Assembly: GCA_030533415.1 (NCBI GenBank)
Contig: JAUNJE010000017.1
Span: 1 to 49,732, forward strand
Origin: Eubacteriales bacterium
GTDB lineage: Bacteria; Bacillota; Clostridia; Oscillospirales; Oscillospiraceae
DNA length: 49,732 bases
Direction: 5' to 3'
The notes under the pieces were generated by a model, which was not told the DNA's origin, made no database searches, and worked only from the letters and a program-made list of their open reading frames with translations. How positions within the stretch are numbered: the first letter of the stretch is position 1; every line of letters begins with the position of its first letter. Position numbers and translations under genes: made by a program. Of the stretch, positions 1 to 49,732 are shown piece by piece.

Positions 1-1327
1 CTTCCGTCTCCCGGCGCAGGAAACGCCTTCCATAGAATATTATGGATACTGCGGTACCGGTGACCCAGCCAATGGGCCAGGAGAGCCAGATGCCGGTGCT
101 TCCCAGCATCCCTGACAGAAAATATGCCAGCCCCACCCGCAAGATCAGGTCCGTAAACGTCGCAGCCATAAATTGCCGCATCATCCCCGCGCCCCGCAGC
201 ACGCCGTCGGTAACCAGTTTGGCGGAAACCAGGAAATAAAAAGGCGACACAATTTTCAGGAACATAATGCCGGTATTCACCGCATCCGCTGTGCCGTTTT
301 CCAGGAAAATGCTGGTCAAAAGCCTGCCCAGGAAGAAATAGGCGGCTGTCAGCGGGATGCACAGCAGCCACACCATCCCCAGGCCCGCTTTATACCCCTG
401 GTGAACCCGCTGGGGCCGGTCCGCCCCCAGATTCTGGGCGGTATAATTGGACACGCCGTTTCCCAGTGTGGTAAAGGACGTAATGACCAGATTGTTCAGC
501 TTGACCGCCGCCGAATAACCGGCCATTACGCTGGAACCGAAGGTATTGATAATGCCCTGCAAAATCATATTGCCAACAGAAATAAAACTCTGCTGCAGCA
601 TGCTGGGTATGGCCACCACCGCGATTGCCCCCAGCATCCGCCAGGAAAACAGCGCTGCCGTTTCCGTCCGGATGGAGGCCAGCCGCCGGAACACCACGAA
701 GATTGCCAGCACACAGCTGACCCCCTGGCAGATCAGCGTCGCCCAGGCGACGCCCGCCACGCCCATCTGAAACGCCGTGACAAACAGGATATCCGCGCCG
801 ATATTGGACAATGACGAGACCACCAGGAAAATAAAGGGCGTCCTGGAGTCCCCCAAAGCGGAGAAAATCCCCGTTGCCACATTATAATAGAACACAAAAG
901 GCAGGCTGAGAATATAGATCTCCAGATAGCTCCGGGAATCGGCAAATACATTGTCCGGCGTGTGAATCAGCCGCAGCAGCCCATTCAGACCGGTCAGTCC
1001 CGCCAGCATCAGCACCAGGCAGAGTACGCCGCTGGCAATCAGCGTTGTGTACACCGCCGTTTTCATATCGCCATACTGCTTCGCGCCGAATTTCTGGGCC
1101 GTTATCACAGAGCAGCCGATATTGCAGCCAAATGCCACGGCGATAAACAGGAGGGTCACCTCATATCCGTTTCCAACAGCGGCCAGGGCTTCCTCTCCGA
1201 TAAACTGTCCCGCCACCAGGCTGTCGGCAATGTTGTAAAGCTGCTGGAAAATGATGCTGCCAAACAGCGGCAGGCAAAACTGCCACAGCACCTTCGACGG
1301 CCTTCCTACGGTCAGATCCCGGTTCAT
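1..1327 (-). CDS. MATE family multidrug/sodium antiporter, 3' end cut by window edge
   Basis: The reading frame opens at 1327 and stays open to the left edge, giving 442 codons of a protein that continues outside the window. The translation is hydrophobic, with about eleven or twelve evident membrane segments. It starts MNRDLTVGRPSKVLWQF and continues with FGSIIFQQLYNIADSLVAG, the typical first helices of MATE transporters. A second similar half (SFISVGNMILQGIINTFGS) matches the family's internal repeat. MATE proteins use Na+ or H+ gradients to export cationic or aromatic compounds; the substrate cannot be told here. The gene is divergent from a LysR regulator with 118 bp between the starts, so that regulator is a plausible controller of the pump. 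Confidence 0.9.
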   Translation of the reverse strand, partial: MNRDLTVGRPSKVLWQFCLPLFGSIIFQQLYNIADSLVAGQFIGEEALAAVGNGYEVTLLFIAVAFGCNIGCSVITAQKFGAKQYGDMKTAVYTTLIASGVLCLVLMLAGLTGLNGLLRLIHTPDNVFADSRSYLEIYILSLPFVFYYNVATGIFSALGDSRTPFIFLVVSSLSNIGADILFVTAFQMGVAGVAWATLICQGVSCVLAIFVVFRRLASIRTETAALFSWRMLGAIAVVAIPSMLQQSFISVGNMILQGIINTFGSSVMAGYSAAVKLNNLVITSFTTLGNGVSNYTAQNLGADRPQRVHQGYKAGLGMVWLLCIPLTAAYFFLGRLLTSIFLENGTADAVNTGIMFLKIVSPFYFLVSAKLVTDGVLRGAGMMRQFMAATFTDLILRVGLAYFLSGMLGSTGIWLSWPIGWVTGTAVSIIFYGRRFLRRETE

Positions 1328-1401
1328 TTTTATCACCCCATTTTTATTCTTTCGCCTGATGGATTATACCCCTTGACACTGGGCCTTGTAAAATGTATAG
1401 T

Positions 1402-1415
1402 TGAAATAGTTTTCA
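1402..1415. promoter_or_regulatory. Dyad in the MATE-lysR intergenic region, candidate LysR operator
   Basis: TGAAA-N4-TTTCA is a perfect 5-bp dyad, and flanking ATA/TAT partly extends the symmetry. It sits in the AT-rich 118-bp gap between the divergent MATE and LysR genes. LysR proteins usually bind AT-rich dyads in such gaps, so this is a reasonable operator candidate, though not proven. Confidence 0.35.
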
Positions 1416-1445
1416 TATCAAATATATATGGATAGAGGTGCCATA

Positions 1446-2339
1446 ATGTACATCAGTCTGGATTCCTACCGGGATTTCTATTATGTGGCCCAGTACCGCA
1501 GCTTTACCAGGGCCGCAGAGATGCTGTACCGCAACCAGCCCAATGTAACCCGGACCATCAAAAATCTGGAGCAGGCTCTGGGCTGCTCCCTGTTTGTCCG
1601 CTCCAGCCGGAGCGTCCAGCTGACACCGGAGGGGGAAGCCCTGCTCGCCCACATCGCCCCGGCCATTGAACAAATTCAGGCCGGCGAGGAGGCCCTTCTG
1701 CGCCATACCAGCCTGAAAGGCGGCGTCATCAGCATCAGCGCCAGCGAAGTGGCCCTGCACCATACCCTGCTTCCCATTCTCAAAGAATTCCGGAAGCAAT
1801 ACCCAGGGGTACGCTTCCGAATTTTCAACTCCACCACACCCCAGGCGGTAACGGCATTGAAAGAACGCATGGCAGACCTTGCCCTGGTAACGACGCCTCT
1901 GGACTCCTGTGAAAGTCTGGTGCAAAAGGAACTGGCCTCCTTCCGGGATGTGCCCATCTGCGGGAACGCCTACCGTGCCCTTCTGCAGCAGCCGCTGACC
2001 CTGGAGGATCTGACTGCCTATCCCCTGGTCAGCCTGCGGAAGGGAACGGCTACCTATGCCCTGTACCAGGCCTTTTTCCACAGCCACGGTCTTTCCCTGT
2101 CCGCGGATATTGAAGCCGCCACCTCCAGCCAGATCATTCCCATGGTATGCTCCGATCTGGGCATCGGCTTTGTGCCGGAGCATGTCGCCAGGAGCGCCCA
2201 GGCCGAGGGCAGTGTACACATCCTGCAATTGACGGAACCTCTCCCGAAGCGTTCCGTCTGCCTGCTCAAGCGCAGGGATACCCCCCTGAGCATCGCCGCC
2301 CGGGAGCTGGAAAAGATGCTTCTTGCTCACTTTGTGTAA
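1446..2339 (+). CDS. LysR family transcriptional regulator
   Basis: This is a 297-residue protein of normal LysR length. An N-terminal winged HTH (about residues 5-62, with SFTRAAEMLYRNQPNVTRTIKNLE at the recognition helix region split as SFTRAAEMLYRNQ and PNVTRTIKNLE) is followed by a substrate-binding fold (about residues 90-295). The ATG at 1446 was chosen because AGAGGTG lies six bases upstream; an in-frame ATG at 1428 has no comparable ribosome site. The divergent MATE pump suggests control of efflux, with an effector that cannot be read from sequence. A strong terminator follows at 2383-2422. Confidence 0.9.
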   Translation: MYISLDSYRDFYYVAQYRSFTRAAEMLYRNQPNVTRTIKNLEQALGCSLFVRSSRSVQLTPEGEALLAHIAPAIEQIQAGEEALLRHTSLKGGVISISASEVALHHTLLPILKEFRKQYPGVRFRIFNSTTPQAVTALKERMADLALVTTPLDSCESLVQKELASFRDVPICGNAYRALLQQPLTLEDLTAYPLVSLRKGTATYALYQAFFHSHGLSLSADIEAATSSQIIPMVCSDLGIGFVPEHVARSAQAEGSVHILQLTEPLPKRSVCLLKRRDTPLSIAARELEKMLLAHFV

Positions 2340-2382
2340 TACGGTTTCATGGAATACCAGCCGGGGCCAACCGGAAAAGCGG

Positions 2383-2422
2383 CAGCCCGCTATGCACGGT
2401 ACGCATAGCGGGCTGGTTTTTC
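2383..2422 (+). terminator. Rho-independent terminator after lysR
   Basis: CAGCCCGCTATGC pairs perfectly with GCATAGCGGGCTG across a 7-base loop and is followed by GTTTTT. It closes the lysR transcript. It also lies directly behind the stop codon of the convergent ANTAR gene and may act both ways. Confidence 0.9.
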
Positions 2423-3006
2423 TATGAATAGGTTTTGATAATCCCCAAAGCAATCTCCCGGCGGCTGACACAGCGGTCCATGGCCTGCTTTTCAATGTGG
2501 TGGTGGGCATCGGTCTCCGTCATTTTCAGCTGCTCGATGAGAATCCATTTGGCCCGGTTCACCAGACGGATTTCCTCCATCTTTTCCTCCACGGTGGTGG
2601 CTTTCTTTTCCAGCCTGCGCAGCCGCTCCCGGGCGGAGGCCATCCATCTCAGGCCCTGTTGGAGGACCTGGGCAGGCGTAGGCTTCGCCAGGGTAAAGAC
2701 CCCCTGGGGCGTGACCTTTTCACTGGTCTGCTCATACAGCTCCGAACGTACCAGAAGCAGCACCACCGTACCGGATTTGTCCTCCGCGTCGATGGCCAAG
2801 CGGATGCCTGAATCATCCGGCAGCGGCGCGTTGACGATGACGAAATCATAGGCCCGGTCAATCAACTCCCGGCGGGCCGCTGCCACATTGCCGACGAAGG
2901 TGACCGGATAATAGTCCGATCCCGGGAGCATCTGGGCGAGGATATCATTGAATTTTTGTGCCGCGGAAACCACAAGCACGCTGTAGGTTTGCGCGCTGAA
3001 CATCAT
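2422..3006 (-). CDS. ANTAR-domain RNA-binding regulator with a degenerate receiver domain
   Basis: The 194-residue protein has a receiver-like fold (about residues 8-120) followed by a short coiled region and a C-terminal ANTAR domain (about 135-190; EEKMEEIRLVNRAKWILIEQ and REIALGIIKTYS). ANTAR proteins bind hexaloop hairpins in nascent RNA and prevent termination. In the receiver, the phospho-acceptor position is Asn59 (DFVIVNAPLPDDSG) and the acidic pair near the N terminus is replaced by VVSAA, so phosphorylation looks unlikely; the switch-region Lys (TLAKPT) is kept. The gene lies 38 bp downstream of the short glutamine synthetase on the same strand, and the nearby glnN leader carries a matching RNA target. 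AAAGGAGGG is upstream; ATG at 3006 or 3003. Confidence 0.88.
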   Translation of the reverse strand: MMFSAQTYSVLVVSAAQKFNDILAQMLPGSDYYPVTFVGNVAAARRELIDRAYDFVIVNAPLPDDSGIRLAIDAEDKSGTVVLLLVRSELYEQTSEKVTPQGVFTLAKPTPAQVLQQGLRWMASARERLRRLEKKATTVEEKMEEIRLVNRAKWILIEQLKMTETDAHHHIEKQAMDRCVSRREIALGIIKTYS

Positions 3007-3044
3007 AACCTGTGCTCCCTCCTTTCAGCAAAATCCGGCTTTCG

Positions 3045-4253
3045 TCACTCCTTGCAGAAATACGCGACCAGGGACCGGGGCAGGTGCTGTTCCAGAAACG
3101 CGCTGGAAGCAGCTTTCCGGGAGGCCGTGGTCAGCGAAAGCGGAAGAGTCCGCAGGTGGGACAAATCACGCTGGGCCGCAGTAAAGAGGTTGACATTGGC
3201 CTCTTCCGGCAGGGACAGTCCGTTTTGAATCCCGTCCAGTCCCGCCCAGATCAGCAGCGCAAAGGCAATGTAGGGATTGGCCGTGCAGTCAGGGCTGCGC
3301 AGCTCACAGCGGCGGTATTCCCCGGACGCGGCGGGAACACGGATCAGCTGGGAGCGGTTGTCGCTTGACCAGGAGATATATTTCGGCGCCTTGTGAGAAC
3401 CCAGACGCTGGTAAGAACCCTCGGAAGGATTCAAAAACAGGGTCATATCCTCCACCCGGTTCAAAATTCCCGCCATCATCTGCTGCATCAGGTTCTCTCC
3501 CCTGCCCTGGACAGACATGTTGATATGGAAGCCGCTGCCGGGCTTTCCGGGCAGGGGCTTCGGTGAAAAATCGGCATACAGGCCGTTTCTGGCCGCAATG
3601 GTCTTTACCACCGTCAGGAAGGTCACTGCGTTGTCCGCAGCGGACAGGGCATCGGAATAGCGGAAATCGATCTCATTCTGGCCGGGGCCTTCCTCGTGAT
3701 GGGACGATTCCGGCTGGATCCCCATCTGCTCCAGCGTCAGGCAGATTTCCCGGCGGACATTTTCGCACCTGTCCTCCGGCGAAACATCCATATACGCCGC
3801 GTTGTCATAGGGAATGCCGGTGGGCTCTCCGGCCTCGTCCAGCCTGAATAGATAAAACTCCATCTCAGAGCCAAAGGCAAAGGCAAATCCCGCATTGGCC
3901 GCATCCGCGACCGCCTTTTTCAGAAGGCTGCGGGTATCGTGGGCAAAGGGCGTGCCGTCAGGATGGGAAATGGCGCAGAACATCCGCACCACCCGGCCAT
4001 GCTCCGGCCGCCAGGGCAGCACCGCAATGGTCGCGGGGTCCGGATGCAGGAAAAGGTCGGAATGCACCTCATCCCCAAAGCCCGCAATGGCGGAGGCGTC
4101 GATGGCAATGCCGTATTTGAACGCCCGCTCCAGTTCCTGGGGCATGATGGAGACATTCTTGGGTCTGCCCAGGACATCACAAAATGCCAGGCGGATGAAC
4201 TTCACATCTTCCTCCTGGATATACTGTATGACCTCTTGCGGTGTATATTTCAT
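3045..4253 (-). CDS. glnA: Glutamine synthetase, short type I form
   Basis: Makes glutamine from glutamate, ammonia and ATP. The start at 4253 (MKYTPQEVIQYIQEEDVKF) gives 402 residues; the upstream in-frame extension reads as non-coding. Visible motifs are the N-terminal beta-grasp (residues about 15-95), the metal-binding pair in SEMEFYLF (Glu130, Glu132), HHEEGPGQNEIDF, GSGFHINMS (about 239-247), NPSEGSYQRL and RCELRSPDCTANPYIAF. The protein ends at LVAYFCKE, about 30-40 residues before the end of Bacillus-type GlnA, so the usual tail is missing without any sign of a frameshift. It is followed by the ANTAR gene and is divergent from glnN. A housekeeping or a regulatory/specialised role are both possible. 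Confidence 0.9.
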   Translation of the reverse strand: MKYTPQEVIQYIQEEDVKFIRLAFCDVLGRPKNVSIMPQELERAFKYGIAIDASAIAGFGDEVHSDLFLHPDPATIAVLPWRPEHGRVVRMFCAISHPDGTPFAHDTRSLLKKAVADAANAGFAFAFGSEMEFYLFRLDEAGEPTGIPYDNAAYMDVSPEDRCENVRREICLTLEQMGIQPESSHHEEGPGQNEIDFRYSDALSAADNAVTFLTVVKTIAARNGLYADFSPKPLPGKPGSGFHINMSVQGRGENLMQQMMAGILNRVEDMTLFLNPSEGSYQRLGSHKAPKYISWSSDNRSQLIRVPAASGEYRRCELRSPDCTANPYIAFALLIWAGLDGIQNGLSLPEEANVNLFTAAQRDLSHLRTLPLSLTTASRKAASSAFLEQHLPRSLVAYFCKE

Positions 4254-4288
4254 AATGGCCCAACTCTCTTTCCTTTGCTGCGCAATCT

Positions 4289-4312
4289 GCAGCGGGGAAA
4301 AAGCCCCGCCGC
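4289..4312 (-). other. GC-rich hairpin in the glnA leader
   Basis: GCAGCGGGG pairs with CCCCGCCGC across a 6-base loop (nine pairs, one G-T). It lies about 36 bp upstream of the glnA start in its leader. It has no following T-run in either direction, so it is not a simple terminator. The loop does not have the A1/G4 pattern expected for an ANTAR target. Confidence 0.45.
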
Positions 4313-4519
4313 CTGTAAATCTGACATTCTTGTTATACCATACCTGCGGCGGATTTTCCAGATATTTGTCAAAGAAATTGAAAAAATGCCGAACCGGTCC
4401 CGGCGGTCCCCATGCCGCCATGGCACCCTATGCGCAAAACCGCCAGGGCATTCCTCTGCTGCCGGGCTTGGGTGTTTGTCAATCTTCACAATCCTAAAAA
4501 ACTTTTTTTGTGCAGGGTG

Positions 4520-4548
4520 TTGACAAACCGGATTTTCTGGTGTAGAAT
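4520..4548 (+). promoter_or_regulatory. Promoter of glnN
   Basis: TTGACA at 4520-4525 and TAGAAT at 4543-4548 are separated by exactly 17 bp, a near-consensus vegetative promoter. The expected start near 4555 is three or so bases before the ANTAR-type hairpin. The nine-base sequence CGGATTTTC inside the spacer (4529-4537) also occurs upstream of glnA (4350-4358). Confidence 0.85.
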
Positions 4549-4557
4549 ACAGCACAT

Positions 4558-4609
4558 AAAGGCAAGGACGTCTTTGAGCAGTGGCTCATAGACTCCTTGT
4601 CTCTTTTTT
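4558..4609 (+). promoter_or_regulatory. glnN leader attenuator: ANTAR-type hexaloop hairpin overlapping an intrinsic terminator
   Basis: Two mutually exclusive folds are visible. The first is a 6-bp hairpin, AAAGGC/GTCTTT, closing the hexaloop AAGGAC (4558-4575), which has A at loop position 1 and G at position 4, the pattern known for ANTAR targets. The second is a long terminator: 4560-4579 pairs with 4584-4602 around a loop AGTG (one mismatch, one bulge), followed by six T (4604-4609). The hexaloop hairpin lies within the terminator's 5' arm, so protein binding to it would block termination. A second hexaloop hairpin, normal in the described dual-hairpin motif, was not found upstream of it within the predicted transcript. 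The ANTAR protein encoded at 2422-3006 is the obvious partner. Confidence 0.7.
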
Positions 4610-4668
4610 ATTTCCGGCAGCTCTGGGGCGGGGCCTCCCTCCGGCGCCGCCTCAGAGTCTGCCGAAAT
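4610..4668 (+). other. Very long hairpin in the glnN leader just before the ribosome site
   Basis: ATTTC-GGCAG-CTCTG-GGCGG on the left arm pairs with the corresponding right arm ending CTGCCGAAAT at 4668. The stem has about 25 pairs, with a bulged base on each side, one mismatch and a 7-base loop. It ends eight bases before the AAGGAG site at 4676-4681. No T-run follows. It could protect the 5' end, tune translation, or be a remnant of an intergenic repeat. Confidence 0.55.
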
Positions 4669-4686
4669 CCAGAATAAGGAGAATGA

Positions 4687-6789
4687 ATGATTATGGGTAC
4701 TGTGTCCGATTATTTTGGCTGTCTGGTATTTGACGACCGCGAAATGAAGGCAAATTTAAGCGCAAATGTATACCGTTCCCTGAGAAAGACCATCGACCAG
4801 GGTGCGAAGCTGGATGCTTCCGTGGCCAACGCCGTGGCCGCCGCCATGAAGGATTGGGCCGTTGCCAAGGGCGCAACGCACTATACCCATTGGTTCCAGC
4901 CTCTGACCGGCATCACCGCCGAAAAGCACGACAGCTTCATTTCTCCCGCTCCGGATGGGGGCGTCATCATGGATTTCAGCGGCAAGGAGCTGATCAAGGG
5001 CGAGCCTGACGCCTCCTCCTTCCCCTCCGGCGGTCTGCGGGCGACCTTTGAAGCCCGGGGCTACACCGCCTGGGACCCCACCTCTTATGCGTTCATCAAG
5101 GGCAAGACCCTGTGCATCCCCACCGCGTTCTGCTCCTATGGCGGCGAGGCGCTGGACAAAAAGACCCCGCTGCTGCGCTCCATGGAGGCCCTGAACCGCC
5201 AGGCCATGCGCATTCTGAAGCTCTTCGGCAATAAGGACGTCAAATGCGTCAGGACCTCCGTCGGCCCCGAGCAGGAATATTTCCTGGTGCCGAAGGAGCT
5301 GTATGAACAGCGCGAAGACCTGATCTACACCGGCCGCACCCTTTTCGGCGCCAAGCCTCCCAAGGGCCAGGAGATGGACGACCACTACTTCGGCGTCATC
5401 AAGCCCCGTGTGGCCGCGTACATGGCAGACCTGAACGAGGAGCTTTGGAAGCTGGGTATCCTGGCGAAAACCGAGCATAACGAGGTGGCGCCTTCCCAGC
5501 ACGAGCTGGCTCCCATCTACACCACTACCAACATTGCCACCGACCACAACCAGCTGACCATGGAGATCATGCAGAAGGTTGCCGCGAAGCACGGCCTGGT
5601 GTGCCTGCTGCATGAGAAGCCCTTTGCCGGCGTCAACGGCTCCGGCAAGCACAACAACTGGTCCATCGCCACCAACACCGGCGTAAACCTGCTGTCCCCC
5701 GGCGAGACCCCCTATGAAAACGCCCAGTTCCTGCTGTTCCTGTGCGCCGTCATCAAGGCCGTGGACGATTACCAGGATCTGCTGCGTCTCAGCGTTGCCA
5801 CCGCCGGCAACGACCACCGTCTGGGCGCCAACGAAGCGCCTCCTGCCGTGGTATCCATCTTCCTGGGCGACGAGCTTTCCGCCATTCTGGATGCCATCGA
5901 AAACGACAAGCCCTATGCCGGTACCCACAAAACCACCATGAAGCTGGGCGTGGATGTGCTTCCCCGGTTTGCCCGGGACACCACCGACCGCAACCGCACC
6001 TCTCCTTTCGCCTTCACCGGCAACAAGTTTGAGTTCCGCATGCTTGGCTCCTCCAACTCCATTGCCTGCGCCAACATCATGCTGAACGCCGCCGTAGCCG
6101 AGTCCCTGAAAATCTATGCCGACCGGCTGGAGAATGCCGAAGACTTTGAAACCGCCCTCCACGCCATGATCAAGAAAACCATCAAGGACCACAAGCGCAT
6201 TCTCTTCAACGGAAACGGCTATGACGAGGCCTGGATCAAGGAGGCCGTGGAGGTTCGCGGCCTGTGTAACTACCCCACCACCCCCGACTGCATGCCCCAT
6301 CTGCTGGATAAAAAGAATGTGGATATGCTCACCAGCCACAAGATATTCTCCATGGCGGAGCTGGAATCCCGCGTGGAGATCATGCTGGAAAATTACTGCA
6401 AGACCGTGGTCATCGAGGCAAACACCATGGTGGATATGTCCAGAAAGCAGATCCTCCCCGCTGTGGAAGGCTATGCCGCCGAGCTGGCCGGAACCATCGC
6501 CGCCAAGCGGGCCGTGGCTTCCAATATCGCCTGCGGTTACGAAACCGGGCTGCTTGGCAAGCTGTCCGTGCTGACCGACCAGATCGCCGTGAAGGCTGAC
6601 GAGCTGGAAGCGGCCGTAGTGGATCTGAAGAACACCTCCAGCGTCATCGAAGAATCCTACGCCATCCGGGATACACTGCTGGGCAAAATGGCAGCCCTTC
6701 GGGCCGTGGCCGACGAGGCCGAGACCCAGACCGCAAAGAAATACTGGCCCTTCCCCACCTACGGCGAACTGCTCTTCGGCGTCCGGTAA
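4687..6789 (+). CDS. glnN: Glutamine synthetase type III
   Basis: The 700-residue length and sequence match GSIII, the large dodecameric glutamine synthetase common in Bacteroidetes and Clostridia. The N-terminal part ([14 protein letters not shown]) is family typical. Active-site regions include [15 protein letters not shown] (about 196-210), [33 protein letters not shown] and [15 protein letters not shown]. The C-terminal GSIII extension runs to [14 protein letters not shown] lies five bases before the ATG at 4687; ATG 4693 is an alternative. It is the second glutamine synthetase here and the one with the attenuated leader, so it is the better candidate for nitrogen-dependent control. A terminator follows at 6838-6886. 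Confidence 0.96.
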
Positions 6790-6837
6790 GCTTTTCCCCC
6801 ACAAAAGGGTACGGCTCACAGCTACCCCCACAAAAGA

Positions 6838-6886
6838 AACCATGGGAGAGTCTCCTGTACCGGGGCTCTCCCACAGGTTGGTTTTT
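6838..6886 (+). terminator. Terminator after glnN
   Basis: TGGGAGAG pairs with CTCTCCCA. The stem extends with AACC/GGTT over a small internal loop and is followed by five T at 6882-6886. It separates glnN from asnB. Confidence 0.7.
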
Positions 6887-6931
6887 CCAGAAATTGCGGG
6901 AATCTTTTATAGAAAGATTTTTTGAAATAGA

Positions 6932-6987
6932 TTTTCGTGTCTTTTTTGAAAAGACACGAAAACGGCAGCGCCGCAGGCGATGCCTTC
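6932..6987. repeat. Intergenic structured repeat, copy 1 (upstream of asnB)
   Basis: A perfect 14-bp hairpin (TTTTCGTGTCTTTT with its complement, 3-base loop, 6932-6962) is followed by a GC-rich core whose centre is AGCGCCGCAGGCGATGCC. The same order, hairpin then AGCGCCGYAGGCGRTKCC core, recurs at 40929-40976. The core alone recurs at 43556-43582. The hairpin arms differ in sequence while keeping pairing. The second, distal hairpin of the other copies is not clearly present here. Nothing else is evident in the 249-bp glnN-asnB gap apart from the glnN terminator. Confidence 0.55.
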
Positions 6988-7038
6988 CGTGGAAGGGCCA
7001 TGGGCCTTTCTCCGGAAATCGTATTAGGAGGATCGCAT

Positions 7039-8616
7039 ATGTGTTCTATCATCGGTTATTGCGGCAAACCTGCCGATATCCAGAAATTCATTGCCGGCTT
7101 TGACAAAACCCTCTCCCGGGGCCCTGACGATTCCCGGATCGTGGATGTGGGGCAGGGGCTTTTCGGCTTTCACCGGCTTTCCATTATGGGCCTGCATCCG
7201 CAGGGCATGCAGCCCTTCGCCCTGAATGGGAACTTCGTGGTCTGCAACGGTGAGATCTACGGCTTTGAAAAATTGCGGGAGGAATTGTCCGGGGAATACA
7301 CCTTTGCCAGCGAATCGGACTGCGAGGTCTTACTGCCCATGTATGAAAAATACGGCGTTGGCATGTTCGCCATGCTGGATGCGGAATTTGCCTGCATCCT
7401 CTACGACGGGAAACGCAAGCAGTTTCTCGCCGCCCGGGATCCCATCGGTATCCGCCCCCTGTATTACGGCTACGACCAAAACGGCACCATCGTCTTTGCC
7501 AGCGAGCCGAAGAATCTGACGGAATTGGTGGATCAGGTCCTCCCCTTCCCTCCCGGCCACTACTATCAGGACGGGGCTTTCGTCTGCTACTGCGACATTG
7601 CGGCCGTGGATGCCTATCATCCCCACGATCTGGAAATGGTCTGCCGCAACATTAACGAAAAGCTCGTTGCCGGCGTCCGCAAGCGCCTGGTGGCCGACGC
7701 CAAGGTTGGCTTCCTTCTCAGCGGCGGCCTGGATTCCTCCCTGGTCTGCGCCATCGCCGCCCGGGAAAGCGGGCAGCCCATCAAAACTTTCGCCATTGGC
7801 ATGAGCGGCGACGCCATTGACCTGAAATACGCGAAGCAAGTGGCCGATTATATCGGCAGTGACCATACGGAGGTCATCATTTCCAAGGAAGATGTACTGG
7901 CCGCCTTAGAGCCTGTCATAGAGCTGCTGGGAACCTTCGATATCACCACCATCCGTGCCAGCATCGGCATGTATCTGGTGTGCAAATACATCCACGAGAA
8001 CACCGATATCCGGGTGCTGCTTACAGGAGAGATCTCCGACGAGCTGTTCGGCTATAAATATACCGATTTTGCCCCCTCCGCGGAAGAATTCCAGAAGGAG
8101 GCCCAGAAGCGGCTCCGGGAGCTGCATATGTACGACGTGCTCCGGGCCGACCGCTGCATCAGCGTCAATTCTCTGGAGGCCAGGGTTCCCTTTGGTGACC
8201 TGGACTTTGTCAAATACGTCATGGCCATTGACCCGGAGCAGAAGCTGAACAAGTACGGCAAGGGCAAATATTTGCTGCGCCATGCCTTTGATGGGGATTA
8301 CCTCCCGCATGACATCCTTTGGCGGGAAAAGGCCGCCTTCTCCGATGCCGTGGGCCATTCCATGGTGAACTATCTGAAGGAATTCGCGGAAGGCCGCTAT
8401 ACCGAATCTGAATTCCAGCAAAAGCGGGCCAAATATTCCCACGCCCGTCCCTTCACCAAGGAATCTCTGCTCTACCGCGAAATTTTTGAGAAATACTATC
8501 CCGGCCAGGGGCAGATGATCGTGGATTTCTGGATGCCGAACAAGCACTGGGAGGGCTGCAACGTCAACGATCCCTCTGCCCGGGTCCTGGCAAACTATGG
8601 TGACAGCGGCAAATAA
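7039..8616 (+). CDS. asnB: Asparagine synthase, glutamine-hydrolysing
   Basis: Converts aspartate to asparagine with ATP and the amide nitrogen of glutamine. From the ATG at 7039 (TAGGAGGA upstream) the protein has 525 residues. Cys2 (MCSIIGYCG) is the class II glutaminase nucleophile after Met removal. CNGEIYG (69-75) belongs to the glutamine pocket, and the C-terminal synthetase domain carries the PP-loop SGGLDSS (228-234) and LTGEISDELFGY. Upstream in-frame codons fall in the repeat region and are not coding. It lies between glnN and the purine/pyrimidine amidotransferase operon on the same strand, so it consumes the product of its neighbours. No clear terminator follows. Confidence 0.95.
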   Translation: MCSIIGYCGKPADIQKFIAGFDKTLSRGPDDSRIVDVGQGLFGFHRLSIMGLHPQGMQPFALNGNFVVCNGEIYGFEKLREELSGEYTFASESDCEVLLPMYEKYGVGMFAMLDAEFACILYDGKRKQFLAARDPIGIRPLYYGYDQNGTIVFASEPKNLTELVDQVLPFPPGHYYQDGAFVCYCDIAAVDAYHPHDLEMVCRNINEKLVAGVRKRLVADAKVGFLLSGGLDSSLVCAIAARESGQPIKTFAIGMSGDAIDLKYAKQVADYIGSDHTEVIISKEDVLAALEPVIELLGTFDITTIRASIGMYLVCKYIHENTDIRVLLTGEISDELFGYKYTDFAPSAEEFQKEAQKRLRELHMYDVLRADRCISVNSLEARVPFGDLDFVKYVMAIDPEQKLNKYGKGKYLLRHAFDGDYLPHDILWREKAAFSDAVGHSMVNYLKEFAEGRYTESEFQQKRAKYSHARPFTKESLLYREIFEKYYPGQGQMIVDFWMPNKHWEGCNVNDPSARVLANYGDSGK

Positions 8617-8751
8617 GTGCATATGGCTTCGGATCGTCATGGCCGCCGGCAGGGCTATGGCGGTCCAAAGCGGATATTCATGAAAATGCACAGACTTCCG
8701 CACCAGAGAAGGTGGTTTCCGCTCATAAATGGAGAATAAAACGTATTTATC

Positions 8752-8780
8752 TTGCATTTTCTCATGGACTACTCTATAAT
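8752..8780 (+). promoter_or_regulatory. Promoter of the purC-carB operon
   Basis: TTGCAT (8752-8757) and a perfect TATAAT (8775-8780) are separated by 17 bp. The predicted start near 8787 gives a leader of about 73 bases before purC. No purine riboswitch, PRPP-sensing motif or terminator is recognisable in that leader. The rest of the 243-bp asnB-purC gap holds only weak hairpins. Confidence 0.85.
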
Positions 8781-8859
8781 TGATGTGTAAATTTCCGGCA
8801 GGCCCTGCCTGTCCAGAGAATATTGGACCAGCACATCAAATACATTGGGAGGAAACAAC

Positions 8860-9573
8860 ATGGAAAAGCTAGAACAGCTCTACGAAGGCAAGGCAAAGAA
8901 GGTCTTCGCCACCGAAGATCCCGCGCTTCTGATCGTAGACTACAAAGATGATGCCACCGCATTTAACGGCCTGAAAAAGGGCACCATCGTGGGCAAGGGC
9001 GTTATCAACAACCAGATGAGCAACCGCCTGATGGCGAAGCTGGAGCGCTGCGGTATCCCTACCCACTTCGTCAAGGAACTGTCCCCCCGGGAAACCTTGG
9101 TGAAAAAGGTCAGCATCGTTCCTTTGGAAGTCATCATCCGCAACATCTCCGCCGGTTCCTTCTCCAAGCGCTACGGTGTGGAAGAGGGCATTGTCTTCGA
9201 CCAGCCCACCATTGAGTTCTCTTATAAAAATGACGACCTGGGGGATCCCCTGCTGAACACCCGCCATGCCCTGGCCCTGAAGCTGGCCACCCCCGAGGAA
9301 ATCAGCACCATCGAAAAATACGCCTTCCGGGTCAATGAGATCCTGAAGGAATTTTGGAAAAGCTGCGGCGTGACGTTGGTGGACTTCAAGCTGGAATTCG
9401 GCCGCCTCAGCGACGGCTCCATCGTTCTGGCCGATGAGATCAGCCCCGACACCTGCCGGCTGTGGGACGCCAAGACCGGCGAAAAGCTGGACAAGGACCG
9501 TTTCCGCCGCGATATGGGCGGTGTGGAAGAGGCCTACGCTGAAATCATGAGCCGGCTGGAAGCCCATCTGTAA
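8860..9573 (+). CDS. purC: SAICAR synthetase (phosphoribosylaminoimidazolesuccinocarboxamide synthase)
   Basis: Joins aspartate to CAIR with ATP in purine synthesis. The start at 8860 is set by GGGAGGA seven bases upstream and gives 237 residues, the family's usual length; a TTG at 8845 lies inside the ribosome site. Signature segments are [10 protein letters not shown] at the N terminus, [28 protein letters not shown] (about residues 88-104) and [14 protein letters not shown]. It is the first gene of the long operon and sits 14 bp before purA. Separating purC from purE/purL/purD and pairing it with purA and purB groups the two aspartate-adding steps with the lyase that serves both. Confidence 0.97.
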
Positions 9574-9587
9574 CGGGAGGAAGCGAA

Positions 9588-10862
9588 ATGGCAAACGCGG
9601 CAATCGTAGGCATCAACTGGGGCGATGAAGGCAAGGGCCGAATGGTTGATCTGCTGACCCAGGATTATGATGTTGTCATCCGCTATCAGGGCGGCGGAAA
9701 CGCAGGCCATACCGTCATCAATGAATATGGCAAATTCGCGCTGCATCTGCTGCCCTCCGGCATTTTCCGCAAGAGGGTTGTGAACATCCTGGGAAACGGC
9801 GTTGCCCTGGACCCGGAAAACCTTTGGTTGGAAATCGAAGAGGTGGTACGCAAGGGCGTGCCCATCACCCCGGAAAACCTGAAGATCAGTGACCGGGCGT
9901 CTTTGCTGCTGCCCTGGCACCGGGCGCTGGACGGTCTGGAAGAGGCCCGGTTGGCGGACAAGAAATTCGGCTCCACCAAGCAGGGCATTGCGCCTTTCTA
10001 TTCCGACAAATACCAGAAAAAAACCATCCTGGCCGGCGAGCTGCTGTACCCAGAGCACCTGAAAGAGCATCTGCAGGACCTGATGGAGTGGAAAAATCTG
10101 ACGCTGACCAAGGTTTACGGCGCACAGCCCGTGACTATGGCGGAGCTGGAGGGCTGGATCGACCATTACTGTGCCAAGATCAAGCCCTTTATCTGCGATA
10201 CCGGCGTTTTCCTGCGCGATGCCCAGAAGGCTGGGAAAAACATCCTGTTTGAGGCTCAGTTAGGTGCACTGCGGGATCTGGACTATGGCATCCATCCCTA
10301 TACCACCTCTTCCAATGCCATTGCCGCCTATGCCCCTGTGGGTTCCGGCCTGCCGTCTGCAAAGGTCGGCGAGGTCATCGGCGTGGTGAAGGCCTACTCC
10401 ACCTGCGTGGGCGAAGGCCCCTTTGTATGCGAGCTGTTTGGACCGGAAGCGGACGCCCTGCGGGAAGCCGGCTTTGAGTACGGCGCAAAAACCGGACGTC
10501 CCCGCCGGGTTGGCCCCATCGACATTGTGGCCACCCGCTACGGCGTCCAGGTTCAGGCGGCCACCAACATCGCCCTGACCAAGCTGGACGTACTCAGCTA
10601 CTTGGATAAAATCCCCGTCTGTGCCCATTATAAAATGGGAGAAACCATAACCGACGAATTCCCCTTCCCCGCCGTTTTGGGCAGCGCCCAGCCGGTGATC
10701 GAATACATGGACGGCTGGAAATGCGATATTTCCGGCATCCGCAGCTGGGATGACCTGCCGGAAGCGGCGCGCAAATATGTGGAATACATCGAAGCCCAAA
10801 TTGGCTGCCATATCGGCTATGTATCCGTCGGTCCCGAGCGGGACAGCATCATCATTCGATAA
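9588..10862 (+). CDS. purA: Adenylosuccinate synthase
   Basis: Adds aspartate to IMP using GTP, the committed step to AMP. The protein has 424 residues with GDEGKG at 12-17 (catalytic Asp13) and GNAGHT with His41, matching the E. coli catalytic pair. KTGRPRRVGP and LTKLDVL lie in the C-terminal half. The segment FEAQLGALRDLDYGIHPYT differs somewhat from the usual GAQG-type version, so this is a divergent PurA subtype, but all key residues are kept. GGGAGG precedes the ATG. It is 11 bp before purB, as expected for consecutive enzymes. Confidence 0.96.
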   Translation: MANAAIVGINWGDEGKGRMVDLLTQDYDVVIRYQGGGNAGHTVINEYGKFALHLLPSGIFRKRVVNILGNGVALDPENLWLEIEEVVRKGVPITPENLKISDRASLLLPWHRALDGLEEARLADKKFGSTKQGIAPFYSDKYQKKTILAGELLYPEHLKEHLQDLMEWKNLTLTKVYGAQPVTMAELEGWIDHYCAKIKPFICDTGVFLRDAQKAGKNILFEAQLGALRDLDYGIHPYTTSSNAIAAYAPVGSGLPSAKVGEVIGVVKAYSTCVGEGPFVCELFGPEADALREAGFEYGAKTGRPRRVGPIDIVATRYGVQVQAATNIALTKLDVLSYLDKIPVCAHYKMGETITDEFPFPAVLGSAQPVIEYMDGWKCDISGIRSWDDLPEAARKYVEYIEAQIGCHIGYVSVGPERDSIIIR

Positions 10863-10873
10863 GGAGAACGCCC

Positions 10874-12289
10874 ATGACAGACAGATATGAATCTCCCTTA
10901 AGCTCCCGGTACGCCTCGGACTACATGCTGAGGCTGTTTTCCATGGACACCCGGATTCAGACCTGGCGGAAGCTGTGGGTCGCTCTGGCCCGGGCGGAAC
11001 AGCAGCTGGGCCTGCCCGTCTCGGAAGCGCAGGTGAAAGAGCTGGAAGCCCATATTACGGATATTGACTATGCCTGCGCCGCCGCCCGGGAAAAAGAAGT
11101 ACGCCATGATGTAATGGCCCACGTCTACGCCTACGGCAAGGCCGCCCCCTCTGCGGCGGGCATCATCCACTTAGGCGCCACCAGCTGCTATGTCACGGAC
11201 AATGCCGATATCGTCCTCTACCGGGACGGCCTGAAATACCTCCGCGGGGAACTGCTGAAGGTCGTTGCAAACCTGGCGTCCTTCGCGGAAAGCTACAAGG
11301 CCATGCCCACTCTGGGCTACACCCACTACCAGCCCGCCCAGCTGGTGACCGTCGGCAAGCGGGCATCTTTGTGGATGCAGGATTTTCTGTCCGACCTGGA
11401 AGAGCTGGATTTTGTGATCGGCAGCATGAAGTTCCTGGGCTGCCGCGGCACCACCGGAACGGAAGCCAGCTTCCTGGAGCTGTTCGGCGGCGATACCGCC
11501 AAGATCGACGAGATGAACCGCCGGATCAGTGCCGAATTTGGCTTTGACAGGTGCTTCCCCGTCTGCGGCCAGACCTATCCCCGGAAGCTGGACAGCCGCA
11601 TCCTGAATTGCCTGTCCTCCATCGCCCAGAGCTGCTACCGGATGGCAAATGACATCCGCCTGCTGCAGCATGACCGTCAGGTGGAAGAGCCTTTCGAAAA
11701 GAACCAGATTGGTTCCTCCGCCATGGCCTACAAACGAAATCCCATGCGCTCCGAACGGATCTGCAGCCTTTCCCGCTACCTGATGGCGGACGCTTTGAAC
11801 GCTCCCATGACCGCCTCCACCCAATGGCTGGAGCGCACGCTGGATGACTCCGCGAACCGCCGCATCTCCATGCCCGAGGGCTTCCTCTGTGCCGACGCCA
11901 TTTTGCGGCTGGCCCAGAATGTGACCAACGGACTGCATGTCAACGAAAAGATCGTGGAAAAAACCGTCCGGGAATACCTGCCCTTCATCGCTACGGAAAA
12001 CCTGATGATGGAAGGCGTCAAGCGGGGCGGCGACCGCCAGCAGCTGCACGAGATCATCCGCACCTGCTCCATGGACGCTACGGCACGGATGAAAGCCGGC
12101 GAAAGCTGGGACCTGCTGGCCGACCTGGCAGTTCACCCGGAATTTGGCATGAGCAAAGCGGAAATGGAAGCGGTTCTGGATCCGGCGCTGTACACCGGCC
12201 GCTGTGCGGACCAGGTGACGGCGTTCCTGGAAACCGTTCGGCCGCTGATTGCCGGTATTGCCCAAGCGGAAGCACAGATTAACATTTAA
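10874..12289 (+). CDS. purB: Adenylosuccinate lyase
   Basis: Releases fumarate from SAICAR and from adenylosuccinate, so it acts on the products of both purC and purA next to it. It has 471 residues. The fumarase/aspartase superfamily loop SSAMAYKRNP is at 281-290 and includes the catalytic Ser. HLGATSCYVTDN and TLGYTHYQPAQLVTVGKR form the other active-site regions. AAGGAG lies just before the ATG. Downstream, an 88-bp gap to guaA holds a GGGGCGGA/TTCCGCCCC hairpin without a T-run, perhaps an mRNA-processing or partial-stop site within the operon. Confidence 0.97.
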   Translation: MTDRYESPLSSRYASDYMLRLFSMDTRIQTWRKLWVALARAEQQLGLPVSEAQVKELEAHITDIDYACAAAREKEVRHDVMAHVYAYGKAAPSAAGIIHLGATSCYVTDNADIVLYRDGLKYLRGELLKVVANLASFAESYKAMPTLGYTHYQPAQLVTVGKRASLWMQDFLSDLEELDFVIGSMKFLGCRGTTGTEASFLELFGGDTAKIDEMNRRISAEFGFDRCFPVCGQTYPRKLDSRILNCLSSIAQSCYRMANDIRLLQHDRQVEEPFEKNQIGSSAMAYKRNPMRSERICSLSRYLMADALNAPMTASTQWLERTLDDSANRRISMPEGFLCADAILRLAQNVTNGLHVNEKIVEKTVREYLPFIATENLMMEGVKRGGDRQQLHEIIRTCSMDATARMKAGESWDLLADLAVHPEFGMSKAEMEAVLDPALYTGRCADQVTAFLETVRPLIAGIAQAEAQINI

Positions 12290-12377
12290 CAAGCTCCCAA
12301 AAAGGGGCGGAGCCATCGTTCCGCCCCGGGAACGGCAAAAAAGATATCCATCAATCCTACAGAATGGAGAGCATGTC

Positions 12378-13928
12378 ATGGAAGAAAAAATTCTGGTTCT
12401 GGACTTCGGCGGCCAGTACAACCAGCTGATTGCCCGCCGGGTGCGGGAGCAGCGGGTCTATGCCGAAATCAGGGCCTATAACCGAATCACTCCCCAAGAA
12501 ATCCAGGCCGCCGGTTACAAGGGCATTATTTTCACCGGCGGCCCCAATAGTGTATATCTGGACGATTCCCCCCATGTGGATCCGGCTGTTTTTAAACTGG
12601 GGATTCCGGTGCTGGGCATTTGCTACGGCTGCCAACTGATGGCCCACACGCTGGGCGGCCTGGTCACCGCCGCTCAGGACGATTCCGCCCGGGAATACGG
12701 CAAAACGGAAACCTGCTACGATACCTCCTGCGCTCTGTTCAAGGGCCTGCCCCAGCAGGGAATCAGCTGGATGAGCCATGGCGATTACATGGCAAAGGTA
12801 CCCGAGGGCTTTGCCCTGGTGGGCCATACCAAGGCCTGCCCCAATGTGGCCATTGCCGATGAAAAACGGGGCTTCTACGGTGTGCAGTTCCACCCCGAGG
12901 TGAACCACACCCAGTACGGCGCCGATATGATCCGCAATTTCCTGTACGAAGTATGCCATGTCAAGGGCGAATGGACCATGGACGATTTCTGCCAGCGCAC
13001 TGTGACCCAGCTGCGCCAGAAGATCGGCCAGGGCCGTGTCCTGCTGGCCCTTTCCGGCGGCGTGGACTCTTCTGTCCTGGCGGCATTGCTGGCCGAGGCC
13101 GTGGGGGATCAGCTGACGGCGGTCTTTGTGGACCACGGCTGCATGCGCAAAAACGAGGGCGACGAGGTGGAGTCCGCCTTTGCCAAGTGGAACATCCATT
13201 TTGTCCGGGTCAATGCCCAGGAACGTTTCCTGAACAAGCTGAAGGGCGTGACGGATCCCCAGGCCAAGCGCCGTATCATTGGCGCGGAATTTGGCTATGT
13301 ATTCCTGGACGAGGCCCTGAAATTCGGCATCACCAAGGAGGATTTTTTCGCCCAGGGTACCATCTACCCCGATGTCATCGAATCCGGTGCCGGCGATGCT
13401 GACGTCATCAAGAGCCACCACAACAAGCTGCTTCCCAAAGAGGTCGTCGAGCAGTTTCAGGAGGTTCTGGAGCCGCTGGACCACCTTTTCAAGGACGAGA
13501 TCCGCCAGCTGGGCCGGGAATTGGGCCTGCCGGAGTATCTCGTCAGCCGCCAGCCCTTCCCCGGTCCCGGCCTGGCCATCCGTATTCTGGGAGACGTGAC
13601 CAGGGAAAAACTGGATATCCTGCGGGAAGCCGACGCCATTTTCCGGGAGGAGATCGCGAATTCCGGCTGCACGGACATTTGCAGCCAGTATTTCGCCGTG
13701 CTGACCAACGCCAAGAGCGTAGGCGTCATGGGCGATGGCCGGACCTATGAGAATACTCTGGTGCTGCGCAGTGTCACGACTGACGACTTCATGACTGCCG
13801 AGTGGACCCGGATCCCCTATGACGTACTGGACCGGGTGAGTGTGCGTATCGTCAATGAGGTGCCCCATATCAACCGTATTGTCTACGATATTACCTCCAA
13901 ACCCCCGGCAACGGTGGAATGGGAGTAA
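12378..13928 (+). CDS. guaA: GMP synthase, glutamine-hydrolysing
   Basis: Converts XMP to GMP using glutamine. From the ATG at 12378 (GGAGAG seven bases upstream) the protein has 516 residues; the upstream in-frame extension crosses the intergenic hairpin and is discarded. The class I glutaminase domain (1 to about 190) has Cys82 in GICYGCQ and the His-Glu pair in FHPEVNH. The ATP-PPase domain has the PP-loop SGGVDSS near residue 226. The C-terminal dimerisation domain ends RIVYDITSKPPATVEWE, the conserved family terminus. It is the first of five amidotransferase genes in a row (guaA, glmS, pyrG, purF, carA). Confidence 0.97.
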   Translation: MEEKILVLDFGGQYNQLIARRVREQRVYAEIRAYNRITPQEIQAAGYKGIIFTGGPNSVYLDDSPHVDPAVFKLGIPVLGICYGCQLMAHTLGGLVTAAQDDSAREYGKTETCYDTSCALFKGLPQQGISWMSHGDYMAKVPEGFALVGHTKACPNVAIADEKRGFYGVQFHPEVNHTQYGADMIRNFLYEVCHVKGEWTMDDFCQRTVTQLRQKIGQGRVLLALSGGVDSSVLAALLAEAVGDQLTAVFVDHGCMRKNEGDEVESAFAKWNIHFVRVNAQERFLNKLKGVTDPQAKRRIIGAEFGYVFLDEALKFGITKEDFFAQGTIYPDVIESGAGDADVIKSHHNKLLPKEVVEQFQEVLEPLDHLFKDEIRQLGRELGLPEYLVSRQPFPGPGLAIRILGDVTREKLDILREADAIFREEIANSGCTDICSQYFAVLTNAKSVGVMGDGRTYENTLVLRSVTTDDFMTAEWTRIPYDVLDRVSVRIVNEVPHINRIVYDITSKPPATVEWE

Positions 13929-13957
13929 TCCGCTGAAATCACCTTGGGAGGTTTCTT

Positions 13958-18811
<4,854 letters not shown>

Positions 18812-18815
<4 letters not shown>

Positions 18816-19897
18816 CGCGCCATTACGATAAGAAGATCATTTTGGAGGACGGTACCGAATTCTACGGCTACGGCTTTGGCGCCGACCGGGAACGGATGGT
18901 GGAGGTGGTATTCAACACCTCCATGGCAGGCTATCAGGAGATCCTGTCCGATCCTTCCTACACCGGCCAGGCGGTGGTCATGACCTATCCTCTGATCGGC
19001 AATTACGGCATGTGCCCGGACGATTACGAAACCGGTGTCCCCACCATCAGCGGCATGATCGTCCGGGAATACAATGATGAGCCTTCCAATTTCCGGGCAA
19101 CGGATACCCTGGAGCAGGTCATGCTGAAATACGGCATTGTGGGCTTGGCCGGCGTGGACACCCGGCAGTTGGCCCGTCATATCCGGGAGAAAGGCACCTG
19201 CAAGGGACTGATCACCGGTGCGGGAACGCCGAATCTTGTGGGCCTGGCGCAGCTGAAAACCACGGCCCTGCCCACCGATATGGTGGCCCGGGTCAGCACC
19301 CGGGAAATCCGGGAATTCCCCGCACAGGCCCCCAAATTTCATGTGGTGGCAGTGGACTGCGGCATAAAGCACAATATTCTCCGCTCCCTGAACGCCCGGG
19401 GCTGCAATGTGACTGTAGTTCCCTGGGACGTAACGGCGGAAGCGGTGGAAGCGCTGCACCCGGACGGCGTATTCTTTTCCAACGGTCCCGGCAACCCGGA
19501 GGATGTATCCCCCGCCATCGAACTGGTGCGCAGCCTGCGGGGCAAATACCCCATCTTCGGCATCTGTCTGGGGCATCAGATCATTGCCCTGAGCTACGGT
19601 GCCAAAACCTACAAGCTGAAATTCGGCCACCGCGGCGGCAACCATCCGGTAAAAAACCTGCTGACAGGAAAGGTGGAGATCACCTCCCAGAACCATTCCT
19701 ACGCGGTGGATGGGGAAAGCCTCGGGGATACCGGCCTGACGGTTACCCACATCAACCTGCTGGACAACACCGTGGAGGGTCTGAAATGTGAAAAAGACCG
19801 GATTTTCAGCGTCCAGTACCATCCCGAAAGCGCCCCCGGCCCCCAGGACAGCGCCTACCTGTTTGATGAATTCATTGCCATGATGGAGGGAACGTAA
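18812..19897 (+). CDS. carA: Carbamoyl phosphate synthase small (glutaminase) subunit
   Basis: Hydrolyses glutamine and passes ammonia to CarB to make carbamoyl phosphate for pyrimidines and arginine. It has 361 residues. The N-terminal domain contains FNTSMAGYQEILSDPSYTGQ. The class I glutaminase domain has Cys252 in GICLGHQ and the His-Glu pair in YHPESAPGP. It overlaps purF by four bases and ends one base before carB, consistent with equimolar translation of the two subunits. Confidence 0.97.
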
Positions 19898-19898
19898 G

Positions 19899-22800
19899 AT
19901 GCCAAAGAGAACGGATTTGAAGAAAATACTGGTCATCGGTTCCGGTCCCATCGTCATTGGACAGGCGGCAGAGTTCGACTACGCAGGCACCCAGGCGTGC
20001 CTGGCCCTGAAGGAAGAGGGCTATGAGGTCATTCTCTGCAACTCCAATCCCGCGACCATCATGACAGACCCCTCCATTGCCGACAAGGTCTATATGGAGC
20101 CTTTGACATTGGAATACATTGCCCGGATTGTCCGTTATGAGCGGCCGGATGCCATTATCCCCGGCATCGGCGGCCAAACGGGCTTAAATCTTGCCATGCA
20201 GCTGGAAAAAAAGGGTATCCTGAAAGAATGCCGGGTGGAGCTTTTGGGCACGCCCAGCAGCTCCATCGAGCAAGCCGAGGACCGGGAACTATTTAAGGAG
20301 CTGTGCCAGCGGCTTGGAGAGCCGGTGCTTCCCTCCATGATCGCGGAATCCATGGAGCAGGGCCTTGCGGCGGCGGAGCAGATCGGCTATCCGGTGGTCC
20401 TGCGGCCCGCCTTTACCCTGGGCGGCACCGGCGGCGGCTTTGCCGACAACGAAGCGGAATTCCGGGAGCTTATGAAAAATGCCCTTGTTCTCTCCCCCGT
20501 CCATCAGGTGCTGGTGGAGAAGAGCATCAAGGGCTACAAGGAAATTGAATATGAGGTGATGCGGGACGCCAACGACACCGCCATCGCCATCTGCAATATG
20601 GAAAACCTGGACCCGGTGGGCATCCATACCGGCGACTCCATTGTGGTCTGTCCCTCCCAGACCCTGACCAACAAGGAATACCACATGCTGCGGGACTCCG
20701 CCCTGAAGCTGATCCGGGCACTGAAAATCCAGGGCGGCTGCAATGTACAGTTTGCCTTGGACCCCAAATCCTTCCAGTATTACCTGATCGAGGTAAATCC
20801 CCGGGTCTCCCGTTCCTCCGCCCTGGCTTCCAAAGCCAGCGGCTATCCCATCGCCCGGGTCTCCGCGAAAATCTGCGTGGGCATGACCCTGGACGAGATC
20901 CGCCTTGCCAACACCTGTGCCGCCTTTGAGCCTGCCCTGGACTATGTGGTGACCAAGATGCCCCGGTTCCCCTTCGACAAATTCTCGGACGCCAACAACC
21001 GCCTGGGTACCCAGATGAAGGCCACTGGCGAAACCATGAGCGTGGGCCGCACCTTTGAAGAAAGCCTGCTGAAGGGCATCCGTTCCCTGGAAATCGGCGT
21101 CTACCACCTGCACATGGACAAATTTGACCACTGGCAAAGGGAGGAGCTGCTGGACTACACCGCCATCGGCACCGACGACCGGATCTATGCCATTGCCCAG
21201 CTTCTGCGGATGGGTACCGCCGTGGAGGACATTGTTCTGGCCAGCGGCATCGACGCCTTTTTCATCCGAAAGCTGCGCAACATCGTGGAAATGGAAACGC
21301 AGCTGCAGGCGGCCCCCAATGACAGCAGCGTCTATTACCAGGCGAAGAAAATGGGCTTCTCGGACAGGGCGGTGAGCCGGCTTTGGGGTGTTTCGGAGCG
21401 GGAACTGCTTGCCCTGCGAAAACGCAAAGGGATTTGCCCGGTATACCGGATGATCGATTCCTGCGCAGGCGAGTTCAGCAGCTATATCCCCTATTTCTAC
21501 TCCACCTACGAGCAGGAAAACGAGTCGGTGGTATCCTCCAAGCGGAAGGTCATCGTCCTTGGCTCCGGCCCCATCCGCATCGGCCAGGGTGTGGAATTCG
21601 ATTACTCCACCGTCCACGCCATCCAGACCATTAAAAACGCCGGGTACGAGGCCATCATCATCAACAACAACCCGGAAACGGTCTCCACGGATTACACCAC
21701 CTCCGACAAGCTGTATTTCGAACCTCTGACGGTGGAGGATGTGATGAATATCGTGGAATTGGAGCAGCCAGAGGGGGTCATTGCCTCCCTGGGGGGACAG
21801 ACCGCCATCAACCTGGCCCAGCCGCTGACGGACCTGGGGGTCAACATCATCGGCACCGACTGCGCCGCCATAGAGAAGGCGGAAAACCGGGATGCCTTCG
21901 AAAAGCTGCTGCTTTCTCTGAACATCCCCCAGCCCAAGGGCAAGGCTGTCACCCGCATAGAAGACGGTGTCGCGGCGGCCAGGGAGATCGGCTATCCCGT
22001 CCTGGTTCGTCCCTCCTTCGTTCTGGGCGGCCGGGCCATGCAGATCGTGGCCAACGAGGACCAGCTGCGGCACTATCTGCACACCGCCGTGGAAATCGAC
22101 GCGGACAAGCCCGTGCTGGTGGACAAATACATCCGCGGCAAGGAGGTGGAGATAGACGCCATCTGTGATGGCAAAGACGTATTCGTTCCCGGCATTATGG
22201 AGCTGGTGGAGCGCACCGGCGTCCATTCCGGTGACTCCATTTCCGTCTACCCTTCCTTCTCCATCTCCAACAAAGTCAAGGGCATTATCTTGCAGTATGC
22301 CAAAAAACTCGGTCCCGCCATCGGCATCAAGGGCCTGTTCAACATTCAGTTCATTGTGGATAGCAATGACGACGTGTATATCATCGAAGTCAATCCCCGC
22401 TCCTCCCGCACCGTGCCGTTTTTGAGCAAGGCCACGGGCTATCCTCTGGCGGACATCGCCACCTTAGTGGCCCTGGGGAAGAGCCTGAAGGAGCAGGGCA
22501 TCGATATCCTTTATCCCGATGAAAAGAAGCGCTGGTATGCCAAGGCGCCGGCCTTCTCTTTCTCCAAGCTGCGGGGCCTGGACGCCTACCTGTCCCCGGA
22601 AATGAAATCCACAGGCGAGGCCATCGGCTACGACAATTCCCTGACCCGGGCGCTGTACAAGGCGCTGCAGGCCTCCGGCGTAAAGCTGCAGAACTATGGC
22701 ACCGTCTTTGCCACCATTTCCGACGAGGACAAGGAAGAAGCCCTGCCCCTGATCCGCCGCTTTTACCGGCTGGGCTTCAACATTGAAGCCACCAAGGGCA

Positions 22801-23078
22801 CCGCGGATTTTCTAAAGGACCACGGTATCCGCACCCGGGTCAAGGCCAAGGTGGACGATCACTCCACGGAGATCTTAGACACCATCCGCCAAGGATATGT
22901 GACCTATGTCATCAACACCATGGATGTGCGCTGTGAGGACATCCATTCCGGTTCCAGTCAGATTCGCCGCTGCGCCGTGGAAAACGGCGTGACCATGCTC
23001 ACGGCCCTGGACACGGTACGGGTCCTGCTGGACGTACTGGAAGAACTTACCCTCGGCATCGCCACCATCGACGCATAA
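19899..23078 (+). CDS. carB: Carbamoyl phosphate synthase large subunit
   Basis: The 1059-residue protein has the typical duplicated architecture. The first ATP-grasp half (1 to about 550) forms carboxyphosphate and the second (about 551-930) phosphorylates carbamate. Each half has its own GSGPIxIGQ motif ([20 protein letters not shown] and [20 protein letters not shown]). The MGS-like allosteric domain occupies the last 130 residues. AGGGAACG lies upstream of the ATG. It is the last gene of the purC operon, closed by a strong terminator. A single carAB pair serving both pyrimidine and arginine synthesis would be usual. Confidence 0.98.
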   Translation: [1059 protein letters not shown]

Positions 23079-23082
23079 ACAA

Positions 23083-23118
23083 AGGGGTCTGCTCAAAACG
23101 GAGCAGACCCCTTCTGTT
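23083..23118. terminator. Bidirectional terminator between carB and the nitroreductase gene
   Basis: AAGGGGTCTGCTC pairs perfectly with GAGCAGACCCCTT around a 6-base loop, followed by CTGTTTCTT on the plus strand and TGTTTA on the minus strand. It lies between two convergent genes and likely ends both transcripts. Confidence 0.85.
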
Positions 23119-23121
23119 TCT

Positions 23122-23628
23122 TCATACCTTGACGATTCGGCCCTCCGCTCTGGGCTTCGGGGCGGGTTTCTCAGCGGGATAGCCAAGAATACAATTGGCC
23201 ACGCCCTTCATGGTCTCAGGCAGGCCCCATTCCTTCAGCAGCTGCTTCCCCTCCGGGCTGTCAAACATGGGCTGGGCGCGGTGGATCCAGCAGCTGCCCA
23301 GGCCCAGGGCTTCGGCGGCATTCATCAGGTTGCCCATAACAAGGCTCCCATCTTCCAGCCAGGTTCCTTTCTCAGGATCGGCCAGCACCACGATCACGCA
23401 GGGAGCGCCATAAAACGGATCCCCGGTGGTCCCCATAACCGCTGCATTCATCCGGGAAAGCTTATCCCGGGTTTGCTTATCCCGGACGGCTACCAAAACG
23501 GTTTTCTGGTTGTTCATGGCGCTGGGCGCATAGATCCCGGCCTCCAGAACGGCATCCAGATGGGCGTCGGAAACCTGTTCCGGCTGATACTTGCGGATGC
23601 TTCGGCGGGTTTTCAAAACTTCTAACAT
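23122..23628 (-). CDS. Nitroreductase family flavoprotein
   Basis: This 168-residue FMN-dependent oxidoreductase belongs to the nitroreductase superfamily. TRRSIRKY (7-14) binds the FMN phosphate, and YAPSAMNNQ and GLGSCWIHRAQ form the flavin pocket. The family reduces nitro compounds, quinones or related substrates with NAD(P)H; the true substrate is unknown. It is short, as in many clostridial members. GGGAGG lies before the ATG. It is 44 bp downstream of the Ctp protease on the same strand and may be co-transcribed, but no functional link is evident. Confidence 0.88.
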   Translation of the reverse strand: MLEVLKTRRSIRKYQPEQVSDAHLDAVLEAGIYAPSAMNNQKTVLVAVRDKQTRDKLSRMNAAVMGTTGDPFYGAPCVIVVLADPEKGTWLEDGSLVMGNLMNAAEALGLGSCWIHRAQPMFDSPEGKQLLKEWGLPETMKGVANCILGYPAEKPAPKPRAEGRIVKV

Positions 23629-23672
23629 GATCGATAACCTCCCGTAATTCTCGCGGACAGCACGCTGCCGCG

Positions 23673-24824
23673 TTATTTTTTCGTCAATTCCCGGACCGCG
23701 GCCTGAATCTGGGGATCCTCTCCGGCGGGCAGGGTTCCATAATAAATCCCGGAGCTTGTCTCCTCGTCCACCGTGACCACCACATCCGGGGTAACGCCTA
23801 CACCGGCCAGGTTATTGCCATTGGGCGTGAAATACTTGCCAATGGACAAGGCCAGCGCGGAACCGTCATTCAAGCGGTAGGTGGTCTGAAAATACCCCTT
23901 GCCCACAGTCTGCTCCCCTACCACCACGGCAGCCTCATATTCCTGCAGCGCAGCAGCAAAAAACTCCGCAGCGGAATAGGAACTGGCATTCACCAGCACT
24001 GCCATGGGAAGCTCCAGACAATCGGCATCGGAATAATCCACATTTTCTTTGCCATCATAGCTGACCGTGCGGAACACCTCCCCTTCCGGCAGAAGATAGT
24101 CCAGGACCTTCACCAGCTCGCTGGCATAGCCACCGGGGTTGTTGCGCACATCGAAAATCAGCTTTTGGGCACCGTTGTCCAGCAGGGCGTCAATGGCCGC
24201 GATGGTCTCCTCCGCACAGCGGGCATCGAAGTTTTCAATGGTCACCAGGCCCACATCGTTTTCCAGCAGCTCATAAGCCGCCACAGGGGTCTGCACCTTC
24301 CGGCGCTCCACAGCAGCCGATGTATGCTCTCCCTGCCGCAGGACGGTCAGGACCACTTTGGTCCCCTCCTCGCCCCGCACCAGTTCGCGGACTTCCCCGG
24401 TGGTCATTCCCCGCACATCCTGGTCATCTACCAAAATCAGCACATCCCCCACCTGAAGGCCGGCCTCTTCCGCAGGTCCGCCCTCCGTCACCGCCATGAT
24501 GGCGAAGCCCGCGTCCTCCTCCAAAACCTGGATGGTGATGCCCACACCCACATAGGCGTTTTCCATCTGCTCCTGGTAAGTCTCGTATTCACTGGCGGGA
24601 ACATAATAGCTCCAGCGGTCTCCGGTAGCGCTGACCATGGCGGCGGCCGCCGCGTCCTCCAGAGCTTCCTTATCCGCTTCCCCAATGAAGCGCTCCCCAA
24701 TCAGGGCCTCCATCTGATCCAGCTTGGAAACTTGCGCCGTTTTTCCAACCATTGCCAATGTAATTGCCGTTGCCAGCGCCGCCACCAGAATGTAGGAGCC
24801 AATATGCAGAAGCCTGTTTTTCAC
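23673..24824 (-). CDS. S41 family C-terminal processing peptidase (Ctp)
   Basis: The 383-residue secreted protease has an N-terminal membrane anchor (about 7-27), a PDZ domain (about 90-165) and the S41 catalytic core. Ser284 (SSYSAAEFF), Lys309 and Gln313 (VGKGYFQ) have the spacing of the Ser/Lys/Gln triad of CtpB. The start is GTG at 24824, with AGAGGTG upstream. It is the last gene of the ftsEX-M23 set. Ctp proteases are known to trim secreted murein hydrolases in some bacteria, so control of the two upstream hydrolases is a plausible job, though not shown by sequence. Confidence 0.92.
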   Translation of the reverse strand: MKNRLLHIGSYILVAALATAITLAMVGKTAQVSKLDQMEALIGERFIGEADKEALEDAAAAAMVSATGDRWSYYVPASEYETYQEQMENAYVGVGITIQVLEEDAGFAIMAVTEGGPAEEAGLQVGDVLILVDDQDVRGMTTGEVRELVRGEEGTKVVLTVLRQGEHTSAAVERRKVQTPVAAYELLENDVGLVTIENFDARCAEETIAAIDALLDNGAQKLIFDVRNNPGGYASELVKVLDYLLPEGEVFRTVSYDGKENVDYSDADCLELPMAVLVNASSYSAAEFFAAALQEYEAAVVVGEQTVGKGYFQTTYRLNDGSALALSIGKYFTPNGNNLAGVGVTPDVVVTVDEETSSGIYYGTLPAGEDPQIQAAVRELTKK

Positions 24825-24848
24825 CCAACATCACCTCTCAGAAAGTGT

Positions 24849-24876
24849 TCCCACAGCCCTCACTTGGGCTGTGGGA
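24849..24876 (-). other. Intercistronic hairpin between the second M23 gene and ctp
   Basis: TCCCACAGCCC pairs perfectly with GGGCTGTGGGA across a 6-base loop, about 24 bases before the ctp start. On the minus strand no T-run follows, so it is more likely a processing or translation-tuning element than a terminator. Confidence 0.5.
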
Positions 24877-24898
24877 GAAAAATCATATGCAAATTCCA

Positions 24899-26206
24899 TC
24901 AATACAGATTGACATAGTTACAGGGATTGACATATACACCGTTATAGGAAATACCGAAGTGCAGATGGTCGCCGGTTGCGATACCTGTTTTACCGGTATA
25001 GCCAATTTTCTGCCCTGCGCTGACGATCTGCCCAGAGGACACACAATAGCTGTTCAAGTGCATATAAATAGACGAAAAGCCATCCTGATGATTGATCTGT
25101 ACATAATTACCCGCTGAATTGTTATAACCTGCTATAGTAACAATACCTGCCCGGCTTGCCACAACGGGGTCTCCCGTTCCGGTGTCCAGGTCCACGCCCT
25201 GGTGATATGTAGAGGCACCGGCCGTGGGAGAGGTACGGTAGCCAAAGGGGCTGGTGATAGAGGTGTAGCTGACAGGCACCAGCCAGCCGCCACCGCCGCT
25301 GCTGCCGCCGGTACCGCCTGTGCTGCCGCCAGCAGTACCGGTAGAGTTATTCGTTGAGCCTGCGGCCGCCGCAGTAGTGGGAGGCACATAGGTTGCCATG
25401 TAAGCTTCCCACTCCGCCTGCTTTGCGGCGTTAAACTCCTGCTCCTTCTTAGCGATCTGGTCCAGGAATTCCTGCTCCTGGGCTTCATATTCCGCCTTCA
25501 GGGCATCCAGATCATCTGCCTTTTCCAGCAGTTCCTGGAAGAGCGCAATGGCTTCCTCCCGCTTGGCGTCCATCTCGGCCTGGGTATCATCCAGCTCCTG
25601 CTTGGCTTCCTCCATGTCGGCCTTTTCCGCTTCCAGCTCCGTCTGAGCCACCGCCACCGCATCGGCGGCATCGCTCATCTCTTGCAGATGGCGGTTATCT
25701 GCGGCGGCAATTTCCTCCACCATATTCAGACGGTCCAGCAGGTCGGAGAAGCTGCTGGCCTTGAAAAGGACTTCCCAGTAGGAGATCTGTCCTTCTTCCT
25801 CCATGGTGCGCACACGCACCCGGTTGTCCTTGCTCATCTCCCGGTAGACCTCCAGGGCATCATCCAGCTCATCCTGCTTGTCAGCAATCAGGATATTGTA
25901 CGCAGAAATCTGCTCGTTGATGTTGGTGATCTGGGTGCTGAGCAGCTGGATCTCCTGTTCAATGACATTTTTCTTGGCGATGATATCGGCAATCTCATCC
26001 TCATTCTGCTCGTACTGCGCTTTCACTTCCTCGATCTGCTTCTGAATCTCTTTCTTGTCTTCCTGCAGCTCGTTGATCTGCTTACGGATCTCGCTGGAGG
26101 ACGCAGCATTGGCCTTGGTAGGCAATAGGCTCAGAATCAGGGTCAGCAGCATCACTGCCGCCATGATACCGGCCAGAATGGATACCATCTGCTTACGGTT
26201 TTTCAT
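24899..26206 (-). CDS. Secreted coiled-coil M23 murein hydrolase (EnvC/PcsB-like), paralog 2
   Basis: The start at 26206 (AAAGGAG before it) gives 435 residues. A signal peptide (MKNRKQMVSILAGIM to about residue 38, cut near ANAASS) is followed by a long heptad coiled coil (about 40-270), a low-complexity Thr/Ser/Gly linker (about 275-310) and a C-terminal M23 peptidase domain with HQGVD and HLHFG zinc-binding motifs. Such proteins cleave peptidoglycan cross-links or activate amidases at the septum, and the coiled coil is where FtsEX acts in EnvC/PcsB. It is the tandem paralog of the next gene upstream and differs by its extended flexible linker. Confidence 0.92.
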   Translation of the reverse strand: MKNRKQMVSILAGIMAAVMLLTLILSLLPTKANAASSSEIRKQINELQEDKKEIQKQIEEVKAQYEQNEDEIADIIAKKNVIEQEIQLLSTQITNINEQISAYNILIADKQDELDDALEVYREMSKDNRVRVRTMEEEGQISYWEVLFKASSFSDLLDRLNMVEEIAAADNRHLQEMSDAADAVAVAQTELEAEKADMEEAKQELDDTQAEMDAKREEAIALFQELLEKADDLDALKAEYEAQEQEFLDQIAKKEQEFNAAKQAEWEAYMATYVPPTTAAAAGSTNNSTGTAGGSTGGTGGSSGGGGWLVPVSYTSITSPFGYRTSPTAGASTYHQGVDLDTGTGDPVVASRAGIVTIAGYNNSAGNYVQINHQDGFSSIYMHLNSYCVSSGQIVSAGQKIGYTGKTGIATGDHLHFGISYNGVYVNPCNYVNLY

Positions 26207-26229
26207 AGAACACTCCTTTGTCGTTTCCA

Positions 26230-27456
26230 TCAATAGATGTATGCCAGGGGGTTGACGTACGTACCGGCATAAGAAATGCCAAAATGCAGGTGGGGACCGG
26301 TGGACAGACCGGTACTGCCAACATAACCGATCAGCTGTCCCTGGGAAACAGTATCCCCTGCGGACACCACATAATGGGTCATGTGCATATAGATGGAGGC
26401 AAAGCCATCCAAATGGTTGATGCTGACATAGTTGCCCGCACCGCCTGCCTGATAGGAAGCCACGGTGACCTTACCGGCACGGGTGGCATAGATGGGCGTT
26501 CCCTGGGCACAGGCCATGTCAATGCCGTTGTGCATCCGCTGGGTGCCCAAAATCGGATGGGTCCTCATGCCAAAGGGACTGGAAATGGTGTAGCCGGAAA
26601 CCGGGGTAAGCCACGTGGCATCGGAAGGCGGATTCTCTCCCTGCAGGGCCAGCTTGGCAAGGTATTCGTCATACTTTGCTTCCTCCAGCTCCTTTTCCTT
26701 ACCGGCAATCTCCTGCATCAGCTCCTCCTGGAGGGCCTCGGACTGCTCCATCAGAAGTTCAAATTCCTCAGCCTTCTTTTCCAGCTCATAGAGAAGCTCG
26801 TCGGACTCGGAACGCTTTTCGGCCAGGATCTCTTCGTCCGCCGCAAGCTGAACGCGGGTTTCCTCCAGGGCGGTTTTCTCGCTTTCCAGGCTCAGCTGAG
26901 TGGCAACGACGATATCAGCCGCGACACGCATCTGGTCAATGCGGCGGCGGTCGGCAGCGTTAATCTCCTCCACCATGGTGATCCGGTCCAGAAGGTCCAT
27001 AAAGCTGTTGGCATCAAAGATGACCTTCCAGTAGGTAACGTTGCCCTCTTCCTCCATGGCCCGGATACGCTCCCGGTGCTGCTCACTTAAATCATCCAAG
27101 TTTGCTTTCGCCTGATCCAGCTCGTCCTGGGTGTCGGCGATGAGCTGGCTGTAGGCGGAAATTTGCTGGTTGGTAGTTTCAATTTTGTTGTTCAAAAGGG
27201 TGATTTCCTGGTCAATGGAACTTTTATGTTCCACAATTGCCGCCATGTCGCTGTAATTGGCGTCATATTGGCTCTGAATGGCATCGATCTGCGCCTGAAT
27301 CTCGGCATTCTTTTCTTCCAGCGCGTCAATTTCCTTCTGGATCTCGGCGGAGGTAGCGGCAAATGCCTGAACCGGCAGGGCGCTGAATATCAGCGCGGCC
27401 ATCAATACCAGGGAGATAGCGGAAAACGCTTTTCTCTTTTTACGCGTAATGTTCAT
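26230..27456 (-). CDS. Secreted coiled-coil M23 murein hydrolase (EnvC/PcsB-like), paralog 1
   Basis: The 408-residue protein has a signal peptide ending near VQAFAATSA (about residue 34), a long coiled coil (about 35-275) and an M23 domain with HNGID and HLHFG zinc ligands, ending VNPLAYIY. It begins three bases after ftsX ends, and FtsEX is the known ATP-driven activator of this protein type through the coiled coil, so it is the likely direct partner. Its domain is clearly similar to the downstream paralog's (shared GNYVxINHxDGFxSIYMH), pointing to tandem duplication. It lacks the Gly/Ser-rich linker of the paralog. Confidence 0.93.
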   Translation of the reverse strand: MNITRKKRKAFSAISLVLMAALIFSALPVQAFAATSAEIQKEIDALEEKNAEIQAQIDAIQSQYDANYSDMAAIVEHKSSIDQEITLLNNKIETTNQQISAYSQLIADTQDELDQAKANLDDLSEQHRERIRAMEEEGNVTYWKVIFDANSFMDLLDRITMVEEINAADRRRIDQMRVAADIVVATQLSLESEKTALEETRVQLAADEEILAEKRSESDELLYELEKKAEEFELLMEQSEALQEELMQEIAGKEKELEEAKYDEYLAKLALQGENPPSDATWLTPVSGYTISSPFGMRTHPILGTQRMHNGIDMACAQGTPIYATRAGKVTVASYQAGGAGNYVSINHLDGFASIYMHMTHYVVSAGDTVSQGQLIGYVGSTGLSTGPHLHFGISYAGTYVNPLAYIY

Positions 27457-27458
27457 TT

Positions 27459-28346
27459 TTATACGTCCATAAACTTTCGAATAGAAGTCCAGCTGCCCAC
27501 GATGCCGACGAACATGCCGGCGGCGCAGAACACCGCCACCATGGGGATCAGCAGTTCCTGGAACGCCACGAAGGTAAACAGCTGCAGGGAGTCCACATCG
27601 GCAATCCGCTGAACTAGGGCGTCATAGCCCAGCCATTCCAGGCCGAAGGCCAGGATCGCGCCGATCATGCCCAGGGTAAAGCCCTCCACCACAAAGGGAA
27701 GGCGGATAAAGCCGTTGGTAGCGCCCACCATCTTCATGATGGCAATCTCATCCTTGCGGTCGTACATGGCCAGCTTGACGGTATTGGAAATGATCAGAAG
27801 GCTGACCACCAGCAGCACCGCGATGATGGCAATGGAGACGATATGCAGCACATCCTGAATGGTGGAGAAGCCCTCCGCCAGCTCATAGGCCGCGTTGGTT
27901 CCCGCCACGCCAGGCAGCTGCTTGAGCTGCATATCGGTCTGCTCCATCTTGGTATTGTCCTCCAGCGTGACCACATAGCGGTGGCGCAGGTCGGAAGCCT
28001 GAACGCCATTAAAGGCACTGTCGCCGTTGTGGTCCGCAATGAAGTTCTCCAGCGCTTCCTCCCGGGAAACGAAGGTGGCCTGCAGGACATTGTCCAAAAG
28101 GTTGATTTTCGTGCCGATGCTCCTGGCCTCGGCGTCAGACAGGGAACTGTCGATGTACACAAGGATCTCACTGGTCTGGTTCAGCTCTTCCACCATGATG
28201 TCCAGGTTATAGGCCAGGATGGAGAAGCTGCCCACGATCACAAGACAGGCCACCGTAACGCAAACGGCGGCGAAGGACATAAAGCCATGGAGGAAAATGC
28301 CCCGGAAGCCCTCCTTCAGCAGATATCCAAGATTATTCAGCTTCAT
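27459..28346 (-). CDS. ftsX: Cell-division permease-like protein FtsX
   Basis: This 295-residue membrane protein has four predicted transmembrane segments: one near residues 20-45, and three after about 165. A large extracellular loop lies between the first two. This is the FtsX topology, with an FtsX C-terminal permease-fold domain. FtsX transmits ATP hydrolysis by FtsE to extracellular murein hydrolases. The gene overlaps ftsE by 14 bases and is followed after two bases by an M23 hydrolase gene. The motif [17 protein letters not shown] between TM2 and TM3 is the coupling-helix region that contacts FtsE. Confidence 0.95.
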
Positions 28347-29022
28347 CGTTCTCTTCCTCCTCTAAGCCGTCGTTGACCACAAGGCCCTCATCGATGGCAA
28401 TGGTGCGCTTGCCGAACAGCTCCACCAGATTCCGGTCGTGGGTGACCACCAGCATGGTGGTGCCAAGGTTGTTGATCTCCTGCAGCAGCGCCATGATTTC
28501 AAAGGAGCGCTCCGGGTCAAGGTTACCGGTAGGCTCGTCGGCGATGATGGTGGAGGGGTTATTCACCAGGGCGCGGGCAATGGCCAGTCTCTGCTGCTCA
28601 CCACCGGACAGCTCGTTGGGATGCCGGTTTTCCTTGCCTTCCAGTCCAACCAGCTCCAGAACGTAGGGGACCCGGTCCCGAATTTCCTTCTCTCTGGCGC
28701 CCACCACACGCATGGCAAAGGCCACGTTCTCATACACCGTCATTTTTTCGATCAAACGGTAGTTCTGGAACACAACGCCTACGGTGCGGCGCAGATAGGG
28801 GATTTCACGCCTGCGGATCCGCTCCAGGGAGTAGCCGTTGACATGCACCGTGCCGGAGGTGGGCTTCAGCTCCCCGGTGATCAGCTTGATGATGGTGGAC
28901 TTACCGGAGCCGGAAGGGCCGATCAGGAAGCAAAACTCTCCATCCTCAATCTGCATGGTAACGCCGTTCAAAGCCTTGTTGCCTTGCTCATAGGATTTTA
29001 CGACATCAGTAAATTGTATCAT
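28333..29022 (-). CDS. ftsE: Cell-division ATP-binding protein FtsE
   Basis: The start at 29022 gives 229 residues, the normal FtsE length; AGGAG lies nine bases upstream, while the ATG six bases earlier sits too close. Walker [10 protein letters not shown] (about 36-44), ABC signature LSGGEQQR and Walker [13 protein letters not shown] are intact. FtsE dimerises and drives FtsX, linking division or elongation to cell-wall hydrolysis. It is the first gene of the ftsE-ftsX-M23-M23-ctp operon under the promoter at 29086-29114. Confidence 0.96.
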
Positions 29023-29085
29023 ACACATTATCTCCTGTAATAGGGCAGAACCGGAATTATCCCAATTTGCCCGCAGTGTAACCAA

Positions 29086-29114
29086 ATTGTAACACATTGC
29101 ATTGTCAATGTCAA
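29086..29114 (-). promoter_or_regulatory. Promoter of the ftsEX-M23-ctp operon
   Basis: On the minus strand TTGACA (29109-29114) and TACAAT (29086-29091) are 17 bp apart. The leader is about 55 bases. A second TTGACA occurs six bases further in. Upstream, at about 29127-29140, is AAATGCGCAAAAG, a motif also present twice upstream of the neighbouring PucR-type gene. Confidence 0.85.
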
Positions 29115-29290
29115 TCACATTCCGCAAAAAATGCGCAAAAGTCGAAGATTTAACAAAAAATCCATATATTTTGCTGAAGGAAAATTGAAAAACATCAAAT
29201 TGTTGTGGTCAATTCTCCCATTGTCCCCTATATATGGTACGGCAGCCAGCGGGAAAACACTCCCATTGCCCCGTGCGGGTCATCCCAGAC

Positions 29291-29323
29291 ATGGAAAACG
29301 GGACCGCTTTTCTGCGGCCCCGT
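29291..29323 (-). terminator. Probable terminator after the PucR-type regulator gene
   Basis: On the minus strand ACGGGGCCGC pairs with GCGGTCCCGT (one G-U) around a 6-base loop, and the stem ends in TTTT. It lies 13 bases beyond the stop codon and separates this gene from ftsE. Confidence 0.6.
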
Positions 29324-29335
29324 ATCGGTAGAATA

Positions 29336-30424
29336 TCAGCGGGTTTCTCTGGAGGACAGGTATTTGCGAACCATCAGTGCCACCTTAAAGACAATGGCAT
29401 GGTCAAACTGGCGCAGGTCAAGGCCCGTAAGCTTCTTGATCTTCTCCAGGCGGTACACCAGCGTGTTGCGGTGGACGAACAGCTTCCGGGAAGTCTCGGA
29501 GACATTCAGGTTGTTCTCAAAGAACTTGTTGATGGTAAACAGCGTCTCCTGATCCAGGGAGTCGATGGAGTTTTTCTTAAAGACCTCGCTCAGGAAGATT
29601 TCGCACAGGGTGGTGGGCAGCTGATAGATCAGCCGGCCAATGCCCAGGTTCTCATAGTTGATGATGCTCTTCTCCGTATCAAAGACCTTGCCCACATCAA
29701 TGGCGGTCTGTGCCTCTTTGTAGGAGTCTGCCAGCTCCCGCAGCCGGTCCGCCACGGTGCCAATACCGATGACGGTTTTGATCCGAAGCTCATTTTTCAG
29801 GGTATCCTCAATGGTAACCGCGATCTTTTCCAGCTCCTCGGCGGTGGTGGTACCGCTGATCTGCTTGACCACGGCAATGTCCGTCTCGTTGATGGACAGC
29901 ACAAAATCCTGGAGCTTGTCCGGGAACATGCCGGAAAGCACATCCACCGTCGCCACATCGCTGTGGCCCACCTGGCGGATCAGGAATACCGCCCGGGGCG
30001 CATCGGTGGCGAAGTGCAGCTCCTTGGCGCGGATGTAGATATCGCCGGGCAGAATGTTATCCATGATGATGTTCTTCACGAAGGTGCCCCGGTCGTGCTT
30101 CTCTTCATAGAAGGTCTTGGCATCATTCAGGGCAATGTAGGCCATTTGGCAGAAGCTGCGGGCAGTTTCGTCATCACCGGTGCAGAACACCGCGTATTCA
30201 AAGTAATTGGAATTGCCCACAATGGCCTTAAAGCACTTCTGGGCAAAGGCCACCACACCGTCGGAAGCATTGCCCACCTTCAGGGCGGCATCTGTCCAAC
30301 GCTCGCCCAGCAGGGACATGTCGGTACAGGATACAACACAGCCCTCGGTGTCAATGACGCCGAAAGTACGGTCAGAAATCTCTCTTAACTGGACGATCAC
30401 GCTCTGAAAAACACTGTTGGACAT
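29336..30424 (-). CDS. PucR/CdaR-type helix-turn-helix transcriptional regulator
   Basis: The 362-residue protein has an N-terminal sensing region, a central GGDEF-like/diguanylate-related fold common to CdaR/PucR proteins, and a C-terminal PucR HTH (VSETSRKLFVHRNTLVYRLE, about residues 308-327). Family members control uptake or breakdown genes for purines, sugar diacids or other nutrients and usually autoregulate. No catabolic target lies next to it. Its promoter region carries ATGCGCA palindromes that also occur upstream of ftsE. AAGGAG lies ten bases before the ATG. Confidence 0.82.
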   Translation of the reverse strand: MSNSVFQSVIVQLREISDRTFGVIDTEGCVVSCTDMSLLGERWTDAALKVGNASDGVVAFAQKCFKAIVGNSNYFEYAVFCTGDDETARSFCQMAYIALNDAKTFYEEKHDRGTFVKNIIMDNILPGDIYIRAKELHFATDAPRAVFLIRQVGHSDVATVDVLSGMFPDKLQDFVLSINETDIAVVKQISGTTTAEELEKIAVTIEDTLKNELRIKTVIGIGTVADRLRELADSYKEAQTAIDVGKVFDTEKSIINYENLGIGRLIYQLPTTLCEIFLSEVFKKNSIDSLDQETLFTINKFFENNLNVSETSRKLFVHRNTLVYRLEKIKKLTGLDLRQFDHAIVFKVALMVRKYLSSRETR

Positions 30425-30450
30425 CTTTCTGTCACTCCTTAGTATCTTGC

Positions 30451-30462
30451 ATAAATGCGCAT
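30451..30462. promoter_or_regulatory. Palindrome AAATGCGCATTT, candidate operator of the PucR-type regulator
   Basis: A perfect 12-bp palindrome in the leader of the PucR-type gene. A related site (CTTTTGCGCATTTTG) lies between its -35 and -10 boxes at about 30493-30507. Another related site, AAAATGCGCAAAAG, lies upstream of the ftsE promoter. Three similar sites within 1.4 kb suggest a shared DNA-binding protein, most simply the product of this gene. Confidence 0.4.
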
Positions 30463-30481
30463 TTCACAAAACTGCATTGTT

Positions 30482-30510
30482 ATTATACACATCTTTTGCG
30501 CATTTTGCAA
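30482..30510 (-). promoter_or_regulatory. Promoter of the PucR-type regulator gene
   Basis: On the minus strand TTGCAA (30505-30510) and perfect TATAAT (30482-30487) are separated by 17 bp. The ATGCGCA site lies inside the spacer. The remainder of the 230-bp gap to the pseudouridine synthase gene holds nothing I recognise. Confidence 0.75.
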
Positions 30511-30654
30511 GTACCTTTTGACATTTTACTGCAAAAACTCTTTGTTTTTTTAGGTAATATTCCAACACGCATCTCTTTGAAGGTCATTTTTTGCCCTGTC
30601 TTTTCCAGCAAATTGACAGTATTCCCTATGGCAGAAGTGGCCCTCAGGATGCCC

Positions 30655-31353
30655 TTATCCCTCCAGCAGCCGGATCTCCTCCCGGGTCAGCTCCCGGACC
30701 TTTCCTCTGGGAAGCGCTCCCAGGGCAAGCGTTCCCTCCTGGCGGCGTTCCAGGTAGCGCACCGTCATGGCCCGGGACGCCATCATCCGGCGCACCTGAT
30801 GGTATTTCCCCTCGCAGACCGTAATCAGGCTCTCCCCCGCCCCCAGCGGTTCCAGCCTGGCAGGCAGGCAAACGGTGCCATCCCCCAGGGTCAGGCCGGC
30901 CGCAAAGGCCTCCACATCCGCCTGACAGGCCTGCCCTTCGTGCCGGGCGTAGTAGACCTTCGGCACCTCCTTTTTGGGGGAGATCAGCCGGTGAAGCAGG
31001 TCCCCGTCGTTGGTAAACAGCAGCAGCCCCTCGGTGGCCTTGTCCAGCCGCCCTATGGGCTTGACCTCCAGCCGCTTTAGTTCCGGCGGCAGCAGCTCCA
31101 TAACCGTGGGCTGGGAAGCGTCCTCCGTGGCCGTAACATAGCCCGCGGGTTTATTCATCATGAGCACCACCCGGCGTTTGCCCCCAAGGATTTCCCCGTC
31201 CAGGGCCACCGCCTCCACAGCTGGGTCGATTTTGTGCCCGCCGTCCTTTTCCACGCTTCCGTCCACGGTGACCCGGCCCGCTTTCAGCATGGCCTTCACC
31301 TGGCTGCGGGTACCCGCGCCGCTGTCACATAAGAATTTGTCCAGTCTTACCAT
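30655..31353 (-). CDS. Pseudouridine synthase, RsuA/RluB family
   Basis: The 232-residue protein has an N-terminal S4 RNA-binding domain (VRLDKFLCDSGAGTRSQVKA, residues 2 to about 55) and an RsuA-type catalytic domain with GRLDKATEG (101-109), where Asp104 is the catalytic residue. KVYYARHEG and KYHQVRRM are further family motifs. These enzymes isomerise specific uridines in 16S or 23S rRNA; RsuA and RluB/E/F cannot be separated with confidence here, though the length favours RsuA. GGAG precedes the ATG. It is divergent from the DUF4830 gene. Confidence 0.92.
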   Translation of the reverse strand: MVRLDKFLCDSGAGTRSQVKAMLKAGRVTVDGSVEKDGGHKIDPAVEAVALDGEILGGKRRVVLMMNKPAGYVTATEDASQPTVMELLPPELKRLEVKPIGRLDKATEGLLLFTNDGDLLHRLISPKKEVPKVYYARHEGQACQADVEAFAAGLTLGDGTVCLPARLEPLGAGESLITVCEGKYHQVRRMMASRAMTVRYLERRQEGTLALGALPRGKVRELTREEIRLLEG

Positions 31354-31424
31354 GGTTTCTCCGTTCTATCCCTCCTTGTCCAGGCATAGGCTATACCACC
31401 TATTTCAACCGGGAGGGATCATTT

Positions 31425-31973
31425 ATGATGGTTATGACCGCTAAGGTCGATATGAAAAAAGTTATGCTGGCTCTGGCCGCCGTGGCGGCGCTGGTGCTGT
31501 CTCTGATTCTGCTGCTGGGCGGCGGAGGGGACACTGCCCAGACCTCTGCCCCCGCGGCCTCCAGCAACGACGATCGGGTGAAATTCCTGACGGATTTCGG
31601 CTGGGATGTGACCACCTCTCCGGTGGAGTCCAGCCAAGTAAAAATCCCCGACCAGTCCAGTGAGGTTTTCGACCGCTATAACGCCCTGCAAAAGGGCCAG
31701 GGCTATGACCTGAGCAAATTCGCCGGGAAAAAGGTCATGCGCTATGTCTACAAAATCAACAACTATCCCGGCGCCACCGAGCCTGTTTACGCCACGCTGC
31801 TGGTCTACAAAAACGAGATCATCGGCGGCGACGTGACGGATACTGCCGCCAAGGGAAAGATCCGGGGCTTCAAGATGCCGGAGGCCGCGGCCAGCACCCC
31901 CACCACAACCGCTCCCTCGGAAACCACGGCATCTGAAACCACCGCCACTACCGCCGCCACGCAGCCAACATAA
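31425..31973 (+). CDS. DUF4830 domain membrane-anchored protein
   Basis: The 182-residue protein has one N-terminal hydrophobic segment (about residues 11-31), then a soluble domain (about 48-150) and a Thr/Ser/Ala-rich tail. The domain matches the DUF4830 pattern: KFLTDFGWDV, then VFDRYNALQKGQGYDLSKF, YKINNYPG and LVYKNEIIGGDV. The family is found in clostridia; its role is unknown. The protein is probably exported and held in the membrane facing outward. GGGAGG lies eight bases before the ATG at 31425; ATG 31428 is an alternative. No partner is evident from the neighbourhood. Confidence 0.82.
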   Translation: MMVMTAKVDMKKVMLALAAVAALVLSLILLLGGGGDTAQTSAPAASSNDDRVKFLTDFGWDVTTSPVESSQVKIPDQSSEVFDRYNALQKGQGYDLSKFAGKKVMRYVYKINNYPGATEPVYATLLVYKNEIIGGDVTDTAAKGKIRGFKMPEAAASTPTTTAPSETTASETTATTAATQPT

Positions 31974-32011
31974 GTTCCGGTTCAAAATTATCTTACCACA
32001 AATCCCAAGTC

Positions 32012-32040
32012 TTGACAAGGCCTGACAACTGTGTTACAGT
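32012..32040 (+). promoter_or_regulatory. Promoter of the FMN riboswitch-ribU unit
   Basis: TTGACA (32012-32017) and TACAGT (32035-32040) are 17 bp apart, placing the transcript start about nine bases before the FMN riboswitch. Confidence 0.85.
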
Positions 32041-32055
32041 ATAGGCAACTGAACA

Positions 32056-32167
32056 GTATCTTCAGGGCGGGGTGAAATTCCCCACCGGCGGTATAGTCCG
32101 CGACCGCGCAAGCGTTGAACCGGTGAAACTCCGGTACCGACAGTATAGTCTGGATGGAAGAAGATAC
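32056..32167 (+). promoter_or_regulatory. FMN riboswitch (RFN element)
   Basis: The closing stem GTATCTTC/GAAGATAC, the conserved AGGGCGGGGTGAAATTCCCC, CCGGCGGTATAGTCCGCGA, and the downstream CCGACAGTATAGTCTGGATGG are all present in the standard order. FMN binding is expected to favour the following terminator and shut off riboflavin uptake. The P-loop helix between the two halves (ACCGGTGAAACTCCGGT) is intact. Confidence 0.97.
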
Positions 32168-32188
32168 GCAAGGCACTTGCGTTTATTT

Positions 32189-32230
32189 TCGCGCCCTGGG
32201 TCTATCATGCCCAGGGCGTATTCTTTTTTC
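32189..32230 (+). terminator. Expression-platform terminator of the FMN riboswitch
   Basis: CGCCCTGGG pairs perfectly with CCCAGGGCG over a 9-base loop, followed by TATTCTTTTTT. It lies between the aptamer and the ribU ribosome site, the usual transcription-attenuation arrangement. Confidence 0.85.
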
Positions 32231-32244
32231 GAGGTGACAGAAAA

Positions 32245-32958
32245 ATGACAACCCTTTGGACGCAAATTCTGGAAAACCTGGCCTTCGTGCTGATGTCGCT
32301 TGCCATCGTCGTGGGTCTTGCCCTGCTGGCCCGGCTGGCGGAGCACTATCTTCCGGAAAAGCGGCAGGTGACCCCCGCCCGCCGGGTCAGCATCATCGGC
32401 ATCTGCGCCGCCATTGCCACGGTGCTGCATATGCTGGACTTTCCCCTGGTGCTCCTGGCTCCGGAATTTTACAAGCTGGACTTTTCCGAGCTTCCCGTTC
32501 TGCTGTGCGGCTTTTACCTTGGCCCCAGCGCCACGGTCATCTGCGAGGGCATCAAGATCCTGCTGAAGCTGCTGGTGAAGGGGACCTCCACCGCCTTTGT
32601 GGGCGACCTGGCCAACTTCGTGGTGGGCTGCTCCCTGGTTCTGCCCGCCACCATCTGGTACCATGCCCACAAAAGCAAACGCAGCGCCATTCTGGGGCTG
32701 GTGCTGGGCACCGCCATCATGACGGTCTTTGGCAGCGCCTTCAATGCCGTCTATCTGGTCCCCAAATTTGCCGAGCTGTACGGTATCCCCCTTGAGGTCA
32801 TCATCGCCATGGGAACCAAAATCCGGGGCGGCGTCAACAGCGTTACCAGCTTCGTCATTCTTTGTGTGGCGCCGCTGAATCTTGTGAAGGGCACCGTTGT
32901 ATCGGTTCTGACCATGCTGCTTTACAAGCGGCTGGCAAAGCCCTTGTTCTCAAAATGA
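32245..32958 (+). CDS. ribU: Riboflavin transporter, ECF S component
   Basis: The 237-residue membrane protein has about six hydrophobic segments and is the substrate-binding S component of an ECF transporter. It works with shared EcfT/EcfA proteins encoded elsewhere. KLDFSELPVLLCGFYLGP is characteristic of RibU. The FMN riboswitch directly upstream fixes the substrate as riboflavin or a close relative. The N-terminal segment before ARRVSIIG is a little longer than in Bacillus RibU. GAGGTGA precedes the ATG. A terminator follows. Confidence 0.95.
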   Translation: MTTLWTQILENLAFVLMSLAIVVGLALLARLAEHYLPEKRQVTPARRVSIIGICAAIATVLHMLDFPLVLLAPEFYKLDFSELPVLLCGFYLGPSATVICEGIKILLKLLVKGTSTAFVGDLANFVVGCSLVLPATIWYHAHKSKRSAILGLVLGTAIMTVFGSAFNAVYLVPKFAELYGIPLEVIIAMGTKIRGGVNSVTSFVILCVAPLNLVKGTVVSVLTMLLYKRLAKPLFSK

Positions 32959-32968
32959 TCCTTCCATA

Positions 32969-33004
32969 AAAAAACAGGGACGGCCAACACCGTTCCTGTT
33001 TTTT
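32969..33004 (+). terminator. Terminator after ribU
   Basis: AAAAACAGGGACGG pairs with CCGTTCCTGTTTTT (one mismatch) and ends in six T. It separates ribU from the proline operon. Confidence 0.9.
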
Positions 33005-33066
33005 GCATTTTCCACCAAACCACCGCAATATCCCCACAGCGTCCCGGTATTCCCCGAAATTGCTTC

Positions 33067-33095
33067 TTTACTTTATTGTGTTAAAGTTATATAAT
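33067..33095 (+). promoter_or_regulatory. Promoter of proBAC
   Basis: TTTACT (33067-33072) and perfect TATAAT (33090-33095) are spaced by 17 bp, about 30 bp before the proB start. No T-box or leader structure is visible. Confidence 0.75.
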
Positions 33096-33124
33096 AGACA
33101 AAACTTATTTTGGGAGGGATGCAC

Positions 33125-33895
33125 ATGCGCATCGTCGTGAAAATCGGCACCTCGACCCTGGCCCATCCCACCGGGCATCTGAATATCCGCCGGGTGGAGG
33201 AGCTTTGCAAAATCATCAGCGACATCAAAAACGCCGGCCATGAGGTGATCCTGGTCTCCTCCGGCGCCATCGGCATGGGCGTCGGCAAGTTAGGCCTGCG
33301 GGAACGGCCAAAGGACATCCCCTCCAAACAGGCGGCCGCCGCCGTGGGACAGTGCGAACTGATGTATACCTATGACAGGCTCTTCGGCGAATACCACCAC
33401 ACCGTGGCCCAGCTGCTGATCACCGGTGACGACACCGCCAACGAAAAGCGGCACCGGAATTTTACCAACACCCTGGAACGGCTGTTGGAACTGGGCGCCC
33501 TGCCCATCATCAACGAAAACGACACCGTGGCCACCGAGGAAATCGTCATCGGAGACAATGATACCCTGGCCGCCATTGTGGCCAAGAGCATCCACGCGGA
33601 GCTTCTGATTCTTCTTTCCGACATTGACGGCCTGTATACCGCCGATCCCCACACCCATCCGGAAGCCCAACTGCTGCACCGGGTCGCCAAAATCGACGAC
33701 CACATCCAGGCACTGGCCGGCGTCAGCAGCGGGACCCAGGGGACCGGCGGCATGGTCACCAAGCTTCACGCGGCCCGAATCTGCCTAAGCTGCGGCTGCG
33801 ATATGGTCATCGCCAACGGAACCCGCCCTGCCAACCTCTACGCCATTCTGGACGGCCAGGAGGTCGGCACCACCTTTACGGAGAAATGCTTATGA
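33125..33895 (+). CDS. proB: Glutamate 5-kinase, short form without PUA domain
   Basis: Phosphorylates glutamate in the first step of proline synthesis. ATG 33125 is chosen because GGGAGGG lies seven bases upstream, while ATG 33119 is too close. The 256-residue protein has the amino-acid kinase fold: [33 protein letters not shown] and [12 protein letters not shown]. The C-terminal PUA domain of E. coli ProB (367 residues) is absent, as in many Firmicutes. Loss of the PUA domain may alter feedback control, but this is inference. It overlaps proA by four bases. Confidence 0.96.
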
Positions 33896-35130
33896 AAACC
33901 ATGCTGGAAGCGGCAAAGGCCGCGAAAACCGAAATTGCCTGCCTGACCACGGAGCGGAAAAACGCGGCCCTGAATGCCATGGCCGGTGCCCTGCTTTCCC
34001 ACGAAGCGGAAATTCTGGCCGCCAACGCCCTGGATCTGGAAGCGGCAAAGTCCCGGATCTCCACCGTTATGCTGGACCGCCTGCGGCTGACCCCGGCACG
34101 CATTGCGGACATGGCTGGGGGCATCCGCCAAGTGGCGGCACTTCCCGACCCGGTAGGGCAAATCCTGGAGGAGCACACCCGCCCCGACGGCCTGCACATC
34201 CAGAAAACCGCCGTTCCCATGGGCGTCATTGCCATTATTTATGAGAGCCGTCCCAACGTCACCAGCGACGCCGCCGCACTGGCTCTAAAAAGCGGCAATG
34301 TCTGCGTCCTGCGGGGCGGCAAGGAGGCTTTCCGCAGTGCCAATGCCATTGTCACCGCCCTGCGGGCCGGGCTTGCCTCCCAGGGCATCCCTGAAAACGC
34401 CATAAACCTGGTGCAGGATACCTCCCGGGACAGCGCCACGGCCCTGATGACGGCCAATGGCTATATTGACCTTCTGATCCCCCGGGGCGGCGCCGGGCTG
34501 ATCAATACCTGCGTCCGCACCGCCACCGTGCCGTGCATCGCCACAGGCACCGGGATCTGCCATGTGTATGTGGAAAAAACCGCCGATTGGAAGATGGCGC
34601 TGGACATCATCGAAAACGCCAAAACCAGCCGCCCCAGCGTGTGCAACGCCGAGGAGGTGCTTCTGGTCGACAGGGCAATTGCGCCTGGGTTCCTGCCCAT
34701 GCTTTACGACCGGCTGGTCACAAAACGGGAAACCAAGGTGGAGCTGCGGTTGGACGAAACCGCCGCATCCATCATCCCCGGCAGGGCCGCGGGAGAAATG
34801 GATTTTGACACCGAATTCTTAGACTACATTCTGGCTGTCAAATGTGTGGAAAACGTGCAGGAAGCCGTGGCACACATTGCGGCCCACTCCACGGGCCACA
34901 GCGAGGCCATTGTGACATGCAGTGCCGAAGCGGAGAAAATTTTCACCTCCCAGGTGGACAGCGCGGCGGTCTATGTCAACGCCTCTACCCGGTTCACCGA
35001 CGGCGGGGAATTCGGGCTGGGCTGTGAAATGGGCATCTCCACCCAAAAGCTCCACGCCCGTGGCCCCATGGGCCTGCGGGAGCTGACCACCTACAAGTAT
35101 CTCATCCACGGCAACGGCCACACCAGGTAA
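33892..35130 (+). CDS. proA: Gamma-glutamyl phosphate reductase
   Basis: Reduces glutamyl-5-phosphate to the semialdehyde with NADPH. From ATG 33892, coupled to the proB stop by ATGA, the protein has 412 residues, standard for ProA. The aldehyde-dehydrogenase fold is shown by [20 protein letters not shown] and [10 protein letters not shown]. The catalytic Cys lies in [14 protein letters not shown], and the C-terminal [17 protein letters not shown] is family typical. ATG 33886 is possible, but its spacing from GGAG is poor. It is followed by proC after ten bases. Confidence 0.97.
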
Positions 35131-35140
35131 GGAGGCAACT

Positions 35141-35926
35141 ATGAAATACGGATTTATTGGCTGCGGCAACATGGGCGGCGCCATTGCCAAGGCCCTGAGC
35201 CGGGAGACCACCGACATTCTCATATCCGACCGCTCCGGCAGGGCAAAGGCCCTGGCTGCGGAATTGGGCATCGGCTATTCCGGCAACGAAACCATCGCCG
35301 CCCAGTGTGACCGGATCTTTCTGGCTGTCAAGCCCCATATGATGCGGGATGTACTTGTTCCGCTTCAGGACCTTCTGGCCCGGCGCAGGCCCCTGCTCAT
35401 TACCATGGCGGCGGGGCTGGAAACCACCCAGATCGAAGCATTCGCGGGCACTTCCCTGCCCATCATCCGCATCATGCCCAACACCCCCACCGCCATCGGC
35501 AAGGGCGTGATTCCCTACTGCCACAACCGCTTGGTCGGCGGCGCGGTTCTTGCCGACTGGCTGCACGATATGAAGCACTGCGGCCTGCTGGACAGCCTGG
35601 AAGAGCGGCTGATCGATGCCGCCAGCGCCCTGTCCGGCAGCGGCCCGGCCTATATGTACCTGTTTTTGGAAGCCCTGGCCGACGGTGCGGTGGCCTGTGG
35701 CATCCCCAGGGCCAAGGCCATGGAGTACGCCGCTATGACCATGTCCGGTGCGGCGGAAATGGTACTGGCCACCGCCCAGCATCCCGGCGCGCTGAAAGAC
35801 GCGGTATGCTCCCCCGGCGGCAGTACCATTGCTGGTGTCCGGGTCTTGGAGCAGCACGGCTTCCGGGGCGCCGCGATGGACTGCGTCATCGCGGCCTATC
35901 AGAAAAATCTGGAATTGGGAAAATAA
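35141..35926 (+). CDS. proC: Pyrroline-5-carboxylate reductase
   Basis: Last step of proline synthesis. The 261-residue protein has an N-terminal Rossmann fold (GFIGCGNMGGAIAKAL, 4-19), the conserved IRIMPNTP, ALSGSGPAYMYLFLEALADG and the C-terminal signature SPGGSTIAGVRVLEQHG. AAGGAGG precedes the ATG. It completes proB-proA-proC in pathway order. A 9-bp inverted repeat right after the stop overlaps the next promoter. Confidence 0.97.
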   Translation: MKYGFIGCGNMGGAIAKALSRETTDILISDRSGRAKALAAELGIGYSGNETIAAQCDRIFLAVKPHMMRDVLVPLQDLLARRRPLLITMAAGLETTQIEAFAGTSLPIIRIMPNTPTAIGKGVIPYCHNRLVGGAVLADWLHDMKHCGLLDSLEERLIDAASALSGSGPAYMYLFLEALADGAVACGIPRAKAMEYAAMTMSGAAEMVLATAQHPGALKDAVCSPGGSTIAGVRVLEQHGFRGAAMDCVIAAYQKNLELGK

Positions 35927-35951
35927 CCCCGCCCATCCGCAAAGGCAAGGA

Positions 35952-35980
35952 TTGTATTTTTCCAACCTTTGCGGTATAAT
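35952..35980 (+). promoter_or_regulatory. Promoter of the aldo/keto reductase gene, overlapped by an inverted repeat
   Basis: TTGTAT (35952-35957) and perfect TATAAT (35975-35980) are 17 bp apart. CCGCAAAGG (35937-35945) and CCTTTGCGG (35966-35974) form a perfect 9-bp inverted repeat; its right arm abuts the -10 box and its loop holds the -35 box. It may be an operator or a weak proC terminator. Confidence 0.7.
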
Positions 35981-36008
35981 GAGAAAAAATCGAATTGCGA
36001 GGTTTTCC

Positions 36009-37015
36009 ATGGAATACAGCGAGTTAGGCAGAACCGGCTTAAAGATTTCCCGCCTGGGCTTTGGCGGCATCCCCATTCAGCGTATCGATGCGGAGGGTAC
36101 AAAGGATTTGATGCACCAGCTTCTGGAAGCGGGTGTCAACTATATCGACACCGCCCGGAGTTATACCGTCAGCGAAGAATACCTGGGCTGCGGTCTGGAG
36201 GGCATCCGGGAGCATTTTGTCCTGGCCACCAAGAGCATGTCCCGCACAAGGGATGCCATGGCAGCGGATATTTCCACCAGTCTTCGCAATCTGCGCACGG
36301 ATCATATCGAGCTGTACCAGGTACATAATCCCACCGTGGAGCAGCTGCAGCAGGTCACTGCCCCCGGCGGCGCGCTGGAAGCCCTGCTGGAAGCCAAGAC
36401 GGCGGGCAAAATCGGCCATCTGGGCGTCACTGCCCATTCTCTGGACACCTTCCAAATGGCGCTGGAACTGGACTGGGTGGAAACCGTTATGTTCCCCTAC
36501 AACATTGTGGAAAACCAGGGTGAGCAGCTGATAACTGCCTGTGCCGAAAAGGGCATCGGTTTCATCTGCATGAAGCCCCTGGCCGGCGGCGCCATCGAGG
36601 ATGCCACGCTGGCCCTGCGCTATATCTGTGCCAACCCAAATGTGGGCGTTGTGATTCCCGGCATGGCGGAGCCAAGGGAACTGCGGCAGAATCTGGCCGC
36701 CGTTTCCGACACCACGCCTTTGACTGCGCAGGAGCAGGCAAAGTTCCAGGCGGTCCGGGAGCGTTGGGCACCCAGTTCTGCCGCCGCTGCAACTACTGCC
36801 AGCCCTGTACCATGGGCATCAACATTTCCGGCGCCTTCCTGTTTGACGGCTACCTGCAGCGCTACGGTCTGGCGGATTGGGCCAAGAGCCGCTATGCGGG
36901 GCTTTCCAAAAAGGCCTCCGACTGCATTGGCTGCGGCGCCTGTGAAAGCCGCTGCCCCTACCACCTTCCCATCCGGGAGATGCTGGCAAAGGTGGCGCTG
37001 GATTTTGGAGGATAA
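36009..37015 (+). pseudogene. Aldo/keto reductase with C-terminal 4Fe-4S domain, frameshifted
   Basis: Starting at ATG 36009, the first part (MEYSELGRTGLKISRLGFGG) is an aldo/keto reductase TIM barrel with IDTARSYTVSEEYLG. Around 36762-36764 the reading must move to another frame to continue. The first frame gives WAPSSAAAATT. The other gives LGTQFCRRCNYCQPC, then DCIGCGACESRCPYHLPIREML, the cysteine-rich ferredoxin-like end this subfamily normally has, stopping at 37015. One missing base between Glu (36759-36761) and Leu (36764-36766) explains it. It may be a real inactivation or a sequence error. If intact, the product is an Fe-S oxidoreductase of about 335 residues, substrate unknown. Without the shift, the first frame runs on to 37190. 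Confidence 0.8.
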
Positions 37016-37016
37016 T

Positions 37017-37190
37017 ATGAAGCAGCATTTTTGTATCTTACTCTCCGCGGCCCTTCTTTTGGCCCTCACCGCCGCGGAGGCCACAAAGTCCCGGGTTTAT
37101 AAGCTTATGGAATTGCTTGAACAATATGTTGCCGATTCCTTACAAACAACGCGCTTCCGGTTTTGGAAGCGCGTTGTTGTCTATAAATGA
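37017..37190 (+). CDS. Small ORF with signal-peptide-like N terminus, 57 residues
   Basis: The frame starts two bases after the reductase stop with a good ribosome site (GGAGG, five bases before ATG). It encodes MKQHFCILLSAALLLALTAA, resembling a secretion signal, then a short charged tail. The last third runs through a GC-rich hairpin (37145-37178), so the end of the ORF looks accidental. It shares its frame with the first part of the broken reductase gene. It could be a true small secreted peptide, or the 5' remnant of a gene whose rest was lost. I do not recognise a family. Confidence 0.35.
   Translation: MKQHFCILLSAALLLALTAAEATKSRVYKLMELLEQYVADSLQTTRFRFWKRVVVYK
37145..37178. terminator. 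Strong hairpin downstream of the reductase region, possible terminator
   Basis: AACAACGCGCTTCC pairs perfectly with GGAAGCGCGTTGTT around a 6-base loop. No T-run follows in either direction, so termination would be weak or of another kind. It overlaps the small ORF. Confidence 0.5.
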
Positions 37191-37253
37191 CGCTATTTTA
37201 CAAGAAAAAGTTCGATTTTCGTTTTATAATCATCCCATACAGGAGGTGTGGCC

Positions 37254-38081
37254 ATGGCACAGGAAGCGCGTACCGTTCGTTATGATGCCCAGCTGCATAT
37301 GGAGGCCTACCGGTTTGTGGGCGTCCTCCAGCCCTTTCCGAACCACTTTCACGACTACTATGTCATTGGCCTGATGGAATCGGGGCGCCGCCTTCTGTCC
37401 TGCAAAAACAGGAACCATTCCATCGGCCCAGGAGATATGCTTCTGCTCAACCCCCATGACAGCCACGGCTGTGTCCCGTCGGACAGCGGCAGCCTTGGCT
37501 ACCGGGGAATCAATATTCCAAAGGACACCATGGCTTCCCTGGCAGAAGAACTCACCGGGCAGCGGGTTTTGCCCGGCTTTTCCGAACCGGTTATTCGGGA
37601 TATGGATATTGCGCGGTACTTTCAGGCCCTGCATGCCATGATTCTGGAAGGCTCCGAAGGGCTTGAGAAAGAGGAACTGCTCCTGCTGCTCCTTTCCTCC
37701 CTTTGGCAGCGGTATGGACAGCCCTTTTCCTGGGAACCAGTGGAATGCGGCAGGGACGTCGAAGCCGCCTGTGCCTTCATGGAAGCGCATTTGGGAGAGC
37801 ACATCACCCTGGAACAGCTGTGCCATGCCAGCAGTCTGAGCAAGTCCACCCTGCTGCGGTCCTTCACAAAGGCAAAAGGCGTCACACCTTACCGCTACCT
37901 TCAGGCCATTCGGATCGGCAGAGCAAAAGCACTGCTGGAACGTGGGATCCTGCCCATCGACGCGGCAAGCCAAACCGGCTTTTCCGATCAGAGCCATTTT
38001 ACCAACGCTTTCCACAGTTTTATCGGCCTGTCCCCTGCCGCATACCGCCGTATTTTTCAGGAAAAGAGGAAAGAACCATGA
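37254..38081 (+). CDS. AraC family transcriptional regulator with cupin-type sensor domain
   Basis: From ATG 37254 (AGGAGG seven bases upstream) the protein has 275 residues. The N-terminal AraC-binding cupin domain (about 15-140) begins FPNHFHDYYVIGLMESGRR. Two C-terminal HTH motifs follow: LEQLCHASSLSKSTLLRSFT and IDAASQTGFSDQSHFTNAF, then FIGLSPAAYRR. This is the usual architecture of small-ligand sensing activators. It is coupled by a four-base overlap to a DUF2000 gene, so the two probably act together. The ligand is unknown. Confidence 0.93.
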   Translation: MAQEARTVRYDAQLHMEAYRFVGVLQPFPNHFHDYYVIGLMESGRRLLSCKNRNHSIGPGDMLLLNPHDSHGCVPSDSGSLGYRGINIPKDTMASLAEELTGQRVLPGFSEPVIRDMDIARYFQALHAMILEGSEGLEKEELLLLLLSSLWQRYGQPFSWEPVECGRDVEAACAFMEAHLGEHITLEQLCHASSLSKSTLLRSFTKAKGVTPYRYLQAIRIGRAKALLERGILPIDAASQTGFSDQSHFTNAFHSFIGLSPAAYRRIFQEKRKEP

Positions 38082-38500
38082 ATTCAGAAGAAGAAAAATG
38101 TGTAATCGTGCTGGATGAGGGCCTGCCCCCCGGCACGGCCGCCAATACGGCCGCCATTCTCGGCATCACTATGGGCATGAAGCTGCCCGATGTGGTGGGC
38201 AGCGATGTGCCGGACGCCGATGGGAATGCCCATATGGGCATCATCCAATTCCCCGTTCCTATCCTGAAGGCCGGTCCGGAGCGGCTGCGGAGCCTGCGGG
38301 CCAAATTGTTCACGCCCCAGTTTGCCGATCTGACCGCTGTGGATTTTTCCGCCCTGGCCCAGAGCTGCAAAACCTATACAGAGTACATTCAGAAAATGGC
38401 CGATTGCCCGGAGGCAAAGCTGAATTATATCGGCATTGCCATTTGCGGCAGCAAGCGAAAAATCAACAAGCTGACAGGCAATTTACCCTTGCTGCGGTAA
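38078..38500 (+). CDS. DUF2000 family protein
   Basis: The 140-residue protein starts MNSEEEKCVIVLDEGLPPG, overlapping the stop of the AraC gene by four bases. CVIVLDEGLPPGTAANTAAIL, split as CVIVLDEGLPPG and TAANTAAIL, and DVVGSDVPDADGNAHMGI fit the DUF2000 family, whose structure resembles peptidyl-tRNA hydrolase type 2-like folds but whose function is unknown. No signal peptide or membrane segment is present. Translational coupling to an AraC regulator suggests a role in the same response. Confidence 0.82.
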   Translation: MNSEEEKCVIVLDEGLPPGTAANTAAILGITMGMKLPDVVGSDVPDADGNAHMGIIQFPVPILKAGPERLRSLRAKLFTPQFADLTAVDFSALAQSCKTYTEYIQKMADCPEAKLNYIGIAICGSKRKINKLTGNLPLLR

Positions 38501-38507
38501 TCAAACA

Positions 38508-38541
38508 GCCCCCGTCCACACTTGTGGGCGGGGGCATTTTT
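38508..38541. terminator. Terminator between DUF2000 and serA
   Basis: GCCCCCGTCCACA pairs with TGTGGGCGGGGGC (one G-T) around a tiny loop, followed on the plus strand by ATTTTTC. It lies between convergent genes, abutting the serA stop. Confidence 0.8.
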
Positions 38542-39704
38542 CACTTGACCACACGCACTCTCAACACGCCGTCGATCTTTTTGAGATTTTCCACCACTTC
38601 CGCAGAGGGGTGATGGTCAAGGTCCAGCATGGTGTAGGCGTACTCCCCCCGGCTCTTATTCACCAGCCCATCAATATTGATGTTTTCACTGGCAATGGCG
38701 GCGGTGAAGCGGCCCAGAGAGTTGGGAATGTTGCGGTGCAGCAGGGTAATGCGGCCTTCCGTATTGCATACGCCCATGTCGCAGTTGGGATAGTTGACGG
38801 AATTTTTGATATTGCCGTTTTCCAGATAATCCATCAGCTCCTGCACCGCCATCTTGGCACAGTTGTCCTCGGACTCCTCCGTGGACGCGCCCAGGTGGGG
38901 AATGGCAATGCAGCCGGGCATATTGGCGGTTTTTTCGTTGGGGAAGTCGGTGACATAGCGGGCCACTTTGCCGGAAGCCAGGGCCTGAGCCATTGCCTCA
39001 TCGTCCACCAGCAGGTCCCGGGCAAAGTTCAGGATGATGACCCCATCCTTCATTTTGGAAATGGCCTCGGCGTTGATCATCTTTCGGGTGTCCTCCAGCA
39101 GCGGCGTATGCAGGGAGATGATGTCACACTTGGCATAAATCTCCTCCCGGTTGTTGACCCGGGCAATGTGGCTGTCCAGATGCCATGCCGCTTCAATGGA
39201 AATGAAGGGATCGCAGCCATAGACGTTCATCCCCAGGCTTCTGGCGGCGTTGGCCAGAGGGCCGCCTACGGCGCCCAAACCGATGACGCCCAGATTCTTG
39301 CCCCGGATCTCATGCCCGGCAAACTGGGATTTTCCCTTTTCCACCAGGCGGGCGATCTCGGAGCTGCCCTTGATGGACTGCACCCAGTTGATCCCGCCCA
39401 CAATATCCCGGCAGCTCAACAGCATGCCGCACAGCGCCAGCTCCATAACGGAATTGGCATTGGCGCCGGGGGTGTTGAACACCACAATGCCCGCTTCCGC
39501 ACAGCTGGTCAGGGGGATGTTGTTGACACCGGCACCGGCCCGGGCCACGGCCAGGAGGCCCTCCGGCAGGTGCATGTCGTGCATGTTGGCGCTGCGCACC
39601 AGCATGGCGTCGGCGGTCTGTGCATCACCGGTCAGCGCATAGTTTTCCGTCCACAGGGCCGTACCCTGGGCGGAGATTTTGTTCAGATAATGAATATGAT
39701 ACAT
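38541..39704 (-). CDS. serA: D-3-phosphoglycerate dehydrogenase
   Basis: Oxidises 3-phosphoglycerate to 3-phosphohydroxypyruvate, the first step to serine. The 387-residue protein has the NAD-binding motif GLGAVGGPLANAARSLGM. Catalytic residues lie in LNFARDLLVDDEA (Arg) and IPHLGASTEESEDNC (His). A C-terminal ACT domain (about 318-387) likely mediates serine feedback. It lacks the extra intervening domain of long SerA forms. GAGGAAG precedes the ATG. It is 29 bp downstream of serC. Confidence 0.95.
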   Translation of the reverse strand: MYHIHYLNKISAQGTALWTENYALTGDAQTADAMLVRSANMHDMHLPEGLLAVARAGAGVNNIPLTSCAEAGIVVFNTPGANANSVMELALCGMLLSCRDIVGGINWVQSIKGSSEIARLVEKGKSQFAGHEIRGKNLGVIGLGAVGGPLANAARSLGMNVYGCDPFISIEAAWHLDSHIARVNNREEIYAKCDIISLHTPLLEDTRKMINAEAISKMKDGVIILNFARDLLVDDEAMAQALASGKVARYVTDFPNEKTANMPGCIAIPHLGASTEESEDNCAKMAVQELMDYLENGNIKNSVNYPNCDMGVCNTEGRITLLHRNIPNSLGRFTAAIASENINIDGLVNKSRGEYAYTMLDLDHHPSAEVVENLKKIDGVLRVRVVK

Positions 39705-39733
39705 GGGATTCTTCCTCTTTCCAATGGATAGGG

Positions 39734-40816
39734 TTATCTGTTTTCCTTTTCAAACTGCTCCATAAACCGGACAAGGGCTTCCACGCCCTCAATGGGCATG
39801 GCGTTATAGATGCTGGCCCGCATGCCGCCTACAGTGCGGTGGCCCTTCAGGTTCACAAATCCGGCTTCCTCCGCCGCTTTCACAAATTTCGCGTCCAGCT
39901 CCGTATTGCCGGTGACAAAGGGCACATTCATCAAGGAGCGGTCCTTTTTCACCACCGTGCCCTGAAACAGGCCGCTGGCATCCAGGAAATCATAAAGCAC
40001 GGCGGCTTTTTTCTCATTGCGGGCCTTCATGGCATCCAGTCCGCCCATGGCCAGCAGCCACTTGAAAACCTTGCCGCAGATATAAATTCCGTAGGCAGGG
40101 GGGGTATTGTACATGGAGCCGTTATCGGCATGGGTCTTATAGCGCAGCATGGTGGGGGTGCCGGGGAGAACGTCTTCCGTGATAAGGTCCTCCCGGATGA
40201 CCGCAATGACCACACCGGCGGGGCCGATATTTTTCTGAACACCGCCATAGAGCATGCCGTATTTGGTCACGTCCACAGGCTCACTGAGAAAGCAGCTGGA
40301 CACGTCGGACACCAGAATCTTCCCCTTGGTATTGGGCAGCTGGTGGAATTTGGTGCCGTAAATGGTGTTATTCTCGCAGATATAGACATAATCCGCATTC
40401 TCACTGATGGGCAGGTCGGAGCAATCAGGGATATAGGAAAAGGTCTGGTCCGCGGAGGAGGCGACGGCATTGGCCTGGCCGTAGAGCTTTGCCTCCTGCC
40501 AGGCCTTCTTCGCCCACTGGCCGGTGATGATGTAATCCGCCACCCGGTTCTTCATCAGGTTCATGGGGACCATGGCAAACTGCTGGGAAGCGCCGCCCTG
40601 CAGGAACAGCACCTTATAGTTTTCGGGAATCCCCATCAGCGTCCGCAGGTCCGCCTCAGCCTCGTCGATGATGGCCTGGTACGCTTTGGAGCGATGGCTC
40701 ATTTCCATGACGGACATTCCGGTGCCCCGGTAATCCAGCATTTCAGCGGCAGCTTCCTGTAAAACGCTCTCCGGCAGGACCGCGGGGCCTGCGGAAAAAT
40801 TATATACTCTGGACAT
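39734..40816 (-). CDS. serC: Phosphoserine aminotransferase
   Basis: Transaminates phosphohydroxypyruvate with glutamate to phosphoserine. The start at 40816 (GGAGG seven bases upstream) gives 360 residues beginning MSRVYNFSAGPAVLPESVL, the family N terminus. The PLP lysine is Lys195 in GGVQKNIGP. VSDVSSCFLSEPVDV and HRTVGGMRASIYNA are further family motifs. The 195-bp leader to apgM is filled by unusual secondary structures (40851-41005). With serA next, serine synthesis lacks only serB here. Confidence 0.97.
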   Translation of the reverse strand: MSRVYNFSAGPAVLPESVLQEAAAEMLDYRGTGMSVMEMSHRSKAYQAIIDEAEADLRTLMGIPENYKVLFLQGGASQQFAMVPMNLMKNRVADYIITGQWAKKAWQEAKLYGQANAVASSADQTFSYIPDCSDLPISENADYVYICENNTIYGTKFHQLPNTKGKILVSDVSSCFLSEPVDVTKYGMLYGGVQKNIGPAGVVIAVIREDLITEDVLPGTPTMLRYKTHADNGSMYNTPPAYGIYICGKVFKWLLAMGGLDAMKARNEKKAAVLYDFLDASGLFQGTVVKKDRSLMNVPFVTGNTELDAKFVKAAEEAGFVNLKGHRTVGGMRASIYNAMPIEGVEALVRFMEQFEKENR

Positions 40817-40850
40817 ATTGTTTCCTCCATCAAAATACAGTCCACGGAAT

Positions 40851-40922
40851 CTCATACCAGTTCTTATGAAAAAGGTTGAAAACCTTTTTATCGCACCCCA
40901 GGTGCGTTAAGAACTGTATGGG
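40851..40922 (-). other. Three-way-junction RNA candidate in the serC leader
   Basis: A closing stem of 15 pairs (40851-40866 with 40908-40922, one bulged C) encloses two perfect hairpins: AAAAAGGTT/AACCTTTTT with loop GAA, and CGCACC/GGTGCG with loop CCA. Only one or two bases separate the helices. It lies 35 bases upstream of the serC start on the transcribed strand and could be a cis-regulatory leader or part of a repeat element. No terminator follows it on the serC side. It matches no riboswitch class I know. Confidence 0.55.
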
Positions 40923-40928
40923 ACGACT

Positions 40929-41017
40929 TTTGTGGCGATTCGCCACAAACCGGAAGCGCCGTTAGGCGGTTCCTTCTTCCTAAAACCCAACGGTTTTAGG
41001 AAGAATCCGTATCAGTG
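40929..41017. repeat. Intergenic structured repeat, copy 2 (apgM-serC gap)
   Basis: Three modules follow in order: the hairpin TTTGTGGCG/CGCCACAAA (40929-40949); the core AGCGCCGTTAGGCGGTTCC (about 40955-40973); and a perfect 12-bp hairpin, TTCTTCCTAAAA with its complement (40974-41005). The element ends with GTATCAGTG, whose TCA is the apgM stop codon on the minus strand. The core and distal modules are shared with copy 3, and the first hairpin plus core with copy 1. Confidence 0.6.
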
Positions 41018-42208
41018 CAAGAACCGGTCCATAAGCTTATGGCCCTGGGGTTCAAAATTTCCGGTGGCTCTGGCTTCGGCTTCACTGTAATGGGCTATGG
41101 CCCTGCGCTCTCTGGTGCTGTCATACAGCACATAGGGGACAGCGTCCCCGGTGTGGGTACGCAGGCGCAGCAGATTGGGGTGGTCCGGCAGGATCAGCAT
41201 CCGGTGGTCCTCCCCCGCTTCCTCCATTGCTTTTTTCAATGGGGCCACAATGCGGCTGTCCAAATATTCGATGGACCTGACCTTCTCCTCCACCAATCCT
41301 TGATGCGCCATCTCGTCCGGGGCTTCCAGATGGACGTATACGAAATCACAGCCATCCTTCAGCAGGGCGTCTATGGCAGCCTGGGCCTTACCTTCCCAGT
41401 TGGTATCGATGGACCCGGTGGCGCCTTCCACCTGGCAGACCTTCATGCCGGCGCCTACGGCAATCCCCTTGAGCAGGTCAACGGCGGAAACCATGGCTCC
41501 CTTCAGCCCGGTTTTTGCCGCAAAGCTCTCCAGGCTGGGCCGGGTGCCCGCCCCCCAGAACCACAGGGAGTTGGCCTTGTTTTTGCCCTCGGCGGCACGC
41601 CGCAGGTTCAGGGGATGGTCATTCAGCAGGTCAAAACTCTTTTCCATCATTTGGCGCAGCTTCTCTTCTTTGGGAAGCCAGGGACCGATGACCTTGGTCA
41701 GATGGTCATGGGGCGGCTCCAGGGGCACAAGATTGCCCTTTTTCCAGATCATGATATGGCGGTAGCTGGTGCCGGTGTAAAACCGGAACTCCTCGTTATT
41801 GAAATGCTCCCGGATGGTATCCATCAGGATATCGGCATCCTCCGTGGAAATTTCACCGGAGCTGTGATCCAGAATGGTCTTTTCTCCGTAGGGCTCCTCC
41901 TCTGTCACCGTTACCAGGTTGCAGCGGAACACAATGTCGTCGGGCGCCATTTCCACGCCCACACTCAGCGCTTCCAGGGGAGATCGGCCGGAGTAATTGG
42001 TCACAGGGTCATATCCCATGACGGACAGGTTGGCCACGTCACTGCCGGGTGCCATACCGGCGGGGACATTCTGCACCATTCCCATTTCTCCCTTGGACGC
42101 CAGCGCATCCATGGCAGGGGTGTTGGCATATTCCAGAGGGGTCTTGCCGCCCAGGGCAGCAACCGGCTCGTCGGACATGCCATCGCCCAGTACAACGATA
42201 TACTTCAT
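41012..42208 (-). CDS. apgM: ApgM-type cofactor-independent phosphoglycerate mutase (alkaline phosphatase superfamily)
   Basis: The 398-residue protein has the metalloenzyme fold of archaeal-type phosphoglycerate mutases: MKYIVVLGDGMSDEP (metal Asp), PGSDVANLSVMGYDP (nucleophilic Ser/metal region), EAPDEMAHQG and ILPDHPN (metal Asp-His). It would interconvert 2- and 3-phosphoglycerate, which fits serC and serA downstream, the latter using 3-phosphoglycerate. Relatives of this family have also been proposed to act as homoserine kinases, so that remains an alternative. AAAGGAG lies seven bases before the ATG. Its stop codon lies inside a structured repeat. Confidence 0.85.
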   Translation of the reverse strand: MKYIVVLGDGMSDEPVAALGGKTPLEYANTPAMDALASKGEMGMVQNVPAGMAPGSDVANLSVMGYDPVTNYSGRSPLEALSVGVEMAPDDIVFRCNLVTVTEEEPYGEKTILDHSSGEISTEDADILMDTIREHFNNEEFRFYTGTSYRHIMIWKKGNLVPLEPPHDHLTKVIGPWLPKEEKLRQMMEKSFDLLNDHPLNLRRAAEGKNKANSLWFWGAGTRPSLESFAAKTGLKGAMVSAVDLLKGIAVGAGMKVCQVEGATGSIDTNWEGKAQAAIDALLKDGCDFVYVHLEAPDEMAHQGLVEEKVRSIEYLDSRIVAPLKKAMEEAGEDHRMLILPDHPNLLRLRTHTGDAVPYVLYDSTRERRAIAHYSEAEARATGNFEPQGHKLMDRFLH

Positions 42209-42410
42209 AACCTCACTCCTTTAATCAAAGCGCAGCTGTTCTTCCTTGAAAAACAAATGCCTACGGGTAATGACTATAGTATCATTGATCCCCTTAGAAA
42301 ACAAGACGAAATACTGACAGAAAAAAGCCCGTCTATTTCCCGGATTCGTGGGCAAATTGGCACAGGCCCGAAGAAAATGCGTCTTAATTTGCCCAAAACA
42401 GCATTTCTTC

Positions 42411-42439
42411 TTCCCAACCGAGCCGAAATATGGTATGCT
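42411..42439 (+). promoter_or_regulatory. Possible promoter of the 3-methyladenine glycosylase gene
   Basis: TTCCCA (42411-42416) and TATGCT (42434-42439) are spaced by 17 bp, 22 bp before the start. The match to consensus is only moderate. The rest of the 253-bp gap to apgM shows no other recognisable element. Confidence 0.4.
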
Positions 42440-42461
42440 ATTGTCAAAAGGAGGGCTGACT

Positions 42462-42968
42462 ATGCCTCGGTTAACTTACGCGTTTTTTCACCGTCCCTGT
42501 TTGGAGGTCGCCCGGGATCTGGTGGGCAAGGTACTGGTATGCCATGGGCAGCGGCTTCGGATTTCGGAAACGGAGGCCTATTGCGGGGAAACGGATACCG
42601 CCTGCCATGCCCACAAGGGCCGCACCAAACGGACGGAGGTACTCTACGCCGAAGCAGGAACCATCTATCTTTACCTGTGCTATGGCATACACTGGCTGCT
42701 GAACATCGTCACGGGTGAGGCGGAGCAGCCGGAAGCGGTGCTGATCCGGGCCTGCGCAGAGGCTCCCGGCCCCGGGAAGCTGACCAAAGCCCTGGGCATC
42801 ACCGGAGCGCTGAACCGGGAAAGCATCCTCAGCTGCGGGGAGCTTTGGATCGAGGACGACGGCTTCCAATGCGAAATTGCTGCGGATAAACGGGTTGGCA
42901 TCGGATATGCCAGCCAGAAAGATCAGGACAGGCTGTGGCGGTTTAAGCTCGTACAGCCGGACAAATAG
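42462..42968 (+). CDS. DNA-3-methyladenine glycosylase (AAG/Mpg family)
   Basis: A base-excision repair enzyme that removes alkylated purines. ATG 42462 with AGGAGGG upstream gives 168 residues, slightly shorter than usual (about 190-200). Catalytic and binding segments are ISETEAYCGETDTACHA, KRTEVLYAEAGTIYLYLCYG, PEAVLIRACAE and GPGKLTKALGI. The in-frame upstream extension lies over the promoter region and is discarded. The gene stands alone with its own probable promoter, between the serine and HIT genes. Confidence 0.92.
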   Translation: MPRLTYAFFHRPCLEVARDLVGKVLVCHGQRLRISETEAYCGETDTACHAHKGRTKRTEVLYAEAGTIYLYLCYGIHWLLNIVTGEAEQPEAVLIRACAEAPGPGKLTKALGITGALNRESILSCGELWIEDDGFQCEIAADKRVGIGYASQKDQDRLWRFKLVQPDK

Positions 42969-43037
42969 CCGCTACAGCAGATTTTACAGTTTTTCCCGTC
43001 CCATCCCAGCAGTTTTCACAAGATTTCGCGGCTTCGC

Positions 43038-43066
43038 TTGACCGGGAAAATTTTCTATGGTACTAT
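43038..43066 (+). promoter_or_regulatory. Promoter of the HIT protein gene
   Basis: TTGACC (43038-43043) and TACTAT (43061-43066) are 17 bp apart, giving a leader of about 60 bases. Confidence 0.7.
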
Positions 43067-43134
43067 TTTTTCGTAATCACAAAGGTGCGGCTCCCCGCCG
43101 CGCCGGCAAAATAACAGAAATGAGGTTATGAAGT

Positions 43135-43554
43135 ATGAAAGATTGCAATTGCGGCTACTGCATGGGCGGAGACATTCTGGCAGGCTTTGGCATCAAAATT
43201 TGTGACCTGCAGGTTTCCCAGCTGATCCTCTTCAAGGAACAGAGCCATCCCGGCCGTGTCATCGTGGCCTACAAGGATCATGTCAGTGAGCTGGTGGACA
43301 TCAGTGAGGAAGACCGCAATGCGTTCTTTGCCGATGTGGCCCACGCTGCCAATGCCATTCACAAGGCATTCCATCCCGACAAGGTCAACTACGGTGCCTA
43401 CGGTGACGGCGGCTGCCACCTGCATTTCCACCTGGTTCCCAAGTACCAGGACGAATTCGAGTGGGGCACTCCCTTTGCCATGAATCCCGGCAAGACCTAC
43501 CTGACGGAAGCGGAATACAACGACCTGATTGCCAAAATCAAGGCCGCGCTGTAA
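43135..43554 (+). CDS. HIT family nucleotide-binding hydrolase
   Basis: The 139-residue protein has the histidine triad CHLHFHLVP (His95, His97, His99), the active site of HIT hydrolases acting on purine nucleotide phosphoramidates or dinucleotides. An N-terminal Cys cluster (Cys4, Cys6, Cys9 in CNCGYC) may bind zinc as in some HIT members. The N-terminal region before the beta strands (SQLILFKEQSHPGRVIVAYK) is typical of bacterial Hint proteins. It is monocistronic, with a promoter upstream and a terminator downstream. Confidence 0.92.
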   Translation: MKDCNCGYCMGGDILAGFGIKICDLQVSQLILFKEQSHPGRVIVAYKDHVSELVDISEEDRNAFFADVAHAANAIHKAFHPDKVNYGAYGDGGCHLHFHLVPKYQDEFEWGTPFAMNPGKTYLTEAEYNDLIAKIKAAL

Positions 43555-43555
43555 G

Positions 43556-43626
43556 CCGTCAACGCCGTCAGGCGGTGCCTTCTTTATAAAAATGTATCAT
43601 TTTTATAAAGAAACAGTATCACAGTG
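43556..43626. repeat. Intergenic structured repeat, copy 3 (after the HIT gene)
   Basis: The core ACGCCGTCAGGCGGTGCC is followed by a perfect 14-bp hairpin, TTCTTTATAAAAAT with its complement (43580-43612, 5-base loop), and then by AGTATCACAGTG. The order and the flanking TTCTT/AAGAA and GTATCA are the same as copy 2, while the inner stem differs but still pairs perfectly. It starts just after the HIT stop codon. Confidence 0.6.
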
Positions 43627-43634
43627 TGAAAATG

Positions 43635-43676
43635 GTCCCCGGCACTCCAGAAGTGCCGGGGACTATATTATTTTTC
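43635..43676 (+). terminator. Terminator after the HIT gene
   Basis: GTCCCCGGCACT pairs perfectly with AGTGCCGGGGAC around a 5-base loop, followed by TATATTATTTTT. It also lies just beyond the convergent P-II-like gene. Confidence 0.85.
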
Positions 43677-43694
43677 ACGTCCGGGCCTTCCCGG

Positions 43695-44039
43695 TTATAC
43701 CTCCGTTTCCTCCTTGGGCTCCACCGCCGGAGCCAGGCCCACGGCGTCGGTTACGGGCAGGGAGAAGGCAATGCCCTTGGCCTTCTTGGCCATGCCCATC
43801 TGCTTATAGATGGCATTGAGCACCTGATCCCGGATCTCCTTCTCCACAACCATCATCAAAATTTCCTTATCCTGGTGCAGGGTAATGCCGAAGAAAGCGG
43901 CGGCCTCTTCCCGGACAACGCCCCTGGCATTCAAAATCGTACCGCCCCGGACCCCCTGCTCCCGGGCAATGTCCATCACATCTTCGGCATAGCCGGAATT
44001 CACGACGGCAAATACAACCTCGTAATCATTGGTCTTCAT
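43695..44039 (-). CDS. P-II-like regulatory protein, second of a pair
   Basis: The 114-residue protein (MKTNDYEVVFAVVNSGYAED) has the ferredoxin-like fold of the P-II family: REQGVRGGTILNARG at the start of the T-loop position, a middle QDKEILMMVVEKE strand, then KKAKGIAFSLPVTDAVGL replacing the usual GDGKIFV. The canonical uridylylation loop with Tyr51 is missing. The start at 44039 is preferred because the GGGGGG site is seven bases upstream; ATG 44045, overlapping the previous stop, is an alternative. It is last in the DUF1538/P-II/P-II operon and probably regulates the membrane protein by direct binding, as P-II proteins do for AmtB. Confidence 0.82.
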   Translation of the reverse strand: MKTNDYEVVFAVVNSGYAEDVMDIAREQGVRGGTILNARGVVREEAAAFFGITLHQDKEILMMVVEKEIRDQVLNAIYKQMGMAKKAKGIAFSLPVTDAVGLAPAVEPKEETEV

Positions 44040-44041
44040 AT

Positions 44042-44410
44042 TCATTCCCCCCTGCCCATTCGGTTGTCACTTAAAAATTGATACAGGTTAACGCCGATGA
44101 CACTGCTCAGCGGCACGGCAAAGGCGATGCCCTTGCCATTGCGGATCGTTGCGAACTTGTCCTCCAGGCAGTTGATAATGGAATCCACCATATCCTCCCG
44201 GACAACACTGAGAATCACGGCCTTATGGATATTCAGGCCCAGCAGATCCACCAGCTCCGAAGTCGCCGTACCAAGACCGCCCATGACCATCTGGCAGTTC
44301 ACATCGAACTGGCTGATAACATCCAGGTAAAATTCCCCCTTGGGACGGTCCACCACGGTAAACAGGAGCTTCAGCTTTCGAATACTGGAATCATTGACTG
44401 TATTACTCAT
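44042..44410 (-). CDS. P-II-like regulatory protein, first of a pair
   Basis: From ATG 44410 (GGGAGGGG upstream) the protein has 122 residues. It resembles the P-II fold with KLKLLFTVVDRPKGE, QMVMGGLGTATSELVDLLGL at the T-loop position, KAVILSVVREDMVDSI and RNGKGIAFAVPLSSVIG. It shares the GKGIAFxxP motif with its downstream partner but is otherwise quite different, so the two likely form a functional heteropair or sense different ligands. Its start overlaps the end of the DUF1538 gene, indicating coupled expression. Confidence 0.8.
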   Translation of the reverse strand: MSNTVNDSSIRKLKLLFTVVDRPKGEFYLDVISQFDVNCQMVMGGLGTATSELVDLLGLNIHKAVILSVVREDMVDSIINCLEDKFATIRNGKGIAFAVPLSSVIGVNLYQFLSDNRMGRGE

Positions 44411-44423
44411 TTCGCCCCTCCCG

Positions 44424-45947
44424 TCACATAAAGTTGATGATCTGCTGGTCGTCCGCATCCAGAATCCGGCGCATTGCCCGGTGCTCGTTGACCCGCTCGG
44501 CCAAAATCCCCCGGAAGCCCAGCAGCTGAATGGTGATCAGCGGAGTCATGGCAACCAGCGCCACCACGCCGAAGGCATCCCGCAGTACCGCGTCGGTCCC
44601 CTGCAGACTGACACAGGCCCCAATGGCAAAGGGCAGAATAAAGCCCGAAGTCATCGGGCCGCTGGCCACACCGCCGGAGTCAAAGGCAATAGCAGTATAC
44701 ACAGGCGGCACAAACAGCGACAGCGCAAGGGAGATGAAATAGCCGGGGATGACGTAATAGACCAGAGAAAAATCGAAGATGATGCGCACCATGGACAGCG
44801 CAATGGATGCCCCCACGCCGATACACAGCCCCAGAATCATGGAACGCTTGGTGACCAGCCCGCCGGTGACGTCCTCCACCTGGCTGTTCAGCACATGGAT
44901 TGCAGGCTCCGCCAGAACCACCAGCACACCCACAATCAAACCAAACACAATCAGGAAGGACTCGCTGACCTGGGACAATTCATAGCCCAGCTTATAGCCC
45001 ACGGGCATGAATCCCACATTGACCCCGGTCAGGAACAGCACCAATCCAACGTAAGTAAAGCCGACACCCACAGCAATCCGGTTCAGCCGCTTCCGGGGAA
45101 GCTTCAAAAACAGCACCTGGCAGGCCAGGAAGAACAGCACGATCAGCCCCAGTGCGACAGCGACCTCCTTGCAGGTATGGGCAGCAGTCCGGAAAAAGCT
45201 GCCCAGAATATCACCGCTGACAGAATAGTCCGGCACGGCGTAGGTCAAATCGTTTTCCGAGAAAATTCCCAGCATCAGCACCGCCAGCACCGGGCCGACA
45301 GAACACAGAGACACCAGGCCGAAGGAATTTTCCTTGCTCCTGCGGTCGCCCAGTACATTGGAGATACCGACACCCAGCGCCATAATAAAGGGGACCGTAA
45401 TGGGTCCGGTTGTAACACCGCCGGAATCGAAGGCCACCGGCAGCAGCGCTTCGTTGCCATTGACCACCAGCAGCAGCGCCAGGGCAAAAAGCAGCATATA
45501 AAACAGCATCAGAATCTGAGACAGGGATCTTTGGAAAACGATTTTCAAAATCGCGACAACCAGAAACCCGCCGACGCCGATGCCCACGGAGTAGATCAGC
45601 ACCGTGCCATTCATGACCGCGCTGACCTGGCTGGCCAAAACCTGCAGGTCCGGCTCTGCCACCGTAATCAGCATGCCAAGCACAAAGCAGACCCCCAGCA
45701 AAAGGCCAAGCTTTTTCTGACGGGAGAGGCCGGAGCCCACATGGCTGCCCATAGGGGTCATTGCCAGATCCGCTCCCAGGTTAAACATGCCGATGCCCAC
45801 GACCAGCAGCACCGCCCCCACCGTAAAAGTAATCATCTCCACGGCAGAAAAGTCGAACAGCGGCGTCAGTGCCAACACATAGACGATGGCCGTAATGGGC
45901 AGCGCTGAAACCAGGGCCTCTACGATTTTTGCTTTTAATTCCTTCAA
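44424..45947 (-). CDS. DUF1538 family membrane protein, probable transporter
   Basis: The 507-residue integral membrane protein has about twelve hydrophobic segments and two homologous halves. AEPDLQVLASQV and AFDSGGVTTGPIT (about 97-183) recur as AEPAIHVLNSQV and AFDSGGVASGPMT (about 345-430). The duplicated FDSGG motif suggests inverted-repeat or tandem substrate sites as in transporters. The start is TTG at 45947, supported by AAGGTG five bases upstream; no better ATG exists nearby. The family is annotated only as DUF1538, substrate unknown. Pairing with two P-II-like genes suggests nucleotide- or metabolite-controlled transport. Confidence 0.85.
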   Translation of the reverse strand: MKELKAKIVEALVSALPITAIVYVLALTPLFDFSAVEMITFTVGAVLLVVGIGMFNLGADLAMTPMGSHVGSGLSRQKKLGLLLGVCFVLGMLITVAEPDLQVLASQVSAVMNGTVLIYSVGIGVGGFLVVAILKIVFQRSLSQILMLFYMLLFALALLLVVNGNEALLPVAFDSGGVTTGPITVPFIMALGVGISNVLGDRRSKENSFGLVSLCSVGPVLAVLMLGIFSENDLTYAVPDYSVSGDILGSFFRTAAHTCKEVAVALGLIVLFFLACQVLFLKLPRKRLNRIAVGVGFTYVGLVLFLTGVNVGFMPVGYKLGYELSQVSESFLIVFGLIVGVLVVLAEPAIHVLNSQVEDVTGGLVTKRSMILGLCIGVGASIALSMVRIIFDFSLVYYVIPGYFISLALSLFVPPVYTAIAFDSGGVASGPMTSGFILPFAIGACVSLQGTDAVLRDAFGVVALVAMTPLITIQLLGFRGILAERVNEHRAMRRILDADDQQIINFM

Positions 45948-46179
45948 TCAATCACCTTCTCTGATAGGATTCTCGCTGAAAAAGTATGGAGTATACTGTT
46001 TTCACAGGATCACTGGCATGCCTATAGCGGAAGGGCATGCCATAAACCGCTCCCACAGGACCAAACCGAAGCGCAAATTTTTTATTATTATAGCATAAAA
46101 ACGGTTATCTGCCAACCCGCAAAAATTTGCAAAAGGGATATTTACCGTTTCTTTGCCGCATGTCCCTATACCGCAAACA

Positions 46180-46209
46180 GAAAAACCCCCAGCCCGTTGG
46201 GCTGGGGGT
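46180..46209 (-). terminator. Terminator after tuf
   Basis: On the minus strand ACCCCCAGCCC pairs perfectly with GGGCTGGGGGT around a 3-base loop, followed by TTTTTC. The remaining part of the 282-bp gap to the DUF1538 gene is AT-rich and carries the likely DUF1538 promoter region, with a GGCATGCC palindrome occurring twice (46015-46042). Confidence 0.9.
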
Positions 46210-46229
46210 CATTGGCTGTTAGCCAGAGA

Positions 46230-47432
46230 TTATTCAGCAACCTCGGTGACGACACCGGAACCGACAGTACGGCCGCCTTCACGGATAGCGAAACGCAGGC
46301 CCTTCTCGATAGCGATGGGGGTGATCAGCTCGACGTTCATAACAACGTTGTCGCCGGGCATGCACATCTCAGTGCCTTCGGGCAGGGAGATAATGCCGGT
46401 AACATCGGTGGTACGGAAGTAGAACTGGGGACGATAGTTGTTGAAGAAGGGAGTATGACGGCCGCCTTCTTCCTTGGACAGGACGTAAACCTGGCCGGCA
46501 AACTTGGTGTGGGGATGGATGGAGTTGGGCTTGCACAGAACCTGGCCGCGCTCGATGTTCTTCTTGTCGATACCACGCAGCAGAGCGCCGATGTTGTCGC
46601 CGGCTTCTGCGTAGTCCAGCAGCTTGTGGAACATCTCGATGTCGGTGACGACAGTGTTCAGCTTGTCCTCACGCAGGCCAACAATCTCGACAGGCTCGTT
46701 CTTCTTGATAACGCCACGCTCAACACGGCCAGTAGCAACGGTACCACGGCCGGAGATGGTGAAGACGTCCTCAACGGGCATCAGGAAGGGCTGGTCGGAC
46801 TTACGGTCAGGAGTGGGGATATAGTCGTCAACAGCGTCCATCAGCTCCTTGATGCAGGCATACTCGGGAGCGTTGGGGTCGGTGGACTCGGAGATCAGAG
46901 CGTTCAGAGCGGAACCCTGGATGACAGGAATGTCGTCGCCGGGGAACTCATAGAAGGACAGGGTCTCACGGATTTCCATCTCGACCAGCTCCAGCAGCTC
47001 GTCGTCATCGACCAGGTCAGCCTTGTTCATGAAGACAACGATGGAGGGCACGCCGACCTGACGGGCCAGCAGCAGGTGCTCCTTGGTCTGAGCCATGGGG
47101 CCGTCGGTAGCAGCGATAACCAGGATAGCGCCGTCCATCTGAGCAGCACCGGTGATCATGTTCTTGATATAGTCAGCGTGACCCGGGCAGTCAACGTGAG
47201 CGTAGTGACGCTTGTCGGTCTCATACTCAACGTGAGCGGTGTTGATCGTGATACCACGGGCCTTCTCTTCGGGAGCCTTGTCGATGGAAGCGTAGTCCTC
47301 GAACTGAGCCTTGCCGGAGAATGCCAGGTACTTGGTGATAGCTGCGGTCAGAGTGGTCTTGCCGTGGTCAACGTGGCCAATGGTGCCAATGTTAACGTGG
47401 GGCTTATTTCTCTCAAACTTCTGCTTTGCCAT
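46230..47432 (-). CDS. tuf: Elongation factor Tu
   Basis: Delivers aminoacyl-tRNA to the ribosome. The 400-residue GTPase has G1 GHVDHGKT (about 18-25), G3 DCPGHADY, G4 NKADLVDD, then beta-barrel domains 2 and 3 ending in [19 protein letters not shown] is upstream of the ATG. It lies downstream of fusA on the same strand, as in the str operon, but with its own promoter in the 185-bp gap, so it may be transcribed both with fusA and alone. Confidence 0.98.
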
Positions 47433-47510
47433 TTGAAATATTCCTCCTGTTATGATTGTAAATTAAAAATGATTACAACTTAGGTTCGTGCGCCTCCGCA
47501 CAGCATATAC

Positions 47511-47539
47511 ATCATACTACACATTCAGCGGAAACACAA
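47511..47539 (-). promoter_or_regulatory. Promoter of tuf
   Basis: On the minus strand TTGTGT (47534-47539) and TATGAT (47511-47516) are separated by 17 bp. The leader is about 70 bases. Upstream, near the fusA stop, GCTCAGAAG can pair with CTTCTGGGC but no T-run follows, so readthrough from fusA is possible. Confidence 0.65.
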
Positions 47540-47617
47540 GAGAAATTTTTAATTTTCTCCCTAAATTATTCTGTACACAGCCCAGAAGCGGGACTTCTGA
47601 GCCATGAATCTTAAGAA

Positions 47618-49696
47618 TCAGTCACGGCCGCGGGCCTTGATGATTTCCTCGGTCTTGGACTTAGGCAGCTCAGCATTGTGGCTGGGCTCCATGGAGTAGT
47701 TGCCGCGGCCCTGGGTCTTGGAACGCAGATCGGTGGCATAGCCGAACATCTCGGCCAGCGGCACGTTGGCATCAATCTGGACAGCACCGGTTCTGGTGAT
47801 CTGGCCCAGAATATTGCCGCGGCGGGCAGTGATGTCGCCGATGACGACACCCATATACTCGTCAGGCACCGTGACAGAGACCTTCATGATAGGCTCCAGG
47901 ATGGTGGGGTTGGCTTTCCGGCAGGCTTCCTTGAATGCCATGGAACCGGCAATCTTAAAGGCCATTTCGGAGGAGTCGACCTCGTGGTAGGAGCCGTCAA
48001 ACAGGGTAACCTTAACATCCACAACGGGGTAGCCGGCCAAAACGCCAGCCTCCATTGCGCCCTGAATACCGGCATCAACAGCGGGAATATACTCCTTGGG
48101 CACGGAACCGCCCACCACCGCGTTGATGAACTCGTAGCCCTTGCCAGGCTCGTTGGGCTCCACACGAATCTTGACATGACCGTACTGGCCCTTACCGCCG
48201 GACTGGCGGGCATACTTGGTATCCTGCTCCACACTCTTGCGGATGGTCTCCTTGTAAGAAACCTGGGGGGCGCCGACATTGGCCTCAACCTTGAATTCAC
48301 GCAGCAGACGGTCAACAATGATCTCCAGGTGCAGCTCGCCCATGCCGGCGATGATGGTCTGCCCGGTCTCCTTGTTGGTGTAGGTGCGGAAGGTGGGGTC
48401 CTCTTCAGCCAGCTTGCTCAGGGCAATGCCCATCTTCTCCTGGCCGGCCTTGGTCTTCGGCTCGATGGCGACCTCGATAACAGGCTCGGGGAACACCATG
48501 GACTCCAGGATGATGGGATGCTCCTCGTCACAGAAGGTATCACCGGTGGTAGTGTTCTTGACGCCCACGACAGCGGCGATATCGCCCGCATAGACCTTGT
48601 CGATGTCCTCACGATGATTGGAGTGCATCTGCAGCAGGCGGCCCATACGTTCCTTGGCACCCTTGGTGCAGTTCAGCACAGAGGTGCCCTTCTCCAGCGT
48701 ACCGGAGTACACGCGGAAATAGCACAGCTTACCCACATAGGGGTCGGTGGCGATCTTAAAGGCCAGGGCGGAGAACGGTGCCTCATCGGAAGCGGGACGG
48801 AAGTCCTCTTCCTCCGTTTCCGGATTCACGCCCTTGATGCCCTTCTTATCCAGGGGGCTGGGCATATAATCCACCACCGCGTCCAGAACCTCCTGAACGC
48901 CCTTGTTCTTGTAAGAGGTACCGCAGACGATGGGAACCATCTCGTTGGCAATGGTAGCCTTCCGAATGGCCTTCTTGATCATGTCAACGGGAACCTCTTC
49001 GCCCTCCAGATACATCATGGCGATGTCATCATCAAAGACGGAGACGGCATCCATCAGCTTCTCGTGGTACTCATTGGCCAGGTCAACCATGTCCTCGGGA
49101 ATCTCTTCCACACGGACATCCTTGCCCAGTTCATCATAGAAGACATTGGCCTTCATGGTAACCAGGTCGACATTGCCCTTGAAGAACGCCTCAGAACCGA
49201 TGGGCAGCTGAATGGCAACAGCGTTGCACTTCAGGCGCTCGTCGATCATCTGCAGGACCCGGAAGAAATCGGCGCCCATGATGTCCATTTTGTTGACGTA
49301 GATCATACGGGGGACCTTGTACTCGTCGGCCTGACGCCAAACGGTCTCGGTCTGAGGCTCCACGCCACCCTTGGCGCACAGAACGGTGACCGCGCCATCC
49401 AGAACACGCAGGGAACGCTCGACCTCAACAGTGAAGTCAACGTGGCCCGGGGTGTCAATGATATTCAGGCGGCATCCCTTCCAGAAACAGGTGGTAGCAG
49501 CGGAGGTGATGGTAATACCACGCTCCTGCTCCTGGGCCATCCAGTCCATGGTTGCGGAGCCGTCATGGGTCTCACCGATCTTATAGTTCTTGCCGGTGTA
49601 GAACAGGATACGCTCGGTAGTGGTGGTCTTGCCGGCATCGATGTGAGCCATGATGCCGAAGTTTCTTGTATTCTCCAGAGAATACTGTCTAGGCAT
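47618..49696 (-). CDS. fusA: Elongation factor G
   Basis: Catalyses ribosomal translocation and, with RRF, recycling. The 692-residue protein begins [20 protein letters not shown] with the P-loop AHIDAGKTT (about 16-24), then [19 protein letters not shown] and [10 protein letters not shown] in the G domain, followed by domains II-V. AAAGGAG precedes the ATG at 49696. Genes upstream of it (rpsG/rpsL in the usual order) would lie outside the window. The next gene on the strand is tuf. Confidence 0.98.
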
Positions 49697-49732
49697 TGGT
49701 TTTCTCCTTTATTACCAGCGGAAATGGGCGAA

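Follow-up and report, generated by a model that had tools for sequence, protein, structure and literature searches.

What decides whether RNA polymerase reaches glnN at a locus where a near-consensus promoter is followed by an intrinsic terminator, and where a small hairpin of the kind recognised by ANTAR-domain proteins shares its strand with the 5' arm of that terminator? We examined this question in the window, the whole stretch of 49,732 nt of contig DNA analysed here, and in the corresponding leaders of related genomes. From the sequence comparisons that follow, we consider it quite likely that the glnN leader is a protein-controlled transcription attenuator working in the manner of ANTAR antitermination, with one hexaloop placed where the transcript is predicted to begin.

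The elements of the locus are listed in Table 1. A first-pass annotation had reported a near-consensus promoter, an AAGGAC hexaloop with A at position 1 and G at position 4 (A1/G4) and an intrinsic terminator ending in six T before glnN, and all three were recovered. The glnN transcript is predicted to start at about 4554-4556, give or take a few bases. The hairpin (UAAAGGC[AAGGAC]GUCUUUG, 7 bp, loop at 4564-4569) had a folding energy of -4.8 kcal/mol and a z-score of -3.3. For the terminator fold of the leader the values were -26.4 kcal/mol and -6.3, with 0/200 shuffles equally good. The hairpin had been described as lying wholly within the 5' arm of the terminator, which held for 4560-4576 and failed for 4557-4559, three positions outside the arm. 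In folds of the window leader, the hexaloop hairpin and the terminator stem were mutually exclusive, and the leader with the hairpin forced attained -9.4 kcal/mol at best, so that the hairpin, being far weaker than the terminator, would need a helper to win.

Table 1. Features of the glnN region in the window (positions from the first letter of the window)
Feature	Position	Strand	Evidence or remark
ANTAR protein gene (194 aa), proposed antiterminator	2422..3006	-	Pfam ANTAR (PF03861) 55.6 bits, cut-off 27.3
Type I glutamine synthetase gene	3045..4253	-	Pfam Gln-synt_C 286.5 bits; just upstream of the ANTAR gene, same strand
Promoter TTGACA-17-TAGAAT	4520..4548	+	11/12 consensus matches (consensus scan)
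Single A1/G4 hexaloop hairpin, candidate ANTAR site and antiterminator	4557..4576	+	Fold; conservation and covariation in relatives
Intrinsic terminator	4560..4609	+	Stem 4560-4602, then C, then six T at 4604-4609
GC-rich, very stable hairpin between terminator and glnN start	4615..4664	+	Fold of 4555-4687
glnN, type III glutamine synthetase, proposed controlled gene	4687..6789	+	Pfam GSIII_N 267.7 bits

Searches within the genome singled out this leader. A simple DNA pattern matched the own genome 25 times, compared to 24 for the reversed control, and reading the flanks of the 25 matches revealed a promoter and a terminator at the glnN site only. A model, R1, for which 51 of the 65 units described below served as input and which includes the terminator structure, gave its best match in this genome at 4556-4609, and at E<=0.1 it returned only the glnN leader and its opposite-strand mirror. 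The GC-rich hairpin, sought as a repeat, had no further copy in the own genome. Rfam release 15, run over the window, gave one match above the gathering threshold, an FMN riboswitch at 32054-32169 (+, 120.4 bits), and none at the glnN leader, for which a relaxed threshold yielded below-gathering matches only; 12 of the 80 relative loci, also compared with Rfam, gave 0 matches.

As the first reading had proposed, an ANTAR protein is encoded 1.6 kb from the leader beside the other glutamine synthetase, whose start codon at 4253 is our choice within the open reading frame 3045-4421. It was the only ANTAR gene found in this genome, which is estimated to be 88% complete. The receiver-like N-terminal part of the protein scored 24.1 bits for Response_reg, below the cut-off of 30.2, and in the alignment Asn59 occupies the phospho-acceptor place, so that there is no phospho-Asp. 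Among nine aligned proteins, this place was filled by Asp in L059 only, and the six encoded beside a type I synthetase had Asn (5) or His (1). Of the seven EutV RNA-contact residues given in PMC8934654, K149, E160 and M172 are kept in the window protein as K153, E164 and M176, K143 and K147 are replaced by Arg (R147, R151), R142 by Ile146 and Y164 by His168, the last of these being also the residue of AmiR at that place. We fetched 20 ANTAR regions of relatives, out of 48 ANTAR rows, and in 19 of them the ANTAR gene directly follows a same-strand type I synthetase gene (the exception being L221). The same pair occurs in the window and at L017, L027, L036, L043 and L067, and was absent at L059, L060 and L063. 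The type I synthetase is a possible signal partner of the ANTAR protein. A unit controlling the glnA-ANTAR operon itself was sought in 24 regions and mostly not found: an A1/G4 hairpin was present in 5/24, those at L017 and L043 probably being mirror images of the glnN terminator and those at L216 and L067 looking like chance. Only L208 has a promoter before the hairpin, so that the regulator's own operon stands mostly outside the switch.

The leaders compared were those of the window and of the best 80 of at least 590 glnN relatives, and all 81 were examined. A unit was called where an A1/G4 hexaloop hairpin with at least four pairs (2 G-C) had its 3' part pairing into a terminator before a T-rich tail. 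Units were present in 52/81 leaders compared to 6/243 dinucleotide shuffles of the same leaders, while 29/81 leaders had no called unit; the opposite strand, used as a control, gave 12/81, some of which resemble terminator mirror images or real divergent units. Thirteen leaders carried two called units, with A1-to-A1 distances of 63-179 nt and a terminator of its own for each unit.

The absence of stem covariation in relatives had been named in advance as a result that would speak against the ANTAR reading, and in our alignments the hexaloop stem covaries. The definition of a unit had required A1, G4 and four stem pairs; among features that were not selected, the closing C-G pair was found in 65/65 units, A2 in 64/65 and a purine at loop position 5 in 65/65. 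The alignment designated A2 (22 columns) had a covariation score of 0.340 compared to 0.184 in shuffles, with 0/500 as high, and of at most 0.132 when the partner strand was slid; one of five covariation measures, based on pairs changed on both sides, was not above shuffles (115/500). A second set, meant to escape circular selection, was anchored on a promoter of at least 10/12 matches and the motif CA[AT]NGRNG 8-25 nt past the -10, with no stem asked beyond the closing pair. The motif stood at this place in 47 of the 59 leaders whose promoter qualified, compared to 1-11 in shifted-offset controls, and among the 46 distinct anchored sequences pair 3 formed in 45 and pair 4 in 43 (0/5000 shuffles as high) and pair 5 in 32 (24/5000 as high), with pairs 2, 6 and 7 not above shuffles.

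The unit also goes with ANTAR genes, which were found in 67/80 relatives' genomes (39/40 and 28/40 in two batches) and in the window's own. Among the 81 glnN leaders, 50 had both unit and ANTAR gene, 2 the unit only (L055 and L073, no ANTAR gene being found), 18 the ANTAR gene only and 11 neither (Fisher 1.3e-4), and in a class survey of 148 genomes drawn from the class, with R1 at E<=0.003, the corresponding counts were 28, 1, 45 and 74 (Fisher 1.9e-9), both tests treating related genomes as independent and therefore overstating independence. R1 matched 29 of the survey genomes and 73 yielded an ANTAR gene, which in one case scored under the curated cut-off, so that ANTAR was carried by 28/29 R1-positive compared to 45/119 R1-negative genomes. 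The single R1-only genome, G123, had five R1 matches, no ANTAR gene found and a stated contamination of 6%. The 45 ANTAR-bearing survey genomes without an R1 match are a counterpoint to the ANTAR reading, as are the 29 leaders lacking a called unit, the cases L055, L073 and G123, the two EutV contact residues replaced by Ile146 and His168, and the restriction of R1 to the glnN site in the own genome. Ten of the 18 ANTAR-only glnN loci have an R1 match on the glnN strand at E<=0.02, and in 7/10 the match precedes the gene or genes before glnN, namely amtB of amtB-pyrG-glnN (L040, L048, L050), pyrG of pyrG-glnN (L041), asnA adjoining glnN (L078, L079) and an aminotransferase gene adjoining glnN (L038), because of which the unit seems to shift to the head of the transcription unit; at L045, L059 and L060 the match is at glnN itself. 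On the opposing side, two of the 11 loci with neither unit nor ANTAR gene (L061, L065) have an R1 match on the glnN strand at the same threshold.

Leaders lacking an ANTAR gene bear on a rival explanation, a plain intrinsic terminator or RNA-only attenuator in which the hexaloop merely arises from the terminator sequence and no ANTAR protein takes part. Five such leaders (L054, L061, L064, L065, L074) retain a promoter and what by eye is a terminator-like hairpin, their hexaloop stems being poor, with 1-3 pairs, which fits this explanation, as does the strength of the window terminator by itself in the fold. Within the anchored set, however, imperfect stems were concentrated where ANTAR is missing (3/5 ANTAR-less leaders, L054, L061 and L064, compared to 2/42 others, L042 and L045; Fisher 0.006, again taking related genomes as independent), and the association with ANTAR genes argues against a terminator that works without the protein. 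The stem pairs moreover covary, although a terminator needs no match between the two stem strands, and the closing C-G is constant along with A1 and G4 (the latter two being search conditions) in a loop that keeps a fixed place after the promoter. We therefore regard a plain terminator as improbable.

The genes behind the unit in relatives point towards nitrogen. Outside the own genome, the class survey yielded 29 R1 loci in 28 genomes (G123 twice), and 24/29 lie before nitrogen or glutamine genes, with names taken from references named from Pfam: glnN 12, amtB 6, asnA 2, and purC, gltB, gdh and a CobQ-like glutamine amidotransferase gene 1 each; the remaining targets were citrate synthase (1) and four genes unrelated or without assignment (G084, G117, G162, G173). 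A second set of 46 rows was hand-picked from 104 (36 genomes chosen for the glnN unit) plus 45 class-survey rows, leaving out most glnN rows, mirror-strand rows and most weak rows. Nitrogen or glutamine genes followed 33/46 of these sites, some of which are two units of one leader: amtB 8, glnN 7, purC 4, pyrG 3, gdh 3, amidotransferase 2, and gltB, purF, nadE, asnB, guaA and asnA 1 each. The other 13/46, two of them without any hexaloop hairpin, precede other or unassigned genes, including those of a MATE transporter, citrate synthase and a LuxR-type regulator. A promoter was recognised at 27/46 sites, and for 24 of these the distance from the -10 to A1 was 13-19 nt. Taken together, stem covariation, co-occurrence with ANTAR genes and position before nitrogen and glutamine genes in relatives make an ANTAR-controlled attenuator, as first proposed, the best reading of the leader.

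Several observations were made beside these targets. At L138, a full promoter-hexaloop-terminator unit (G001:C24:30652-30715, -) stands before a MATE transporter gene near glnN, and a MATE gene is also present in the window at 2-1363 (-). At L041 (1718-1776, -, the strand divergent from glnN) and L171 (1766, +), class II glutamine amidotransferase genes of the glutamate synthase type are preceded by A1/G4 hairpins whose A1 follows a promoter at 9-11 nt. Downstream of glnN, the window carries asnB, purC, purA and purB (7039-12289, +), of which asnB and purC have hexaloop units of their own in relatives, and between glnN and asnB lies an inverted repeat, gggagag...ctctccc, followed by a T-rich stretch (6843-6890, +), terminator-like by eye.

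The first-pass annotation had also taken the arrangement to be the one known from the nasR and eutV types, and here the comparison departs from it. PMC3369931 describes two hairpins with a eut linker of 5-12 nt, loss of induction when that linker is shortened or lengthened, and weaker binding of EutV to a lone hairpin than to the pair; the targets listed there before glutamine and glutamate synthase genes all come from the dual-hairpin model, the mechanism of which is summarised in PMC3369936. In PMC8934654, one hexaloop is the minimal ANTAR binding motif, but termination is held to be averted only if the protein contacts each of the two; antitermination is lost when the linker between the hairpins is extended, and bioinformatic work on single-hexaloop targets is called for. 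Two stems are also required according to PMC8164766. The glnN leader shares with these dual-hexaloop antiterminators (eutP/EutV, nasF/NasR, amiE/AmiR) an A1/G4 hairpin overlapping the terminator 5' arm, an ANTAR protein and nitrogen genes, but it has one hexaloop, not two joined by a 5-12 nt linker, the hairpin lies at the predicted 5' end, and relatives with two units have a terminator for each hexaloop. With the paired hexaloops missing, it would be a variant of ANTAR antitermination that does not fully belong to the motif as published.

The annotation was right that a single hexaloop is visible, since a further A1/G4 hairpin, sought up to 60 nt from that in the window, was not found; what it had treated as an oddity recurs in relatives. 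Transcription typically starts about 7 nt past the -10. A promoter was recognised for 42/52 first units, and for 38/42 the -10 is followed by A1 at a distance of 13-19 nt (the other four at 21, 23, 35 and 46), so that the hairpin would begin at the first RNA bases. The classical motif might still be present if its P1 hairpin had been missed, through a start further upstream or an unusual P1 loop; the characterised targets do have two hexaloops (PMC3369931, PMC8934654), and no promoter was recognised by the scan for 10/52 first units. The A1 spacing, however, leaves no room for P1, which would overlap the promoter, and a partner at the spacing of the dual-hexaloop motif (a linker of 5-12 nt for eut and of 2-25 nt by actinobacterial curation) was not at hand upstream: only 4/65 units have another A1/G4 hairpin within 60 nt, none of them upstream at the published linker length, two lying upstream beyond it (L005 and L016, A1-to-A1 49 and 58 nt) and two 15 nt downstream inside the terminator loop region (L017 and L056). 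A missed P1 is accordingly very unlikely, and the single 5'-terminal hexaloop is, on the evidence of these leaders, a conserved design that differs from the dual-hexaloop motif in the literature, on which EutV depends. At L017, positions 3930-3983 form a near-perfect inverted repeat, so that R1 matches on both strands, and the loop closed by the terminator stem is a further A1/G4 hexaloop.

For the ANTAR-controlled attenuator, we propose the following course of events. Once transcription has begun at the predicted start, the nascent leader would by default fold into the terminator (4560-4602) and stop, leaving glnN off. Alternatively, the first ~20 RNA bases could fold into the weak A1/G4 hexaloop hairpin, and the ANTAR protein encoded in the divergent glnA-ANTAR pair would, when active, bind the single hexaloop and hold the hairpin, removing much of the terminator 5' arm so that polymerase would continue into glnN. 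A single hexaloop for each terminator appears sufficient, and the two hexaloop-terminator units in series in some relatives may act as two gates. Hairpins at the 5' end can stabilise messages. An effect mainly on RNA stability or translation, with ANTAR acting on the would-be 5'-terminal hairpin and not on the terminator, could draw on the statement in PMC3369931 that ANTAR targets without terminators may act on translation, but it is hardly credible here given that the hairpin and the terminator stem of the window exclude each other and that relatives show this layout before other genes as well, albeit with R1 built with the terminator structure.

Other known systems resemble parts of this scheme. 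PMC4676874 places an ANTAR gene in a cluster with GS-GOGAT genes in C. thermocellum and cites control of glutamine synthetase by NitR and an antisense RNA in Clostridium acetobutylicum; the likeness is an antiterminator-type regulator linked to a clostridial glutamine synthetase, while in the window the proposed target is a hairpin in the leader of a type III synthetase gene. The AmiR protein of Pseudomonas (PDB 1qo0) shares the non-phosphorylatable receiver domain (PMC8934654), besides the His noted above, but AmiR responds to the amide-binding AmiC. The cyanobacterial glnA RNA motif, as presented in PMC2864571, is likewise a leader element before nitrogen genes, sometimes in tandem, but a riboswitch candidate, not a protein-controlled hairpin. 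The BglG/LicT antiterminators, as outlined in PMC3369936, also use a single protein-stabilised hairpin that excludes a terminator, with another protein family and RNA element. Among the titles and abstract openings listed in literature searches, none describes a single-hexaloop attenuator or such a regulon, and an earlier account may exist.

More tentatively, these leaders might represent a distinct class of ANTAR switch for the nitrogen and glutamine economy of many Clostridia, with one 5'-terminal hexaloop per terminator, a non-phosphorylatable receiver and the type I synthetase as a glutamine or ammonium sensor, an extension that we hold to be possible and well short of probable. In Bacillus, TnrA and GlnR are controlled by glutamine synthetase, which offers a comparison for the sensor reading. 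Nature seems to offer a single-hexaloop case in the glnN leaders, where the RNA is compact, the cognate protein is a likely one and relatives have a likely regulon of glutamine synthetase, glutamate synthase, glutamate dehydrogenase, ammonium transporter-PII, asparagine synthetases and glutamine amidotransferases. Whether one hexaloop suffices for antitermination becomes directly testable with these leaders, and our findings suggest a nitrogen control circuit for many Clostridia.
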